This document shows, piece after piece, positions 1 through 64,000 of a stretch of 64,000 nt of DNA. Numbering within the stretch: the stretch's first letter is position 1; each line of letters starts with the position of its first letter. Source of the stretch: Candidatus Poribacteria bacterium (lineage in GTDB: Bacteria > Poribacteria > WGA-4E > WGA-3G); the NCBI GenBank assembly GCA_022825825.1, contig JAJDWA010000002.1, positions 124,001 through 188,000 on the forward strand, in the 5' to 3' direction. The position numbers were made by a program, and so were the translations under genes. Below the pieces are notes generated by a model that worked only from the letters and a program-made list of their open reading frames with translations, made no database searches and was not told the origin of the DNA.

Positions 1-227
1 TGTGCAGCCGCTTCCATCTGTTCAGGGTTCGCAACGTCTGCCTCAACGAAGATACACGTGCCATCCGTTTTCTCAATGTCTTGAGCGGTTTGGGTGCCAG
101 CTTGTACGTCAATATCCACAATTGCAACATGCGCTCCGTTTTCGGCAAGTGCATGTACAATAGCCTTACCGATGCCGTTTGCACCACCAGTGACAATCGC
201 TCCGTATCCTTCAAGCGCGACTTTCAT
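1..227 (-). CDS. SDR-family oxidoreductase, N-terminal part (runs off window)
   Basis: Only the first ~75 codons of a short-chain dehydrogenase/reductase are present, because the 3' end lies beyond the window's left edge. The protein starts MKVALEGYGAIVTGGANGIG. The TGGANGIG glycine-rich turn is the classical Rossmann NAD(P)-binding motif of SDRs, and the VDID after the second strand is the usual cofactor-selecting acidic position, which suggests NAD(H). The ATG lies about 20 nt downstream of the PhyH stop. The gene therefore looks like the last visible member of the minus-strand operon that starts with the FAD/Fe-S oxidoreductase. The substrate cannot be read from this fragment. Confidence 0.85.
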   Translation of the reverse strand, partial: MKVALEGYGAIVTGGANGIGKAIVHALAENGAHVAIVDIDVQAGTQTAQDIEKTDGTCIFVEADVANPEQMEAAA

Positions 228-248
228 TTACGTCCTTCAACTCAGCAT

Positions 249-1070
249 TTAAGATGCTTTCTGGGCAGTAAACTTGAGTTCCGTTTGCCCGTTTAGTCCC
301 GCCACAACAGGGAAAGCGCGTTCTCCCGTACCATCCTTCGTAACATATCTAACTTCAGGTGAAAAATAGGCATAGAGTGCTGTGTTTCTGGGATTTGGTG
401 TTGCGTTAGGACCAGAACCGTGTACCATAAGACTATGAAAAAATAGCGCGCTGCCTGCAGAAAGCGGGACATCCATCTGTTGTTTTGCAACATCCTCGCG
501 ATCGGTGAGTTCTGCATCCTGTTGCCGTGCGATTCCCCCCCACTCCTGAACACCCCACAGGTGACTACGGGGAACGACTTTAAAACAGCCGTTTTCTGGA
601 GTAGCGTCATTGAGGGCAATACTCACAGTAACTAATCTCGGTGGCTCCATCGGCCAATATGCTGAATCCTGGTGCAGCCCATGCGATGAACCGTGAAAAG
701 CAGGTTTGAACATTAAAGTACTTCTAAAGAGGAGCAGGTCTTCTCCGATGAGATTTTGAAGCACTGCAATAAGGTTCGGATGTTGTGCTAAGTTCTTAAA
801 CACCGCTGAATACAGACGCGTATTTTCGGCTTTCCGCAGCACGGGTAATCTATCGCCTTGTGTTTCGTCTTTGGCAAAAGGTTCGCGTTGTACGTGCCTA
901 CGTGCAACATCTGCCCGTTCTTTTTCTGTATCTGATTCCTGACCAGCAGCAAACTGATGCAGCAGTTGAATCTCTGCTTGACATTCTTCCACCTCTGCTG
1001 GTGACAATAAGTTTTCTACAATGAGATAGCCTTCCTTCTCAAAAAAGGCTTTTTGTGCATTCTTATCCAT
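249..1070 (-). CDS. Phytanoyl-CoA dioxygenase (PhyH) family protein
   Basis: A 273-residue Fe(II)/2-oxoglutarate-dependent dioxygenase of the PhyH family. The HxD part of the iron triad is visible as HGLHQDSAYWP near residue 133, and the distal His lies in MVHGSGPN near residue 217, followed by an Arg-containing strand that would bind 2-oxoglutarate. The ATG at 1070 was chosen over an upstream in-frame start because GGAGG (1076-1080) sits six bases before it. Only one base separates it from the stop of the Nramp-like gene, so translation is probably coupled. Bacterial PhyH proteins hydroxylate varied small molecules, and the substrate here is unknown. Confidence 0.9.
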   Translation of the reverse strand: MDKNAQKAFFEKEGYLIVENLLSPAEVEECQAEIQLLHQFAAGQESDTEKERADVARRHVQREPFAKDETQGDRLPVLRKAENTRLYSAVFKNLAQHPNLIAVLQNLIGEDLLLFRSTLMFKPAFHGSSHGLHQDSAYWPMEPPRLVTVSIALNDATPENGCFKVVPRSHLWGVQEWGGIARQQDAELTDREDVAKQQMDVPLSAGSALFFHSLMVHGSGPNATPNPRNTALYAYFSPEVRYVTKDGTGERAFPVVAGLNGQTELKFTAQKAS

Positions 1071-1071
1071 T

Positions 1072-2517
1072 TTATCCTCCAATGAGTCGTTTAATTTCCC
1101 ATATAATACTTGAAATAGCAAATCCGATATAAACAGCGGATGCAATCAACATCATAATAGTAGAGATTGCTTTAGGTTTTGCAAAGCTTGGTAAAAAGCG
1201 GTAGTTCATATATAGTGTAAGTGGGACGTATAGTGCCATAGCAAACCCACCCATATATGCTGCATTAAAGAGAAAACCGAGACCACTAACATTTAACCGC
1301 TCCATCACAAACGTAATTACGCAACCAGCGACAATCCAGATACCTACTATGAGCAGGTACCACCAACTTAATTCTCGTTTTTGTGCACCTTTAAAGTTTG
1401 TATAGACAATATCTGATACAGAACGTCCAACACCATCAAGTAAGGCAAGTTGTGTGCCGAAGAGAGTTGCAACACCAACCACTAAAAAGATACGGCGACC
1501 AAACTCTCCAAAACTTTTTCCTAATATGTCTGCTTCGTCGAAAATTAGCTGGCTCCTGTCAGGGACAATCCCTTCCGGGTGTAAAACAGCGAGTGCGCCA
1601 AAAATAAAGAGCAGGATTGTAAAAGTATTGAGCGCCCAAAAGAAGAGCATCTGATCGCGTTTGATGTAACCCCACCAGTCTGCGAAGCGGCGCCGGTTCT
1701 CTTCTGTCTCTTCAAAGAGGAATCCGGTTGCGGGGACTTTTTCTGTGCGCCCACGGAGCGGATTACGTAGCCCTGGCACTCGCGCGCCCATTCCAATGTT
1801 TTTATCTCGAAGATAGAATGTATAAAATAGGTTAGCAGTGCCGCCCGCACCTGCAAACACCAGTGCAATAAACAGTGTTTTTATCGACATGTTTGGGTCT
1901 TTGTACCCAACATTTACTATGCCTGCACCTAATTCTTTCCATGTGTCCCAAGAACCGACCAAAATAGCAACAAGAATCAGTCCAATCGTTACAACGGCAA
2001 CAAGGATTTCTATTGTGTGTTCTAAAGATTGATAGACCAGCTTCGGTCCGAATAAGATAACTGAGGCTACAACGAATGTTATTATCGTCCAAAAAGTATC
2101 TGAACCCCAAAATGTACCTGCTTGCCATTTGGAGTTGAAGATGAGTGCTTTAAGTGCAGCTCCGGATTCGCGTGCCCACCCTGGCGCAATCCACCCTATT
2201 ACAATAAGTAGAATAAACAACGGTCCAAAGCCTCGCCAAACACGACTGTAACCTGTATATACGGTTTCGCCTGTTGCTATTGTCCATCTACCGACCTCAA
2301 AGTTGATCCAAAGTTGGAGAAATACACCGAGGACAGCTGCCCAGACCATGCTTGCGCCGTATTCTGCGGCGATTAGCGGCCAAATCACAATCTCACCTGC
2401 GCCAATAGATAAGCCAACTAAAATGGCACCTGGACCCGCAATTTTCCAAAAAGGCAGTTGTTTTTCTGGTAAATCAATAGTTTTAAAGTCATCAAGCGGT
2501 TCAAATAATTTAGGCAT
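1072..2517 (-). CDS. Nramp-like multi-pass membrane transporter
   Basis: A 481-residue integral membrane protein with about 11 hydrophobic segments, resembling the Nramp/divalent-metal transporter fold. The first helix carries GPGAILVGLSIGAGE where true Nramp proteins have the DPGN metal-binding turn, so the Asp-Asn pair is missing. This places it among the Nramp-related proteins whose substrate is not established, and a metal is not assured. Between helices 6 and 7 there is an unusually basic cytoplasmic loop (RNPLRGRTEKVPATG). The gene lies 33 nt after the FAD/Fe-S oxidoreductase and directly before the PhyH gene, so uptake of a metal or organic co-substrate for these enzymes is a reasonable guess. 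Fairly sure of fold, unsure of substrate. Confidence 0.75.
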   Translation of the reverse strand: MPKLFEPLDDFKTIDLPEKQLPFWKIAGPGAILVGLSIGAGEIVIWPLIAAEYGASMVWAAVLGVFLQLWINFEVGRWTIATGETVYTGYSRVWRGFGPLFILLIVIGWIAPGWARESGAALKALIFNSKWQAGTFWGSDTFWTIITFVVASVILFGPKLVYQSLEHTIEILVAVVTIGLILVAILVGSWDTWKELGAGIVNVGYKDPNMSIKTLFIALVFAGAGGTANLFYTFYLRDKNIGMGARVPGLRNPLRGRTEKVPATGFLFEETEENRRRFADWWGYIKRDQMLFFWALNTFTILLFIFGALAVLHPEGIVPDRSQLIFDEADILGKSFGEFGRRIFLVVGVATLFGTQLALLDGVGRSVSDIVYTNFKGAQKRELSWWYLLIVGIWIVAGCVITFVMERLNVSGLGFLFNAAYMGGFAMALYVPLTLYMNYRFLPSFAKPKAISTIMMLIASAVYIGFAISSIIWEIKRLIGG

Positions 2518-2550
2518 TTTTTATTTCCTCAAATAGATACGGGACATATT

Positions 2551-5490
2551 TTATATTTCGGTATCCGACTTAATTGCTTCACTTAGCACTTCAATCGGGT
2601 GCTTCGGTAGGATGCCGGTCCCGTGTTCAAGTTGATGTCGGCAGGAAAATCCTGACGCTGTCAACGTAAATTCCCCAGATTTTTCACGGATAGTTGGGAA
2701 GAGGCGGAGTTCGCCAATATTCATAGAAAGATCGTAGTGTGACTTTTCGTAGCCGAATGAGCCAGCCATGCCGCAGCAACTGGAATCAATAACTGTGACA
2801 TCATGCGCTTCTGGTAACGTAAGCATTTGCAGCACAGGTTGAATACCAACGAGTGCTCTTTGGTGACAGTGCCCATGTAACAGGATATCCCGAGATTCAG
2901 TCTTAAACGTTAGCGGAAGTTCACCTTTTTCATGTGTGTGTAGCAGAAATTCTTCCAGTGAATAGGTAGCCTCAGCAACCCGTTTTGCATTAGTTGTGTT
3001 AATAAGTTCAACATAGTCGTCAGTCAAGGCAGAGGTACAACTCGGTTCACATCCGACAATTGGAATTCCCGCCTCCGCATAAGCATGGAGGTGTTCAATG
3101 TTGTAATTTGCGTTCTCAATAGCTTTGTCAAGCATGCCCTCAGAAATCAGCGGTCTACCACAACAACGTTTCTTCGGCAAGATCACCTCAAATCCTGCAG
3201 TTTCTAAAACGTGGACCGCTGCCTTCCCTATATTTGGCTCACTAAAATTCATAAAGGTATCGTGAAACAGCACGACTTTTTTTTCATAAGTTTGTGGTGA
3301 CTTACGTTTTCTGAACCATTTTTCAAAAGATTGATGAACGAAGGTTGGCATATCTCGGCGACGGTCAACGCCAAGCAGTTTTTCAGCTATCCACTTGGAA
3401 ATTGGGTTATTCGTTGCCCAATTTGAGACAGGGGCAAACGTTGAACCCAAAACAGCAAGAGAGCCAATCTCTCCGAAAAGGCGATTACGCAATGGGAGTC
3501 CGTTTGCTTTGCGGTAATGCGCGAGCATCTCATATTTTATTTTCGCCATGTCTACATTAGAAGGGCATTCTGCCTTGCATGCTTTACAACCGAGGCATAG
3601 GTCAAGCACATCATAGAGGCGGTCACTGGTAAAATCTTTGTGTGGCAAAGCACCAGAGATTACAGAACGGAGCGCGTTGGCACGTCCGCGTGTAGAGTGT
3701 TCCTCTTCTCGTGTAGCAATGAAGGAGGGACACATGGTACCAGTTAGGGTTTTACGGCACGCCCCGACCCCGTTGCACATCTCAATGGCTCTGCCAAATC
3801 CGTCTTGTGCTGAAAAATCGAAGTAGGTATCAATTTTAATGGTGTTGTATTTTGCGCCGAATCGGAGATTTTCTGTCATCGGGGGAGGATCAATGATTTT
3901 GCCAGGGTTCATAATACCGTCAGGGTCAAAAGCGTTTTTGACCTCGCGGAGTGCCTGATAAATCTGGGGACCAAACATGCTTTCAATCCATTCACTTCGG
4001 ACGAGTCCATCGCCATGTTCTCCACTCATTGCACCGCCAAGGTCCATAAGTAAATCGCGCACCTCACGTGCGATATTATGCATTTTATGAATATCTGCTT
4101 CGGATTTGAGATTGATAATCGGGCGGTTGTGGAGTAATCCAACACTAGCGTGTGCATAATAAGAGGCAGTTGTGTCATGTCTTGTAACAATTTCGTCAAA
4201 TCGGCGGACGTATTCCGGTAAGTTTTCTATGGGAACAGCAGCATCTTCCACAAACCCAATCGGTTTTGCATCGCCTTTCATTCCCATGAGTAAACCGAGT
4301 CCTGCCTTTCGAGTTTCCCAGACGCGTGATTTTTCTTCAGCAGTAAAACATCGCACATACGCATACCCGAATCCCGCACTTTTCAAGGTTTTTTCAAGAT
4401 GGTTAATCTGTTCATGCAGTTCAGTTTCTGTTTCACCGTAAAATTCAACAGCGAGGAGTGCTTCCGGTTCGCCTTCAATGAAACTTGTTAGCCGTGAAAA
4501 TTCCAAGGAGCCTTGTGCCATACCGAGTATTGTTTTGTCAATGAGTTCAACGGCAGTTGGATTGCACGCTAAAACGGGCTGCATCGCCTCCATAGAAGTG
4601 ATGAGCGATTTAAAATGCACTACACACAGACAGGTCATTTTTGGAATAGGAACAAGATTAACTTTCGCCTCCACAGTTGTTGCCAAAGTGCCTTCGGACC
4701 CGACGACTATTTTCGCGAGGCTGAAAGGACGGTGTGCATCGCATCCGTCTCGACGGTAGGGTGTTACCTCTTTTGAACCGGCATCCGAGACATATTCATC
4801 AAGGTTATAACCTGCGACTCTACGTAAAATTCGGGGATAACGTTTACGGATTTCGTCAGCATTCTCATCACAGATTCTGCAGAGTTCTCTATAAATGTGT
4901 GCTTCTAAAGAATCTCCCTGCTTTTTTGAGGCGACTTCAGGAAATGATAGAGGGGCAGCGGTTATCTCATCACCGTTGGCAAGCACAAGGTCTAAGGACA
5001 TTACGTGGTCAATCGTTTTTCCGTAAATAAGTGAATGTGAACCTGCGGAGTTGTTACCGATAGTGCCACCGACATTTGCACGGCTGCTGGTTGCTACATC
5101 AGGCGCATACATGAGTCCATGTGGTTTGAGCTGGTGATTCAACTCATCAAGGACGATACCGGGTTGAACGTTTGCCCAATGCTCACCAACGTTAACCTCA
5201 ATCAGCTGATTCATATACTTGGACATGTCCAAAACGATTGCTTTCCCAACGCTTTGTCCTGCAAGACTTGTTCCGCCCCCGCGTGGGAGAATAGGGATTT
5301 TGCGTTCAGCAGCGATCTGTACCGTTCTGATTACGTCCTGCTTGTGTTTGGGAACAACAACGCCTATCGGTTCAATTTGATAGAGGCTTGCATCCGTACT
5401 ATAGAGTGCTTTAGAATAAGCATCAAAGCGCACTTCTCCCTCAAGTTCATTCGTGAGAAGTTGTTCTAATGCTGGCTCAGAATTTTGCAT
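2551..5490 (-). CDS. FAD-linked oxidase / Fe-S (GlcD-GlcF type) fusion oxidoreductase
   Basis: A ~979-residue fusion protein. The N-terminal half is a PCMH-type FAD-binding domain (PRGGGTSLAGQSVG near residue 70) followed by the FAD-oxidase C-terminal domain with SGEHGDGLVRSEW. The C-terminal half has two 4Fe-4S clusters (CNGVGACRKTLTGTMCPS and CLGCKACKAECPSNV) and two cysteine-rich CCG domains (KRCCGRP, SSCCGMAGSFG). This order matches YdiJ/D-lactate or D-2-hydroxyacid dehydrogenases that pass electrons to the quinone pool. The ATG at 5490 is preferred because an AGGA lies 12 nt upstream. An in-frame ATG at 5517 has no such site. It is the first gene of the operon leading into the Nramp-like, PhyH and SDR genes. 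Confidence 0.9.
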   Translation of the reverse strand: MQNSEPALEQLLTNELEGEVRFDAYSKALYSTDASLYQIEPIGVVVPKHKQDVIRTVQIAAERKIPILPRGGGTSLAGQSVGKAIVLDMSKYMNQLIEVNVGEHWANVQPGIVLDELNHQLKPHGLMYAPDVATSSRANVGGTIGNNSAGSHSLIYGKTIDHVMSLDLVLANGDEITAAPLSFPEVASKKQGDSLEAHIYRELCRICDENADEIRKRYPRILRRVAGYNLDEYVSDAGSKEVTPYRRDGCDAHRPFSLAKIVVGSEGTLATTVEAKVNLVPIPKMTCLCVVHFKSLITSMEAMQPVLACNPTAVELIDKTILGMAQGSLEFSRLTSFIEGEPEALLAVEFYGETETELHEQINHLEKTLKSAGFGYAYVRCFTAEEKSRVWETRKAGLGLLMGMKGDAKPIGFVEDAAVPIENLPEYVRRFDEIVTRHDTTASYYAHASVGLLHNRPIINLKSEADIHKMHNIAREVRDLLMDLGGAMSGEHGDGLVRSEWIESMFGPQIYQALREVKNAFDPDGIMNPGKIIDPPPMTENLRFGAKYNTIKIDTYFDFSAQDGFGRAIEMCNGVGACRKTLTGTMCPSFIATREEEHSTRGRANALRSVISGALPHKDFTSDRLYDVLDLCLGCKACKAECPSNVDMAKIKYEMLAHYRKANGLPLRNRLFGEIGSLAVLGSTFAPVSNWATNNPISKWIAEKLLGVDRRRDMPTFVHQSFEKWFRKRKSPQTYEKKVVLFHDTFMNFSEPNIGKAAVHVLETAGFEVILPKKRCCGRPLISEGMLDKAIENANYNIEHLHAYAEAGIPIVGCEPSCTSALTDDYVELINTTNAKRVAEATYSLEEFLLHTHEKGELPLTFKTESRDILLHGHCHQRALVGIQPVLQMLTLPEAHDVTVIDSSCCGMAGSFGYEKSHYDLSMNIGELRLFPTIREKSGEFTLTASGFSCRHQLEHGTGILPKHPIEVLSEAIKSDTEI

Positions 5491-5589
5491 CCGTTTTGTG
5501 TTCCTAATTATCCTCATTGGTGAGTTGTAATGTGTCTGTGTTTTGTATAAGGACTAAGGTTTGCATCATGGTTGTCCTTTAGTTGTTAT

Positions 5590-5889
5590 TCAGAGCTTGG
5601 TGGAATGTAAGTATTTATGCCGTTCCTTACGTTCACTTTCCGTAAGCTTCCATTTGCGCGCTGACTGGGAACCATCATGCTCAACCCGTCCTTCTCTCTC
5701 AAGATTATTTAACACACTTGCGATAATAGGATATGAACGATCACGGTAACTATAATTTTCATTTTTTATGCCAAGCCAGTTGCTAATTTCCCCGCGTCGC
5801 AACCCCTGTTGTTCAATAAATAAAGTGGCGAGGACTGCTTCTTCTAGAAGAATTAAGCTTGTTTTCGCCAGTTCTTTGGGATTTATCAT
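5590..5889 (-). CDS. Small winged-helix-like protein
   Basis: A 99-residue soluble protein. A predicted helix-turn-helix/winged-helix core can be seen: GLRRGEISNWLGI reads like a recognition helix region, and SYPIIASVLNNLEREGRVE resembles the third helix and wing of MarR/PadR-type folds. The C-terminus is strongly charged. AGAAGGAG sits nine bases before the ATG, so expression is well supported. It lies alone between the oxidoreductase operon and the outer-membrane-like protein, with no obvious target. It is probably a DNA-binding regulator or restriction-associated wHTH protein; the family is not identified with certainty. Confidence 0.6.
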   Translation of the reverse strand: MINPKELAKTSLILLEEAVLATLFIEQQGLRRGEISNWLGIKNENYSYRDRSYPIIASVLNNLEREGRVEHDGSQSARKWKLTESERKERHKYLHSTKL

Positions 5890-6032
5890 CAGTTTATTCT
5901 CCTTCTAAAAAGCGTTAAAATTAACGTGAACTCGGTATAAGCAATTTTGGAATCTGATGTGGTTTCACACCAAATCCCATAGGTACTTTTGGCATTGATC
6001 CCTTACGCAAGATGTAGTTGTGGGTTTTGCAC

Positions 6033-6734
6033 CTAACTGCGAAAGATAAAACCTATTACGACCCTGCCATCTGCAGGTCTTGTAAAAGAGAAACGCCATG
6101 CACACATTACACCGATCTTATCAAATTCAGCTAACAATCCAATCCGACCCGCCAATAGTTGGGAGTAATATTCTTCATAGATGCTGTTGACGAAACGAGT
6201 GGTGAAAAAAGGTGCGAAAATGTTTGCTTTGCTTGAATAAAAACGATACGATATACCAAATCCACCTTCTAATGCAGCGAACAATCTGTTGCGTATTTCA
6301 ATCGTTCGTTCAGAAATTCTATATGCCCCTGGTGTGTAACCAGCAAAAAATGATCCATCAAAAAAATAACATAGGTTTGAGTCTTTTATTTCACCTAATC
6401 TCAGGATACCGATACCTGCATAAGGTGAATATAAACCAGTATTTGAAAACCAAAGAGCAGGTGCAGCATATATTACGACCTTTGGACTATAATTGTAGTA
6501 AATACGCGACCTAAACCTAAACAAAAGAGAGGTATCTGCATCTTCCAACTCTGAATAACTGAAATTGATGCCAGATGTAGTTTTGGTGTGTTTTTTTGTA
6601 AAGAACATACTAATTCCTGAATCCGAACCGCTCCAAAGTAATGGATCAGCATAACCTGCTTGCTGGGCAAGCACCAATGTTTGTGTATTAAGTAATATCA
6701 CGAACACAAAAGTTGAAACAAGTTTAATTTTCAA
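6033..6734 (-). CDS. Putative secreted or outer-membrane beta-barrel protein (TTG start)
   Basis: A 233-residue protein of unknown family. Read from a TTG at 6734, it begins with a lysine-rich n-region and a hydrophobic stretch (KLVSTFVFVILLN) ending near LAQQ, a standard signal peptide. AGGAA lies seven bases before the TTG. The mature part alternates hydrophobic and aromatic residues in short strands and ends in Phe-Arg-Ser, as expected of a small outer-membrane barrel, though no family was recognised. The reading frame continues upstream into the DUF5615 fragment without a stop, so a longer start at 6869 is formally possible. The internal signal peptide and ribosome site argue that the fusion is accidental. 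Confidence 0.6.
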   Translation of the reverse strand: MKIKLVSTFVFVILLNTQTLVLAQQAGYADPLLWSGSDSGISMFFTKKHTKTTSGINFSYSELEDADTSLLFRFRSRIYYNYSPKVVIYAAPALWFSNTGLYSPYAGIGILRLGEIKDSNLCYFFDGSFFAGYTPGAYRISERTIEIRNRLFAALEGGFGISYRFYSSKANIFAPFFTTRFVNSIYEEYYSQLLAGRIGLLAEFDKIGVMCAWRFSFTRPADGRVVIGFIFRS

Positions 6735-6869
6735 TATGAATTCCTGTAAAGAAGCAAAAGGGTTATGGCTATGACAAAAAATAACACAACCGTTGCCTAT
6801 CACGTGACAATCGGCATCAAAATATCGGACTAACCGCCAGTTTAAGTTTTCGTCAAGTAGAACACGCAT
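6735..6869 (-). pseudogene. Truncated DUF5615 (PIN-like) toxin remnant
   Basis: The frame opens with MRVLLDENLNWRLVRYFDAD. This is the start of DUF5615 proteins (typically MRxLLDENLP), PIN-like putative toxins of about 110 residues. After roughly 23 residues the similarity stops and the frame runs into the upstream region and signal peptide of the outer-membrane-like protein. It overlaps the end of the DUF433 antitoxin-like gene by 28 nt, the usual arrangement for DUF433-DUF5615 pairs. The most likely history is a deletion that removed the rest of the toxin and joined it to unrelated DNA. The three-residue Asp-Glu-Asn core is present but the remaining PIN acidic residues are lost. Confidence 0.6.
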
Positions 6870-7438
6870 GTGGAGTTGTCTTCCGATTTTATCGTGTTTA
6901 ATGTCTCAAATACCGTTTCCAACGCGAATTCTAAAAAGGCGATTCCTTGCTCTTCCGACACAGAAGGAAATCCATCAAGAAAATCATCAAGGCTATCTCC
7001 TGCTTTTAGATGATCAATCAACGACTTTATCGGCACCCGTGTGCCGATAAACACTGGCTCGCCGCCGTGAATGTTAGGGTCTTGGTTTATCATTGCTTTG
7101 TATAAACGAAATGCGGTCCACTCGGTCCCTAAATTTTGCCGAGATGTTTCCAAACCGCTTTTGTAGCACCGTGCTGGGGGACACACTTCTGACATAAGTG
7201 GAACATTTATCGCTTGAGATAACTTATCACTTATGTCTTCAATAACGCTTCCGTTACGTTCTGTCCGCTCCATTTTTGGTTTTACTCGGACATATAGTTC
7301 ATCACTTCTCACTCGCTCCAAAAAATCTTCTGACAACCGTTTAGACACCTGATCACTATATTCCAAGAATGGATAATCTTCTTTTAGAATACGCTCCAGT
7401 TCCTGGACAACAAACGGGTTTTCGTGTAGTTTTTCCAT
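6842..7438 (-). CDS. DUF433-domain protein (antitoxin-like) with extra N-terminal region
   Basis: A 198-residue protein. Residues ~116-175 form a DUF433 domain (INQDPNIHGGEPVFIGTRVP, then LDDFLDGFPSVSEEQGIAFL), the HTH-like antitoxin fold usually encoded just before DUF5615 toxins. The first ~110 residues are charged, helical and not recognised. A shorter start at 7093 would give a typical free-standing DUF433 protein but has no clear ribosome site. The long start is supported because its ATG overlaps the stop of the upstream gene (TAATG), which implies translational coupling. The tail extends past the DUF433 domain and overlaps the broken toxin. Regulatory role likely, toxin-neutralising role inferred only from the pairing. 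Confidence 0.65.
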   Translation of the reverse strand: MEKLHENPFVVQELERILKEDYPFLEYSDQVSKRLSEDFLERVRSDELYVRVKPKMERTERNGSVIEDISDKLSQAINVPLMSEVCPPARCYKSGLETSRQNLGTEWTAFRLYKAMINQDPNIHGGEPVFIGTRVPIKSLIDHLKAGDSLDDFLDGFPSVSEEQGIAFLEFALETVFETLNTIKSEDNSTCVFYLTKT

Positions 7439-7662
7439 TATTTTTTCTTTTCGAGTTTATTTATCTCTTTCTTTAGGTGTTCGATTTCATTTGTGAGTCT
7501 TTTGTGTTTTCTATTTATAACGAGTATGATGCAGCCGCTTGTGATGATGATGAGGAGTGCGATAGCTCCGAATAAATATACTGAGACGATTGTAACAATC
7601 ATGCCGGTGACAAAACCGGTGATTCTAAGGAGTACATGTCGTATTTTCTCTGCCATCATCAT
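7438..7662 (-). CDS. Small two-helix membrane protein with coiled-coil tail
   Basis: A 74-residue protein with two hydrophobic segments separated by one glycine-containing turn (GFVTGMIVTIVSVYLFG and LLIIITSGCIILVI), then a lysine/glutamate-rich amphipathic tail (NEIEHLKKEINKLEKK) that should form a short coiled coil. There are three consecutive ATG codons at the start, with GGAAG upstream. It is translationally coupled to the DUF433 gene through a TAATG overlap, so the two are co-expressed. No family recognised. A membrane anchor for the DUF433 protein or a small membrane-active peptide are both possible. Confidence 0.6.
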   Translation of the reverse strand: MMMAEKIRHVLLRITGFVTGMIVTIVSVYLFGAIALLIIITSGCIILVINRKHKRLTNEIEHLKKEINKLEKKK

Positions 7663-7974
7663 GGATTTATCTTCCGTATACTCTCATTGCTGGTGCGAAT
7701 TAGTGGTAATGAGATATTCCCATTATTTTATTTGTGATTGACGAAAATTCCAATAGTATTTGATAAATGTAATCATAAAATATCAAATCCTGAACACAAT
7801 TAGAGGATAACACCAATACACCAAAAAGTCAAGTACATAACTACAGCTGGCAGAGTCATTCAATTGTCGGTTTATAACCTGTTTTAGTCGAAAGGTCGCG
7901 AACTGGAGCTCGCTCGGACAGGAAGAGGTTTTATGAAAAAAAGAAATTAGAGGTGCGGGATTTCTGCAATAAAT
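7663..7974. other. Gene-free region upstream of tRNA-Leu
   Basis: About 310 nt, A/T-rich near 7740-7830, with no convincing reading frame, RNA gene or long inverted repeat. Only the tRNA promoter at its right end could be assigned. Confidence 0.5.
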
Positions 7975-8003
7975 TTGACTTTTTACCTATTTAGAGGTAT
8001 ACT
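7975..8003 (+). promoter_or_regulatory. Promoter of tRNA-Leu
   Basis: TTGACT (7975-7980), a 17-nt spacer, and TATACT (7998-8003) form a near-consensus sigma-70 promoter. Transcription would start near 8010, about 12 nt before the tRNA. Confidence 0.75.
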
Positions 8004-8021
8004 TTAATAAGTGCTAAAGAT

Positions 8022-8104
8022 GCCTCTGTGGTGGAATTGGTATACACGGCAGGTTGAGGGCCTGTGCCTTAATTGGCGTGCTGGTTCGAGTCCAGTCGGA
8101 GGCA
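8022..8104 (+). tRNA. tRNA-Leu (anticodon GAG)
   Basis: An 83-nt class II tRNA. The acceptor stem GCCTCTG pairs with CGGAGGC (one T-G pair) and is followed by discriminator A. The anticodon stem GCAGG/CCTGT encloses the loop TTGAGGG, giving anticodon GAG for CTC/CTT leucine codons. The long variable arm (TGCCTTAATTGGCGT) and the T-arm GGTTCGAGTCC are typical of tRNA-Leu. The 3' CCA is not encoded, so it must be added by nucleotidyltransferase. Confidence 0.97.
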
Positions 8105-8170
8105 TTCCTAAGACATCTTTATGTGTCAACTTAAAAAGATAATAACGCTTAGAACACCTCACCCTACCCT

Positions 8171-8196
8171 GGTAGGTGCGGTTTCCTAACCGCACC
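8171..8196 (+). repeat. GGTAGG-palindrome repeat, copy A
   Basis: GGTAG followed by a perfect 9-bp stem (GGTGCGGTT / AACCGCACC) with loop TCCT. The same unit, identical over 26 nt and three more flanking bases, recurs at 40607-40632. It belongs to a family of short palindromes scattered through this window. Confidence 0.85.
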
Positions 8197-8281
8197 GAAG
8201 TCTAAGCAAAAACACCCGTTTATAGTGTCCTCTGGAGAGTCCGACACAACATAAATCGTAGTCTGTCAACGAGGATAACCC

Positions 8282-8307
8282 GATGCGGTTAGAAAACCGC
8301 ATCTACC
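8282..8307 (-). repeat. GGTAG-palindrome repeat, copy B (inverted)
   Basis: On the minus strand this reads GGTAG then GATGCGGTT / AACCGCATC. The change relative to copy A is compensatory (G to A on one arm, C to T on the other), so the hairpin is kept. Copies A and B face each other across about 85 nt. Confidence 0.8.
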
Positions 8308-8364
8308 GTTAGTGGATTTGAACCTTAATTAAGGTCGCCAGCCAACCCAGCAATGAGCCGTTTG

Positions 8365-8943
8365 TTAATACTTGAGTGCAGGCTCCCAATCATTAGCACC
8401 ATTAGCGAGCAGATCAAAAAGATGCCAAGCTGCGCAGAAAGGATCACCTGGGCCGAAAGCTGCTTTTGAAATATGAACAATTTTGCCGTCTGCCTTTTTG
8501 TAAAAAGCTGAAACACCCGGCAGGCAACCTTCCTCATTCTTGAAACCCATATCTTCGGTAAACCTTGAACCATCACCGGAATACATCTTAAATCGCCAAC
8601 CTCTTTTTTCCGCAAACGCGGCCTGTATATCAGGCGGATCTGGTGATACGACAGCAAATGCTGCACGACTTTCCAGATGTTGAAGCATACCATTAAATCC
8701 ATCTGCCCACATAGTACAATAAGGACAACTTTTACCCATATTATGAATGACAATTAAATCTTCTTTGTCACCAAACATCTCAGAGAGCCTCGTCTTATCA
8801 CCACCTAAACCCTTTAAAACGTGGTCTTTTACTTCTACTGCTGGAAGTTGTCCTCTAAGATCGCTCAATCTTTTTTGGGTTTCCATGAGTTCTGCTTCCA
8901 AGCGAGCGATTTCATTCTTAAGGGTTGTTTGATTTAATGTCAT
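8365..8943 (-). CDS. DUF899 family thioredoxin-like protein
   Basis: A 192-residue protein of the DUF899 group, distant thioredoxin/AhpC-TSA relatives. An N-terminal coiled coil (ARLEAELMETQKRLSDLRG) leads into a thioredoxin fold with the motif GKSCPYCTMW near residue 90, a CxxC active site, and the family's C-terminal AAFGPGDPFCAAWHLFDLL. It is probably a cytoplasmic thiol oxidoreductase or peroxidase-like protein; no substrate is established for the family. CGGAG lies seven bases before the ATG at 8943, better supported than an in-frame start seven codons upstream. It follows the glycosyltransferase gene on the same strand without an evident functional link. Confidence 0.85.
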   Translation of the reverse strand: MTLNQTTLKNEIARLEAELMETQKRLSDLRGQLPAVEVKDHVLKGLGGDKTRLSEMFGDKEDLIVIHNMGKSCPYCTMWADGFNGMLQHLESRAAFAVVSPDPPDIQAAFAEKRGWRFKMYSGDGSRFTEDMGFKNEEGCLPGVSAFYKKADGKIVHISKAAFGPGDPFCAAWHLFDLLANGANDWEPALKY

Positions 8944-8986
8944 TTTATTCTCCGTAAAAATCACCTTACTATTTATGAGGTATGTC

Positions 8987-10171
8987 CTACTCTGCTAACA
9001 GTTGCTGATACACCTCATAGGTGCGTTGTGCAATTGTCTCCCATGTGAAGTTTTGCACCCTTTCCAGACCCCGCTTTTGAAGGGTTTCACAAAGTGTTGG
9101 ATCGGATGCAATCTGGCTAATCTTTTCTGCTAAAGCAGCCGCATCCCCTTCCGGAAAAACTAAACCTGCATCACTGATAACTTGCGGGATTTCTCCTGAA
9201 TCTGACCCGATAACCGGCACTTCACACGCCATTCCTTCAATCAACACTCTACCGAAAAATTCTACCCAGTCCGCTGTAGTGCGAGAAGGTAAAACAAGGG
9301 TATCCATACAGTTGATGTAGTTGGGAACTTCTTCGGGGGGAACAGCATCAATCCAGACGATTTTGTCGGTGATTTGGTGTGTTACGGCGAGATCGACAAA
9401 TTTTGGCTTATCCTCACCTTGTCCAACAATTAAAAGTTTGAAAGGGAAGTCAAGCATCGCTGCCGCTTTAATGAGCGTCCCTATGCCCTTCATCCGAATT
9501 AACCTACCGACATAACCGATGACAAAGTCGTCAGCAAGTCCAAGAGATGTTTTCAATTCGCTCATATCTCGTTTCTGAAATAACGAAATATCAACGCCGT
9601 TTGGAAACGGAATCTGGATGCCTACATATCCGCGTTGCTTTAATATTTTGCCTGCATTCTCACTGAGCGGAAAAGCGATGTCGGTTTCACGGAAAACCTG
9701 TTTTTCAATCCAAACAGGTAAGGGACCGAAACGTTGTTTAGATGGAATGCTGAGTGAAGTGCGAAAGATGAAACGGCTGTTTGGACAATACTTGCGTTTC
9801 AGCCGCACTGTCTGCAAAGCATTAAGACTCCATGCTTCCTCTTCAAGATGGATAATATCGGGTTGGAAGTCCTTAAAGTGTTGTGCTATACCTCGACGGT
9901 AAAAAAAACGACTGCCATAACCAGAAAACCGTATGGGGCAAGGGACCTCTTCACAGTAAGTGTCAGACTCCGGCACGAAATGAATCTCCTGAAAACTTTC
10001 GTACCAACGGTCAGGTGTAAGAACACGCATAGTGACATCTGACTCAGCTGAGATGAGATTGAACTTCCTCCGATACGGTTTCATTATATAAGAATGCGAA
10101 AGCACTAAGACACGCACCGGTTTTGACTTCAGAATGTTATTCTTTATTTTGCGCTTTAAACATGACCTCAT
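8987..10171 (-). CDS. Glycosyltransferase family 4-type (GT-B)
   Basis: A 394-residue GT-B glycosyltransferase. The N-terminal acceptor domain starts with VRVLVLSHSYIMKPYRRKF. The donor domain begins near residue 215 with FVIGYVGRLIRMKGIGTLI and contains the EFFGRVLIEG segment with the conserved Glu that holds the nucleotide-sugar ribose in retaining GT4 enzymes. No membrane segment is present, so it acts at the cytoplasmic face, presumably in lipopolysaccharide or exopolysaccharide assembly. The ATG at 10171 was chosen because GGAG lies eight bases upstream. The gene then overlaps the coiled-coil gene by 35 nt, so the two are likely co-transcribed. Confidence 0.85.
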   Translation of the reverse strand: MRSCLKRKIKNNILKSKPVRVLVLSHSYIMKPYRRKFNLISAESDVTMRVLTPDRWYESFQEIHFVPESDTYCEEVPCPIRFSGYGSRFFYRRGIAQHFKDFQPDIIHLEEEAWSLNALQTVRLKRKYCPNSRFIFRTSLSIPSKQRFGPLPVWIEKQVFRETDIAFPLSENAGKILKQRGYVGIQIPFPNGVDISLFQKRDMSELKTSLGLADDFVIGYVGRLIRMKGIGTLIKAAAMLDFPFKLLIVGQGEDKPKFVDLAVTHQITDKIVWIDAVPPEEVPNYINCMDTLVLPSRTTADWVEFFGRVLIEGMACEVPVIGSDSGEIPQVISDAGLVFPEGDAAALAEKISQIASDPTLCETLQKRGLERVQNFTWETIAQRTYEVYQQLLAE

Positions 10172-10499
10172 CTTCAGAACTCCGTGAAGTCGCATCAGTA
10201 GCGCCTGATGTTCCATCTGGTTCTGCGAGGCCTGCCATTAGTCCCTCAAGCTGCTTTCGGATTCCAGCTCGTTCCTCTTCAGTAGCTAACCGAGCAAGCT
10301 CGGATGTTTCTTTTAACTCACTATTGAGATTTTCCAACTCTTGAATCTTTGCATCCCGTTGCACGACATCGCTATTGAGTCGAGCATTTTCAGCTTCAAG
10401 TGCCAGTTTTTCATCTCTTAATTTTTTGACGGTTGAGATGGCAAGGTCTACGTGCTCTTCCAAAAGCGATACCACGTTTTTCCCTGTTGTTTCAGACAT
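10137..10499 (-). CDS. Small coiled-coil protein
   Basis: A 120-residue hydrophilic protein. Residues ~10-90 have a continuous heptad pattern rich in Leu, Glu and Lys (for example LRDEKLALEAENARL), predicting a long parallel coiled coil like ZapB or other division- or structure-associated proteins. The C-terminus is a Ser/Thr/Asp-rich disordered tail. It has an excellent AGGAGG ribosome site. Its end overlaps the start of the glycosyltransferase by 35 nt. Family not identified; a scaffolding role is only suggested by shape. Confidence 0.65.
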   Translation of the reverse strand: MSETTGKNVVSLLEEHVDLAISTVKKLRDEKLALEAENARLNSDVVQRDAKIQELENLNSELKETSELARLATEEERAGIRKQLEGLMAGLAEPDGTSGATDATSRSSEDEVMFKAQNKE

Positions 10500-10571
10500 T
10501 GAATCCTCCTAAATTTTGCTTTTAACTAATTTCCATTATTGAATATACTAACAACTGCAACATAGTAAATT

Positions 10572-11489
10572 TTATTTTTTATTACAGCATAATGCGAGAT
10601 GTTCAGCATCTGCCCAATTCGGTTGACTTTGAGCATAGTGAAATAGATATTGTTGTGCATATCCAACGAATTCACCGAAATAACTTTTGGCAAATTCCTG
10701 TATTTCGCGTGGCTTTGCCCGTTTACGAAGATATATTTTCTCAAAAATCCGTTTTATCCAGACATCAACAGGTAGTGCTGTCTGGTGTCCGAGAGAAAAA
10801 AGGCAGATGCAATCGGCGACCTTTTCGCCAATTCCTTCCAGTTTCATCAATTCGTGTTTAGCTTCAGCATAGTCCATCCGCTTAAGTGCATCAAGTTTGA
10901 GCTCTCCGTTGGACACTTTGCATGCAGCATTCCAAAGATAACTTGCACGGTACCCAGTACCACAAGCATAAATTGCATCAATCCCCGCATCAGCGAGCGT
11001 TTGTGGCATTGGGAAGGTGTAATCCACGTATCCTTCAAACGCTAACTGCTGCCCAAAACGTTCTGAAAGCGATTGAATGATGCGCCGGATCCTCTTCATG
11101 TTGTTGTTTTGTGATAAGATAAACGACGCGATAGTTTCCCATAATTCTTGATTCAAAAGACGCATTCCCCAGAACCGATTTATTGCTCGATCAATGTAAG
11201 CATCAACGTTCACAGCTGCTAAAATTGACGCCAACTCTCTCTGTAGGTCTAAATAGTGATGCAAGTGTGATGTACTAATTGGCTTATCCGTTGAGCTATT
11301 TATAATTAAGGTATCACCTTTTTGTCGGATTTTAAGTATCTGTGACTCAACGACACCAAAATACGCGTCATCCACTCGGTTCCACCGAAATGACTGTCCA
11401 GATTCTAAGGTATATTTCAGGTTAAAATCTGTCAAATGCTTTATGTGCATTTGACGTTGATTCGTGGTGTTATCCATTTTCATTGACAC
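10572..11489 (-). CDS. ogg: 8-oxoguanine DNA glycosylase, OGG1 type
   Basis: A ~305-residue HhH-GPD glycosylase/lyase that excises 8-oxoguanine opposite C. The layout matches OGG1: N-terminal beta domain with TLESGQSFRWNR, the SQNNNMKRI helix that probes the estranged cytosine, and the helix-hairpin-helix LEGIGEKVADCICLFSLG, in which the Lys of EKVADC is the Schiff-base nucleophile and the Asp of ALPVDVW is the catalytic acid. This is the OGG1 form common in eukaryotes and some bacteria, not MutM. The start is uncertain: a GTG at 11489 and ATGs two and four codons later all lack a ribosome site. Confidence 0.88.
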   Translation of the reverse strand: MSMKMDNTTNQRQMHIKHLTDFNLKYTLESGQSFRWNRVDDAYFGVVESQILKIRQKGDTLIINSSTDKPISTSHLHHYLDLQRELASILAAVNVDAYIDRAINRFWGMRLLNQELWETIASFILSQNNNMKRIRRIIQSLSERFGQQLAFEGYVDYTFPMPQTLADAGIDAIYACGTGYRASYLWNAACKVSNGELKLDALKRMDYAEAKHELMKLEGIGEKVADCICLFSLGHQTALPVDVWIKRIFEKIYLRKRAKPREIQEFAKSYFGEFVGYAQQYLFHYAQSQPNWADAEHLALCCNKK

Positions 11490-11600
11490 TGTTCAGAAAT
11501 TATATGTTAAAACATAATAAAATGCAAGTGTAAAACTAAAATTAATTGCAGAAAAAAATTATTAGAGAATTAAATGGTTCTGATCCTCAAGTTAATCGGT

Positions 11601-12437
11601 CTACTGGAATAGCTGCCAACTTCTACCGGGGAGGTCAGCGCGAAATACCTCTACGTTACCTCGGTCCGCCATTGTGACGTAACATGTGCATCCATCTGTA
11701 CCGCCAAAAGCGATATTGGTGCAGAGTTTACCTGTTAATTCAACCTCTAATAGCACTTCCCCTGCAGGTGAAAGTTTCGCTACTGTGCCTTTGCCGTGCC
11801 GGGTGACATAGAGATTGCCTTCTATATCACACCGCATGCCATCCATGCCGAAATCAGAAAACTGAATTAACAATCGTTTGTTACTAATTTTTCCTTCAGG
11901 TGACAAGTCATAAGCCCAGACGTTCCGCTGTGCCGATTCGTTAACATAAAGCACCTTTTCATCAGGACTGACTTCAATGCCGTTTGTAGTGCCCATGTCC
12001 GCCTCTAATAGCGTCACTTGCCCATCGGTATCCACTCGCCAAATCTGTCCGGTCGACTCACCCCAATTTGGGTCACTTGCATAGAGAATATCATTTGCGC
12101 CAATAGCGAGGTCATTCGGCTGATTCATTGTCGGTTCGTGTGCGTGTACGCTAATTTCGCGCGTTTGCATATCCACTTTGAGGACATTGTGGTTCGTGTA
12201 GTCTGCGATGAACATGAAACCTTCACTGTTGAAACGGATGCCGTTGCCGATGCTGCCAGTTGGTAGCTCGACAAAAACGCTTGCTTCACCGTCAGGTGTT
12301 ACCTTTCCGATAGTGTGTTGCCGTTCAAAATTAACGGCATATAGGTTGCCATCGACATCACAGGCAGGCCCTTCGATTCCAGACGTAAATCCGTTGACGG
12401 GTGTAAATTCTTGACTGACAAAAAGTTGTTCGTTCAT
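11601..12437 (-). CDS. SMP-30/gluconolactonase family protein
   Basis: A 278-residue six-bladed beta-propeller of the SMP-30/gluconolactonase/LRE family. Conserved pieces are SGIEGPACDVDGNLY at the first blade with the metal-binding Glu, NQPNDLAI with the central Asn, GTTNGIEVSPDEKVLYV, and MDGMRCDIEGNLYV with the catalytic/metal Asp. Members hydrolyse sugar lactones or related esters using a bound divalent metal. There is no signal peptide, so it is cytoplasmic. AGGA lies nine bases before the ATG. It is divergently oriented to the MOSC gene across a short A/T-rich region. Confidence 0.88.
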   Translation of the reverse strand: MNEQLFVSQEFTPVNGFTSGIEGPACDVDGNLYAVNFERQHTIGKVTPDGEASVFVELPTGSIGNGIRFNSEGFMFIADYTNHNVLKVDMQTREISVHAHEPTMNQPNDLAIGANDILYASDPNWGESTGQIWRVDTDGQVTLLEADMGTTNGIEVSPDEKVLYVNESAQRNVWAYDLSPEGKISNKRLLIQFSDFGMDGMRCDIEGNLYVTRHGKGTVAKLSPAGEVLLEVELTGKLCTNIAFGGTDGCTCYVTMADRGNVEVFRADLPGRSWQLFQ

Positions 12438-12565
12438 TTTGGGATCCTTTGGTTTTGTTTATGGTGTTGCTTGTATTCTATCTATATTTTAGCACAATCA
12501 TAGAGATAATTGGTGAATTTTACAAATTCTTTAGGTGATGTTGCAAAAAACCAAACAAAATTCTC

Positions 12566-12594
12566 TTGACACAAGTTACAGAAAAATATATATT
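12566..12594 (+). promoter_or_regulatory. Promoter of the MOSC gene (leaderless transcript likely)
   Basis: TTGACA (12566-12571), exactly 17 nt, then TATATT (12589-12594). Transcription should begin at about 12601-12602, where the ATG of the MOSC gene starts. This explains why no ribosome binding site precedes the gene. Confidence 0.75.
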
Positions 12595-12601
12595 AAACCG
12601 C

Positions 12602-13258
12602 ATGATGAAACTCTTATCCATAAACGTTTCGAAGCCGAAACCTATTGCATACAATGGTAAAATTATTCAAACGGGAATTTTTAAAGAGCCGATTTCCGGC
12701 ACTGTTATGCTCAGAGAAAAGAACATTGACGGTGATGGTCAAGGTGATCTGAAGGTGCATGGCGGTACCTATAAAGCAATATACGGCTATCCGATTGAAC
12801 ACTATTCGCACTGGCAACAGGAATTAAACAGAGATGATTTGTCGTCCGGACAGTTCGGTGAAAACCTGACTGTTGAAGGCATGCTGGAAGATGAAGTACA
12901 TATTGGGGATGTGTTTCAGATAGGGACAACAGTCCAACTTCAAATTACACAACCGCGTGTTCCATGTTTCAAATTAGGATATAAAATGGGACTACCGGAA
13001 TTTCCGAAACAGTTTTTGGAAAGCCGTCGCGTCGGTTTTTACTTCCGCGTGCTTGCAGAAGGTGAAATTACTGCAGGCGACGCAATTTCACGGCTTGAGA
13101 TTGCAGCCGAACCGATGAGTGTCACAGAGATTCTTAATCTCCGTTTTTTTGACACAAATAACCACGAAAAGATTGCTAAAGCAAGGAAACTACCCGCCCT
13201 CTCACCGAGTTGGAAAAAAGATTTTACCCGTATTTTGCAAGCGAAAGACTTAATTTAA
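12602..13258 (+). CDS. MOSC domain protein (YiiM-like)
   Basis: A 218-residue MOSC-domain protein similar to YiiM, a molybdenum-cofactor-dependent family that reduces N-hydroxylated compounds. The domain signature is visible: GDLKVHGGTYKAIYGYP near residue 55, SSGQFGENLTVEG, HIGDVFQIGT, and the conserved cysteine in QPRVPCFKLG, the presumed Mo ligand. An in-frame TTG lies upstream at 12566, but it is the -35 box. The ATG at 12602 (or 12605) sits where the transcript should begin. A Moco enzyme of the sulfite-oxidase type is encoded elsewhere in the window (58.7-60.0 kb), so the organism makes this cofactor. Confidence 0.87.
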   Translation: MMKLLSINVSKPKPIAYNGKIIQTGIFKEPISGTVMLREKNIDGDGQGDLKVHGGTYKAIYGYPIEHYSHWQQELNRDDLSSGQFGENLTVEGMLEDEVHIGDVFQIGTTVQLQITQPRVPCFKLGYKMGLPEFPKQFLESRRVGFYFRVLAEGEITAGDAISRLEIAAEPMSVTEILNLRFFDTNNHEKIAKARKLPALSPSWKKDFTRILQAKDLI

Positions 13259-13342
13259 TGTGAGTTGATAATTAGATTGCGTATAGTGGTTAGGTAGAGT
13301 GCAGCGAAACCCTTATGCGTCAATTTAGCGGTCCACACCCCT

Positions 13343-13363
13343 GGTAGGCGCGTTTTCTGCGCC
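13343..13363 (+). repeat. GGTAGG-palindrome repeat, copy C
   Basis: GGTAG then GGCGC, loop GTTTTCT, GCGCC. A shorter member of the same palindrome family, between the MOSC and NagB-like genes. Confidence 0.6.
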
Positions 13364-13400
13364 GTTAGTAATCTTCAGCACAAGGACTTGATTAGAGATA

Positions 13401-14144
13401 ATGGATATATTCAAAGCAAATACTAAAAAGGAAACAAGTGAAGCAGCAGCGAAAGCTGCAAGCACAAATCTGCAAGAAGCGATCTCTACCAATGGACAGG
13501 CCCGTTTTATCGTTGCAACAGGGGCATCACAATTTGATTTTCTCAACGCACTTACCGCTGACACCTCAATTGATTGGATAAAAACGACTATGTTTCATTT
13601 GGACGAATACATTGGCATTTCAGACACGCACCCCGCCAGTTTTTGCAAGTATCTACAAGAGCGGTTGGTAGATATAGTGCAACCGGGGACAGTCCATTTT
13701 CTGAACGGAGAAACAAACGATCCGCCAGCCGAATGTAACAGACTCAATCGGATTATTTCGCAACACCAAATAGACGTAGCGTTTGTGGGAATCGGCGAAA
13801 ATGGACATCTTGCGTTTAACGATCCACCTGCTGACTTTGAGACAGAAGACCCTTATATTGTCGTTGAATTAGATGAGGCGTGTCGTCTTCAGCAGGTTGG
13901 TGAAGGTTGGTTCAATGGATTAGATGATGTGCCGACCCATGCCATCTCTATGTCTATACGCCAAATAATGAAGGCAAAAACGATTATTTGCACAGTACCA
14001 GATGAACGAAAAGCGGAGGCGGTGCAGAAGTGCTTACAAGGTGAGATAACACCGATGCACCCTGCTTCTATTTTACAAAAGCATCCGGATTGTACAGTAT
14101 ATCTGGATGCGGGGTCGGCATCCCTACTAACATCTATTTCATAA
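13401..14144 (+). CDS. Glucosamine-6-phosphate deaminase/6-phosphogluconolactonase-like protein
   Basis: A 247-residue NagB/RpiA-fold protein. Conserved blocks are [13 protein letters not shown] (phosphate loop), [10 protein letters not shown] with the catalytic Asp (Asp72 of E. coli NagB), and [14 protein letters not shown]. In the last block E. coli NagB has NDGHIAFNE, so the Asp141 position is Asn and the Glu148 position is Asp here, while the ring-opening His is kept. It may therefore isomerise a related amino-sugar phosphate. A PhyH gene follows after 12 nt on the same strand, so the two probably form an operon. Upstream, AAGGA is 15 or more bases from the ATG, a weak site. Confidence 0.78.
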
Positions 14145-14156
14145 TGGAGACTCACA

Positions 14157-15053
14157 ATGTCTACACAACATAGCCCTGAAACTGCTCAGTCAATTGGACT
14201 TACATCACAACAGAAACAGCAATTTCATGACGATGGATTTTTGCATATCCGAAACCTGCTATCTAACGAAGCACTCCAACCTTTGATAGATGAATTAGAT
14301 AAAAAGGTTGATGAAGGCACTCAGGCGGCAGTGAAAGCGGGTATTCTTGATCCGTCAAATACGTACGAGAATGAACCTTTTGAGACGAGGTTGGGCATGG
14401 TATCAAGTGCCTGCTCCGATCCGAATTGGATTTGGCGAAATAATTTCAGCAATCAGAAGATACGTACCGCTGGCATGTTTACGCTTAGAACAGCACCCGA
14501 ATTGCTTGACGTTGTTGGTTCACTTATTGGTCAAGAAATTTTTGCACATCCGCAGTTTAATTATCGTGCGAAGCTACCAAATCAGGATATAACTGTTATT
14601 CCGTGGCACCAAGATTTGGCGTATCTTATCCCTGAAGAAGCTGGCGAGACTTTGGTTGTGAACGTTTGGCTACCGTTAGTCAGAGCTTATGAAGAGAACG
14701 GATGTATGCAAGTTATCCGCGGTTCACACCGCTTCAATCTAATTAACCACAACTATCAAGACCCGACACCAGGGCATACGGGCGGTAAAGGTATTAGTGA
14801 AGCGGAATTACCACCTGGTGACATCGTTACGGCTGAACTTGATGTGGGTGACATTTTACTCACAAGTGAGCGAGTTGTCCATCGTGGGCTGCCAAACCGT
14901 GGAAAAACGGTTAGATGGAGTGTTGATACGCGCTACAGCCAAATTGGTCTGCCAACTGGGCGCGCGCATGTGCCAGGTTTTGTTGCTCGGAGTCTGAAAA
15001 ATCCTGAGAGCATTGCGAAATCACATCATGATTGGAATCGGCAATTTGCATAG
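14157..15053 (+). CDS. Phytanoyl-CoA dioxygenase (PhyH) family protein
   Basis: A 298-residue Fe(II)/2-oxoglutarate dioxygenase. The HxD pair is in IPWHQDLAYL near residue 149. The distal His is in RVVHRGLPNRG near residue 242, followed by the VRWSVDTRY strand with the 2-oxoglutarate-binding Arg. GGAGA is placed eight bases before the ATG. Co-transcription with the upstream NagB-like gene is likely (12-nt gap), which hints at an amino-sugar or related substrate, but this is inference. Longer than the 273-residue homologue at the left end of the window and clearly not a recent duplicate of it. Confidence 0.9.
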   Translation: MSTQHSPETAQSIGLTSQQKQQFHDDGFLHIRNLLSNEALQPLIDELDKKVDEGTQAAVKAGILDPSNTYENEPFETRLGMVSSACSDPNWIWRNNFSNQKIRTAGMFTLRTAPELLDVVGSLIGQEIFAHPQFNYRAKLPNQDITVIPWHQDLAYLIPEEAGETLVVNVWLPLVRAYEENGCMQVIRGSHRFNLINHNYQDPTPGHTGGKGISEAELPPGDIVTAELDVGDILLTSERVVHRGLPNRGKTVRWSVDTRYSQIGLPTGRAHVPGFVARSLKNPESIAKSHHDWNRQFA

Positions 15054-15120
15054 GTCTGATCGCAACTGTATAGCTGCACAAAATAATTGTAACTCAAAAC
15101 TACGGTTTCTTAAAAAACAC

Positions 15121-15149
15121 TTGACATATTTTTACTTCTGTAATATGTT
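15121..15149 (+). promoter_or_regulatory. Promoter of LamG protein gene
   Basis: TTGACA (15121-15126), 17-nt spacer, TATGTT (15144-15149). Transcription would start near 15156, giving a ~30-nt leader that contains the AGGAGG site. Confidence 0.65.
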
Positions 15150-15187
15150 TAAATTGATAACATACTATATTATAGGAGGTTTTTTGA

Positions 15188-15943
15188 ATGTATCGGATTA
15201 TATTTTTTCTTCTAATTATCATCGGACTAATGATGATGCCTTTTTACGCTGAAGCGTTTAACTTGAAGGATAAGGAATTACTGCTTTACTTTTCTTTTAA
15301 TGATGACAAAGGAAATGCGGTAAAGGACCTTTCTCCACACGGAAACGATGGTGAAATCGTCGGAAGTGCTGAATTTGTTGATGGAAAAGTTGGCCAAGCT
15401 TTAAAATTCAGTCAAAATGCCGAGGTTAAGGCACCCCATATTCCACTGAACGACAAGAGTTTTACGGTGACATTATGGGCAAGGCCAATGTTGGCTGGCG
15501 GTGATCAGCAATGTGTTTTCTCACAAACACAAGTCAATGGGGCAAACACAAGTCTTCACTATCGTATTTACAACAGTGGTACTGTTCGCATGGGATTTTA
15601 TGGCAACGACCTTGATGCACCTGCTGCCGTCAAAGCCGATGAGTGGGCACATATCTGTTTCTGGTTGGATGCAGATAAGAAAACTCGAAGGATTTATATT
15701 AACGGCGAGCAGAAGGCAGAAGATAAAGACAAATCTCTTTACAAAGGAACTGCCGGCAATACGATGGTAGGTTCATGGGGTGCAACCGGTCAAAAGTTCA
15801 ACGGTTTCATTGACGAAGTGATGGTGTGGGAACGTGCTTTATCGGAAGCAGAAATTGAGTTTAGCATGGATCCGGGAGCCGCTGCTGTCGACGCAAGCGA
15901 TAAACTTACTACCACATGGGCTAATGTGAAAGAACATCGATAG
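15188..15943 (+). CDS. Secreted LamG/concanavalin-like domain protein with KLTTTW tail
   Basis: A 251-residue exported protein. Residues 1-23 form a signal peptide ending AEA. The rest is a LamG/concanavalin A-like jelly roll, recognisable from YFSFNDDKGNAVKDLSPHGN near the start and the FNGFIDEVMVWERALSEAEI strand-helix near the end, which in this family is a carbohydrate- or protein-binding module. The last residues read DASDKLTTTWANVKEHR. A nearly identical tail ends two other secreted proteins in this window (30316-31053 and 31438-32217). AGGAGG precedes the ATG at ideal distance. Role probably adhesion or polymer binding at the cell surface. Confidence 0.85.
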   Translation: MYRIIFFLLIIIGLMMMPFYAEAFNLKDKELLLYFSFNDDKGNAVKDLSPHGNDGEIVGSAEFVDGKVGQALKFSQNAEVKAPHIPLNDKSFTVTLWARPMLAGGDQQCVFSQTQVNGANTSLHYRIYNSGTVRMGFYGNDLDAPAAVKADEWAHICFWLDADKKTRRIYINGEQKAEDKDKSLYKGTAGNTMVGSWGATGQKFNGFIDEVMVWERALSEAEIEFSMDPGAAAVDASDKLTTTWANVKEHR

Positions 15944-15970
15944 ATTTTACGCTTTTTCCTATACAATCAT

Positions 15971-15997
15971 ATAGGCGCGGTGTGCAACCGCGCCTAT
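15971..15997 (+). terminator. Hairpin terminator after LamG gene
   Basis: A perfect 11-bp stem (ATAGGCGCGGT / ACCGCGCCTAT) with loop GTGCA, followed by ATTGCTTTT. It lies 27 nt after the LamG stop and before the convergent Gfo/Idh gene, so it can serve both strands. The stem resembles the GGTAGG palindromes without their leader. Confidence 0.7.
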
Positions 15998-16037
15998 ATT
16001 GCTTTTGGTTTGAGATTCAGCAAAACCTTGTGATTTC

Positions 16038-17090
16038 CTATACTGAACCGTCTCCAAACTTTTTCTGAAACAGCGATATAGTATCGTGATCTGGGTGATT
16101 CGGTAGTTCAGCAGGAGCCTCCCACTCTTCGGGAACATCTGTCAGTTTCACAGGTTTTCCATCGTTTTCTAAAATTGACTTCCACCCTGCAAGGAAGACA
16201 TTGGTCTTATGCTGAAGCTGCCCAAAGGTTTGCGGCATTTCCTTGTGCAGTGCCATGTTCTGAAATGCCCAGATTGTCGGCACCCAGATTTCTGTCTTAT
16301 CAAATGGATAACCTGTGCCGGTATGGATTCTAAAATTTTCTCCACCGTAAGCTTCACGCGTGTGAATCTGCACAGTCCCCCATGATCCGCTTACCTGATG
16401 AAGTGTCCCATAGAATTGGTGTCCCTCACCATTAACGTGCTCAAAAGTAATGACACCGGGAGGGCTATGCCAACTATCTGCCTGATATGCTACGGACACA
16501 ACAGGATTTCCGGCTTCAGCAATCGCCTTGCATATCATATAAACACCGTGAATGCCGTGTGTGGGATAGTCGTCGAACGAGTTAGTGGCTGTGTAGCAAA
16601 CGATTTGTTTATCGCTTGCCCATGCTTTCGCGCGTGAGATGGGATCGTTATGTTCGTGGCTTGATGGTGCAAGGATTGTTGCTCCGTGTTTTTCCGCCAA
16701 TTCTATCATTTTTCGCGCTTTGGCAAGCGAATTAGCAAATGGACGATTGATAAGGTTCGGTAAACCCGCTTCAAGATAGGGTTCATGTAGGATATGGTTC
16801 CACGGATGGTTATAGTATCCACCAGAAATTATGCCATCTACCTTTCCCAACATGTCATCGAAATTCTTTACCGCTTCGCAACCGTAAGACTCCGCGATTG
16901 CTTTTGCTTTCTCATATTCAATATCCCAACAGTGCGTAATACGCATTCCAGTGAACGGCGTATCTTTCTGACCGACTCTCGGGTTGATGGCTGGTGCCCA
17001 CAACGGCATATGCGAATAAGAATCAACGTTCAAAAATCCGACGCGGAAAGGTTCATAATTTTGTGTGTGCTCTTGAGTTGATGCTTGCAT
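16038..17090 (-). CDS. Gfo/Idh/MocA family oxidoreductase (atypical)
   Basis: A 350-residue protein of the glucose-fructose oxidoreductase/inositol dehydrogenase family. After an N-terminal Rossmann half (RVGFLNVDSYSHMPLW, then GMRITHCWDIEYEKA and VDGIISGG), the usual EKP cofactor/catalytic motif is replaced by LINRPFANSLAKA. The second half contains SSHEHNDPISRAKAW and DSFxx-like strands of the alpha/beta dimer domain. The unusual first strand and the NRPFA variant suggest altered cofactor use or a non-canonical substrate. AAGGAG lies ten bases before the ATG. It is divergent from the ABC exporter genes. Confidence 0.8.
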   Translation of the reverse strand: MQASTQEHTQNYEPFRVGFLNVDSYSHMPLWAPAINPRVGQKDTPFTGMRITHCWDIEYEKAKAIAESYGCEAVKNFDDMLGKVDGIISGGYYNHPWNHILHEPYLEAGLPNLINRPFANSLAKARKMIELAEKHGATILAPSSHEHNDPISRAKAWASDKQIVCYTATNSFDDYPTHGIHGVYMICKAIAEAGNPVVSVAYQADSWHSPPGVITFEHVNGEGHQFYGTLHQVSGSWGTVQIHTREAYGGENFRIHTGTGYPFDKTEIWVPTIWAFQNMALHKEMPQTFGQLQHKTNVFLAGWKSILENDGKPVKLTDVPEEWEAPAELPNHPDHDTISLFQKKFGDGSV

Positions 17091-17148
17091 GTCTGTCTCC
17101 TTTGGGTCTCCACAAAGTTAATGTCCTTCAAATCTGTACAAAAATAGG

Positions 17149-17179
17149 TTGCCAAATGCCCACAAAAATTGGGTATAAT
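17149..17179 (+). promoter_or_regulatory. Possible promoter of ABC exporter operon
   Basis: TATAAT (17174-17179) is perfect, with a TTGCCA (17149-17154) 19 nt upstream, slightly too far. The transcript would start near 17186. Confidence 0.5.
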
Positions 17180-17229
17180 ATATAGGACATCAACCGAAAT
17201 GTCAATTGTTTTAGTAATAATTCCGTTTT

Positions 17230-18093
17230 ATGAAAGGAAAGCAGGTGAAAGCACCAATATATGGACTAACCGTCCGCGGTGTTACAAAACATTTTCACAG
17301 AACTAAAAAGCCAGAAGAAAAACTACGTTTTCATCAAAAGATTCGACACTGGTTCAAGCGTGAAAAGGAGACGATTCGCGCTGTTGATGGTATCTCCCTT
17401 AATGTCGATATCGGTGAAATATACGGCATTTTAGGTGCTAACGGTTCAGGGAAATCGACGTTAATCCGTCTTATCTCAACGCTTCTCTTGCCAGATGCTG
17501 GGAGTATCCACGTATTCGGGGATGACGTTGTTACAAATAGTATGAAGGTGAGACGCGTGATGAACCGTGTCTCTGTTGAAGCCTCTTTTTTCAAAAGACT
17601 TTCTTCGGCAGAAAATCTGATTTACGCTGCGCGACTCTACGGTATTCCAGCAGCAGAAGCTGCCAAAAAAGCACGCGATATTTTAGAGCGACTCGGTTTT
17701 GAAGCAAAGCGGATGGACGAAGAGATGGAACAACTTTCGCGCGGGATGCAGCAGAAGGTTGCCATTGCACGTGCGCTTTTAACTACGCCTATGCTGCTAT
17801 TGCTTGATGAACCGACAACCGGACTTGACCCAAAATCAAAACGCGATGTGCAAGCCTTTATTGAGGAAATTCGTAATGAACGAAACGCTGTTATCGTGCT
17901 AACGACACATGATATGGCAGAGGCAGAAATATTGTGCGATAGGATCGCTATTATTGATAATGGCAAATTTATTGCTGAAGGTACTGTGAAAGAGCTCATT
18001 ACCAAAGTACCACCTAAAAACAATGCACCTGTTACGCTTGAAGATGTATTCATCGCATTGACAGGAAAAGATTTAGAAGAGGGAGAAGAATAA
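17230..18093 (+). CDS. ABC-2 type exporter, ATP-binding protein
   Basis: A 287-residue ATPase. Walker A is GANGSGKS near residue 73, the Q-loop region follows, the signature is LSRGMQQ, Walker B is MLLLLDEP, and the switch His is in LTTHDMAEAE. The basic extension near residues 20-45 before the first strand resembles DrrA/polysaccharide- or drug-type exporters. It overlaps no other gene, but the permease starts 3 nt after its stop, so the two form one operon. Start uncertain: ATG at 17230 lacks a site, while a GTG at 17245 is preceded by AAAGGA. Confidence 0.9.
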   Translation: MKGKQVKAPIYGLTVRGVTKHFHRTKKPEEKLRFHQKIRHWFKREKETIRAVDGISLNVDIGEIYGILGANGSGKSTLIRLISTLLLPDAGSIHVFGDDVVTNSMKVRRVMNRVSVEASFFKRLSSAENLIYAARLYGIPAAEAAKKARDILERLGFEAKRMDEEMEQLSRGMQQKVAIARALLTTPMLLLLDEPTTGLDPKSKRDVQAFIEEIRNERNAVIVLTTHDMAEAEILCDRIAIIDNGKFIAEGTVKELITKVPPKNNAPVTLEDVFIALTGKDLEEGEE

Positions 18094-18096
18094 ACA

Positions 18097-18903
18097 ATGC
18101 TGAATATCTGGCGAGAAACCATTATTTCTTACGCTTTCATTGAGCGGAATTTTAATCTGCTGAAGCGGTATCTGAATTGGGAAATCCTGTTTTTCAGTTA
18201 CTCTATTGTTAATGCTTTAACGATCGGCTTAATTATGGTCGGGCGCGGAAGTAGTGAAGATGTGTTGTACCTCGTTATTGGTGCGTTGATCTGGGGTTTT
18301 CTCTCTATTATGATGCGTGAAGTCAGCGATGCAATTACATGGGAACGATGGGAAGGGACGATCGAATATACCTTCATGGCACCGATCTACCGCATCACGC
18401 ACCTTGTGGGTTCTTGTCTGTTTGCTATTCTGTACGGGTTATTACGAACAGGTTTAGTTTTGGCGATTATGCCGCTCTTTTTTGGTGAACACATTGACTT
18501 AGGGAGCGCGAATTGGTTGACAATGGCAGTGACCGTTGCTGTTTCAAGTTTATCCTTTATCGGCATCGGTTTAATGGCTGCGATTTTTCCACTACTCTCA
18601 CCCGAAAAGGGACAGGCAGCAACAGGCATTCTTCAATCTGTGCTGCTGTTAATTTCCGGTATTTATTACGATATAGCGGTTTTACCGGACTGGCTTCAGC
18701 CATTTTCAAAGATTTCGCCTGCAACCTATACGCTTCGATCTATCCGTGCAGCGATGTTAGAAAACGCATCAGTTGAAAGCCAAGCTGGCAATCTGTTGCT
18801 ACTACTCATTATCGGGATTGTGCTTATTCCGCTGGGGTTTTGGATTTTCCATCTCGCTGAAAAATATGCAAAACGCGTGGGTAGGCTAAAGCGAAGTGGA
18901 TAA
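18097..18903 (+). CDS. ABC-2 type exporter, permease
   Basis: A 268-residue membrane protein with six hydrophobic helices and the ABC-2 family signature near the fifth helix (GIYYDIAVLPDWLQPFSKIS), where YxxxxLPxWLQ is typical of NodJ/DrrB-type permeases. A short cytoplasmic N-terminus starts MLNIWRETIISYAF. It starts 3 nt after the ATPase stop and they surely work together as an ABC exporter of a lipid, glycan or drug-like compound. No substrate-specific neighbour is present. Confidence 0.88.
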   Translation: MLNIWRETIISYAFIERNFNLLKRYLNWEILFFSYSIVNALTIGLIMVGRGSSEDVLYLVIGALIWGFLSIMMREVSDAITWERWEGTIEYTFMAPIYRITHLVGSCLFAILYGLLRTGLVLAIMPLFFGEHIDLGSANWLTMAVTVAVSSLSFIGIGLMAAIFPLLSPEKGQAATGILQSVLLLISGIYYDIAVLPDWLQPFSKISPATYTLRSIRAAMLENASVESQAGNLLLLLIIGIVLIPLGFWIFHLAEKYAKRVGRLKRSG

Positions 18904-18932
18904 CGACTTGTATTACCGTGAATTATCAAAAT

Positions 18933-19712
18933 TTACCACGTATCGCGCACACTCACCCCTTCATCTGCAAGATAGGTTTTGATACCTTCAATCGTGAATT
19001 CGCCATAGTGTGTGATAGAAGCAACAATTGCCGCATCAGCATTGCTCTTGACAAAAACATCACGTAGGTGTTGTGGATTTCCTGCACCACCAGAAGCAAT
19101 AACAGGCACTGGCACAAGATCAGCGATAGCACCTGTTAATTCCAGTTCATACCCTGCCTTCGTGCCATCTGCATCAATGCTATTAACCACAATCTCACCC
19201 GCGCCCAAGTCAACACCGCGAACAGACCACTCCAGGGCATCCCAACCAACAGGTTTGCGTCCACCATCAATATAGATTTCATAACCACTCGGAATCTGTT
19301 TACTTTTAGGAACGTTTTTCACCTGCATGCTCAGGACGACACACTGGCTTCCGAAAGCACGTGCACCTTCGGAAATAATATCGGGATTTCGCACTGCCCC
19401 CGAATCTATGCTGACCTTTTCTGCACCTGCAAGTAGCACACGCCGCATATCTTCAAGTGTGCGCAACCCGCCGCCGACAGAAAATGGGATAAAGATTTCT
19501 GCAGCAACAGCAGAGACAACATCTATCATAATATCGCGCCGTTCATTGCTGGCGGTGATGTCGTAAAAGACAAGTTCATCTGCACCACCTTCGTAATAAA
19601 AACGCGCCATCTCTACAGGATCACCAACATCAACATTGCCTTTGAAAGCGATGCCTTTGGTGACTTTTCCTGCGCGTACGTCTAAACATGGAATTATCCG
19701 TTTTGTTAGCAT
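18933..19712 (-). CDS. hisF: HisF-like imidazole glycerol phosphate synthase cyclase subunit
   Basis: A 259-residue (beta/alpha)8 protein that aligns with HisF over its whole length: [20 protein letters not shown] at strand 1 with the catalytic Asp11 equivalent, [24 protein letters not shown] and the phosphate-binding VIASGGAG. The loop around Asp130 of the Thermotoga enzyme (usually AIDAKR) reads LSMQVKN, so this second catalytic Asp is Gln. An insertion ([18 protein letters not shown]) follows. No hisH is adjacent. AAGGAG lies before the ATG at 19712. It follows murJ after 18 nt. Probably a divergent HisF clade, with a non-histidine role possible. Confidence 0.82.
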
Positions 19713-19730
19713 ATATCTCCTTTGCAAATT

Positions 19731-21380
19731 CTATTGATTGCGGAATCTTCGTTTAAATATATTCAAAATATCATCAAACTCCGTGACTCTCAACGCTTTA
19801 TACATGCCTATGAGTGCCAACACACTGAATACAATCGGAGCGAACACATTGGCAATACGTGGAATGATCCCCTCAGTGCCAAGCCAATCTTGTTCAATAA
19901 AGCCATTTGTTACCCAGCACACAACCCCCATCACCGCTGAAGCAATTAAGATTTTGAATGCCAACGGCACAACTGACCGAAGTCCTAATCGTCCAACTTT
20001 GCGGCGGAGCAGAAACAGCAAAACGGCACTATTGAGTGTCACCGTTAGGACTGTTGAAAACACCACAGCACGCGGGTCTAAAAAAAGTTCGCGAAAAATA
20101 AACAGATAATTGAGACAGATGTTAAGTGCCACTGCACAGATGCTGACAATCACAGGTGCACGGATGTCTTTGTATGCGTAAAAACCATCAGTAACGATTT
20201 TGAGAGTAGAGAATCCGCACAAACCGAATGCATAGACGAACAGAAGACCCGCTGTTTGCGTTGTGTCTTCGTCAATAGTGACGCCCCATTCATAAAGCAG
20301 TCGGCATATAGGTTCGGATAACACCATAAGCCCAATTCCGGCAGGTATTGTCACGGTAAGTAAAAGACGAAGAGCGTAAGAAAGCGAGTTGCGAAAATTT
20401 TGGGTATCTCCTGCAGTTGTGAATTTTGCGAGTTGCGGGAGTGCCACTGTTGAAATGGCAACGCCAAATATCCCTATTGGGAGATGCACAACGCGGTATG
20501 CCCTGCTAATCCATGTCAACCATCCAGAATCTGAGGTAATAAAGAACGTATTGGTAAATTGATTTACCTGCACCACTGCGACACCTAACACAGCAGGTCC
20601 AATCAGATGAATGACTTGAAGCACCCTTGAATTTCGCAGACTCAAGATCGGGCGATACCGAAAACCGACGCGATACATAGATGGCACCTGAATTAGAAAT
20701 TGCGTAATCCCTCCGACTATTACACCGATAGCCATCCCTGTTACCGGATGAATTCCTGCTAATGGAAGCAAATAGTAACCACTTATTCCGATAAGGAGTG
20801 AACTCAGGTTAAAGAAGGTGGAAGCAGATGCGGGGATGCCGAATTTTCCCTTGCTGTTCAATAATCCCATAGCAGTTGCAGCGAGGGAAACAAATAGCAG
20901 GTAGGGAAACATCAATTGAGTGAGATAGATTGCGAGTTCAATTTTGCTGACAAATCCGTGGTGGTCGACAATGTCTAAATCTTTATCAAAATTGTTTTGA
21001 GCCAATACATCAACAATAGTAGGCGCAAAAACGATCCCCAATCCAGTAAGGCAAATTAAGACGAGAGATGTCAAATTAAAGATTCGGTTTGCCAAATTCC
21101 ATGCTGCTTCTTTTCCATCTTCTGCTTCTGTCGCAACAAAAGTAGTAATAAATGCTTTGCTTAAGATGCCTTCACCAAACATATCGCGTAAAAAGTTTGG
21201 AATACGAAAGGCGAGGTAGAAAGCATCTGCACTGGTTTTTGAAGGGAAGTAATAGCCAATTGCAGTTTCGCGCGCGAGTCCCAGAATTCGTGACCCCATT
21301 ACTGCTAAGCTGACAATTCCTGCAGCACGGGTGACATTTTGGTTCTGCTCCTCAGCAGATTTTGTTGCTTTTTCTTTCAT
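19731..21380 (-). CDS. murJ: MurJ/MviN lipid II flippase
   Basis: A 549-residue polytopic protein with 14 predicted helices of the MOP superfamily. MurJ features are SRILGLARETAIGYYFP in the first helix region, the FRIPNFLRDMFGEGILSKAFI loop after helix 2 with the conserved basic residue, and late helices with Pro-Gly kinks. MurJ flips lipid II across the cytoplasmic membrane for peptidoglycan synthesis. The start has only a weak upstream site. It is the first gene of a murJ-hisF unit. Presence of MurJ supports a peptidoglycan-bearing, Gram-negative-type envelope, in line with the RND pumps. Confidence 0.93.
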   Translation of the reverse strand: MKEKATKSAEEQNQNVTRAAGIVSLAVMGSRILGLARETAIGYYFPSKTSADAFYLAFRIPNFLRDMFGEGILSKAFITTFVATEAEDGKEAAWNLANRIFNLTSLVLICLTGLGIVFAPTIVDVLAQNNFDKDLDIVDHHGFVSKIELAIYLTQLMFPYLLFVSLAATAMGLLNSKGKFGIPASASTFFNLSSLLIGISGYYLLPLAGIHPVTGMAIGVIVGGITQFLIQVPSMYRVGFRYRPILSLRNSRVLQVIHLIGPAVLGVAVVQVNQFTNTFFITSDSGWLTWISRAYRVVHLPIGIFGVAISTVALPQLAKFTTAGDTQNFRNSLSYALRLLLTVTIPAGIGLMVLSEPICRLLYEWGVTIDEDTTQTAGLLFVYAFGLCGFSTLKIVTDGFYAYKDIRAPVIVSICAVALNICLNYLFIFRELFLDPRAVVFSTVLTVTLNSAVLLFLLRRKVGRLGLRSVVPLAFKILIASAVMGVVCWVTNGFIEQDWLGTEGIIPRIANVFAPIVFSVLALIGMYKALRVTEFDDILNIFKRRFRNQ

Positions 21381-21513
21381 CTTCAGTTTTCAGTAACATT
21401 TCAATTGAAGGATATCTATAATGGGTTGGTTTAAAGCATAAGCAGCGGCACACTTGGCCTGGGTCTTTATTTATAAGAGCGCTATTTGTAGCCGGACAGT
21501 TTAATGAAGAGAC

Positions 21514-22167
21514 TCATATCAGTTCTCTAATCTTATCTCTAAAATAACAGAAACTTGGGGACATGTTTTGCTCTATGTTCATATATGGCGTAATTTTTTC
21601 TGCCCATGTAGATTTTTCTCTGCCGATAACAAACCAAGGTTTGTTTGCAAGCACATTTGCCCCTCCAGGATATATTGCATCAGCAAGACGTTCCCACGTA
21701 CCGCAAATAGAATCGTTTTGGTAACGGTTGAGTAGATTATTTTTCGCTTTTGGGTAAGCTTTCTTGATAGCGGAAAGGTCCCCAAGAAACCATGCTTCAC
21801 CCTCTTCCACAGCAATACAAAACCGGGTTTCTACTTCGGGTTTGCACTCATTCAACACATCAAGAAGTGTTTGACGAAATGTTTTCAAACATTTTTTATC
21901 TAAATCACAGACTATAATGAGTGCTGTAGAATGTTTAGCTGGATTGTTAGCGTATGTTTTTCCGTACCCTTTGAGCAGCTCAGGTAAACGATTAAGCAAA
22001 ATACGATTATGTGCATTGGTGTAACTCTTGAGGTCTTTAGGAATATGACCTATTCCTCGGTAACTCATAATTCTACACGTATGTCGTTTTCCAATAATCT
22101 TAGGCATCAAAATATCAAGTGCTTTCTTACCTGACAAGTCTTCAACAAGTATCTCAAAGTGCATCAT
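21514..22167 (-). CDS. DUF4276 TOPRIM-like protein, partner of the AAA ATPase
   Basis: A ~217-residue protein of the DUF4276/RloB-like group. The TOPRIM-type acidic signature is visible: FEILVEDLSGKKAL at the N-terminus (the conserved Glu), IIVCDLDKKC near residue 90 (the DxD), then the family hallmark AVEEGEAWFLGDLSA. TOPRIM proteins of this sort act as nucleases when paired with an OLD-type or AAA_21 ATPase. Its start overlaps the ATPase stop (TGATGATG, with GAGG just ahead), so the two are translationally coupled. Which of the two ATGs (22167 or 22164) is used is not clear. Confidence 0.75.
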   Translation of the reverse strand: MMHFEILVEDLSGKKALDILMPKIIGKRHTCRIMSYRGIGHIPKDLKSYTNAHNRILLNRLPELLKGYGKTYANNPAKHSTALIIVCDLDKKCLKTFRQTLLDVLNECKPEVETRFCIAVEEGEAWFLGDLSAIKKAYPKAKNNLLNRYQNDSICGTWERLADAIYPGGANVLANKPWFVIGREKSTWAEKITPYMNIEQNMSPSFCYFRDKIRELI

Positions 22168-23444
22168 CACCTCGGATCAAGATAATCGCTGTACCAAAGT
22201 CCACCCAAGGGAAGTCCCTCCTCAACAAGGTTGTTCACGAGCGTATCTTCACTTGCCCGACGAATATTAGAAAACCCATCTTCACCCTTTTCCAGAATCC
22301 AAACCTCTTTTGGGTCTAACGCATCAACGAAGTATGGTTGATGCGTCGTAACAAAAACCTGTGAACCGCCTTTGAGTCCCGTTGCATGCTCTCGGAATTC
22401 TGTGGCGAGAATCTCTAATAGTTTATGATACAAGCCGTTTTCTGGCTCTTCTATACAGATAAATGGAGGCGGCGTTGGATCTTCAAGCATTAACAGATAG
22501 GCAAACAGTTTAAGCGTTCCATCAGACATCTGCTGCGCGTAAAAAGGAGCTTGAAAGCCTTTATCATTAAATCTAAGTAGTAATCTGCCATCACTCGTTT
22601 TTTCAGTATCAATTTGATCTATCCCTGGTATTTTATCCGATATTTTTTTTAGAATTGCTTTGAAACGTTGTGGGTGTTCGCGTTCCATAAATTGCACAAC
22701 GTTGCCAAGATTATCTCCGTGAATATTTAGGTGTTCTTGTGGTCCCGCAAGTGGCAGGCTACGTGCTGCATCCGGAGTGAAGTAGCTGAGATACCACCCT
22801 TCAATAAATCTACGAAAAGCAGCAATTCGAGGGTGTTGCTTTAAGGCACCAAGTGTAGCAATACCGAGTTTTCGAAGGTCATCCATTTCAATTTCCTCCG
22901 TTTCTCCAGATTCTCTATCTTCTATCAATGCTCTCAAAAAATCAAAACCTTCAGTGTCTTCAATAATTTGGAGTCCTACTTGTTCACCTTTCCATGCTAC
23001 GCCACTACCGTTATTAAGAATTAAAAACGAGAAAGGCCAACCACGTGTCTGTCCCTTTCGTCTTTGCCGGAAACGTTCTCGCAATACATAAGGCCGTCCA
23101 ATCTCATCTGCGGCAATGGCAATTTGGTATGTAATCGGTCTGGCATTCCCGTGCTCCCTATAGTACACATCAAATTCTATAGGATCTACTGCCCCTTGCG
23201 TTCGCATTTTATTAAAGCCGCCACGCCCCCGTGCATCACAAGCCTCCTCAATATTATTAAAGTTAAGCGCATCGGACAAGAAACCGAAAGCATCAAATAA
23301 AGCACTCTTACCGACCCCATTTTTACCGATTATTGCAGTCATTGGCGTTAGTGCTTCTTCTTTCCGTCTGTCCCAAAGGCGACCGAGCGTCACATCTTTG
23401 AGAACTCCGAAATTTCTTACTCTGAAACCTTCTAACGTTGCCAT
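22167..23444 (-). CDS. AAA_21-type ATPase of a putative two-gene defence module
   Basis: A 425-residue SMC/ABC-like ATPase. N-terminal FRVRNFGVLKDVTL leads to Walker A IIGKNGVGKSALFDAFG. The signature region is QQMSDGTLKLFAYLLML, Walker B is FICIEEPENGLY, and the D-loop/His region is VFVTTHQPYFVDAL. The long insertion between Walker A and signature is typical of RloA, AriA and OLD-like ATPases, which sense phage or DNA and release a toxic partner. GGAGA sits before the ATG, and TATAAT lies ~50 nt upstream. The downstream DUF4276 gene is translationally coupled. Confidence 0.85.
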   Translation of the reverse strand: MATLEGFRVRNFGVLKDVTLGRLWDRRKEEALTPMTAIIGKNGVGKSALFDAFGFLSDALNFNNIEEACDARGRGGFNKMRTQGAVDPIEFDVYYREHGNARPITYQIAIAADEIGRPYVLRERFRQRRKGQTRGWPFSFLILNNGSGVAWKGEQVGLQIIEDTEGFDFLRALIEDRESGETEEIEMDDLRKLGIATLGALKQHPRIAAFRRFIEGWYLSYFTPDAARSLPLAGPQEHLNIHGDNLGNVVQFMEREHPQRFKAILKKISDKIPGIDQIDTEKTSDGRLLLRFNDKGFQAPFYAQQMSDGTLKLFAYLLMLEDPTPPPFICIEEPENGLYHKLLEILATEFREHATGLKGGSQVFVTTHQPYFVDALDPKEVWILEKGEDGFSNIRRASEDTLVNNLVEEGLPLGGLWYSDYLDPR

Positions 23445-23493
23445 TTTGCGATCTCCATTTTCATTTCTGTGAGTATCAAAAAACTCGCTCTTT

Positions 23494-23522
23494 ATTATAG
23501 CACCTCTTGTGCTATTTTGAAA
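23494..23522 (-). promoter_or_regulatory. Promoter region of the ATPase-DUF4276 pair
   Basis: On the minus strand TATAAT (23494-23499) lies 17 nt downstream of a weak TTTCAA. The spacer contains the small inverted repeat AGCAC-CTCTT-GTGCT (23499-23513), which could be an operator. Confidence 0.45.
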
Positions 23523-23551
23523 GTGGAAATTTTTTAGTTGTGGTTTGGGTT

Positions 23552-26500
23552 CTAATCATCCGCTGAGACTGCTGCATCTAACAGCTCTTCGTCCGAAACG
23601 GATCGAAAACGTCCTTCCGGGTCTTTCAAGACGAGTCTACGAAGGTCCGTTGTGATGGCATATAATCCCGGCATCACGAACAGCGTCATCAATGTTGCAA
23701 CGGCGAGTCCGAAAATAATCGTATACGCCATCGGCATCCAGATAGGCGACTTACCACCTAATCCGATCGCCATCGGGATGAGTCCGAAAATCGTCGTCAC
23801 CGTGGTGAGAACAATTGGACGCAATCGGAGACTACTGCCTTTCAGAATAGCGTACCACTTGTTATACCCCTTTTCTCGATACTTGTTAATGAAGTCGATA
23901 AGAACAATTGAATCGTTCACCACAATCCCCGCGAGTGCAACAATGCCAAACATTGCGACGATACTAAGCGTCGCATCGGAAAGTAGGAGTCCTACCATCG
24001 CGCCGATCATACCGAACGGAACAGCAAACATAATGATAATCGGTTGTATAAAAGACTTGAATTGCGCACCCAATACGACATAGATGAGCAACAGCCCAAC
24101 AATGAACAATTTCCACAACTCGGAAAAGGATTCTGTAATTTCATCCAAAACCCCTCGAAAATCGAGTTGGTATCCCGGATACAAAGATTCTATATCAGCG
24201 AATGCGCTGATGAGAGATTGATTCACTTTAAAGGCGGTCGTCTTTTCTCTATCTACCGAGGCATAAACCGTAATTGCCCGTTCTCCATCGAAGCGATGGA
24301 CATCTGCGTATCCCTCTTCCACCACGATGGCCGCGACATCCTTGAGTGGAACAATAGCACCGTTGGGTGTTGTAATCAAGAGGTTATTAAGTTCAGCAAG
24401 ATTTGTAAGTGTGTCCTCCTCATATTTGACGATGACATTAATCGCCTCGTCTGCTTCACGATAGGTTGTGGCTTTAGCCCCGTCAATCGCTGTCCGAATG
24501 GTTTGTGCAACCTGAAATGTGGTTAATCCATATTGATATGCTTTCTCCTGATTCAAGTAGATATGCAGTTCAGATTTTCCGATGCTGAAGTCATCTCGGA
24601 TATCGTAAACGCCATCTATCTGAGATAGGGCTGTCTTAAGAACGCCAGCGAGTTCAGTCAGGTTCTCAAATCTCGGTCCTTTTACTTTGACTCTCACATC
24701 TGCTACTTGTGGTGCACCCCCGTCCTGTGTGACGAAACTCAGCCTTTCAATTCCACTAATGGTTGTGGTTTTCGTCCGTAGTTCTGCGATGATCTCATCC
24801 ACACCTCGGGTGCGTTCTTGCTTTGGTGTGAGCTCAACGATTACCTCTCCTAAATTTGAGCCGTAGGTAACACTTCTTCTTACCAAACCTGACATAAATG
24901 TGTGTAAACCGATATTGCTGACGACCGAATCAACTTCAGTTGATGGAAGTCCTTTAGCCATCTCTTCAATTTGGACAATTACTTCTGTTGTTTCCTGTAT
25001 TCCGTAGGAAGGAGGCATCTCGGCTTGGACATAAAATTGTGGGAACTCTTCACCGGGGAAGAGTTCCCTGTCAAGAACAAAGAATGCCCCGATGCATGCA
25101 ACCAATCCGAAGAAGAGGACACTACCTACAAATGCATATCGGTGTCGAATAGTTATTTTCAGGATTCTAACATATCGGTTCCGAATTAATTCAAAAAACA
25201 TGGCAAACCACACGAAAAAGCTGACAATGCGGACACCGAGGGTAAAACCCCTCGGTGACCCGGTTCGGAGATTTTCAAGCCTGCTGCGTCCTGTGCGAAT
25301 TTTGGTTCTTCCCCATTCAGCGACGTGTGCTGGTAAAATTACGAAGACTTCAAAAAGAGATGCTATCAACACCAGAATCGCCATAACCGGCACGATCCGC
25401 ATAAACTGTCCAGTAACACCAGACATAAACATCAACGGTCCAAAAGCACAGATGGTCGTCAAACTTGCTGCTACAACGGGCCAACCAACTTCTTCCGCAC
25501 CACGAATGGCGGCAACTTTCGGTGATTCACCTGTCTCAATGTGCCGGTAGATGTTCTCTATGACAACGATAGCATCGTCAACAACGATCCCAACGACTAA
25601 GATAAGCCCAAACAAGGAAACACCGCTAAGTGTATAACCAGAAATGGACATAAACCAAAACGTTGCCATGAACGCCACCGGTATGCCGAGTGCCGCAAAT
25701 AGGGCATTCCGCCATCCAATAAAGAGAAGGAGCATTAGCACAACAAGCACCAAACCGAAAAAGGCATTTGTTTCAAGAATTCCCAATCGTTCTTTGAGAA
25801 CAACGGAATAGTCATTAACAACCGTCAACTCAGCACCTTCAGGGAGATCCGTTCTCCGATTGTCGACTAATTCTCGAAGTTGAGCAACTAATGCAATTGT
25901 GTTTCCCTCAGTCTTCTTTTGCACACTCAGGCTAATCGAAGGTTTTCCATCAAGTCGCGATAGCGTTCGCACCTCCTCGTAGGTGTCAGAGATCGTGGCG
26001 ACATCTTTCAGCCGGAGAAGCGTACCTATCGGCTGAACAGTGATGAGAGTTTCGCCGATAGTGTCCAAATCGGTGAATTCTCCCATCGTTCGGATCATGA
26101 ATTCTGTGCCTCCCATGTCCATCGTGCCGGCGGGGAGATTCAAATTGTTTGTTCCCAGAGCGGTAATGACTGCTGAAATTGGGAGTCGATATGCCTTCAA
26201 TCGATCCGGGTTCACCTCAATCCATATTTCCCTCTCACGGAGCCCTGCCATTCGGACAGAGGCAATGTTTTTGATGTCCGAGATTTCATCTTTGAGATTT
26301 TCAGCAATATCCTGCATCTGCGTTTCCGCAATATTTCCACCTACAACAATCGTCAAGATAGGAAAACCAAATGAGGTATCAAATTCGTCGACCCTCGGAT
26401 CATCTAAAATCTCCTCTGGCAACTCATTTACCTGCTCAACAGCAGTGCGTAGGTTTTCGAGTTCCTTGTCAAAATCCCGGTCGCTTATCTCCTCAAAATC

Positions 26501-26782
26501 GACAAATATAACAGAACGCCCCTCTGAAGAGGTAGAAAACAATAAATCAACTTTGTTGACGTTCTCCTCGATAGCATCTTCAATAGGAGCCGTGACAAGC
26601 TTTTCAACTTCTTCTGGGGATGCTCCCGGATATAGCGTTGTCACAACTGCGCTCTGTACTGAGACTTCTGGGGTGAGTTCTCGTGGTAGGTTTATCCAGG
26701 CATACGACCCGAAAACGATGATGATAATCATTAACATGTTCGCTAAAACAGGATTGTTTACGGATATCTTGGGAATAGACAT
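23552..26782 (-). CDS. RND family efflux permease (HAE1/AcrB type), copy 2
   Basis: A 1076-residue inner-membrane RND pump. Hallmarks are the N-terminal helix MSIPKISVNNPVLANMLMII, the periplasmic porter domains starting TTLYPGASPEEVE, and the membrane domain with VGIVVDDAIVVIENIYRH, where the two Asp residues of TM4 carry protons, then the second half with the same duplicated plan. The start at 26782 makes it exactly as long as copy 1 (26902-30132), to which it is very similar throughout. No ribosome site precedes it, and a 30-nt palindrome lies in the gap. No membrane-fusion or outer-membrane partner gene is in the window. Confidence 0.92.
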   Translation of the reverse strand: MSIPKISVNNPVLANMLMIIIIVFGSYAWINLPRELTPEVSVQSAVVTTLYPGASPEEVEKLVTAPIEDAIEENVNKVDLLFSTSSEGRSVIFVDFEEISDRDFDKELENLRTAVEQVNELPEEILDDPRVDEFDTSFGFPILTIVVGGNIAETQMQDIAENLKDEISDIKNIASVRMAGLREREIWIEVNPDRLKAYRLPISAVITALGTNNLNLPAGTMDMGGTEFMIRTMGEFTDLDTIGETLITVQPIGTLLRLKDVATISDTYEEVRTLSRLDGKPSISLSVQKKTEGNTIALVAQLRELVDNRRTDLPEGAELTVVNDYSVVLKERLGILETNAFFGLVLVVLMLLLFIGWRNALFAALGIPVAFMATFWFMSISGYTLSGVSLFGLILVVGIVVDDAIVVIENIYRHIETGESPKVAAIRGAEEVGWPVVAASLTTICAFGPLMFMSGVTGQFMRIVPVMAILVLIASLFEVFVILPAHVAEWGRTKIRTGRSRLENLRTGSPRGFTLGVRIVSFFVWFAMFFELIRNRYVRILKITIRHRYAFVGSVLFFGLVACIGAFFVLDRELFPGEEFPQFYVQAEMPPSYGIQETTEVIVQIEEMAKGLPSTEVDSVVSNIGLHTFMSGLVRRSVTYGSNLGEVIVELTPKQERTRGVDEIIAELRTKTTTISGIERLSFVTQDGGAPQVADVRVKVKGPRFENLTELAGVLKTALSQIDGVYDIRDDFSIGKSELHIYLNQEKAYQYGLTTFQVAQTIRTAIDGAKATTYREADEAINVIVKYEEDTLTNLAELNNLLITTPNGAIVPLKDVAAIVVEEGYADVHRFDGERAITVYASVDREKTTAFKVNQSLISAFADIESLYPGYQLDFRGVLDEITESFSELWKLFIVGLLLIYVVLGAQFKSFIQPIIIMFAVPFGMIGAMVGLLLSDATLSIVAMFGIVALAGIVVNDSIVLIDFINKYREKGYNKWYAILKGSSLRLRPIVLTTVTTIFGLIPMAIGLGGKSPIWMPMAYTIIFGLAVATLMTLFVMPGLYAITTDLRRLVLKDPEGRFRSVSDEELLDAAVSADD

Positions 26783-26863
26783 AGACGATCGAATTGACTG
26801 TGCGGGATCTGGGTACTGAGTGTTTATCTGCGGATATTTCGTCGCACAAAGGGCGAAGGTGAT

Positions 26864-26893
26864 ATAAGGCGAGATTGGAAAACCTCGCCTTAT
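26864..26893. repeat. Palindrome between the two RND genes
   Basis: A perfect 10-bp stem (ATAAGGCGAG / CTCGCCTTAT) around a 10-nt loop. On the minus strand the core reads GAG-GTTTTCCAAT-CTC, close to the GGTTTCCTAACC core of the GGTAGG palindromes. It may stabilise or attenuate the transcript between the pumps. Confidence 0.7.
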
Positions 26894-26901
26894 CATTCTG
26901 T

Positions 26902-29900
26902 TTAATCGTCAGCTGGGACCGCAGCACCGAATAGGTCTTCGTCTTCAACAGTTCGGAAGCGTTCCTCTGGATTTCTCAAGACAAGCCCGCGTAGGTCTGT
27001 TGTAATCGCATATAAAGCAGGCATGACAAACAACGTCATGGTTGTGGCGAAGGCAAGACCAAAGATGATGGTATTTGCCATCGGCTGCCAGATAGGGGAT
27101 TTTCCGCCAAGTCCCAGTGCCATCGGAATTAGCCCGAAAATTGTCGTCACCGAAGTCAAAATAATTGGACGTAAACGTACGCTTCCACCTTTCAGGATAG
27201 CATACCATTTGTTAAAGCCGCGTTCCCGGTACTTATTGATAAAATCAATCATCACAATTGAATCGTTGACCACAATACCCGCAAGCGCAACTATACCAAA
27301 CATTGCTACCATACTAAGTGTAGCATTGGAAAGGAGTAGCCCAACCATCGCACCTATCATTCCAAACGGCACGGCAAACAGGATTATAATTGGTTGTATA
27401 AACGATTTGAATTGTGCCCCTAATATCACATAGATAACAAAAATTCCAACCAAAAACAGTTTCCGTAATTCTGAAAAGGATTCCCGTATTTCGTCAAAAA
27501 CGCCGCGAAAATCAAGCCGATAACCCGGATACAACGATTCTACATTCGCGAAGGCACTAATTAATTCTTGGTTCACATTAAAAGGTGTAGTTTTTGTCCT
27601 ATCAACCGCTGCATAGACGGTGATTGCACGTTCCCCTTCAAAGCGTTTGATATCGGCATACCCTTTCTCTCCAACTATTACTGCAACATCTTTAAGGGGA
27701 ACAATTGCCCCTGTAGGTGTTGCTATCAATAGATTATTCAGTTCTTCTATAGTCTGTAAACGGTCCTCATCATATTTGACGATCACATCAATTGCTTCAT
27801 CAGCCTCACGGTAGGTTGTTGCTTTCGCACCTTCAATGGCGGTGCGAACAGTTTGTGAAACTTGTAGCGTAGACATTCCGAATAGCGCTGCTTTTTCAGG
27901 TTTCAAATGGATCCGCAATTCAGATTTGCCGATACGAAAATCATCGCGAATGTCTTCAACACCATCTATCTGACTTAATGTCCCTTTTAGTCGATCCGCA
28001 ATTTCTACTAACGTTTCAAAACGTGCGCCCTTCACTTTCACCTCAACGTCTTGCCCTTGTGGTGGCCCTCCTTCTAATTTGACAAAATTGGGTGTCTTTT
28101 CCATGCCGCTGATATTAGCAGTCTTTTGCCGTAAGGAATCGATGATTTGGTCAGTGTTCCGAGGGCGCTGATCTTTGGGGACAAGTTCAATAATGAGTTC
28201 ACCAAAATTTGAACCGTAAGTAACGCCTTCAAGTAGTCCTGAAGTAGGTGTATGTAAACCGATGTTGCTGACAACAGCGGCAACTTCATCTTTTGGCAAA
28301 GTTTTTGCTGCATTCTCAAATTGTGCAATAACAGCAGTTGTCTCCTTTATGCCGTAAGATGGTGGCATCTCAGCTTTGACATAGAATTGTGGAAAATCTT
28401 CACCAGGGAAAAGTTCTTTATCAAGCACTACAAAGGCACTGACGCACGCAATCAATCCAATGAAAAGAACACTCCCTACAAAAATATACCGTTTTCGGAT
28501 CGTTATCTTCAGAATTCTAATATATCGGTTCCGAATAGTGTCAAAAATCGTAGTGAACCATGCAAAAAAGCCAGTGAAGAGGATACTCAAAGTGAAAGCA
28601 CGCTGAGACCGAGTTCGGAGGTTGTCAAGTGTGCTGCGCCCCCTTCTGGTTCTGGCTTTTCCCCACTCAGATACGTGGGCAGGTAAAATCACGAAGACTT
28701 CAAAAAGAGAGGCCACCAAGACGAGAATCGCCATTATTGGCACGATCCGCATAAATTGACCTGAAACACCGGACATAAACATTAAGGGGCCAAATGCGCC
28801 AATTGTTGTTAGACTTGCAGCGACTACGGGCCAACCGACCTCTTCTGCTCCTCGAATTGCTGCTACCTTCGGAGATTCGCCTGCCTCAATATGCCGATAG
28901 GTATTCTCTATGACAACGATGGCGTCATCTACAACAATTCCAACGACCAAGATGAGACCAAACAGCGCTACGCCACTGAGTGTGTAGCCTGCCAGTGACA
29001 TGAACCAAAATGTCGCCATAAATGCAACCGGAATACCGAGTGCTGCAAACAACGCATTTCGCCAACCGATAAATAAGAATAACATCAATATAACAAGGAT
29101 AAGCCCAAAAACAGCGTTTGTTTCAAGTATTCCCAATCTTTCTTTTAAAATAACGGAATAGTCGTTGACAGGTGTCAACACGGCACCTTCAGGCAGCTCG
29201 CTCTGACGTTCTTTAACTAAATCACGAAGTTCTGCTACTAAAGAGATCGTGTTCCCCTCTTTCTTTTTTTGAACGCTGAGGCTAATTGACGGTTTTCCAT
29301 CAATACGGGAAAGGGTACGTGGTTCTTCATAAGTATCAGAAACTGTAGCAACATCGCGAAGGCGAAGCGATGTACCAGATGGTTGAACTGCAAGAATAGT
29401 ATCTCCGATGTAATCTGGGTGAGGGAATTCTCCCATTGTGCGCACCATAAATTCAGAGTTACCAATCTCCATCGTCCCCGCGGGTAGATTTAAATTTCTG
29501 GCTTGTAACGCAGTGGTAATTGCAGTAATTGGTAGATTATATGCTTTGAGTCGATCTGGGTCGATCTCAATCCATATCTCTCGCTCACGAAGCCCGGCTA
29601 TTTGCACTGATGCGATATTTTCTATCTCTAATATTTCGTCTTTTAGATTCTCGGCAATGTCCCGCATCTGCGCTTCTGAAATACTGCCACCGACTACAAT
29701 CGTCAACATCGGAAAACCAGACGAAACATCCAATTCCATAACTTTGGGATCGTCTAAAACCTCCTCTGGTAGATCATTCACACCTTCAACAGCTGTTCGT
29801 AGATTTTCCATCTCCTTGTCGAATTCTCGATCACTCATCTCCTCAAAATCGACTGAAATAATTGATCTACCTTCTGAAGATGTAGAGAGCATCAGATTAA

Positions 29901-30132
29901 TTTTGTTAACGTTCTCTTCAATTGCGTCTTCAATTGGTGCGGATACGAGTTTTTCTACAGCTTCAGGAGAGGCACCTGGATACAAAGTTGTAACGGTTGC
30001 GCTTTGGAGTGCAATCTCTGGGGTGAGTTCTCTTGGTAGGTTTATCCATGCATATCCCCCAAAAATGATAATTAGTATCATGAGCATATTTGCTAAAACA
30101 GGGTTGTTCACGGATATTTTGGGAATGGACAT
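26902..30132 (-). CDS. RND family efflux permease (HAE1/AcrB type), copy 1
   Basis: A 1076-residue RND pump with the same signatures as copy 2: MSIPKISVNNPVLANMLMIL, TTLYPGASPEAVE, and VGIVVDDAIVVIENTYRH with the proton-relay Asp pair. AAGGAG lies 13 bases before the ATG, somewhat far. It precedes copy 2 by ~120 nt on the same strand, so the two may be co-transcribed and could form a hetero-oligomeric pump like MdtBC, which also has two related RND subunits. The differences between the copies are concentrated in the periplasmic loops. A partner adaptor and outer-membrane channel must be encoded elsewhere. Confidence 0.93.
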   Translation of the reverse strand: MSIPKISVNNPVLANMLMILIIIFGGYAWINLPRELTPEIALQSATVTTLYPGASPEAVEKLVSAPIEDAIEENVNKINLMLSTSSEGRSIISVDFEEMSDREFDKEMENLRTAVEGVNDLPEEVLDDPKVMELDVSSGFPMLTIVVGGSISEAQMRDIAENLKDEILEIENIASVQIAGLREREIWIEIDPDRLKAYNLPITAITTALQARNLNLPAGTMEIGNSEFMVRTMGEFPHPDYIGDTILAVQPSGTSLRLRDVATVSDTYEEPRTLSRIDGKPSISLSVQKKKEGNTISLVAELRDLVKERQSELPEGAVLTPVNDYSVILKERLGILETNAVFGLILVILMLFLFIGWRNALFAALGIPVAFMATFWFMSLAGYTLSGVALFGLILVVGIVVDDAIVVIENTYRHIEAGESPKVAAIRGAEEVGWPVVAASLTTIGAFGPLMFMSGVSGQFMRIVPIMAILVLVASLFEVFVILPAHVSEWGKARTRRGRSTLDNLRTRSQRAFTLSILFTGFFAWFTTIFDTIRNRYIRILKITIRKRYIFVGSVLFIGLIACVSAFVVLDKELFPGEDFPQFYVKAEMPPSYGIKETTAVIAQFENAAKTLPKDEVAAVVSNIGLHTPTSGLLEGVTYGSNFGELIIELVPKDQRPRNTDQIIDSLRQKTANISGMEKTPNFVKLEGGPPQGQDVEVKVKGARFETLVEIADRLKGTLSQIDGVEDIRDDFRIGKSELRIHLKPEKAALFGMSTLQVSQTVRTAIEGAKATTYREADEAIDVIVKYDEDRLQTIEELNNLLIATPTGAIVPLKDVAVIVGEKGYADIKRFEGERAITVYAAVDRTKTTPFNVNQELISAFANVESLYPGYRLDFRGVFDEIRESFSELRKLFLVGIFVIYVILGAQFKSFIQPIIILFAVPFGMIGAMVGLLLSNATLSMVAMFGIVALAGIVVNDSIVMIDFINKYRERGFNKWYAILKGGSVRLRPIILTSVTTIFGLIPMALGLGGKSPIWQPMANTIIFGLAFATTMTLFVMPALYAITTDLRGLVLRNPEERFRTVEDEDLFGAAVPADD

Positions 30133-30260
30133 GACGGCGATATTTCTCCTTAGTGTTTATTTTCCTATCTACTATACGTTTTGAGTTCTGTTAATTTGCA
30201 TTACAAAAAAAAATCAATGACTATAAATCACGTATCAGTAGACTTTTAAATATGAGGCAT

Positions 30261-30289
30261 AATAAAGGCGGATGCTGTCCACACCCGCC
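30261..30289 (-). terminator. Terminator after secreted protein gene (30316-31053)
   Basis: On the minus strand an 8-bp stem GGCGGGTG / CATCCGCC (one G-T pair), loop of seven, then TTTATT. It sits 27 nt beyond the stop. Confidence 0.65.
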
Positions 30290-30315
30290 GCATTTCAAAC
30301 TAATGTAGTCCGCGA

Positions 30316-31053
30316 CTACTGATCTGCTTTGAGAGTTCCCCACGTTGTTGCCAACTTACTTTTAGGATCAACTGGAAAAGGTTTAATCCCATCACCTTCA
30401 ATAGAGAGTTGATCTATAAGAAAAGTGACCTTTTTCCCTCCCCAGTTGTTCATGAAGCCGATACCGACCTGCTCTACATCAAATTTATGGTTCCATTTTT
30501 TGTTCCCTGCGAGGGTCCAATCATCCTTTTCGCTCTTACGGAAATAGCCTGAAAAAACATCGTCCTCTTTAACAAGTTTGAGATGTAACGGAACATCAAA
30601 ACCGGTTTGAGGATGTCCATGGTCATTCCAATTTGCTTTGATCATACTCCCTATAAGTGCTTTTTGTGGTTGATTGGATTCCCCTCCGAACAACAAACAT
30701 GCATAGTTTAAATCGTCATCACTGTAAATAAAGATGCCGATCCATGCATCGGCAGGTTTGTCTGGATCAGTAGAAAAAATGCCACTGACGATAATGTTTT
30801 CCGCAGCACTCTTAGGGACATCACGTTCAATCATAGGTTTATCAGCTGTTGTGTGGCCCCAATCACCAGGATTAGTGATTTGTAAGAAACCGTCCTTAAC
30901 TTCATACTTTGTTTGCTTGGCGTTGTGGTCACGGAATTCCCAACCTTCAGAAAGTTTGTTTCCATCAAAATTATCTGTCCAAACACCAGCAGAAACTCCG
31001 GAGATTAGACAAAAAATGGAGATTCCACAAACGAAAATCATTAATATTCTCAT
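30316..31053 (-). CDS. Secreted concanavalin-like domain protein with KLATTW tail
   Basis: A 245-residue exported protein. A signal peptide (RILMIFVCGISIFCLISG, ending VSA) is followed by a beta-sandwich that starts WTDNFDGNKLSEGWEF, typical of LamG/DUF1080-like concanavalin-fold modules. ADAWIGIFIYSDDDLNYACL and later strands fit a family that binds or degrades glycans. The C-terminus reads PKSKLATTWGTLKADQ, matching the tails of the LamG proteins at 15188-15943 and 31438-32217. The ATG at 31053 has AGGAGG seven bases upstream, which favours it over a TTG two codons earlier. Confidence 0.8.
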   Translation of the reverse strand: MRILMIFVCGISIFCLISGVSAGVWTDNFDGNKLSEGWEFRDHNAKQTKYEVKDGFLQITNPGDWGHTTADKPMIERDVPKSAAENIIVSGIFSTDPDKPADAWIGIFIYSDDDLNYACLLFGGESNQPQKALIGSMIKANWNDHGHPQTGFDVPLHLKLVKEDDVFSGYFRKSEKDDWTLAGNKKWNHKFDVEQVGIGFMNNWGGKKVTFLIDQLSIEGDGIKPFPVDPKSKLATTWGTLKADQ

Positions 31054-31078
31054 AGCCAATCCTCCTTTGTGTATAGTT

Positions 31079-31126
31079 CAGGACTTACGCATTCCCTCGC
31101 TTGCGGGGGGATAAAGGGGGGTAAAA
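31079..31126 (+). repeat. CAGGACTTACGCA plus G/C-rich palindrome, copy 1
   Basis: The 13-nt CAGGACTTACGCA is followed by CCCTCGCTTGCGGGGGG and ATAAAGGGGGG. The same 13-nt sequence, again followed by CCCCTAAA/AAGGGG-type repeats, occurs at 59997-60009. This looks like the remains of a small mobile repeat. Confidence 0.6.
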
Positions 31127-31383
31127 CCTTGAAAAGGATAAAAAATCAGGGTTAAAATCCTTGAAAGGACAAAATTCTAAATAGGGATACCCGAATTTGC
31201 GTCCGTCCTGTAGTTATTATAGCATGTTGCGTAACGGAGTAGCAAGGTAGATTTTAACGTTCCCTTAATAAATGAACAAGAAGTCCGTAATGTGCTGATA
31301 AGTTGTTTATGTTTGGAATAAATTAGGATGGCAAGTAAGAAATTTGGGTTGGAAATGAGTGAGGGATTGTATCTGTATAGGGT

Positions 31384-31411
31384 AAAAAGGCGGATTTTGT
31401 TCACATCCGCC
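31384..31411 (-). terminator. Terminator after LamG gene (31438-32217)
   Basis: On the minus strand a perfect 7-bp stem GGCGGAT / ATCCGCC with a nine-base loop, followed by TTTTTA. It lies 26 nt beyond the stop codon, the same spacing and a similar stem as the terminator at 30261-30289. Confidence 0.8.
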
Positions 31412-31437
31412 CATTTAACCAAAACAACACCGATAAA

Positions 31438-32217
31438 CTATCTATCAGATTTCAGATTTGCCCAAGTTGTTGTCAATTTTTCTGATGCGTCGACAACCGC
31501 AACGCCGCCGAGTACTTTATCTAATCCGTGATCCATAATAGTTTTCAGATCGTCTGCTGTGAGTACGGCTTTAAATATGGCAACTTCATCAATAATGCCG
31601 ACGAAATATGAACCGCCACCCCATTTGCCGATGTCAACAGGATTAGCAGTCCCTACGCTTTTGCCGGGACGTGTGCTTGAATTGGCACGCTCACCGTTGA
31701 CATAGATAACAAGTTGGTCATTATTTGCCGCCCCATCATAAGTTGCAGCAATGTGAGTCCAAGTATCCTCTTTAGGAACACCTGCGGATGCTCTCGGTTC
31801 CCAACCACCGATGTTGACAAATGTTGACATTTTGTTACCTTCTCCTGGCACATCAATACGTAGCAGATATTCAGCATTTTTAGAAATCAACATCCTATGC
31901 TGAGAAATGTCAGTGGCATAAAACCATGCCATCATCGTATGTTCATCACCAAGTTGTAGGTCCGGCGTTGAGTCGATGGTCACCGACTGGCCACCATTAA
32001 ATTCAAGCCCATCGCCGAATTTTCCATCTTTCCATTTGGCACCGTTAATCGCGCCATCATTACCCTTACCAGAAGAATCTGCGGCATCATCACCAGCACC
32101 TTCGTCAAACAACCAAACACCGACTGCTGTGTCTGGATCAATCTTCGCAGAACTAATATGTGGCATCAGCCATACGATTGAACAGACAATTCCTAAAATC
32201 AAAGCTAATTTTCGCAT
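31438..32217 (-). CDS. Secreted LamG domain protein with KLTTTW tail
   Basis: A 259-residue exported LamG/concanavalin-like protein. Signal peptide MRKLALILGIVCSIVWLMPH, ending ISSA. The jelly roll shows VGVWLFDEGAGDDAADSSGK, then DTWTHIAATYDG, the YVNGERANSS turn and FVGIIDEVAIFKAVLT, all LamG landmarks. The C-terminus DASEKLTTTWANLKSDR is almost the same as that of the protein at 15188-15943, though the bodies differ. AAGGAG lies before the ATG. A sigma-70 promoter is ~100 nt upstream and a clear terminator follows, so it is monocistronic. Confidence 0.87.
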   Translation of the reverse strand: MRKLALILGIVCSIVWLMPHISSAKIDPDTAVGVWLFDEGAGDDAADSSGKGNDGAINGAKWKDGKFGDGLEFNGGQSVTIDSTPDLQLGDEHTMMAWFYATDISQHRMLISKNAEYLLRIDVPGEGNKMSTFVNIGGWEPRASAGVPKEDTWTHIAATYDGAANNDQLVIYVNGERANSSTRPGKSVGTANPVDIGKWGGGSYFVGIIDEVAIFKAVLTADDLKTIMDHGLDKVLGGVAVVDASEKLTTTWANLKSDR

Positions 32218-32320
32218 TTTATCTCCTTCATTTTCTGCACGCTTTGGCGCGCATTGATTAAATTAAGAATCTAATGGATTTTTCCCAAATTAAACGCTGC
32301 TCATTCAACGTCTGTTTCTA

Positions 32321-32350
32321 ATTATAACATTTTTTACGCTATGATGCCAA
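32321..32350 (-). promoter_or_regulatory. Promoter of LamG gene (31438-32217)
   Basis: On the minus strand TTGGCA (32345-32350), 18-nt spacer, TATAAT (32321-32326). This gives a leader of about 95 nt before the ATG at 32217. Confidence 0.6.
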
Positions 32351-32447
32351 AAATTAATACTGCACAATATTTCTAATTGGACAAACAATCTAAAATATGG
32401 TAATCTGAAATAACACGATTTATGAAAGATAGATAAAGGAAAATACC

Positions 32448-33872
32448 ATGGACCAAAAAGAACAACTTATTGCTGAACTTACTGAACTTCTTGGCTCTAA
32501 AAATGTCCTGACAGATGCAACCGCCTTGTCGGTATACGAATGTGATGCAGCACCCTCATTTAAGGCAATGCCTGATGTAGTCGTCTTTGCTGATACAACA
32601 CAACAAGTTTCGGATATTGTCAAGTTAGCGAACAAGTTCAATACACCCTTTATTGCACGCGGTGGTGGGACAGGATTAAGTGGTGGTATGCTCTCTGTTC
32701 AAGGAGGTATTATCATAGCGCTCAACAGGATGGATCGTATTCTGGAGATAGATATTGAAAACGAACGTGCTGTGATTGAACCTGGGGTTGTTAATCTACT
32801 ATTGTCCCAGGCAGTACAGAGTCAGGGTTACCATTACGCGCCGGACCCATCAAGCCAAAAAGCATGCACAATCGGTGGGAATATCGCTGAAAACTCTGGT
32901 GGTCCACATACCTTGAAATATGGTGTTACTTCTGACCATGTGCTTGGCATGGAGGTTGTTATGCCGGATGGTGAAATTATAGAGTTTGGTGGAGAAGTTG
33001 AAGAAGTACCCGGCTATGACCTGCGCGGTGTGCTAATCGGTTCTGAAGGCACATTTGGTATAGTAACAAAAGCGACAGTTCGTCTCACACGGAATCCGCA
33101 GGCATACCAGACTGCGCTTGCCGTTTTTGATAAAATGGACGATGCCTCAAACGCTGTTTCAACGATTATCGGTGCAGGAATTATCCCTGCTGCACTCGAA
33201 ATGATGGACACGCTCGTCATCCGTGCATTAGAAGATGCGTTCCAGTTCGGTTTTCCGCTTGATGCCGAAGCAATTCTTATCGTGGAACTTGATGGTATTA
33301 AGGCAGGCATGCAGAACCAAACAGACAAAATATTGGAAATCTTCAAACAACATAACGCTCGTGAAGTGAATTACGCTAAAGATGATGCTGAACGTCAAGA
33401 ACTTTGGAAGGCACGCAAAAGCGCGTTCGGTTCATTCGGCAGACTTGCACCGAACTATATTACGCAAGATGGGGTTGTGCCGCGCACTCGGTTACCAAAG
33501 GTGTTAAGGCGTATCTCTGAAATCTCTGAAAAATATCAGATAGCGATTGCGAATGTGTTCCATGCAGGTGACGGCAATATCCATCCGATTGTCCTCTTTG
33601 ACGAACGCGACGCTGACCAGTGTGAACGCGTGGAACATGTGAACAAAGAAATCTTAACTGTATGCGCTGAAGTTGGTGGCACAATCACGGGTGAGCATGG
33701 CATCGGTGTTGAAAAGATGGATTATATGCCACTTATTTTTAGCCCCGCAGATTTGCAGGTGATGGCAAATGTTAAAGAGATTTTTAATCCGACAGGACTC
33801 TGTAATCCTGGTAAGATTTTCCCGACTGCTGAGTCTTATGAAAAACTCGGTTTGCAGATGGGTGGACAATAA
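32448..33872 (+). CDS. glcD: FAD-linked oxidase, glycolate oxidase GlcD type
   Basis: A 474-residue FAD-dependent 2-hydroxyacid dehydrogenase. The PCMH FAD-binding domain has FIARGGGTGLSGGML near residue 70 and the diphosphate-contact region GGNIAENSGGPHTLKYG near 145. The C-terminal domain has NVFHAGDGNIHPIVLFD and GTITGEHGIGVEKM, with active-site His/Glu positions of the GlcD/D-lactate dehydrogenase family. A GlcF-type iron-sulfur partner is not adjacent, though a GlcD-GlcF fusion is encoded at 2551-5490. AAAGGA lies nine bases before the ATG. Substrate probably glycolate or D-lactate. Confidence 0.88.
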   Translation: MDQKEQLIAELTELLGSKNVLTDATALSVYECDAAPSFKAMPDVVVFADTTQQVSDIVKLANKFNTPFIARGGGTGLSGGMLSVQGGIIIALNRMDRILEIDIENERAVIEPGVVNLLLSQAVQSQGYHYAPDPSSQKACTIGGNIAENSGGPHTLKYGVTSDHVLGMEVVMPDGEIIEFGGEVEEVPGYDLRGVLIGSEGTFGIVTKATVRLTRNPQAYQTALAVFDKMDDASNAVSTIIGAGIIPAALEMMDTLVIRALEDAFQFGFPLDAEAILIVELDGIKAGMQNQTDKILEIFKQHNAREVNYAKDDAERQELWKARKSAFGSFGRLAPNYITQDGVVPRTRLPKVLRRISEISEKYQIAIANVFHAGDGNIHPIVLFDERDADQCERVEHVNKEILTVCAEVGGTITGEHGIGVEKMDYMPLIFSPADLQVMANVKEIFNPTGLCNPGKIFPTAESYEKLGLQMGGQ

Positions 33873-33890
33873 AGGCACTGTACCTAACAT

Positions 33891-33919
33891 TTGATTCAAC
33901 CTGTTTGTTATGTTATAAT
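33891..33919 (+). promoter_or_regulatory. Promoter of the ImmA/IrrE-DUF4411 pair
   Basis: TTGATT (33891-33896), exactly 17 nt, TATAAT (33914-33919). The transcript should begin near 33926, ~60 nt before the ATG. Confidence 0.75.
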
Positions 33920-33986
33920 ATATTTAACACAAGTCCGTATTTGCAAGTGTATAGATATAGTTTGTTTAAATGTTGAGGTTACTATC

Positions 33987-35177
33987 ATGGCTGAGTATAT
34001 CAATGGGATTAATCCTGAAATCCTCAAATGGGCGCGCGAAAGTTGCAACTACACTGTTCAAGAAATTGCAGCATTTTTCAAGAAGGATGTTTCAATTATT
34101 GATGAATGGGAGTCTGGAGAACGTGCGCCAACTTATGTACAGCTTGAAAAGCTTGCTGGTAAGTACAAACGTCCTGTTGCCTTATTTTTTTTATCCAATC
34201 TACCAGAAGAACCAAAATTGGAAGAGAAACTTGCACTGAGAAGTCGTGATGTGAAGAAGTTAGAACCCAGAACACTTTTTCTGTTTCGCCAAGCTTATTC
34301 ACGACAACTTTCATTGATGGAGTTGAATAACGAAAAAAATCCATCAGAAGATTTAATCTTTCGGAATATTCAACCTACATCTTCTAATATTGATCTAAAC
34401 GAAGAATATGCATTTGAATTGGCAGAAAGAAGTCGAGTTTATCTGAAAATCAGTGTTGAAATGCAATCAAATTGGGAAAATGAGAAAATTGCGCTTGAGA
34501 ATTGGCGGAACCACATTCAGGATAAAGGTGTTTTTGTCTTCAAAGATGCGTTTAGAGACGACTTAGTAGATGGATTTTGCCTATTACATTATGAATTTCC
34601 AATCATTTATCTTAATAATAGCCGCCCTTCTTTAATTCAGGTTTTCTCATTAATTCATGAGTTAGGACATATTTTAATAGGTAAGAATGGTATCACACCC
34701 GATATTGCTGGAACGATAAAAACAGAATCCGCTGAATTGGAGATTTTCTGCAATCAATTTGCACACGAATTTCTTGTGCCAACAAAAGACTTTAAGAAAC
34801 GACTAAACTTTTCTGAATACAATGACGAAGTAATTCAAGAGTTGGCTAAATTCTATAAAGTTAGTCATCATGTTATCCTATTGAAACTAATCAAGATTGG
34901 AATACTACCACAAAAAATTTATAATCAGAAAGTCAGAAAATGGGCAGAACAACATGAATACTTCAAACAAAAGGAAGGGAGTAATAGAGAAATAGGAGGT
35001 GCAGATTACTATAATACACAATTAAGTTATTTAGGTCACAAATACACAAGTCTTGCGTTTGAAAAATACCATCAGGAGTTAATTTCCTTTGAAAAACTTG
35101 CTGATTACTTAAATGTCAAAGCAAAACATTTAATAGAACTTGAAAAACGATTCTTACGTAAGGCAATCAATAGATGA
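33987..35177 (+). CDS. HTH-ImmA/IrrE metallopeptidase family antitoxin-like protein
   Basis: A 397-residue protein that combines an XRE-type helix-turn-helix (residues ~5-60, YTVQEIAAFFKKDVSIIDEW) with an ImmA/IrrE M78-type metallopeptidase domain holding LIHELGHILIG near residue 225, the HExxH zinc site. Such proteins act as repressors that can be cleaved or cleave partners, and many serve as the antitoxin of XRE-COG2856 toxin-antitoxin pairs. GAGG lies ten bases before the ATG at 33987, and the gene stop overlaps the next start by 4 nt. The downstream DUF4411 protein is the presumed toxin. Confidence 0.85.
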   Translation: MAEYINGINPEILKWARESCNYTVQEIAAFFKKDVSIIDEWESGERAPTYVQLEKLAGKYKRPVALFFLSNLPEEPKLEEKLALRSRDVKKLEPRTLFLFRQAYSRQLSLMELNNEKNPSEDLIFRNIQPTSSNIDLNEEYAFELAERSRVYLKISVEMQSNWENEKIALENWRNHIQDKGVFVFKDAFRDDLVDGFCLLHYEFPIIYLNNSRPSLIQVFSLIHELGHILIGKNGITPDIAGTIKTESAELEIFCNQFAHEFLVPTKDFKKRLNFSEYNDEVIQELAKFYKVSHHVILLKLIKIGILPQKIYNQKVRKWAEQHEYFKQKEGSNREIGGADYYNTQLSYLGHKYTSLAFEKYHQELISFEKLADYLNVKAKHLIELEKRFLRKAINR

Positions 35178-35647
35178 TATATGTATTTGATACAAATAGT
35201 TTTAGAGAACTTGGCAGTTATTATCCTGACCAATTTCCATCTTTTTGGCGAGAATTCAATCGAGCAGTAGAAGATACTAAAATTATTACTTCAGTGAGAG
35301 AAGTCTACAGAGAATTGGAAATCTATACACGACATGCTCATATAATCACTTGGGTGAAAGAACATAGAAATATATTTAGAAAAACAACCGTAGAAGAAAT
35401 GAATTTTGTTAATCAGATTTTATCAACAAAGAATTTCAAATATATGCTTAGACACGAACATTTATTTGAGGGCAAACCGTGTGCGGATCCCTTCATTATT
35501 GCTGCAGCTAAATCTATTGATGGTTGTGTAGTCACCGAAGAATCAAAAAAACCGAACTCACCAAATATACCAAATGTGTGTGAACATTTTAACATTGAAT
35601 GCACAAACCTGCAAGGATTCATGGAAAGAGAAGGCTGGACATTCTAA
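35174..35647 (+). CDS. DUF4411 PIN-domain toxin
   Basis: A 157-residue DUF4411 protein, a PIN-fold RNase-like family. It starts MIYVFDTNSFRELGSYY, with the first catalytic Asp in FDTN. Later acidic positions are visible in TSVREVYRELE and PCADPFIIAAAKS (the second Asp of the PIN core), then GCVVTEESK. PIN toxins cut RNA with a Mg2+ ion. Its ATG overlaps the ImmA/IrrE stop (ATGA), so the pair is translationally coupled, as is usual for toxin-antitoxin systems. A/T-rich compared with the metabolic genes, as for acquired DNA. Confidence 0.83.
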   Translation: MIYVFDTNSFRELGSYYPDQFPSFWREFNRAVEDTKIITSVREVYRELEIYTRHAHIITWVKEHRNIFRKTTVEEMNFVNQILSTKNFKYMLRHEHLFEGKPCADPFIIAAAKSIDGCVVTEESKKPNSPNIPNVCEHFNIECTNLQGFMEREGWTF

Positions 35648-35671
35648 AATGCGAAAAATAAAAGGATTGTC

Positions 35672-36586
35672 ATGAAACACGATAAAACCAATAGAACCTT
35701 TGATTGCGAACCCACCCTTACCGATTTGCAGGTGCTACAATTTTGTCATGATGGCTACCTGCAACTTCAAGGTGTTGTTCCTGATGAGATTAACCAACGC
35801 ACCTTTGATTATCTAAACGGTGATATACCTATCAATCCGAGTTATATTCCCGATGGCATGACACACGCGGATTTAGAGCGAATTCGGGATACCCACGAAC
35901 CGAGTTCTATTCTGTTGGAGGATTGGTATATTGAGCATGTGCTTCTCAATCGGGAACTTGCAGGTGCATTACGTTCCTTGCTGGGTAAAAATGTCGGGTT
36001 ACCTGTGTTGGTGAGCAATCATCGGGTTGAATGTCCGATGGAAGCACAACCTTGGCATCACGATGCTGACCACGTTTTTGGTCCCGAAATCAATTTTGTA
36101 GAGGTCTTCTATTTTCCGCAGGACACGCCGCTGGAGATGGGACCGACAGAACTTCTGCCTGGTTCACATATCTCACCAACTAACCGTGATATTACAGAGA
36201 AAGGTGTTGCAAGCGATGGTCCGGCGGGGTCGTTCGTTATCCACTCACAGAGTATCCTGCATCGGCGCGGAGAGTCTACTGCGACTGGATTACGCCACAT
36301 GCTCAAATATAGTTATTGGCGCACGGTGCCACCGACACGTGATTGGATACAGGAACCGGATTTTGATTTTCAGATGGCACCGTATGGCGGTCACGGTATA
36401 GCGCGATATGTGGCGCACATGTTCTATTGGTTATGTGGTAAAGGTGATGAATTTCATCTTATCGGTGGGCAAGCGTGGCCCTGGTCAAGTGAAAATCAGA
36501 TTGGACCTTCTTACGGGTTTGGACATTCGGAGGGGTATCTCCCGAATTGGCGTAAGAATAATCCTGATGATTATGCGATTGGGTAG
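35672..36586 (+). CDS. Phytanoyl-CoA dioxygenase (PhyH) family protein
   Basis: A 304-residue PhyH enzyme. HxD is in QPWHHDADHVFG near residue 130. The distal His is in SILHRRGESTATG near residue 195, followed by LRHMLKYSYWR with the co-substrate Arg. The C-terminal ~70 residues (GGHGIARYVAHMFYWL and GQAWPWSSENQIG) extend beyond the usual core and are aromatic-rich, as in some large poribacterial-type PhyH proteins. It sits between the toxin-antitoxin pair and the restriction-modification locus, the only metabolic gene in that island. It starts 24 nt after the DUF4411 stop; AAGGATTGTC precedes the ATG. Confidence 0.88.
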   Translation: MKHDKTNRTFDCEPTLTDLQVLQFCHDGYLQLQGVVPDEINQRTFDYLNGDIPINPSYIPDGMTHADLERIRDTHEPSSILLEDWYIEHVLLNRELAGALRSLLGKNVGLPVLVSNHRVECPMEAQPWHHDADHVFGPEINFVEVFYFPQDTPLEMGPTELLPGSHISPTNRDITEKGVASDGPAGSFVIHSQSILHRRGESTATGLRHMLKYSYWRTVPPTRDWIQEPDFDFQMAPYGGHGIARYVAHMFYWLCGKGDEFHLIGGQAWPWSSENQIGPSYGFGHSEGYLPNWRKNNPDDYAIG

Positions 36587-36591
36587 TCCAC

Positions 36592-36620
36592 TTGACACCA
36601 ATCAAGATTTAAGGTATTAT
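36592..36620 (+). promoter_or_regulatory. Promoter of the methyltransferase
   Basis: TTGACA (36592-36597), 17 nt, TATTAT (36615-36620). The start should be near 36627, and AAAGGAGG lies 6-13 nt before the ATG at 36647. Confidence 0.8.
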
Positions 36621-38103
36621 TCCGATAACAACAAAGGAGGACATTTATGGCAACAAAAAAACGCACTGAAAAAGAGATCCAAGACTACCGACACGACGCA
36701 AAACGAAAGAACAACCCACCTGCAGGCATTGCAGCACAAGGCAAAATACACGAAAAACCGAAGCAGGAATATGCATACAACCCACACCTCCCGCCAAACC
36801 TCCGATTTGACCCAAAAGGTGATGCCGACAAACTCCCTGAACTACTTGAAGAAGCACAGCAAAGACCGCTCACTGCTGCAGAAACAAAAATAATCGCAAA
36901 CGCGCTAAGACATCATGAACCGTGGCTGGAATGGGCAGGTAAACAGGAAACAAAATCTTTTGCCGTGGATCCGGTTGCACTGCATATCCACGAACGCGTG
37001 AGTGCGAAAGCCATTTTAAAGGTAGCAGAACGCGAAAACGTCCAACGCAGCCTCTTTGCCGACCCACAGCAAGAATATAACGAAGCCGTCGATTTTTACC
37101 AACACGACGTGGATTGGGCAAACCGACTTATCCTCGGTGATAGCCTTACCGTCATGAGTTCCCTTGCACATCGCGAAGACCTTGCTGGCAAGGTGCAAAT
37201 GATTTACATTGACCCGCCCTATGGAATCAAGTTTGCCTCTAACTTTCAACCGACCGTCTTTCAACGTGATGTGAAGGATAGAGAACAAGATTTGACTCGC
37301 GAACGGGAACAGATTAAGGCATACCGTGACACGTGGACTCTCGGTGTTCACTCCTATCTCGCTTACCTGCGCGATAGACTGATTGTTGCAAAAGAACTGT
37401 TGACAGATAGCGGCAGCATTTTTGTGCAGATTAGTGATGAGAATATTCATCGGGTGCGGTCTGTGATGGATGAAGTTTTTGGGGGTGAGAATTTTGTATC
37501 TTTGATTACTTACAAGGTTACAGGGGGAACACAACAAAAAGGGGCACCACGTAGAATCTCCGACTACCTTGTGTGGTACGCAAAGGACAACGAGTCTCTA
37601 AAATTTCATCGCCTTTTTCTTGACAAAGAAGCGAACAAAGATACTACTTTCTCCGATGTTGAATTTTCAGATGGAACACGTCGATCCTTAACAAAAGAAG
37701 AGAAAGAAAATCCCAATTTATTACCTAAAAATGCAAAGTTCTTTATGACTCTTCCTATGCACGGTCAAGGCGCTGGAGAAAATACTCTGAGACATTTTCA
37801 AGGGAATCAATACGGGATTCCTGAAAATGGACACTGGAGACATACTTTAGAGGGATTCAATCGTCTCGTCAGTGCCAATAGGGTTCTTGCCAACATAAAA
37901 GCATTAAGGAGTGTCTACTATTTTTCTGACTCGCCAGTCTCGGAAATTACGACAACTTGGAATGACACGGCACCAGAGACCAATAAAGTTTATGCTGTTC
38001 AAACGAGTCCAAAAATCATTCAACGCTGTTTGTTGATGACTACTGATCCTGGCGATCTTGTTCTTGATCCGACTTGTGTGCGTAAAGGGACAATGATTTT
38101 AAG

Positions 38104-38307
38104 ACCCCCCTTTATCCCCCCGCAAGCGGGGGGAAATACTGGCACATCTCCCACGCTTACGGGAGGAATTGGAGGCACATCCCCCCACGCTTACGAGGAA
38201 AAGATAGATCGCCCCCAAGACCCATTCCCCCACGCTTGCGGGGGGGTAGGGGGGGTAAATCCCAAAAAGCATCTCTCGCTTGCGAAGGAACAAAGGGGGA
38301 TAAATCC
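38104..38307 (+). repeat. C/G-rich palindrome cluster within the intein
   Basis: About 200 nt built from several related units. The clearest is CCCCCCGC-AA-GCGGGGGG at 38116-38133. Others have cores CACGCTTACGGG, CACGCTTGCGGG and CTCGCTTGCGAAG. It contains C6 and G7 runs (G7 at 38240-38246 and 38249-38255). Both relevant reading frames are free of stops here, so a single slip can join or separate them. It interrupts the normal spacing between intein block A and the following strand. Confidence 0.8.
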
Positions 38308-38535
38308 CCTATCGAAAACCTCAACCCCGGCGACTGGGTTCTTTCACATACCGGTAATCCACGTCGCATTCGCCGAGTAATTCGCAAGCGATATCGCGGA
38401 CAACTCATCGGCATTCAGCACAACCAATCCCCTACAACACTTTGGGTAACAGCAGATCATTATATTCTTTGCAAACAGCGCATTCTCTCTTATGAGACAG
38501 ATCGTGCATGGGGCAAAGTCCCTCCAAAACACTTC

Positions 38536-38850
38536 CAGCGAGCACGTGAACTCCGAAAAGAGATGACTTTTGCAGAAAAAACCTTATGGCAGCAACTCCG
38601 AAGTAGGCAACTCGGTGTCAAATTTAGAAGGCAACATCCAATTGGGCCCTACATTACTGACTTTTATGCCCGTGATATAGGACTAATTATTGAAGTTGAT
38701 GGGGACACACACTTCACGCCTGAAGCCGAAGCCTATGATTCCGTACGCACCGATTACCTGCATCAGTTAGGATTAACCGTCCTACGTTTCACGAACCATG
38801 AAATTTTTCAGCGTCTTGATGGTGTCCTGTCCCAGATTCATCAGGCAATT
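38536..38850 (+). other. DUF559 (Vsr-like, EDxHD-type) nuclease domain inside the intein
   Basis: Residues RARELRKEMTFAEKTLWQQL open a canonical DUF559 domain. The catalytic set expected of Vsr-like/EDxHD nucleases is visible: Glu in TFAEKTLW, Asp in YITDFYARD, Glu/Asp in LIIEVDGDTHF, His in the same segment, and Asp in AYDSVRTDYL. The domain ends FTNHEIFQRLDGVLSQIHQA. It sits precisely between splicing blocks B and F, the homing-endonuclease position. It would make a site-specific cut at intein-less copies of motif I. Confidence 0.8.
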
Positions 38851-39709
38851 CGTGCTGTTCATCCCTCTAAAACACCATTTCAACAATGGCGCAGATCAGA
38901 CACCTTACGAATTGGTGACACCGTGTACTTTGATGTCCACTGCAAGCCGGTAGAAATTGTCAATATCCAATACACAGATGTTGATGAAGATGTCTACGAC
39001 CTTGAAGTTGAAGCGGACCATTCTTATCTTACTGAGGTATGTGCAGTGCATAATTGCGGAGGCGGTACCACCGCTTATGTCGCCGAACAGTGGGGTAGAC
39101 GGTGGATTACCATTGATACCAGTCGCGTCGCTGTCGCCTTAGCACGACAACGTCTCTTGACAAGTAGTTTTGAGTATTACCAACTCAAAGACGAATCGAA
39201 AGGCATTGCAGGCGGATTCGTCAACAAAAACGTCCCGCACATAACCCTCAAGAGCATTGCCCAAAACACCGCACTTGACCCAATCTTTGAAAAGCATGAG
39301 CCGATTCTCAAAGAGAAGTTAGAAACGTTGAACAGTGCTTTAGTGGAAGTTACGCAAGAAATCTGCACCAAACTCCTTGCTAAACTTGCAGAGAAGGAAA
39401 CACGTGAAGGAAAAAGATCTATCACGGATGCTGACCGTCGGCGTTGGCAGCTGCCTGAGACAGCATGGCAGGAGTGGGAAGTACCCTTTGACACTGATCC
39501 GGACTGGCCCGAAGCGTTACAAAATGCGTTGACAGATTACCGCGAGGCATGGCGCGCAAAGATGGATGAGGTCAACGAATGCATCGCCGCATCCTCCGAA
39601 GGTGAGGAGTTAGTCGATCAGCCAGAAGTGGACAGAAAGCGGATAAGGGTAAGCGGTCCCTTCACCGTAGAAGCAGTGCAACCCGCAGAAGAATCGCTCC
39701 ATACTGAAT

Positions 39710-39728
39710 CCCCCCTTGACAAGGGGGG
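39710..39728 (+). repeat. C/G palindrome in the C-extein coding sequence
   Basis: CCCCCCTTG-A-CAAGGGGGG, a 19-nt perfect palindrome, followed by CGAGGGGGG. It is in frame (PLDKGGEGG) and sits in a low-complexity linker, so it did not break the gene here. Confidence 0.75.
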
Positions 39729-40606
39729 CGAGGGGGGTTCACCTATCGGCGGTGAACCGATAGAAGAGCTGGACACTTATGAAGATAAAGAAGGGGACGA
39801 GGCAGTTAATGCAGAAGCATATCTTGACAAGATGATTCGTTTGCTTAAAAATGATGGTGTGCGGTTCGCAGAAAACAAAACGATGAAATTTGCCACACTT
39901 GATCCGATTGAAGGCGATGTACTTCACGCTGAAGGTGAATGGGAAACAGATGACGATAAACAACGTCTTGTCGCTGTTGTTTTCGGTCCGCAACACGGTC
40001 CTGTGACTTCGGTGTTAGTCGAAGATTGCTTGCCGATTGCTTCGCGCAGAGGTTATGATGAATTGGTTTTTGCAGGATTCAGTTTTGATGGTGCATCGCA
40101 AGCGATAATCCAAGAAGATCCGAATCCAAGAGTTCGTGCCCACATGGCTTATATCAATCCAGACGTTGCGATGGGAAAACTGCTAAAGGAAACACCAACA
40201 AGTCAGCTGTTTACCGTGTTTGGACTGCCACGTACGGAACTCAAAACAACGGACAGTGGAGAATATATTGTCAAAATGGAGGGTGTAGACATCTATAATC
40301 CTGTAGACAACACGGTGAATTCTGCTGGTGCGGATAAGGTAGCAGCGTGGTTCGTTGATTCTGACTATAACGGTCGCGATTTCTGCATCACCCAAGCCTT
40401 CTTTCCCGATAAAAGTGCGTGGACTAAAATCGCCCGCGATCTCAAAGGCGTGGTTGACCCTGAGTGTTTTGAGAAGTTTAGTGGTACAGAATCTTTGCCG
40501 TTTGCTGCAGGTGAGCATGCGTGTGTTGCTGTCAAGGTGATTGATCCGCGTGGGAATGAGGTGATGCGGGTGCATAACCTACGTGATCTGGGGTATTAAA
40601 AGTCCC

Positions 40607-40632
40607 GGTAGGTGCGGTTTCCTAACCGCACC
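40607..40632 (+). repeat. GGTAGG-palindrome repeat, copy D
   Basis: GGTAG plus the same 9-bp stem (GGTGCGGTT / AACCGCACC, loop TCCT) as copy A at 8171-8196. It lies just after the methyltransferase stop and could also help end its transcript. Confidence 0.85.
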
Positions 40633-40685
40633 GAACCATTGTCTGAATCGCGGAGGACACAGATAACAAAAAGTAGGAGGTAATA

Positions 40686-41651
40686 ATGTCTCAAGAGAAA
40701 ACCCATGACCTACACGACTTCATGCAGCAGCTACAGGACAGAATGGCTGCACATTACAGGCAGATTCAAAAACGAGCATCTGAAGATCCGGGTACCGCTG
40801 GAGACCAAGGCGAGGAGAATTGGTGTGATCTATTAAGTGGGTGGCTTCCACGCACCTATGAAGTCGTCACAAAAGGAAGAATTATCAGCCAAGATGGACA
40901 AGTAAGTCCACAAGTTGACGTGTTAGTTCTAAAGAGTATATATCCTAAGCAGCTAATTGACGAAGGTCAAAAAATATATTTAGCTGCTGGTGTTGCCGCA
41001 GCATTTGAATGCAAAACTACGCTGACAGCAGCAGATATTGAGAAAACCGTGAAAAATTGTGTAAAAATCAAAAACTTGTATCCTGTCCGGGAAGGGACAC
41101 CTTACAAAGAATTGCATGCCCCTATTGTTTGCGGACTGTTAGCGCATTCTCATTCTTGGAAAGCCCCTAACTCAACACCTGAGAATAATATTGAGCAAAA
41201 GTTACATGAGTCTGATGCCTCTTATGTTTCACATCCTCGCTTAGGGCTTGATATACTTTGTGTTGTGAATCTTGCTACATGGACCTTGAGTAAAACGACG
41301 TTTATTGATGCACAGCAGATGTCCCAGTGGCTTTCGGAACAAAAAACAGTGGGAGGAGCATTGAGTGTATATATTGGACACATGTTATCTCCAAGTTATC
41401 AAGCTGAACATTTTACTCCAGTTGGTACTCTGATTGCTAATCTATCGCGACGACTCGCGTGGGAAGATTCAACACTGCGTGACCTTGCTGACTATTATCG
41501 GGTCACAAACATGGCTGGCAGTGGGCATGGAAACATCCGTATTTGGCCTGACTCCATATACACTAAAGAGGTTAAGCGCCGTTTTGAGACTGATAATTTG
41601 TCAACTGGTAAGGGTTCATTTTGGGATGAATGGAGCTCCCTTTTCTACTAA
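40686..41651 (+). CDS. DUF6602-like protein of the restriction-modification locus
   Basis: A 321-residue soluble protein. The first half resembles DUF6602: MQQLQDRMAAHYRQIQKRAS helix, GEENWCDLLSGWLPRTYEV, then QVDVLVLKSIYPK and VAAAFECKTTL. The spaced Asp (QVDVLVL) and Glu-x-Lys (FECK) fit a PD-(D/E)XK-type nuclease core. The second half has no recognised domain. TAGGAGG precedes the ATG. It lies between the methyltransferase and the operon that ends with the helicase, so it is probably an accessory nuclease or specificity factor. Function inferred from context and motif only. Confidence 0.7.
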   Translation: MSQEKTHDLHDFMQQLQDRMAAHYRQIQKRASEDPGTAGDQGEENWCDLLSGWLPRTYEVVTKGRIISQDGQVSPQVDVLVLKSIYPKQLIDEGQKIYLAAGVAAAFECKTTLTAADIEKTVKNCVKIKNLYPVREGTPYKELHAPIVCGLLAHSHSWKAPNSTPENNIEQKLHESDASYVSHPRLGLDILCVVNLATWTLSKTTFIDAQQMSQWLSEQKTVGGALSVYIGHMLSPSYQAEHFTPVGTLIANLSRRLAWEDSTLRDLADYYRVTNMAGSGHGNIRIWPDSIYTKEVKRRFETDNLSTGKGSFWDEWSSLFY

Positions 41652-41741
41652 AAGGTATCTTTTAGGGTGGATGCAAGATACAAAAATCTCGTTCTATGGT
41701 ATGTTCTGTTTGATTTGATACGATATAGGAATGCGTAGAAA

Positions 41742-42227
41742 ATGAAGATAAATACCGTCTATTTACTGTTGATAGCATTATTAGGAATCATAGTATCCGC
41801 GTCAATTGCTCAGCAAAATCAAAACGTTCCGAAAACGGATACGGAAGTTGAGAAACTCAAAATCCAACTTCAGACTGTCGAAAATGAGAAGATGAAGATA
41901 GAAACGGAACTCGCTAAGGCAAATGCAGAGCTTATTAATACAAATATTGACAAGTTAAAAGGTGAATTGAGAGAGTCTAATAATGACTGGTTGAAGGCAT
42001 GGACAATTTGGTTCTGGACTATAATTGGAATTTTTGTCGCAATTCTTATCGGTGTTAGTTACGTTTTTGGGTATTGGCTTAAGTCAAGGACAGATAAGTT
42101 AATTGAAAATGAAGTTGAAAAAAGCCTAAACGGATTTAAAGAAGCCGTTGAGAAGGTAGAGATATTGGAAGATCAGTTCAGAATACTACGAATAGAACAT
42201 GCAGCATCTTTATTGGAAGGTTTATGA
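41742..42227 (+). CDS. Membrane-anchored coiled-coil protein in the R-M locus
   Basis: A 161-residue protein with an N-terminal hydrophobic segment (VYLLLIALLGIIVSASIA), a coiled-coil region of ~60 residues (VEKLKIQLQTVENEKMKIET), a second membrane helix (FWTIIGIFVAILIGVSYVFG) and a charged C-terminal helix. The first segment could be a signal peptide or a membrane anchor. Its stop overlaps the start of the next gene by 4 nt. AGGA lies 11 bases before the ATG. A/T-rich like its neighbours. Family unknown; possible sensor or anchor for the restriction complex. Confidence 0.65.
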   Translation: MKINTVYLLLIALLGIIVSASIAQQNQNVPKTDTEVEKLKIQLQTVENEKMKIETELAKANAELINTNIDKLKGELRESNNDWLKAWTIWFWTIIGIFVAILIGVSYVFGYWLKSRTDKLIENEVEKSLNGFKEAVEKVEILEDQFRILRIEHAASLLEGL

Positions 42228-42895
42228 GTAGTGCTCTTATCGAGTTAGAAAGTCATCCTGAACGAGTCAAAGCACTCACAAAAGAAGTGCTTTTGGATGT
42301 ATTTAGCGATAAAACACGTGATTTGGCAATTAGGTACACTGCTATAGAAGTCCTGGCTGCAAGGAAATCCCCGTTATTGGTTTCTCCCGTGCTAACATTT
42401 TTAAATTCTATTGTTGATACAGAAATTGATTGGGGAGCGTCATTTGATGCAAGTCGTTATCCTTTCCTTTTTTTAGATAGACTCAGAAGAATCAGAAATG
42501 AGGAAACTTATCAAGGACTCAAAACTTTCCTTAACCGTTTGATAGAAGAAAATCCTGAGAATAGGAATACCTTCTTGTCTTGGACAATATTTTCACTTAC
42601 AGATGTTGGACTTAAATTGGACAGGGGTGACTCTGCTGATATGTTGAAAAAGGTGATACCCGATTTGAAGAATTTAGAACAAAATTCAACAATGTTAGAG
42701 ATATTAGTTGACTATTTTGATAAGTTTCAAGAACCTGAAGGTATAAAGGAAGTCTTGACGAATGATTTAACAGATAACCTACCCGACGTAGAAGAAAAAT
42801 GTTTAGAGTTATTGCAAAAGCACGATCCCAACTTTGTAAAAGAATGGAAAGCACAAAAAGAAACTGCTAACACAGAAAATGAGGAATCTTCATGA
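42224..42895 (+). CDS. HEAT-like helical repeat protein in the R-M locus
   Basis: A 223-residue all-helical protein. Repeated Leu-rich helical pairs (RDLAIRYTAIEVLAARKSPL, VSPVLTFLNSIVDTE, TYQGLKTFLNRLIEE and LEILVDYFDKFQEPEG) suggest ARM/HEAT-type repeats used for protein interaction. No catalytic motif. It overlaps the gene before (ATGA) and the helicase after it (ATGA), so the three are made together and presumably form a complex. Not recognised as a known R-M subunit. Confidence 0.65.
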   Translation: MSSALIELESHPERVKALTKEVLLDVFSDKTRDLAIRYTAIEVLAARKSPLLVSPVLTFLNSIVDTEIDWGASFDASRYPFLFLDRLRRIRNEETYQGLKTFLNRLIEENPENRNTFLSWTIFSLTDVGLKLDRGDSADMLKKVIPDLKNLEQNSTMLEILVDYFDKFQEPEGIKEVLTNDLTDNLPDVEEKCLELLQKHDPNFVKEWKAQKETANTENEESS

Positions 42896-45888
42896 ACAAA
42901 GACCAACTTCAACTCCCAATCCAACCTGTTGAACAACCTATCTTATGCAGCCCGTACGAAGAACCAACTACACATTGGATTTACGACACACAAACAGGTG
43001 AGGCATCCAAGAATCCAGGACGCCGCGAGGCAGGATATTGGTACAAAACGGAACGCACTGGCAGCGATCAAATCAGTCTTTTCCAAGAGGAACAGCGAGA
43101 TGATCTACCGTTAGTGAACGCACTCCGCGATGATGTCCGGCGGTGGCGTAATTCAAAATACGAAAGTGCTACAAATGTAACAAAAGAATTGCTGCGGCAT
43201 TGGGGACGCGAAGACCTGTTAAGACGACTCTTTTTCTGTCAACGCGAAGCAGTAGAAACAATTATCTATCTCGTTGAAATACTTCAGAGAGAGAAGGGAC
43301 CACGCTTTACGCCTAAATTTTCCAAAGATGACCTTTCCAAATTAGTTGATTCCCCTAACAATCTCGATATTCCAGATTTGATTCGTTACGGTTGTAAAAT
43401 GGCAACCGGCAGCGGCAAAACTGTTGTGATGGCAATGCTCATCGCGTGGGCATTTTGCAATCGTGGCAAAGTGTCTTCTGATGAACGTTTCCCTGCAGCA
43501 GCACTTGTTGTCTGTCCGAACCTTATAATTAAACAACGGCTGCAAGTGTTACGCCCTGAGGATAACGATAACTATTACGATGAATTTGAACTCATTCCAA
43601 CAAAACTCCGTCCGTTGCTGAATAGTGGGAAGGTGTTGGTTACCAATTGGCATCAATTTGCCCCTGAATCCGAACATAAAGAAGGCGGGCAGACCTACGC
43701 AGTTGTCAATAAAGGCGAGGAAACACCAGACGTTTTTGCCAAACGTGTGTTAGGTGAACTCCATGGCCGCGCGCCGATTATGGTGCTAAACGATGAGGGA
43801 CATCACGCCTATCGTCCTGCACCGACTGAGGAAAAACTCTCTGCAGAGGAAAAGCGGGAACGCCAAGATGCTACCGTGTGGGTAGAAGGTTTGGATAAGA
43901 TTAACGTCGGGTGTGGTATCAAATTCTGTGTTGACCTTTCAGCGACACCGTTTTACATTAAAGGCAGTGGTTACCGTGAAGGTTCTCCGTTCCCGTGGCT
44001 TGTGAGTGATTTTGGATTGGTTGACGCAATTGAAAGCGGTATAACGAAAATACCTCGACTGCCAGTAAGTGATACCACCGGGAGACCTGAACCGAAATAC
44101 TTTCGGCTGTGGAAAACGATTGTTGATGATCTTTCGGCTGTAGACACAACGCCAGGAAGACGGACAAGAACACCGAAACCGGATGCCATCTATCGTGAGG
44201 CAGAACCAGCACTGCTTACACTTGCCAGCCAGTGGACAGAACGTTTTGGATATATTGAGGAAGCATCAGATGCCCAGGAAAAAACACCGCCAGTCTTGAT
44301 TATCGTATGTGCCAATACTGATATTGCAGAGATTTTTTATCAAAAAATTTCTGGTGAACAAGTCGAAGATGTCGTTGACGACAGCGGCACAAGCGGAAAA
44401 AGTAAAAAGAAAAATAAGACGAAAACAGTCTATGGACGAGGTACTATTTTCCCCGATTTTTTTTCCAATACCGAAAACGTAAAACGAACGCTGCGTATTG
44501 ACAGCAAAATGCTGGCACAAGCGGAAAGTGTCAATCCAAATCAGAGCACATCACAAGCCGCAGAAGCACTCAGAGAAATTGTTGCAACAATAGGAAAACC
44601 TGGTAAGCCAGGCGCACAAATAAGATGTGTTGTCTCTGTCGCAATGCTAAACGAGGGATGGGATGCAAACAACGTAACGCATATTTTGGGGTTACGTGCT
44701 TTTACCAGTCAGCTGCTCTGTGAACAGGTAGTCGGGCGCGGGTTACGCAGAATGAATTATACACCAGACCCAGAAACAGGGTTGCTTACCGAGGAATATG
44801 TTGATGTTTACGGTATACCGTTTTCGGTTATCCCGTTCAGAGGTAGACCCTCAAAAGGCCGCGAACCAGATGACAAACCGAAAAATCACGTCAGGGCATT
44901 ATCTGATCGTGAAGATTTTGAGATACGATTTCCGATTGTAGAAGGGTACGCCTTTGCCCTACAAAAAAACGAAATCAAGGCAGATATTGATTCAACGGAA
45001 CCGCTCAGCATCCAACCGGAACTGAATCCCACTGCCCTCTATGTCAAACCTGCTGTGGGATACGAAATTGGTACACCTTCAGCATCCGGTCCGGGGGGTA
45101 CTCTCCTTCAAGACCGCGAAGAATATTACCGAACCACACATTTACAAGCCATCCAATTTGAGATTGCGCATCGAATTGTTCTCAAATTAGTCGGGGACAG
45201 ACAAACCGCCCCAGATCCGGACAGCAATCCAAAACTCAGATTGTCTTCTCGACACCGTCTTTTTCCGCAAGTCTATAAGCATGTTGATGCTTATGTTAGA
45301 ACAAAGGTTGACTTCCACGGATGTGACCCTTGTGAACTCGGTCAAGAGAAATACGTTACGCTAATTGTAGAACGTTTGATGACTGCTATTCAACCCGATG
45401 AGACGAAAGGTGAAATTCCGATGCTGCCGATTCTCAACCGCTATGCCCCGATTGGCACATCGACTGATGTTGACTTTCTCACGGCGCGGCCATGTGTGGC
45501 AACAGAACGGAGTCATGTGAATCAGGTAGTGCTGGATACAGGCACATGGGAACGTGCTGCTAAATTTCGGCTTGAGCAATCTGATGTTGTAGCATGTTAC
45601 GTGCGGAACGACCACCTCGGACTCGGCATTCCGTATGAATACAACGGTTTTTCTCATCTCTACGAACCAGATTTTATTGTACGACTCACAAATGGAGTCC
45701 ATCTCGTTTTGGAAATAAAGGGTTTTGAACCGGATCAGGTTCACGCGAAACATGCAGCTGCTAAAAGGTGGGTGTCCGCGGTGAATAATTGGGGTAAACT
45801 GAAAAAATGGGAATTCCATGTTTGCAAGGACCCACAATTGCTGGGTAAAGAATTGGCAGAAATCTATAACAAATTAACTGAGGCATAA
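42892..45888 (+). CDS. Type III-like restriction enzyme, DEAD-box helicase/nuclease (BPTD_3080-like)
   Basis: A 998-residue SF2 helicase with a C-terminal nuclease. Walker A is MATGSGKTVVMAMLIA near residue 172, motif II-type NDEGHHAYRP near 303, motif III SATPFYIKG, and helicase C has NEGWDANNVTHILGLRA and QVVGRGLRRMNY. The C-terminus holds EPDFIVRL and LVLEIKGFEPD, a PD-(D/E)XK catalytic core. The N-terminal HWIYD and FFCQREAVETIIYLVEI resemble BPTD_3080-type restriction enzymes. With the methyltransferase upstream it forms an R-M system. It is the last gene of the coupled 41742-45888 operon. Confidence 0.88.
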   Translation: MNKDQLQLPIQPVEQPILCSPYEEPTTHWIYDTQTGEASKNPGRREAGYWYKTERTGSDQISLFQEEQRDDLPLVNALRDDVRRWRNSKYESATNVTKELLRHWGREDLLRRLFFCQREAVETIIYLVEILQREKGPRFTPKFSKDDLSKLVDSPNNLDIPDLIRYGCKMATGSGKTVVMAMLIAWAFCNRGKVSSDERFPAAALVVCPNLIIKQRLQVLRPEDNDNYYDEFELIPTKLRPLLNSGKVLVTNWHQFAPESEHKEGGQTYAVVNKGEETPDVFAKRVLGELHGRAPIMVLNDEGHHAYRPAPTEEKLSAEEKRERQDATVWVEGLDKINVGCGIKFCVDLSATPFYIKGSGYREGSPFPWLVSDFGLVDAIESGITKIPRLPVSDTTGRPEPKYFRLWKTIVDDLSAVDTTPGRRTRTPKPDAIYREAEPALLTLASQWTERFGYIEEASDAQEKTPPVLIIVCANTDIAEIFYQKISGEQVEDVVDDSGTSGKSKKKNKTKTVYGRGTIFPDFFSNTENVKRTLRIDSKMLAQAESVNPNQSTSQAAEALREIVATIGKPGKPGAQIRCVVSVAMLNEGWDANNVTHILGLRAFTSQLLCEQVVGRGLRRMNYTPDPETGLLTEEYVDVYGIPFSVIPFRGRPSKGREPDDKPKNHVRALSDREDFEIRFPIVEGYAFALQKNEIKADIDSTEPLSIQPELNPTALYVKPAVGYEIGTPSASGPGGTLLQDREEYYRTTHLQAIQFEIAHRIVLKLVGDRQTAPDPDSNPKLRLSSRHRLFPQVYKHVDAYVRTKVDFHGCDPCELGQEKYVTLIVERLMTAIQPDETKGEIPMLPILNRYAPIGTSTDVDFLTARPCVATERSHVNQVVLDTGTWERAAKFRLEQSDVVACYVRNDHLGLGIPYEYNGFSHLYEPDFIVRLTNGVHLVLEIKGFEPDQVHAKHAAAKRWVSAVNNWGKLKKWEFHVCKDPQLLGKELAEIYNKLTEA

Positions 45889-45889
45889 C

Positions 45890-46906
45890 ATGAAAATAGC
45901 ACTCCTCTCCTATAGCCATCATGGACGCAGCATGGCAAACACAGCAGAAGCACTCGGACACGAAATCGTAGGCGTGATGGATGCAGAACATTCACCTCGT
46001 GAACAGTTAGCAAACGACTTTCAATCGCCAGCATTCGATTCTGCAGGCAACTGTCTGGATGCTACTAAACCTGACGTTGTACTTGTCGCAGGCAAACATA
46101 CCGAAATGTCATCTCACGTGCAAGCATGTGTAGACAGACGTATTCCCTATCTTTTGGATAAACCGTTTGCGGATTGTGCAGACCGACTGCGTCCTGCAGC
46201 GGAAGCATCCGAAAAACATGGTGTGTTCAGCGCGCTTGTTTTGCCGAACCGCGCAAGCAAAATCGTAAGTATTGTTAAAGAGATGCTTGACGATGATAGC
46301 TTGGGTGACCTTGTGTTATACAATAGCAGACTGAACAACGGTCCGCCATCACGTTATGACCCGACACCTTCCTACTGGCACAACGATCCGAGCATATCGG
46401 GCGGTGGGTGCTGGGCAGTTGAAGCAGCGCACGGTATTGACACATTCCTTCAGTTTGTGGGTGATCAGGAGATTACAGTGGTTGGCGCGGTGATGTCTAA
46501 CGCGATGTATAGTCGGAGTGTGGAGGACAGCGGTATCGGTGTGTTAAGAACAGAAGACGGTATCACAGGGATTATTGAATCAGGTTATACCTATCCGTCA
46601 GGCAAACGTGGTGGCGATCACTTCTTCCGATTTATCGGCACAAAGGCATCGGTCTTTGAGCAGTATGGGAAGAATGGCGAACCGTTGATTGAGGTTCACA
46701 CAACCGAAGGTGTGCAGTTCAGTGAGGACATCTCACACGGTGCCAGAATAAAAGGCGTGATGGGCAGTGCGTTTGACGCTATCCGTGATGGGAAATTTTT
46801 CACACCATCGGTTATTGATGCTGTGCGGATACTTGAAATTCAGGATGCAGTTTATACGCATGCTCGGCAAAATGTGACGACCCACGGCCCATATCCAATG
46901 GGGTAA
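45890..46906 (+). CDS. Gfo/Idh/MocA family oxidoreductase
   Basis: A 338-residue NAD(P)-dependent oxidoreductase. The Rossmann N-terminus (KIALLSYSHHGRSMANTAEA) departs from GxGxxG and reads SYSHHG. The catalytic/cofactor motif is present as YLLDKPFADC (EKP type), followed by the C-terminal sheet with GGGCWAVEAAHGIDTFLQF and the conserved His. It starts one base after the restriction enzyme stop, with GAGG overlapping that gene's end, so some read-through expression is likely. It pairs naturally with the SMP-30 gene that follows. Probably sugar or inositol oxidation; substrate unknown. Confidence 0.85.
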   Translation: MKIALLSYSHHGRSMANTAEALGHEIVGVMDAEHSPREQLANDFQSPAFDSAGNCLDATKPDVVLVAGKHTEMSSHVQACVDRRIPYLLDKPFADCADRLRPAAEASEKHGVFSALVLPNRASKIVSIVKEMLDDDSLGDLVLYNSRLNNGPPSRYDPTPSYWHNDPSISGGGCWAVEAAHGIDTFLQFVGDQEITVVGAVMSNAMYSRSVEDSGIGVLRTEDGITGIIESGYTYPSGKRGGDHFFRFIGTKASVFEQYGKNGEPLIEVHTTEGVQFSEDISHGARIKGVMGSAFDAIRDGKFFTPSVIDAVRILEIQDAVYTHARQNVTTHGPYPMG

Positions 46907-46942
46907 TAAAATCTTTTATTTTCAGGCAAAAAGGAGTTAAAT

Positions 46943-47905
46943 ATGCCAAATTCACAAACTACAACCGTAGAAGGTATTCTCCCAGCAGACTCTAAACTTG
47001 AAGAAGTGTTCAACGATGCACATTTCACAGAGGGACCAACCGTCGCGCCAGATGGCACGGTCTATTTTAGTGACATCACCTTCACACATCAAGCCGATAT
47101 GCAAGCCGGACATATCATGAGATACGATCCTAAGATAGGCGAAACCACTGTTTTTCGTTCACCGAGTGGAATGTCAAACGGGATGAAGTTTGACGCGCAA
47201 GGACGTTTAGTTGTCGCAGAAGGGGCAGATTTCGGGGGACGGCGGATTACTCGAACAGACGTGGAAACGGGGAAAAGCGATATTATCGCTGGGCTATATG
47301 AAGGAAAGCCTTTTAATTCGCCTAACGATCTCACCATTGATGAACAGGGACGTGTCTATTTTACCGATCCACGTTACGTTGGACATGAACCGGTAGAACA
47401 ACCTGTGATGGGTGTCTATCGGATTGATACAGATGACTCTGTCCATCTTGTCAGTGCTGATTCCGGTAAACCGAACGGTATCGCGGTTTCACCTGACCAG
47501 AAAACGCTTTATGTCGGTAGCAACGATAGCGGTTCGTTCAGGGAGATGCCGGATGAGTTGCCAACCTGCATGGGGCGGATGGCACTCCTTGCTTATGATC
47601 TTTCATCTGACGGCACTGCAACTTTTCGTGAAATACTCGTTGACTATGCTCCAGAACACGGCCCTGACGGTTTTGAAGTTGATGTGGAAGGGAATCTCTA
47701 TGTGGCAGTTCGCGATAAAACCAGATTCGGTGTATGCGTTTATTCTCCTAATGGAACGGAATTGGCATATATTGAGACACCCGAATTGCCGACTAATGTT
47801 GCTTTTGGGCGTAATGAAGCGAGTAAGATGCTCTACATCACAGCAGGAGGGAGTCTCTTTAGAATTCCGGTTGCGAAAGACGGATATCACCTGCCACAGA
47901 AATAG
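46943..47905 (+). CDS. SMP-30/gluconolactonase family protein
   Basis: A 320-residue six-bladed propeller of the SMP-30 family. Landmarks are FTEGPTVAPDGTVYFSDI with the metal Glu, GMSNGMKFDAQGRLVVAEGA, FNSPNDLTIDEQGRVYFTDP with the central Asn and Asp, GKPNGIAVSPDQKTLYV, and GPDGFEVDVEGNLYVAV with the catalytic Asp. It is longer than the protein at 11601-12437 and belongs to the gluconolactonase branch. AAGGAG lies before the ATG. Following a Gfo/Idh oxidoreductase, it could open the lactone that enzyme makes. Confidence 0.9.
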   Translation: MPNSQTTTVEGILPADSKLEEVFNDAHFTEGPTVAPDGTVYFSDITFTHQADMQAGHIMRYDPKIGETTVFRSPSGMSNGMKFDAQGRLVVAEGADFGGRRITRTDVETGKSDIIAGLYEGKPFNSPNDLTIDEQGRVYFTDPRYVGHEPVEQPVMGVYRIDTDDSVHLVSADSGKPNGIAVSPDQKTLYVGSNDSGSFREMPDELPTCMGRMALLAYDLSSDGTATFREILVDYAPEHGPDGFEVDVEGNLYVAVRDKTRFGVCVYSPNGTELAYIETPELPTNVAFGRNEASKMLYITAGGSLFRIPVAKDGYHLPQK

Positions 47906-47917
47906 CGTTCACATCGC

Positions 47918-49318
47918 TTAAACGTCTGGGTGAAGATTATGCCATGAGGTTGCACTTTCATAAGCATGCCCAACTTGACATAACAAAGGTTCTGCCAAAT
48001 GCTTGCCAACAAACTGAATACTCAACGGTAGTCCTTCGCTGCTCATACCGCACGGCACAGATAGTGTCGGCGCACCGTTGTAGTCAAACGGTGCCGTGAA
48101 TCGTTGAAACCTTGCGGGCCTGGTCTCTTTCGGTCCGTATAGCAACTCTGGCGTAACTTTGTGTGGTGGAGCAGACATTGATGGACATACCAATACATCA
48201 ATATCTTGAAATACACGCCTGATATGTCCTGTGCAGGCGGCTCTCAAGTTATTCGCTTCGGCATATCCAGCACCTGTCACCTCTGCCCCCATATCAAGCC
48301 ATCCTTGGAACCAAGGACCGTAGGCATCCCGCTGTGAAGGATAGGTAGCTGCATGCGCTGCTACCGCTTCTGCTGAACAGATCGTTGGCCACGCTAAGAC
48401 ATATTCATCCATGTTAGGCAACTGTACCGCAACGATTTCTGCTCCTAATCCCTCTAAAACGTTTACGCCAGCACATACCGCTTCGGCAAGTTCAGTGTCA
48501 ACGTCTTTCATTGCGTAATTCTCGTCAAACCCTATTCGGATACCTTTAATACCCTTATCTATCCCTTCAAGCAAATTAGGTACAGGATTGGGCAGAGAAG
48601 TTGGGTCATTCGGGTCAAAGCCAGAGATTGCCTCAAGCATAATCCCCGCATCTGCGACGCTTCGCGTCATTGGGCCGACATGATCCATTGACTCAGCAAG
48701 TGCAAGTACACCGTATCTACTCACTCTACCCCATGTGGGTTTTAGTCCGACAATACCGCAAGCAGCCGAAGGGAAACGGATTGAACCGCCTGTATCGCTA
48801 CCGATTGAACCGGAACACAATCCTGCAGCTGTTGCAACGCCAGAACCGCTTGAAGATGAGCCGGTCCATCGTTCAGGGTTCCACGGGTTTATAGGTATAT
48901 CAAAATCTGGATGGTAGCCGCCCATTGCCCCTTCTGTTAGATTGAGCTTGCCGAGCAGTACCGCCCCCGCGGCTTCAAGCCTTTGGACTACCGTACTATC
49001 AAACCCAGGAACGTGATTTTCCAGGACTTTTGCTCCACCCATCGTGCGGACACCTTTAGTAAAGCAGAGATCCTTGACTGCAATTGGGACACCGTGAAGC
49101 GTACCGCGATACGTACCTGCTGCAATTTCCTGCTCCGCTTTCTGTGCCGATGCGATTGCGTGGTTTGCCATAACTGTGACATAGCTTTTCAATCGGTCAT
49201 CAAGCTGTTCAATTCGCTGCAACATAACGGTTGTCAGTTCAACTGGTGACAACGCTTTTGAAGAAATTAATTCTGCAACTTCAGTAATAGCCTTATAGTG
49301 AAGTGGACTTTCAGACAT
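47918..49318 (-). CDS. Amidase (amidase signature family)
   Basis: A 466-residue amidase-signature hydrolase. The Ser-cisSer-Lys triad is visible: Lys in GVPIAVKDLCF near residue 78, cis-Ser within the GSSSSGSGVATAAGLC loop near 155, and the nucleophile in GSDTGGSIRFPSA near 176. Architecture and length fit GatA-like amidases without gatB/gatC neighbours, so a stand-alone amide or hydrazide hydrolase is more likely. AAGGAAGG lies before the ATG. Convergent with the SMP-30 gene, 12 nt apart. Confidence 0.9.
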   Translation of the reverse strand: MSESPLHYKAITEVAELISSKALSPVELTTVMLQRIEQLDDRLKSYVTVMANHAIASAQKAEQEIAAGTYRGTLHGVPIAVKDLCFTKGVRTMGGAKVLENHVPGFDSTVVQRLEAAGAVLLGKLNLTEGAMGGYHPDFDIPINPWNPERWTGSSSSGSGVATAAGLCSGSIGSDTGGSIRFPSAACGIVGLKPTWGRVSRYGVLALAESMDHVGPMTRSVADAGIMLEAISGFDPNDPTSLPNPVPNLLEGIDKGIKGIRIGFDENYAMKDVDTELAEAVCAGVNVLEGLGAEIVAVQLPNMDEYVLAWPTICSAEAVAAHAATYPSQRDAYGPWFQGWLDMGAEVTGAGYAEANNLRAACTGHIRRVFQDIDVLVCPSMSAPPHKVTPELLYGPKETRPARFQRFTAPFDYNGAPTLSVPCGMSSEGLPLSIQFVGKHLAEPLLCQVGHAYESATSWHNLHPDV

Positions 49319-49340
49319 GTTAAGCCTTCCTTGATTTCAA

Positions 49341-50198
49341 TTAAGCACCTGGGCGGCTGCGTCCTAACAAGCTTAGCAGACGATCACTTGCATTTTGTAA
49401 GGCATCTTCTGGCACAGGGACACCGTTACAAAGGCTAAACCGCCAGTATGCCCAATATGCCGCATATTGAGATTGTAAAATATAACGGGTTTTGTTCGAC
49501 AAGTTCGGTGCCCCGCGATGCCAACATTGTGGATCCTGTAGGTAAATATCACCCGCTTTGCAAAAAATAGAGACCGGTTTATTGCCTTCAAATTCAGGAT
49601 TTTCTTGATTGTTAGGGCCTCTGCCTGAATAATGGCTACCAGGGACATATTGTGTCGGTCCTTCCTCAATTGTCTCAATATCGTTCAGTGCTATCTGAAC
49701 CGTAAACCACATCACGGGCATGCGTAAGCGCGGATCGTGGCGCGGCATTTTATCAGTAACAGGGAAATGCACCGAACCGTCTACATGCCAAGTACTAATA
49801 GAGAGTCCAGGCAGATTACGAAGCACATTTTGACCACAAAACTTGCAGTTCTCCCCGACTATCGCCTCAGCCAAACTCAAAATCGGTTCACGAAGTAGCA
49901 TATCCCGAAAGATCGGATCCAGTTCAATCGTATTCCGTAAAATGAAAGGTAAATGTTCACCCGATCCAGCGTGTGCGCCCATCTGGATATATCGGACATC
50001 TGCCAGGTCAGGATTTGTCCGCTCAGCAAGTTCTGGGTCTGCGAAAAACGCATCTGTTTTGTTTCGTAATGCAGTGACCTCATCTTCAGTCAGCACACCC
50101 GGAATATGGACAAACCCGTCACGGAAGAATTGTTCGGCAATTTCGGTTGTTTTCTCTTCACTAAAGGCTTCACCCTTCAGGATAGAACTGTTTTCCAT
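49341..50198 (-). CDS. Phytanoyl-CoA dioxygenase (PhyH) family protein
   Basis: A 285-residue Fe(II)/2-oxoglutarate dioxygenase. HxD is in ISTWHVDGSVHFP near residue 135, the distal His in PQCWHRGAPNLSNKTRY near 243, and the 2-oxoglutarate Arg is in the same segment. The ATG at 50198 has AAGGAG eight bases upstream; an in-frame start 23 codons earlier gives an unlikely tail. The end lies 22 nt before the amidase start on the same strand, so the two are probably an operon. Fourth PhyH gene of the window and dissimilar in loops to the others. Confidence 0.9.
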   Translation of the reverse strand: MENSSILKGEAFSEEKTTEIAEQFFRDGFVHIPGVLTEDEVTALRNKTDAFFADPELAERTNPDLADVRYIQMGAHAGSGEHLPFILRNTIELDPIFRDMLLREPILSLAEAIVGENCKFCGQNVLRNLPGLSISTWHVDGSVHFPVTDKMPRHDPRLRMPVMWFTVQIALNDIETIEEGPTQYVPGSHYSGRGPNNQENPEFEGNKPVSIFCKAGDIYLQDPQCWHRGAPNLSNKTRYILQSQYAAYWAYWRFSLCNGVPVPEDALQNASDRLLSLLGRSRPGA

Positions 50199-50293
50199 TT
50201 TGTATCTCCTTTTTACATCCAAAAGGTGTTCTAATCCGAATCGACATATAATGTTATAAATGTGCAATTGACTATCACTGTGAATTTTGAGAA

Positions 50294-50575
50294 TTAATAA
50301 ATATCACCACGATTGTCGATTTGTAGGATCCGGATTAGTCGATTAACTCTGTCAACTCGATAGATGAAACGGATATCTCCTATGCGATAACGATAATGTC
50401 CTTCTTTCCTTCCGCGCAGTTTTTTAATTGTTGTTGGATTTTCGTGTCTGAACGGCGATTCGCTGATATATTCAAACGCAAGATTGATACGCACTTGTGT
50501 TTCCCGATTAAGCCGCGCGATAAAATTTTCCACCTTTCTCGGCAATCGGTCAAGTGTGTATTGCTGCTGATTCAC
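50294..50575 (-). CDS. RelE/ParE-family toxin
   Basis: A 93-residue RelE-fold protein. The basic/aromatic core is visible in IKKLRGRKEGHYRYRIGDIR and FIYRVDRVNRLIRILQID, the family's KLxG...yRxRxGdyRviy pattern. RelE toxins cut mRNA on the ribosome. It starts with GTG, overlapping the stop of the upstream gene (GTGA, 4 nt), the usual sign of a coupled pair. The final residues IDNRGDIY keep the C-terminal tyrosine common in active RelE proteins. Its partner is 50572-50901. Confidence 0.88.
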   Translation of the reverse strand: MNQQQYTLDRLPRKVENFIARLNRETQVRINLAFEYISESPFRHENPTTIKKLRGRKEGHYRYRIGDIRFIYRVDRVNRLIRILQIDNRGDIY

Positions 50576-50901
50576 AGTCCGATTTCCTTTTTAATTTGGG
50601 ACCATTCTTTTCCGCCACCATCATCCAATTCCTTTTCAGCTTCGGCAATTTCTTCAATAATATTTGGTTCCAAATTCAGCAAAGCAGTTTCACGCCATTC
50701 ATCAAGAAAAACGGTCAAAGTTTCAACATCTCTTTTCCCTTCTGACACATAAATTACCAGTTTCAGTAATTCGTCAAAAAACTCAACAAGTTCGTCAGAT
50801 TTTAGACTTTTTATCCAATTTAGATGTTTGGAAGTTGTAAACGACTTAACAAACAACTGATCCTTCATTAGGTGTCCTACGACAAGTTTAGAATTTTTCA
50901 T
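50572..50901 (-). CDS. Putative antitoxin of the RelE-type toxin
   Basis: A 109-residue protein, mostly helical with a strongly acidic C-terminus (NIIEEIAEAEKELDDGGGKE). No recognised antitoxin family; the position directly before RelE and the 4-nt coupling make an antitoxin role likely. AAGGA lies five to nine bases before the ATG at 50901. The gene starts 8 nt after the stop of the sulfatase, so it may share its transcript. The first half contains a long helical region (FFDELLKLVIYVSEG). Confidence 0.6.
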   Translation of the reverse strand: MKNSKLVVGHLMKDQLFVKSFTTSKHLNWIKSLKSDELVEFFDELLKLVIYVSEGKRDVETLTVFLDEWRETALLNLEPNIIEEIAEAEKELDDGGGKEWSQIKKEIGL

Positions 50902-50909
50902 ATTTTCCT

Positions 50910-52367
50910 TCAATCCAAATAATCCATCTCTGGTAAAAGATTCCATCGGTACTGGTCAACAGGTTGTGTGCTGCGTGCCCATTGGCCAAGAACGCGTGTA
51001 TCGGCACGTTTCGCTGCCATCTGGGCAGCAATCTGATCGGGGTCCCATCCATCCAAAATCTTTTCCATCAACGCCATTAAGATGTCCCGACATGTTGGAT
51101 CGTCTGATCGGTCATATAATTCATTTGGGTCTACCTTCAAGTTAAACAGTTGGGGCGGCTGTCCGTGATAGTAATTCAATTTCCAATCTTCATAGCGAAC
51201 CATTCGATGATAGCATCCTTCATCGGTGCAATATTCCGAAAATGCAATGTTTTCCCACTCAGCATCTTCGTCTTGGAAAAGCGGTAGAACACTTCTTCCG
51301 CGAGAATTCGGCAAAGGTGATGCACCAAGTGCGTCGATCATTGTGGCATTCAAATCAAGGGAACTGATAACACGATTACACCGCACATCTTCTGGCAAGT
51401 TGCCACGCCACGATAAAATAGCGGGAACTTTCACAGAGTGTTCATAAAATGTCTGTTTCCACCAAAGCCCATGTTCACCTACTTGCTCACCGTGATCGGA
51501 ACTATAAAGTATAATCGTGTTTTGATCCAATGCGTTTTCTCTGAGTGCACTAAGAATCTGCCCTATCATTATATCCATCCGCGTAACCAATGCCCAATAT
51601 GCTGTGCGTGCCCGAAGAATCTCATCATCAGACACCTCAGTTATCCCACATTTTTCACGCCACCATCGGAAGTAGGGATGCAATTTGTCAGAAAAATGTT
51701 CAGGGTTTTGCGGCATCGTCATTCGCCCTTCATAGAGTTGATAATCTTCTTGACGCGCAACAAAAGGTTGATGCGGTAACATAAACCCCACAGAAATTGA
51801 AAACGGTGCATCAAGCAGTCCTGCTCTTTTCTGAACACCGAGTCGATTCAGATAATCAACTGTTGCGGCAGTCACATCCTCATCGTGAACCTGATACGCA
51901 CTTTGCCCTGGCCCAGATTTTTGTAGACTTACACGGGCTGGTCCCGCTGTTCCGGACAGCTCACCGTGATCAACACCGCCACCACCTGGATGGTTCGGAC
52001 CGTGGTCCCCGACAAGACGTTCGGTATAACCGTGCAGCTGATCCGGTCCCAAAGCATGCATCCGTCCGACGAGAATAGGTTCATACCCAGCAGCACCCAT
52101 CGCATGTGCAAAGGTCGGAATCCCAGAGTCAAGAATATGACTATTTGTCCACACGCTGTTTTCATAAGGAAACCGTCCGCTCAACATGGACATACGGGAA
52201 GGCACACAAATAGGTGACGGACAGTAGGCATTTTCAAACACAATCCCTTCTGCAGCAAGTTGATCAAGGTTTGGGGTTTGTGCCAATTCATCACCATAAC
52301 ATCCCGTAACATAGGGATTGTGTTGATCTGAATGGATATATAGCAAATTGCGGTGCTGCGTGTGCAT
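50910..52367 (-). CDS. Sulfatase (type I, formylglycine-dependent)
   Basis: A 485-residue type I sulfatase. The formylglycine motif CxPxR is present as SPICVPSRMSMLSGRFP near residue 55, after NLLYIHSDQHNPYVTG (the metal Asp and Asn). Late metal/catalytic residues appear in ILYSSDHGEQVGEHG near 307 and KQTFYEHSVKVP. It needs an anaerobic or aerobic formylglycine-generating enzyme, not in this window. No signal peptide is seen. A good promoter lies upstream. Substrate probably a sulfated carbohydrate, as expected for a bacterium living on marine polysaccharides. Confidence 0.93.
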   Translation of the reverse strand: MHTQHRNLLYIHSDQHNPYVTGCYGDELAQTPNLDQLAAEGIVFENAYCPSPICVPSRMSMLSGRFPYENSVWTNSHILDSGIPTFAHAMGAAGYEPILVGRMHALGPDQLHGYTERLVGDHGPNHPGGGGVDHGELSGTAGPARVSLQKSGPGQSAYQVHDEDVTAATVDYLNRLGVQKRAGLLDAPFSISVGFMLPHQPFVARQEDYQLYEGRMTMPQNPEHFSDKLHPYFRWWREKCGITEVSDDEILRARTAYWALVTRMDIMIGQILSALRENALDQNTIILYSSDHGEQVGEHGLWWKQTFYEHSVKVPAILSWRGNLPEDVRCNRVISSLDLNATMIDALGASPLPNSRGRSVLPLFQDEDAEWENIAFSEYCTDEGCYHRMVRYEDWKLNYYHGQPPQLFNLKVDPNELYDRSDDPTCRDILMALMEKILDGWDPDQIAAQMAAKRADTRVLGQWARSTQPVDQYRWNLLPEMDYLD

Positions 52368-52746
52368 GCTTTCTCCTTGTAAACAGTGCTGAATTCATTA
52401 TACATAACATAAGATTATCGTCAAGAAAAAACATATCGCAAATACCCCTGGTCGTTTCCCTTTATCCTTGCGTGGGTTTTTAAGTTTTGCTAAAATACCT
52501 AACAAGTGGCAAGATTTTCTTCTTGTCATTATTCATCTCAAAATAGGTAGTTTTTAAAGTGAAGTCCAACAGATATGGTGTCCAAAATCACGCTATATCT
52601 GCTTTTCATAAATACTAACAACTGTGATAAATATGCCCGAAAAACCTAAAACTAAATAACCTTGTCCTTGCAATAATTTCTATATTAGGGTAGACTATGG
52701 TTTACAATATGATAACAACCAATTTTATATCCTGTCGGAGACTCAC
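52368..52746. other. Divergent intergenic region, sulfatase/DegT
   Basis: About 380 nt, A/T-rich, with no gene seen. It holds the sulfatase promoter at 52397-52424 near its left end and must carry the promoter of the DegT gene on its right; nothing near consensus could be assigned there. Confidence 0.5.
52397..52424 (-). promoter_or_regulatory. Promoter of the sulfatase gene
   Basis: On the minus strand TTGACG (52419-52424), 16 nt, TATAAT (52397-52402). This leads to a leader of about 22 nt before the ATG. Confidence 0.75.
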
Positions 52747-53976
52747 ATGTCCAACCAGTTAGCAATTTCAGGCGGTCCGCCTGTCCGAAACACACAAACC
52801 CATCCGTGGCCTTCTTGGCCGATACGGACATCTGCTGAATGGGAATCTAAGATTGAACCATTACTTCGTGGTGTCTATATGAGTGGTAACGAAGGTTCTG
52901 GTGGCGCAATGATACCGCGTTTTTGTGAGCAGTATGCCCAGTATTCTGGCACAAATTACGCCCTTTTTATGCCGCACGGGACAGATTCTATTAGTGCTGC
53001 TTTAGCCGGTGCGCTTGACCTTGACGGGTTCAGCGATGGTGGAGAAGTGATCGTACCGAATTATACGTTTGTGGCGACTGCAAGTGCCGTTTTAGAACGC
53101 AGATGTACCGTAGCATTTGTAGACGTTTGCCCTGATACGTTTACGATTGATCCTGATGCAGTAGTGGCTGCGATTAGTCCTGAAACCCGTGCGATTCTTC
53201 CTGTACACCTCGGCGGACACCCTGCTAATATGGGTGCGTTGCAAGAGATTGCTCAACGGCATCAGCTCAAGATTATTGAAGATTGCGCGCAGGCACACGG
53301 GGCAGAATATCTTACAAAAAAGGTTGGGAGCCTTAGCGATGTTGGTGCCTTTAGTTTTCAAGCATCCAAAAATCTTACTTCTGGTGAAGGTGGCATGGTT
53401 ACCACAAACGACAAAGATATTCATGACCGGGTTTGTGCTTTCATGAATGTAGGGCGTGCGCCTGGCGGCGCAAGATGGGAGTATCCTCGACTCGGCTGGA
53501 ACTACCGCCCTTCTGAATACCTTGCTGCGATATTGTCGGTGAGATTGGAACTTTTGAAGGAACAGACAGACATCAGGAATCGGAATGCTGCCTATCTTTC
53601 CAACGCTTTGGAAGCCATACCCGGCATTACACCGCCTAAACTTGCTACATGGGTTACAAAACACGGGTATCACCTTTATTGCATGAAGTATAACCCGGAG
53701 GGTTTCGGTGGAAAATCACAACAGGAATTTGTCAATGCATTGTCAGCAGAAGGGATTCCGTGTTCTATTGGCTACCGTTCTCCGCTTTCGGAGGAACCCG
53801 GCATGGCACACGTCGCTGAGAAATACCCACACCTGATAAGGTCATTATCATGTCCAAATGCTGAATCAGTTTGTGAACAGAGTGTATGGCTTTTCCAAAA
53901 TCTTCTCCTCGGTTCTGAATCGGATATGAATCAGGTGGTCGATGCGATCTCTAAAATTCATTGGGCATGGAAATAG
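52747..53976 (+). CDS. DegT/DnrJ/EryC1/StrS family aminotransferase
   Basis: A 409-residue PLP-dependent sugar aminotransferase. The PLP-binding Lys lies in FSFQASKNLTSGEGGMV near residue 205, the Asp in IIEDCAQAHGAEYL and Gln pocket are as in the family, and EVIVPNYTFVATASAV is the substrate-side loop. These enzymes aminate 3- or 4-keto nucleotide sugars. The similar AHBA-synthase branch has the LAISGGPPVR start seen here. No sugar dehydratase is adjacent. TCGGAG lies ten bases before the ATG. Confidence 0.9.
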   Translation: MSNQLAISGGPPVRNTQTHPWPSWPIRTSAEWESKIEPLLRGVYMSGNEGSGGAMIPRFCEQYAQYSGTNYALFMPHGTDSISAALAGALDLDGFSDGGEVIVPNYTFVATASAVLERRCTVAFVDVCPDTFTIDPDAVVAAISPETRAILPVHLGGHPANMGALQEIAQRHQLKIIEDCAQAHGAEYLTKKVGSLSDVGAFSFQASKNLTSGEGGMVTTNDKDIHDRVCAFMNVGRAPGGARWEYPRLGWNYRPSEYLAAILSVRLELLKEQTDIRNRNAAYLSNALEAIPGITPPKLATWVTKHGYHLYCMKYNPEGFGGKSQQEFVNALSAEGIPCSIGYRSPLSEEPGMAHVAEKYPHLIRSLSCPNAESVCEQSVWLFQNLLLGSESDMNQVVDAISKIHWAWK

Positions 53977-54071
53977 TGTTCAGTCGAGTGCTAATAGATG
54001 TATATAGCCGTTTGAGTTTGATGCGTGCGTTGTCTGTATTAAACCGCCAACTGCTATATGCTTAGGCTATA

Positions 54072-54415
54072 GTGAAACTGAAGTTTTTCGGCAATACACA
54101 TGGCTTGATGTGGTTTTCTCAGCTAATAGTCGAAGCGTCCGTCTTAAGGTTCGTTTTAGCCGTTATGAGCAAACTTTTGGTTTGATGTGTCAGACCGCTT
54201 TTTAGGACACAGTGCAGCTGTGAGCCCATCAAGGACAAAGGTTGGACGGGTTCTCTCAATGGTAGGTGTTGAGACTTCAACAGTTTCTTTTCTTTGCTTA
54301 TCGGCGTAGGTAGGCCCAAACTCGCCTGCGTCGGCTTTCAACAAGATTCTGACACACGTCAGTTTGCGTGCTGATTCGGTGTCAGAAGAGATCAAATCAA
54401 TGAGATAATCTCATT
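54072..54415 (-). pseudogene. IS630-family transposase remnant
   Basis: On the minus strand, three frames in turn give pieces of an IS630 transposase N-terminus: VRILLKADAGEFGPTYADKQ then ETVEVSTPTIERTRPTFVLDG (the HTH), followed after a frameshift by TLRRTLRLLAEK, the start of the linker before the DDE domain. Stops follow. The DDE catalytic core and terminal repeats are absent. It is an old, non-functional fragment in the gap before the beta-propeller gene. Confidence 0.65.
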
Positions 54416-54483
54416 GACACTTTTCAGATTTACTATCAAACAATTGTTGACACAGCAATAGTTGCTGGATGAGGAGAAGATGG

Positions 54484-55848
54484 ATGGGACCGAATATGCA
54501 ACACTCAGGGCATCTCTATAAAAGAATTCCGATTCCAGAGACATTTCTCAATGAAACGGCAGGGCGCTCGTGGGGTGGTGATATCCGCATTGGTGATTTG
54601 ACAGGCAATGGCACCGTCGATTTTCTGGTTTACAAGTCACTTGGTGGTATTCACCCATGTTACCTCGGGGCGTTTACATTGGAAGGTGAACCGCTCTGGT
54701 CTTTAGGGGATAAACATCTGGAAATCAGAGATGCAGATGCGGAGGATAATATCCTAACAACACTATCACCTGATCGCCCAGGGCCCGTTGCAATTTACGA
54801 TATTGATGCAGATGGACAAGCAGAGGTTATCTGCTTTTGGATAGATTCGGATGTTACACAAGCGAGTAAATGGAATTTGTCCGCAATTCGTCTGATGATT
54901 TTAGATGGGGCCACGGGTGCTATTAAACATTCTGTCGTGTCTGAAGCACTTCAGCAGTGCGATGCGGACGCAGATGGTGAACGTCATATCCCCAATTATG
55001 TTCATCAACGGTTGATGATTGCCAATTTCAGTGGAAATCCGCGACCGCAAGATTTTGTGGTTAAGATTGGCGTTAATGTACTTGCCTTTAACCATAAACT
55101 TGAACTGCTTTGGCAGCATACTGATAGGTGGTTTCGGTATCCAAAGCATTCCGCATACATCCCCGCAGTTGGAGACTTTAACGATGATGGTCTTGATGAA
55201 GTTAACGGAGGCAACTTTGGGCTTGCTGCTAATGGGACAGTTCTATGGGATAAATACCTTGGGGAAAATATCGACTCAGTTTTAGTTGAGGAGTGGGATG
55301 GTGAAATGCGGGCTATCCTCTCAGGTGGTGGGCAAGTTGTTGACGCCGAAGGTAATCCTGTGTTCTCACTCGGCTTTGACGTTGTGCCGCATGGACAAGA
55401 GGTCCGATATGGAAACTTGTTGTCAGATACGTCTCCGAACTTAGTCATCCGTTATAACGGGCACCATCCTGATTTGATAGTCGTGAATAACAGCGGACAG
55501 ATTCGGAGCAGATTCCGCGTTGATGAAACACCGAATAATACAGGATTAGAGGTTATCCGATGGTACGGTTTAGACAACCCTGAATTGATTTACAGCCCCG
55601 CTGCACTCTACGATGGGAAGGGAAACAAAGTGATAACTTTTCCAGACCTGCCACCACCGACTGGTGGTAAAATGGGATGGTATCACTGCTTTCCAGCAGA
55701 TGTCTGCGGCGATGCGCGTGAAGAAGTTATCCTCTACGACCCTTATAGCGATGCTGTTTATATATATACTCCCCATCCTTTTCATCCTGACCGATATGAG
55801 GGGTATCAACACACTGCACGGCAGTGCAATGCAAGGTTAATAGATTAA
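54484..55848 (+). CDS. Beta-propeller (FG-GAP/rhamnogalacturonan-lyase-like) protein
   Basis: A ~454-residue soluble protein with no signal peptide. Repeated blades with calcium-type loops are visible: IGDLTGNGTVDFLVY, IYDIDADGQAEVICFW, VGDFNDDGLDEVNGG and PADVCGDAREEVILY, the DxDxDGxxE pattern of FG-GAP/VCBS and of PL11-type rhamnogalacturonan lyases. The ATG at 54484 has GAGGAG seven bases upstream and is preferred to one five codons earlier. The next gene starts 3 nt after its stop, so they are one operon with a sulfatase-fold partner. Probably a polysaccharide-handling protein. Confidence 0.75.
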   Translation: MGPNMQHSGHLYKRIPIPETFLNETAGRSWGGDIRIGDLTGNGTVDFLVYKSLGGIHPCYLGAFTLEGEPLWSLGDKHLEIRDADAEDNILTTLSPDRPGPVAIYDIDADGQAEVICFWIDSDVTQASKWNLSAIRLMILDGATGAIKHSVVSEALQQCDADADGERHIPNYVHQRLMIANFSGNPRPQDFVVKIGVNVLAFNHKLELLWQHTDRWFRYPKHSAYIPAVGDFNDDGLDEVNGGNFGLAANGTVLWDKYLGENIDSVLVEEWDGEMRAILSGGGQVVDAEGNPVFSLGFDVVPHGQEVRYGNLLSDTSPNLVIRYNGHHPDLIVVNNSGQIRSRFRVDETPNNTGLEVIRWYGLDNPELIYSPAALYDGKGNKVITFPDLPPPTGGKMGWYHCFPADVCGDAREEVILYDPYSDAVYIYTPHPFHPDRYEGYQHTARQCNARLID

Positions 55849-55851
55849 AAT

Positions 55852-57117
55852 ATGGAAACCAAGTCTGTCAATAAATTTCTACTCATTTCAATTGATTGTT
55901 GGCGGTATGACGCGCTCAGCCGTACTAACTCTCTCTTCAATACACCGAAGTTTGACCTACTGACCAAGGATTTTTCGCTTGCGGAGAAGTTTTTTGTAGC
56001 TGCCCCCGCAACGCGTCCTTCTCATACCTCATACTTTACAGGGCTTTATCCGTTTGAACATGGCGTTTATGGGCAAACCTACCTCAAGATGTTTGAGGGT
56101 ATCCCGAACCTATTTCAGTTGTTTGCTGATGCGGGGTATCACATGACAGGGCGTTCAGAACGCGCGGAGGTGTTTCGCTTCCTTGATTATGAAGCGTTTA
56201 TCACACCTATAGACCCGAACGCTAAAGCACAGCAACTCGGTTCGCTTGAAGACCTGATGCATCATCTCAAACAACCTTCGGAGACACCGCAATTCTGCTT
56301 TCTACATTTTTGGTATACACACGGTGGATACGGCATGAGTGGCATTCCGGGCGCACCGAGTCTCGGATCCCTTGTCCAACAGGGTAGAACAGATGAAGCG
56401 TTACGTTTCTATTATGCAGCTGCTACGCACATACTTGAGTTTAAATTGGTTGAAATTCTGAAACAACTTGACTTGCCAGAGTGGGCAATATTCATCTTTG
56501 GGGACCACGGTGAGGGAATTTGCGATGAAATAATTGATCACGGTAGCACACTTAATCAAAACGTGTTACACGTGCCACTGTTAGCACATATCCCTGGCGT
56601 AGAAGGGTTAGCGTTTCCAAACGCACCGATTTCGGCTATTGACCTATTCCCAACAATCATAAACCTTGCTGGTATTGAAACGGACTATCAGGGCTATGGG
56701 CAAGATTTACTATCCTCATCCGAAATTGATGACAACCGCTTGGTATTATCGGAGTTAGATAGTCTTTACGGCATCGGTTTTCTCAGTCAGAAGAACTTGG
56801 AGATGTCGCATCATCGGGTGACTTCGCGGACGACGGTTGACAACGAAGAGATTAGCAGGTACTCGGAAGGGGTACGTCTCTGGTCGCTAACGGATGGTGA
56901 ATACCTTTACCGTGAAGATGAACAGACAGGTGAATATGTCTATCGGCACATTATGAGCAGTGAGGACAGGACTTGCGAAGACTCTGAACGATTCCGTGAT
57001 GCTTATGACGAGATTTTGATGAATTCTAATTACCAGCACTTACAAGCACAAGTCTCTACCCCTGAGGAGAAAAAGATTTTGGAAGGTAGGTTACGGAATT
57101 TGGGATATATTGAGTAA
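55852..57117 (+). CDS. Sulfatase/phosphatase-fold hydrolase lacking the formylglycine cysteine
   Basis: A 421-residue alkaline-phosphatase-superfamily hydrolase. LLISIDCWRYDALSRT gives the metal Asp, and IFGDHGEGICDEIIDHG with LHVPLLAHIPG gives the second metal set. The nucleophile region reads VAAPATRPSHTSYFTGLYP. Sulfatases have CxPxR here; this one has Thr in that place, so a Thr nucleophile as in phosphatases or phosphonate hydrolases is likely. It follows the propeller gene after 3 nt. True substrate unknown; probably a phosphoester or phosphonate, with a sulfate ester less likely. Confidence 0.8.
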   Translation: METKSVNKFLLISIDCWRYDALSRTNSLFNTPKFDLLTKDFSLAEKFFVAAPATRPSHTSYFTGLYPFEHGVYGQTYLKMFEGIPNLFQLFADAGYHMTGRSERAEVFRFLDYEAFITPIDPNAKAQQLGSLEDLMHHLKQPSETPQFCFLHFWYTHGGYGMSGIPGAPSLGSLVQQGRTDEALRFYYAAATHILEFKLVEILKQLDLPEWAIFIFGDHGEGICDEIIDHGSTLNQNVLHVPLLAHIPGVEGLAFPNAPISAIDLFPTIINLAGIETDYQGYGQDLLSSSEIDDNRLVLSELDSLYGIGFLSQKNLEMSHHRVTSRTTVDNEEISRYSEGVRLWSLTDGEYLYREDEQTGEYVYRHIMSSEDRTCEDSERFRDAYDEILMNSNYQHLQAQVSTPEEKKILEGRLRNLGYIE

Positions 57118-57137
57118 TTTCAATCGCCTTCCAGTAG

Positions 57138-57554
57138 TCAAGAAGTGAGCAGCGGTTTGTCTAATACTACCCAAGCTCGTGCATCTTTTTTCGGGAATGG
57201 AAAAGGGTTTTTATAGGCAATCACATTGTCAACGTGAATGAGTGTCGCATACTTTGAGGCGGCCCATTTTTCCCAAAACTCTTGAAATTGCGAGTCGACA
57301 AAAATATCACGATGATAACGCCTATTAATTTCGTTTAGCATTTCGGGTGTCAAGTCCGTATAGGTTTCCACTTTGGAGGCAATGAATTGCCCTTTGACGG
57401 GTCCTCCACTTTCCTTCAGGTAAACGATATCACCAATATCAATTTTGGCATAGGGGGCACATCGGATTTTGGTAAATCGGCTTTCTATAGTTTTCTTGCC
57501 ATCTAAGATAAGTTCAAGCCAAGGTTGCGTAAGAATTGCAAGATGGTATTGCAT
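57138..57554 (-). CDS. ASCH-domain protein
   Basis: A 138-residue ASCH-type protein (a PUA-like RNA-binding fold). It opens LAILTQPWLELILDGKKTIE, followed by SRFTKIRCAPYAKIDIGDIVYLKESGG across adjacent strands, the family's GxKxxE(S/T)R and GDxv pattern. Some ASCH proteins are RNases or RNA-binding regulators, and some hydrolyse N4-acetylcytidine. No neighbour gives a clue. The ATG is preceded by CAAGGAAACATAGTA, a weak AAGGA. Confidence 0.75.
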   Translation of the reverse strand: MQYHLAILTQPWLELILDGKKTIESRFTKIRCAPYAKIDIGDIVYLKESGGPVKGQFIASKVETYTDLTPEMLNEINRRYHRDIFVDSQFQEFWEKWAASKYATLIHVDNVIAYKNPFPFPKKDARAWVVLDKPLLTS

Positions 57555-57633
57555 TACTATGTTTCCTTGGATGTTATCTATTATTAAATGAATTGAAAAC
57601 TTTCAATGGGCCCCGTAACTAAGGAGAAAGATT

Positions 57634-58146
57634 ATGGATAAATATACTTTTGAAGATCTTCATGAGGACATCTATATACTTGAGGCGGTTGGTTTGAAAA
57701 TGATTGCTTATGCAGATGGAGTCTTAAGAGCTGCGGCTGTAGAAATTGAGTCGCGCCTTGCGTATTCCGTTTCAGCAGCACAGATAATTTATGTATCAGA
57801 AAAGACTGCATTCCTTGAGTTGTATCCCGATCCGAAACAAGTTTCAGTTTTCCGCATGCTGTTAGCACATGGCACTTTATGTGAAATTCGTTTATTAGCT
57901 TCCAATTTGCAACAAGAATTACGAGACCACTGGGAAAACTTTTATTTTCGACAAGATGATACCAAAAACTTGGAAGCAGATCAACTCAAGTACGGGAGAA
58001 TATTGATGAATTGTAGCAACACCGCGTTTGAAACGATGGATATGAAATTAATCCCTGAACCTGGCAAAGAAAGCAAATATTGGGATAGGATGGTAGAGGT
58101 AGCAGATGCCCTAAAAGGCACTAATGTAGCTCAACATCTATTTTGA
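57634..58146 (+). CDS. Hypothetical protein
   Basis: A 170-residue protein, mixed alpha-helical, with no signal peptide or membrane segment. No family recognised. It contains a long helix near residues 85-110 (VFRMLLAHGTLCEIRLLAS) and ends in a charged helix. AAGGAG sits seven bases before the ATG. It is convergent with the phosphodiesterase gene downstream. Codon use and ribosome site support a real gene. Confidence 0.55.
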   Translation: MDKYTFEDLHEDIYILEAVGLKMIAYADGVLRAAAVEIESRLAYSVSAAQIIYVSEKTAFLELYPDPKQVSVFRMLLAHGTLCEIRLLASNLQQELRDHWENFYFRQDDTKNLEADQLKYGRILMNCSNTAFETMDMKLIPEPGKESKYWDRMVEVADALKGTNVAQHLF

Positions 58147-58195
58147 TAAATTTATGGTAAATTCCACAGATCAGAAACATAAACAATTAACCTAT

Positions 58196-58681
58196 TCAGA
58201 TTTCATATATTGTTGCCTCAAGTGTCTCCAATTCCACAACGGCAACCGTCGCTTTTCCCGTCGTCCAACCGCCTGTCTCCCCTGGATTAAGCAATAGAGA
58301 TTTATCCTTTTGGATGTCTATCTTATGCGTGTGTCCATAGACTACGATGTCGTAATCCCCACTCTTTGCTATTGGAATAGCAAGTTCAGGATAGTGCATT
58401 ACTGCAATGGTTCTGCCACCGAGTGATGCGCTGGCAAGGTTCGGATGCACCTCACCACCGATGGCTTCAAACTTTTTCGCAAGGACAATACGTTCACCAT
58501 CATTGTTTCCAAACACACCGACAACACGGCAGTTCAAATCGGCTAACGGATCAATCGCAAACGGAGCGATGAAATCGCCTGCATGCACAACGAGGTCTAC
58601 ACCGATTTCGTTGAAAAGTGAGACAGCGCGTTTGACATTCGGAATGTTGTCGTGGCTGTCGGACATAACACCAAGTTTCAT
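58196..58681 (-). CDS. YfcE/MJ0936-type metallophosphodiesterase
   Basis: A 161-residue calcineurin-like phosphoesterase. Dinuclear-metal motifs are in order: KLGVMSDSHDNIPNV (DxH), VVHAGDFI (GD), VFGNNDGERI (GNND), VMHYPELAI (H), and YGHTHKID (GHTH). It is a compact YfcE/MJ0936-like phosphodiesterase of unknown physiological substrate. AAAGGA lies eight bases before the ATG. The Moco oxidoreductase gene ends 17 nt upstream on the same strand, so it is probably its operon partner. Confidence 0.92.
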   Translation of the reverse strand: MKLGVMSDSHDNIPNVKRAVSLFNEIGVDLVVHAGDFIAPFAIDPLADLNCRVVGVFGNNDGERIVLAKKFEAIGGEVHPNLASASLGGRTIAVMHYPELAIPIAKSGDYDIVVYGHTHKIDIQKDKSLLLNPGETGGWTTGKATVAVVELETLEATIYEI

Positions 58682-58698
58682 TGCTAAATCCTTTCTAT

Positions 58699-59976
58699 TT
58701 ATGCGGTTACTGAAACAGGCACTCTATGAATAACATTTCCGAGATACCCTTTGGGATTCCACGGTTGGCTAAAAGGCTGCGCGTTGCCCTTATCGTCAAA
58801 AGCGCGTGCCCATATTTCATAATAGCCTCTGTTTGCAAAAGTCAATTCGGTTTCCCAATGGGTCCAAGCATATCTATTTGATGGTGGGATCAACATGGTT
58901 TCTTGCCATTGAATACCGAAATCTGTTGAGACAAGGACGCTATTGATATAGTTTTCACCTGCCCATGCATGCCCTCGGGCCTTTATAGGCATGCCTTTGC
59001 TAAATTGCAGATGAGATTCAGGTTGCGTAATAAGCGATTTAACCTGCAATGAGGTTGCGATACGCATATCCTCTGCTGGTGCTTTATCTCCCGGTTCCAC
59101 AGGATATGCAGGAATGCGGTAGGAATATCCGCTCATTTTTTCTGAGTCGTGAACCTGATCTCTCACCCAGATGCGGCTAAGCCATTTCTGCATAGAGCTA
59201 CCGATCCATCCGGGCACAATCAATCTCGCGGGAAAACCGTGTGCTGCAGGTAAAACCTCTCCGTTCATTTTAAGTGCAATGAGTGTGTGTTCATTCATCG
59301 CCTTCTCAATTGGAATACCTCGTGAAAATTGCTCACTGCCGTCAGAGGGAAGATCGTCGCCGTAGTTTCCAGTATAGACAGCACTCGGTTTTAAACCTGC
59401 TGCTTGTAGGACGTCGCGTAAGCGAACGCCTGTCCATTCACTACAGGCGACAGCACCGCGTCGCCACGGCGTGCCATCAACCTTTGGCACAAACAGACTT
59501 CTGCCGTTTCCTGCACATTCTAAAACTACCTGCATAGTAACCTGCGGAAAACGAAGCAAATCCTCCATTGACAAGGCAAGTTCTTTATGTACTTCGCCAT
59601 CTATGACCAATTTCCACCCATGTAGATCGTTTTTAATCGCTCGTTCTGGGATGCCGCTGTTACTGCGGACGAAATGTCGTGCCGTGGGCGTAACATCGTC
59701 ATTGAGGAGGTGCGGCGGCAATTCACCATTGAATGGAGTTTCCGAATGGACAAGCATATCCGGCTTTGGGAGTCCTGCTGCTTGCAAGTCTTCCAAGACA
59801 ACGGGCATGAGTCCTCTATCCAACAAGCCTCGGTTGACAGCTTCACAGCCTGCGCCAAACATGCCCAAACTTGCAAGTAACGCGCCCTTACCTATCTTGG
59901 CAAGGAAATCCCGCCTTGAATTAGGAATATTTTCCTGCCAATCTGTAAATTTGGGTTTATGCGCTATTTTCTGCAT
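58699..59976 (-). CDS. Tat-exported sulfite-oxidase-type molybdopterin protein
   Basis: A ~425-residue protein of the sulfite oxidase/SoxC family. The twin-arginine signal NSRRDFLAKIGKGALLASLG is followed by Cys, possibly a lipobox (FGAGC). The Mo ligand Cys is in VVLECAGNGRSLF near residue 150, and GAVACSEWTGVRLRDVL is the usual pterin-binding segment. The C-terminal dimer domain begins near residue 300 (LQVKSLITQPE). It folds with cofactor and goes to the periplasm to oxidise sulfite or a related compound. No heme partner (SoxD) is adjacent. The start is uncertain (ATG at 59976 or GTG at 59994). Confidence 0.9.
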   Translation of the reverse strand: MQKIAHKPKFTDWQENIPNSRRDFLAKIGKGALLASLGMFGAGCEAVNRGLLDRGLMPVVLEDLQAAGLPKPDMLVHSETPFNGELPPHLLNDDVTPTARHFVRSNSGIPERAIKNDLHGWKLVIDGEVHKELALSMEDLLRFPQVTMQVVLECAGNGRSLFVPKVDGTPWRRGAVACSEWTGVRLRDVLQAAGLKPSAVYTGNYGDDLPSDGSEQFSRGIPIEKAMNEHTLIALKMNGEVLPAAHGFPARLIVPGWIGSSMQKWLSRIWVRDQVHDSEKMSGYSYRIPAYPVEPGDKAPAEDMRIATSLQVKSLITQPESHLQFSKGMPIKARGHAWAGENYINSVLVSTDFGIQWQETMLIPPSNRYAWTHWETELTFANRGYYEIWARAFDDKGNAQPFSQPWNPKGYLGNVIHRVPVSVTA

Positions 59977-59996
59977 GATTGCGGTTCTATTCACAA

Positions 59997-60097
59997 CAGG
60001 ACTTACGCAGTTTGAGCAGAGAAAGGGACATTTTATTTAAAAAGTCCGGTCTTTTTTACCCCTAAATCCCCTTATCAAAAGGAACTTTAAGGGGAAA
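59997..60097 (+). repeat. CAGGACTTACGCA plus C/G-rich palindrome, copy 2
   Basis: The 13-nt CAGGACTTACGCA (59997-60009) matches that at 31079-31091. It is followed ~50 nt on by ACCCCTAAATCCCC and TTTAAGGGG. Same composite structure in the gap after the Rpn gene. Confidence 0.55.
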
Positions 60098-60117
60098 TGC
60101 GTCTGCCCTGTCTTACC

Positions 60118-60954
60118 TTATTGTTCGGTATTATTTTCGGGTTTTGACGGTGGTGGTTCGTTAAAGGGGACTCCCTTTTCAGCTGCCTCTTGTCGCCGTC
60201 TTTCCCAATCTGCATACCAGGCGCGATACACTTCATCGCGTCCCTTTGTAATGCCTTGTTCAAGGCCGCGTTCATAGATTTGTTGTTCTAAGAGTTGATA
60301 AAAAGGCGATTCTCGCATGATTTCCTCCAATATAGCGTTTTGAAAAAAGAGAGGGTCATGGGCTAAACTACCAAAAATTGAGAGTGCAAGCAACAGTGTC
60401 CCGCGTGTTTGATTGTCAACCGGGGCTGCTTCAACTATCTCCACACATTTTCGCAACCATGCCTCCGTTTCCATACCGGCAGCCGGTTTCATCAAAGGTG
60501 TGAATGGTAACAACCCGATTGAGGCTGCGTTCAAAAACGCTTCACCCTCTAAATCTTCCAAACGGATTACTTGATATTTGTGCTGTAAATTGAACTTCTC
60601 ATTACCATAACTATAGCCACCGGGGTCCGTGCGCCCCGCATTCGGTGCTAAATACAACACCACTGAATACACGGGTATCTGATAACGCAACAGTAAAGTG
60701 CTTGCATACGCAAGCACACGCAACGGCATCGGTTTATCCCGACTATCCTCTGTCTGTGCCTCTATATGCAGCAGCACCTCTTCACCTTTCAAGCGCACCT
60801 TAAAGGTCATATCATTACGATGCACTTTAATCGTCTGTTGCTCCGTGTCGAGTTTATTAAGCACTTCAAAGGCAGAGGTACCAAAGGCAAGCTTCACAAA
60901 CTCGTCTGAGAACTGGTGCATCAGGTGTTTCACAAGCTCATCATATTGTTCCAT
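60118..60954 (-). CDS. Rpn-family PD-(D/E)XK nuclease (YhgA-like)
   Basis: A ~278-residue Rpn/YhgA-type protein. The PD-(D/E)XK core is in FKVRLKGEEVLLHIEAQTED (E-x-Q), after the YDELVKHLMHQFSDEFVKLA start. The C-terminal part has the repeat-rich ERGLEQGITKGRDE helix usual in this family, which expands through linkage to recombination. Rpn proteins cut DNA and stimulate RecA-independent recombination in E. coli. The ATG at 60954 is preferred to a TTG 12 codons upstream; neither has a ribosome site. Often multicopy in such genomes; here single. Confidence 0.8.
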   Translation of the reverse strand: MEQYDELVKHLMHQFSDEFVKLAFGTSAFEVLNKLDTEQQTIKVHRNDMTFKVRLKGEEVLLHIEAQTEDSRDKPMPLRVLAYASTLLLRYQIPVYSVVLYLAPNAGRTDPGGYSYGNEKFNLQHKYQVIRLEDLEGEAFLNAASIGLLPFTPLMKPAAGMETEAWLRKCVEIVEAAPVDNQTRGTLLLALSIFGSLAHDPLFFQNAILEEIMRESPFYQLLEQQIYERGLEQGITKGRDEVYRAWYADWERRRQEAAEKGVPFNEPPPSKPENNTEQ

Positions 60955-61090
60955 ATCAATAAGATACCGTACTTCATAAGTAAACGGCAATTTTTTTTAG
61001 ATTTCAGCTGTCGGCAGATCGTTGTAGACGGTTGCGTATGACTTTCTGCCGCAGATAGCTCTTGACCGATTGCTGATTGCTTGATAGGTA

Positions 61091-62932
61091 TCAATCATCG
61101 TCGCGTTCACTAAGTAACTCACCTCGCGCGAGACGTTCCGCGTTCTCGGTGGACCACAGAATGTTCTTCATCAGTTTCTGTGCTGTGATGTAACGGGTCG
61201 CTGCCAATAGATGCATCCGTTGTTCTTCAAAGTCGTCTGATAAGTCGTAGTGTCGAAAAGCGACTTCAAGTACCTGGAACATGTGGAGCTCTGCGTCTTC
61301 ACGTAGCAGAATGTGGGCAAGCGTCCGTTTTAGTGCGTCTACATCATGCCCTTCTTCAAGATATTGATTTACCAGAATCTCCGCTTCGTAAACTTTTTGG
61401 AAGTCAGCGAATTCTTGAAGCCGTTCTAACATTTTTTTAGGCGAATCGTAAGTCTCATCAGGGACCCGTTGTCCAGGTTTGGGAATACGGGCAGCAGGCA
61501 TGTTCAACCAGCGCAGATATGCCAAGTAAACCACACCGTGAAATATACCACGTAGTAGGTTAGCATTTGGTGCATATTGAAAAGCATGATAAAGGGCGTG
61601 AGAGTATGAGTAAATGTTCGCAACATCGTGCCAGTCACCTTCGTTTTTGAGATGGAACCGGGCAGTGCGAATTGCGGAAGCATAGGTCATCGCGCGGCAG
61701 ATGTCGGTTGGCTTGACCCCTTTGCGAAGCTGCTGCTCTACCTCTGCGACAGTAGGTTCAAACTCATCAGCGAGGAGCGTCTGTGTAAATGCCGATATAT
61801 CCAGTTCTGCTTCGTTCGCTTGATTGTCTTCCCATATACTATCGATCCTTTTAAAGATGGGGCGTAAGACAGGAACAGAGTCTGCCCATCGAGAGGTCTC
61901 CTCATGGCGTGTTCTACTTACAAGGTCAACAACGATCGGACGTAGAATCTCGTGGGACCCTTCCCAGTTGACATAATCCAACGCTTCAAACATTTTATTC
62001 GCAAAATCGAGCGCGTGTCCGTCACCAGTAAAGTAATAATCAGTTGCTGCTGTATACACGAAGTCTGCGATAACAGATTTGTCATAGTCTCTATCATTAA
62101 GTGTTAGTAAGATACGTTCCGCAGCGCCTCTGTGGCGTTTATTCACAAAATAACGGAACCATCGTTTCAATGTTTCCAGATCGTGATCATCTTTGACGCG
62201 TGGGAAGGGTGCGCGATAGGGGCGTGCACTTCCCGTTGTTCTACGACTGATCTGGCTTAACCCGTGCACGAGAAACAGGTTATGATCATCTGGGTCAACA
62301 TCATCCCACATGTTTGCTGCCAGCGTTAGGATTGCTACACCTGACGACCACCCGTCACTGCTTTTATGTGCTCCGTAGTGGAGTCCTTGCTGAATGATCT
62401 CCGCTGGGTCTGCACCTGCGTCACGAAGCGCTGTGACAGCTTTAGCGATAAAGAAGGTGCTGCGGTCCTTGAGCCCACGTTCAAGTGCACGTTTACCGTT
62501 TGCGATGACACGTTGTTTCGCTGCTTCTCGCTCGCCTTTGGATAACCCGACGTATAAATAACCATCCCGGACTTCAACAGGAAATGCTTTCAGGTCATCA
62601 CCGGATGCCAGGAAGCATGCCCCCGATTTGAGGTCAAATTCCCAGTGGTGCCAATGGCAGATCAGTACACCATCACGGATACTCCCTTTGGACATCGGAT
62701 ATCCCATGTGTGGACAACGATTGTCAACTGCGTAAAAATTGCCGTTATTCTTGAAAACAGCCAGATGCGTGCCGTTGACATGAAAGGGTTTGCCTTCCAG
62801 CTCCTCAAAATCCTCAGCGGGACAGAGTTGGTGATAAACAAGTTGGGTTTCGTCTATTTCCGTTGGTGGTAGTGGTTCAACGTGGATGGAACCGATACCG
62901 GTTTCTTCAAGAGTAGAAGTTGGATTTTGCAC
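61091..62932 (-). CDS. Rieske [2Fe-2S] domain fused to a large helical domain (GTG start)
   Basis: A 613-residue protein. The N-terminal Rieske domain (residues ~30-135) has DNRCPHMGYPMSKG near 73 and GVLICHWHHWEFDL near 95, the CxH and CxxH ligands of a [2Fe-2S] cluster. The remaining ~470 residues are helical and His-rich (for example HYGAHKSSDGWS, YSYSHALYHAFQYAPN) with no family recognised. They might form a second metal site or an oxidoreductase domain of the questin-oxidase type. The GTG at 62932 has AGGAGG seven bases upstream. A longer in-frame ORF begins upstream but has no supporting site. Confidence 0.85.
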   Translation of the reverse strand: MQNPTSTLEETGIGSIHVEPLPPTEIDETQLVYHQLCPAEDFEELEGKPFHVNGTHLAVFKNNGNFYAVDNRCPHMGYPMSKGSIRDGVLICHWHHWEFDLKSGACFLASGDDLKAFPVEVRDGYLYVGLSKGEREAAKQRVIANGKRALERGLKDRSTFFIAKAVTALRDAGADPAEIIQQGLHYGAHKSSDGWSSGVAILTLAANMWDDVDPDDHNLFLVHGLSQISRRTTGSARPYRAPFPRVKDDHDLETLKRWFRYFVNKRHRGAAERILLTLNDRDYDKSVIADFVYTAATDYYFTGDGHALDFANKMFEALDYVNWEGSHEILRPIVVDLVSRTRHEETSRWADSVPVLRPIFKRIDSIWEDNQANEAELDISAFTQTLLADEFEPTVAEVEQQLRKGVKPTDICRAMTYASAIRTARFHLKNEGDWHDVANIYSYSHALYHAFQYAPNANLLRGIFHGVVYLAYLRWLNMPAARIPKPGQRVPDETYDSPKKMLERLQEFADFQKVYEAEILVNQYLEEGHDVDALKRTLAHILLREDAELHMFQVLEVAFRHYDLSDDFEEQRMHLLAATRYITAQKLMKNILWSTENAERLARGELLSERDDD

Positions 62933-63140
62933 AATGAACCTCCTATTTAAAGATTTTTGTTTTATCGTTAGATAACTGCTGTGTTCCTTTAACTTTATGA
63001 TACCACAAAACGTTTGAAGTTTCAACTTGAAACGGATCAAAAACATTTTTTGCACAAAATCTGAAACATTTGTCAAAATCATGGCAAGAATGGAAATAGG
63101 AATTGTTTAACCCTTGATACCAATCCTTTCGGCTGCTTAT

Positions 63141-63164
63141 GGTAGGCGGGAACTCCGATTCCCG
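63141..63164 (+). repeat. GGTAGG-palindrome repeat, copy E
   Basis: GGTAGG then CGGGAA, loop CTCCGA, TTCCCG. Same leader as copies A to D but a different stem, as expected if structure rather than sequence is kept. It lies between the Rieske and methylase genes. Confidence 0.65.
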
Positions 63165-63203
63165 ATCCCTTTCAAGTCCCATCAATTAGCACTTGACTAA
63201 GCG

Positions 63204-64000
63204 CTAATTCTTTTCAAGCAAAAAAAGGAATTCCCGGTTCGGTTTTTCGGCTGCGTTCACCCATTCAAGTGTCCATCTCATACCTGCCATGACGTTCCGT
63301 TTGTAATTCATCTCAACGACAGCGAGAAGTTTGCCGTTTTTTTGCATGACTGCGTTTAGTTCCTCAGCAGTTGCACGTCCACCGGAGCTATAAGACAGGA
63401 TAATCCATCGAGCTTGTGTTGCCATAATCAGTTCTGCTATTGCTTCAACAGCGATAAAACGTCCATTCGGATTAAGTCGAAACTCCTCAAATATAGATGC
63501 AGAAAGTTGATCGGATGTATCCTTGCGCCGCTTCGCCTTACCAAAAAGGGTTGGTTTGTCAAAGAGAATAACACTTTTCCAGAGATGGTAGTATGCCGCG
63601 TATCTCACACGAGATGGCGGCATCTTTTCGTTGTTTGAACCGTAAGGAGGATCGAAGTATGCAAGGTCTACAGAAACGCGCGAGACAAGTTCAAAGATAT
63701 CGGTTTGGTAAACTTTGTGGTTGCCTTCTGATGTAAAGACTTTTGGCACTTCAAGGATAAGTTCTTTATAGGAGCGCGGTGACCAATCTTTGAGATAGGC
63801 GGAAAAATGACCAAGCGTACTGTCAACGCGATCTAACCCCAAAATTAGACTTGTCAGTGCTACTGCTTTATCAACAGTGTCAAGGTTGAGATTTTCAATT
63901 TCCTGCCGAATTGCATCTAATTTACGGGTGTTGTGTAACTGCCACGGTTTCTTAAGTCCATCTGTTTGGATTGCACATCCGTCATTCACATGTCCGCCAT
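63204..64000 (-). CDS. DNA adenine methylase (D12 class), 5' end outside window
   Basis: Part of an N6-adenine DNA methyltransferase. Motif IV is LAYFDPPYGSNNEKMP near residue 115 from the first visible GTG, followed by YHLWKSVILFDKPTLFGKAK and the final VEMNYKRNVMAGMRWTLEWV strand, as in Dam/D12-type enzymes. The frame remains open to the window edge, so the true start and motif I (FxGxG) lie outside. It could be a solitary methylase or part of another R-M system beyond the edge. Not related closely to the beta-class methyltransferase at 36647. Confidence 0.83.
   Translation of the reverse strand, partial: GGHVNDGCAIQTDGLKKPWQLHNTRKLDAIRQEIENLNLDTVDKAVALTSLILGLDRVDSTLGHFSAYLKDWSPRSYKELILEVPKVFTSEGNHKVYQTDIFELVSRVSVDLAYFDPPYGSNNEKMPPSRVRYAAYYHLWKSVILFDKPTLFGKAKRRKDTSDQLSASIFEEFRLNPNGRFIAVEAIAELIMATQARWIILSYSSGGRATAEELNAVMQKNGKLLAVVEMNYKRNVMAGMRWTLEWVNAAEKPNREFLFLLEKN

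What the first reader, a model, noticed from the sequence alone, without database searches (positions are those of the whole stretch)
38075..39054. Intein in a DNA methyltransferase, with a DUF559/Vsr-like endonuclease in the homing slot
The methyltransferase motif I is interrupted exactly between DPT and CGGGTT. The insert starts with Cys and ends VHN followed by Cys, and has recognisable splicing blocks A, B (VTADHYIL), F and G. Between B and F lies a DUF559 domain with the Glu, Asp, Glu-x-Asp, His and Asp residues of Vsr-like/EDxHD nucleases. Inteins usually carry LAGLIDADG or HNH nucleases, and Vsr-like homing nucleases are rarer. Insertion into the AdoMet-binding motif of a restriction-modification methylase couples a selfish homing element to a defence gene, and splicing would gate the methylase's activity.
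Basis: partly seen in the sequence, partly recalled or inferred. Interest (0 to 1): 0.9.

Follow-up and report, generated by a model that had tools for sequence, protein, structure and literature searches.

The report
Frame-broken intein inside methyltransferase motif I
A self-splicing protein insert carrying its own DNA-cutting domain sits in the heart of a defence-system DNA methyltransferase of a Poribacterium, and in this genome a DNA hairpin lodged inside it puts its two halves in different reading frames, although its sequence still looks selected for function.

Summary
Window 38075-39054 encodes an intein in motif I of a Type III-like Mod methyltransferase of Candidatus Poribacteria (DPT | intein | C). 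The intein C-terminal model passes its cut-off, DUF559 scores E 7e-35, and 24 of 26 intein-free loci held read DPTCG unbroken, the other 2 being cut off before the motif. Four of 84 genomes of the phylum carry this allele. A fold model of an intact copy matches DUF559 3hrl, homing nuclease I-Bth0305I and several inteins.

The finding did not say why the frame needs correcting. A hairpin-forming repeat insert (about 38104-38298) between blocks A and B leaves the intein halves in different frames. A second species (G015) has the same 980-nt intein and break; two other genomes have in-frame copies. Since G000 and G015 diverged, the part after the break has evolved like coding DNA (29 of 43 changes at codon position 3; 0 of 5000 neutral simulations as conserved), while the insert has not. 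So the gene is probably still expressed, by frame slippage or in pieces. Splicing and homing were not shown.

The parts
36647..38074 (+). N-extein: N-terminal part of the Mod methyltransferase, with catalytic DPPY motif and variable target-recognition region, ending ...LVLDPT
   Evidence: PF01555 N6_N4_Mtase E 4e-22; PADLOC MTase_III E 4e-100; motif name recalled
38075..38103 (+). Start of intein with block A, CVRKGTMIL
   Evidence: Translation; CVRKGT in 4 of 4 copies
38104..38298 (+). Insert (ends approximate) holding a palindromic repeat and the frame break; arms 38106-38137 and 38224-38255. Not in G043; an insert with similar arms is in frame in G028
   Evidence: Inverted repeat 84% complementary; shared with G015; RNA fold z -3.99; arm pattern in 20 of 84 genomes
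38116..38137 (+). Runs of C and G forming heptamers of the slippery type (CCCCCCG, GGGGGGA, GGGAAAT) in the phase of the N-extein frame; no substitution between G000 and G015 in this arm
   Evidence: function inferred only
38299..38532 (+). Second part of the N-terminal splicing domain, with block B (LWVTADHYIL)
   Evidence: Hint_2 E 4e-4, below cut-off; T65, D67, H68 invariant in 4 copies
38533..38844 (+). DUF559 (Vsr-like, EDxHD) nuclease domain in the homing slot
   Evidence: PF04480 E 6.9e-35; fold match 3hrl TMt 0.89, I-Bth0305I TMt 0.68; boundaries as used
38845..39054 (+). C-terminal splicing domain: block F (VYDLEVEADHSY) and block G (CAVHN)
   Evidence: TIGR01443 26.9 bits, cut-off 15.6; solved chain 2jmz (MJ0781, recalled as the KlbA intein) E 1.7e-4 with a 16-sequence profile
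39055..40599 (+). C-extein: rest of motif I (CGGGTT) and the C-terminal part of Mod
   Evidence: PADLOC MTase_III E 1e-67; 24 intein-free loci continuous here
42892..45888 (+). Partner restriction gene of the same R-M locus
   Evidence: NCBIfam BPTD_3080 family restriction endonuclease 938 bits, cut-off 800

Best explanation
A mobile class-1-type intein with a DUF559/EDxHD nuclease domain occupies motif I of a Type III-like Mod gene. By inference, the nuclease cuts intein-free mod alleles near the DPT/C codons, repair copies the intein in, and Cys1, the block B and F residues, the terminal Asn and Cys+1 excise it so that the AdoMet-binding motif is rebuilt. In the window and in G015 a Poribacterial palindromic repeat lies in the loop after block A (the region of engineered S1 splits) and the reading frame changes across it. 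Shown: anatomy, allele distribution, shared frame break, and coding-type evolution of the part after the break. Inferred: that a fraction of translation or transcription slips back by one within the C/G runs of the insert, so that full-length precursor and active Mod are still made at a lower level. The anatomy alone I hold at about 0.95; the score below is for the whole statement with slippage.
For: Intein. Clean insertion site: 24 of 26 intein-free loci held, the other 2 cut off before the motif. In-frame copies in G043 (1270 aa ORF) and G028 (1290 aa). Shared frame break in G015: both inteins 980 nt, aligned without a gap. After the break, G000-G015: 43 substitutions, 29 at codon position 3; 15 amino-acid changes against 29.4 expected, 0 of 5000 neutral simulations that low; the insert has 26 substitutions with no codon bias. 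dN/dS 0.13 for the intein part and 0.08 for the C-extein. Insert arms 2 of 67 substituted against 24 of 128 in the rest, p 0.0015 (arms taken, test made after seeing the alignment). First frame and shifted frame are both open up to intein nt 216 in both genomes; 77 and 60 of 5000 shuffles are (limit chosen after the fact).
Against: The N-terminal intein model stays below its cut-off even for the intact copy (TIGR01445, 13.6 against 24.5 bits), as do the Pfam Hint models. The selection argument rests on one pair of genomes. Taken alone, the two Hint halves are only mildly more conserved than neutral (129 and 67 of 3000 simulations), DUF559 clearly (3 of 3000). In G015 the first frame meets a stop at intein nt 217, within the insert; my first shuffle test had wrongly treated it as open, and the shifted frame alone is open in 845 and 754 of 5000 shuffles, which is unremarkable. 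C/G runs of 5-7 are modest slip sites, and nothing in Rfam reaches its gathering score. In 4 of 6 pairs the intein is not significantly less diverged than the exteins, so recent homing is not proven.
Confidence: 0.5

Rival explanations
1. The intein and mod gene of the window are dead: the repeat insertion broke the frame recently and the gene has not had time to decay.
For: Two frames, and no Shine-Dalgarno-like sequence before the only early start codon of the second ORF (TTG 38236). Repeats of this family are scattered over several genomes.
Against: The break is shared by two species whose broken copies differ by dS 0.19, yet the downstream part kept dN/dS 0.13 and no stop; 4154 of 5000 neutral simulations acquire a stop. 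C-extein dN/dS 0.08, though part of that divergence may predate the break.
Confidence: 0.25
2. Phase variation: the C/G runs change length by replication slippage, as in phase-variable Type III mod genes, and both assemblies caught the same OFF state.
For: Several runs of 5-7 C or G in a stretch open in two frames; phase-variable mod genes are known (PMC3311624, abstract; PMC3498834, start of abstract in the listing).
Against: Runs are short, and both genomes have the same phase with a gap-free alignment; no length variation was seen, but only two copies were compared.
Confidence: 0.2
3. A natural S1-type split intein: ORF 1 ends with a ten-residue N-intein plus a tail, ORF 2 starts within the insert and supplies the rest; they trans-splice.
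For: The insert sits where engineered S1 splits with 11-12 residue N-inteins can trans-splice, 4 of 14 tested there (PMC3620165, abstract and passages).
Against: In the stretch scanned (38080-38700) ORF 2 has only TTG 38236 and ATG 38563 as starts, and G015 has the same two; the first lacks a Shine-Dalgarno-like sequence, while neighbouring genes 36647 and 40686 have one (three other neighbours less clearly). The second start would leave out block B. The N-piece carries a long tail.
Confidence: 0.08
4. Only the nuclease is kept: DUF559 is made from ATG 38563 and the splicing domains are relics.
For: DUF559 shows the clearest constraint (3 of 3000 simulations); an ATG stands near its start in both genomes.
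Against: Splicing residues are intact and the C-extein has dN/dS 0.08.
Confidence: 0.12
5. The frame break is an assembly or sequencing error in homopolymers.
For: C/G runs lie in the insert.
Against: Two assemblies with different sequence have the same length; the G015 contig has a k141 name as MEGAHIT gives (short reads, inferred).
Confidence: 0.06

Closest known systems
EDxHD (Vsr-like) homing endonucleases, type I-Bth0305I; Dassa et al. 2009 fractured genes (recalled; paper not held)
   Same: Catalytic fold and residues; fold match 3r3p E 8e-4, TMt 0.68; Vsr itself only weakly, E 0.2-0.3. Two reviews put EDxHD among six homing families, mostly of phage group I introns (PMC3984707, PMC3943268, passages)
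   Different: Here the domain is DUF559-type, closest to free-standing NGO0050 (3hrl), and lies in a bacterial chromosomal intein
Inteins in phage DNA methylases (PMC9957025, abstract and passages)
   Same: Selfish insert in a DNA methylase with sporadic distribution
   Different: Other methylase family; the passages seen name a LAGLIDADG endonuclease and no Vsr or DUF559; the insertion point here is motif I of a Type III-like Mod
Engineered S1 split inteins (PMC3620165, abstract and passages)
   Same: Interruption after about 10 residues, between two early beta strands
   Different: Natural repeat insert; trans-splicing not shown
Phase-variable Type III mod genes (PMC3311624, abstract)
   Same: mod gene with swapped recognition domains and nucleotide runs
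   Different: Runs lie inside an intein and length variation was not seen

Membership tests
Intein (class 1) | Insertion flanked by intein-free homologues with a precise gap | tested here: met
   24 of 26 intein-free loci held, the other 2 cut off before the motif
Intein (class 1) | Cys1, block B T-x-x-H, block F, terminal His-Asn, +1 Cys | tested here: met
   block roles recalled
Intein (class 1) | Curated splicing-domain models over cut-off | tested here: inconclusive
   C-terminal model yes; N-terminal and Pfam Hint models below
Intein (class 1) | Single frame through extein and intein | tested here: not met
   Not in the window or G015; met in G043 and G028
Intein (class 1) | Protein splicing | not testable with these tools
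   Needs expression
EDxHD / DUF559 nuclease | Family model and catalytic residues E, D, E-x-D, H, D | tested here: met
   residue roles recalled
Homing endonuclease | Cuts the empty allele and drives copying | not testable with these tools
   Only indirect: patchy presence, reduced silent divergence in 2 of 6 pairs
Type III R-M Mod | Mod-type methylase near a Res-type gene | tested here: met
   three ORFs lie between them
Natural split intein | Two separately initiated pieces that trans-splice | tested here: inconclusive
   Two ORFs exist, but a credible start for the second is missing

The most novel reading that the evidence does not exclude
The repeat inserted in the intein has become a conserved frame switch: making the methyltransferase needs both a slip of frame within the hairpin and excision of the intein, a double gate on a defence methylase, in a natural intein interrupted and kept in two frames at the S1 loop.
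Probability: 0.27. Interest if true: 0.8.

Novelty: new variant of a known kind. Interest (0 to 1): 0.58.

Why it matters
It shows a DUF559-type nuclease in a bacterial intein and an intein in the AdoMet motif of a restriction-modification methylase. A frame break that two species share while the downstream coding sequence stays under purifying selection is a testable case of recoding, or of natural splitting, inside an intein.

Tried and rejected
Viral relatives: no hit with the window protein and only weak hits within the DUF559 part with the alignment (6 loci). Phage and plasmid records hold partial matches only (3 and 38 records), none covering 80% of the query. Of the 15 other loci, 13 could be read at the matched frame and show no Hint domain by eye; L078 and L080 gave only short pieces; none was scanned with models. 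A known RNA family as the insert was rejected: two weak Rfam matches, both far under their gathering scores. A shuffle test counted the first frame of G015 as open although it stops at intein nt 217; one search replaces it, and I lowered the score of the best explanation (0.6 to 0.5) and of the novel case (0.3 to 0.27) for that reason. Paper searches (partial library, so no proof of absence from print): 'intein' with 'Poribacteria' 0; with 'DUF559' 1, a DUF559 gene in Thermosynechococcus, passages seen; with 'Vsr-like' and 'homing endonuclease' 4, listing only; with 'very short patch repair' 2, listing only; at least three of four intein/frameshifting terms 57, 15 listed.

Full report
Location and host. 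The window is part of contig C75 of genome G000 (5.14 Mb, 84% complete). The three best loci of the GTDB scan are named as Poribacteria MAGs. The gene is a Mod-type N6/N4 methyltransferase: PF01555 E 4e-22 on the N-part, PADLOC MTase_III on both parts. Downstream lie a DUF6602 protein with PD-DExK/NucC-like matches, two ORFs without a PADLOC match, and a BPTD_3080-family restriction gene.

The intein. Cys1 is at 38075 and the terminal Asn ends at 39054; the +1 Cys is the Cys of the methyltransferase motif. TIGR01443 passes its cut-off; the DUF559 match is strong. Hint_2, Intein_splicing and TIGR01445 are weak and below cut-off, also for the intact G043 copy. A profile of 16 sequences (4 inteins, 12 of 15 free DUF559 loci; L075, L078 and L080 left out) finds 3hrl (DUF559, E 2e-29) and 2jmz (MJ0781, recalled as the KlbA intein, E 1.7e-4) among solved chains. 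The AlphaFold model of the G043 intein is of middling quality (pLDDT 72, pTM 0.49). Foldseek gives 10 matches at E 0.001 or better: 3hrl (TMt 0.89), intein-like BIL domains, Prp8 inteins, PI-SceI and I-Bth0305I (TMt 0.68). Below that come gp41-1 and MchDnaB inteins (E 0.003-0.009) and Vsr (E 0.2-0.3).

Empty sites and distribution. Searching 84 genomes of the phylum with the C-extein gave 38 with a match at E 1e-20 or better, distant paralogues included. Of the 30 loci held, 24 read DPTCG without a gap, 4 bear the intein, and 2 start after the motif. The intein allele is in 4 of 84 genomes: G000, G015 (same genus), G028 (same family) and G043 (another family of the order). The intein C-terminal model passes its cut-off in 15 of 84 genomes, so other inteins exist in the phylum. 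Silent divergence at fourfold sites is lower in the intein than in the exteins for G000-G015 (p 0.024) and G000-G028 (p 0.003), not significantly for the other four pairs, one of which goes the other way (no correction for six tests).

The frame break. In G043 the intein is 798 nt and in G028 987 nt, both within one long ORF. In G000 and G015 it is 980 nt, and the parts before and after the insert are in different frames. The insert (about 38104-38298) carries a palindromic repeat whose arm occurs elsewhere: 5 matches in G000, the intein copy included, and matches in 20 of 84 genomes. Similar arms sit at the same place, in frame, in G028 (by eye). In the G043 model the place lies between strands 7-10 and 15-18. 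That is the region where engineered S1 inteins are split, between beta 2 and beta 3 with an N-intein of 11-12 residues (PMC3620165). In the genus, listed repeat copies mostly read GCGAGGG at the arm (GCGA in 9 of 9 of G003; exceptions with GCGGGGG: 2 in G006, 1 in G013). The intein copies of G000 and G015 read GCGGGGG, which is common in G043 and G028, but so does the one other listed copy of G015 (the list was cut). This hints, no more, that intein and repeat came from another family.

Selection after the break. Between G000 and G015 the part after the insert has 43 substitutions, 29 of them at third positions, and 15 amino-acid changes against 29.4 expected (0 of 5000 simulations as low); the insert has 26 substitutions spread over codon positions. 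Split up, DUF559 is clearly constrained (3 of 3000), the Hint halves mildly (129 and 67 of 3000). dN/dS is 0.13 (intein part) and 0.08 (C-extein). The C-extein figure may include time before the break; the intein figure does not, if the break is ancestral, as the gap-free alignment suggests. The arms of the insert are more conserved than its remainder (2 of 67 against 24 of 128, p 0.0015, tested after seeing the alignment), and they fold as a long stem in both genomes (z -3.99 and -5.72). Three heptamers of the X-XXY-YYZ kind stand in the phase of the first frame in both genomes. The first frame runs to intein nt 304 in G000 and stops at nt 217, inside the insert, in G015; the shifted frame is open throughout the insert in both. 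Both frames are open to nt 216 in 77 and 60 of 5000 shuffles, the shifted frame alone in 845 and 754.

Reading. The intein identity is firm, the homing function likely by family, and the frame break very probably real. How the gene is still expressed is open: slippage of ribosome or polymerase fits best, phase variation next, then nuclease-only expression or splitting; or it is a young pseudogene despite the substitution pattern. A single pair of genomes carries this argument.

Relation to the known. EDxHD enzymes are reviewed as one of six homing families, mostly of phage introns (PMC3943268, PMC3984707; passages). An intein in phage methylases is described (PMC9957025; abstract and passages). 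HEN domains in inteins are said to sit at one conserved site (PMC6801210; passages); DUF559, between blocks B and F, is compatible with that, while the repeat insert is in another loop. From recall only: Dassa et al. 2009 and Taylor et al. 2011 introduced the Vsr-like family.

Noticed in passing
L010 (G050), L075 and L073: DUF559 domains lie in frame inside larger ORFs flanked by repeat-like peptides, without a Hint domain visible by eye; L075 looks like an Eco57I-type methyltransferase (named by eye). This suggests that DUF559 can enter coding genes along with repeats.
   Followed up: partly
window 37490-38010 against L026: The presumed target-recognition region of Mod differs strongly between G000 and G015, while the N-extein before it has few amino-acid changes and the C-extein is 95% identical, as in swapped mod alleles.
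   Followed up: partly
window 39705-39740: A short palindromic repeat in frame in the C-extein (peptide SPLDKGGEGGSP), absent from the G015 copy.
   Followed up: no
window 31093-31121: Another copy of the repeat arm, two mismatches, seemingly outside genes.
   Followed up: no
L022 (G052) and L023 (G051): Other Poribacterial inteins, apparently in IMP dehydrogenase and SufB (hosts named by eye).
   Followed up: no
window 40686-41651: DUF6602 protein with PD-DExK/NucC-like matches between mod and the restriction gene.
   Followed up: no
window 33891-35647: HTH plus IrrE-type peptidase gene followed by a small ORF, arranged like a toxin-antitoxin pair; the small ORF was not searched.
   Followed up: no
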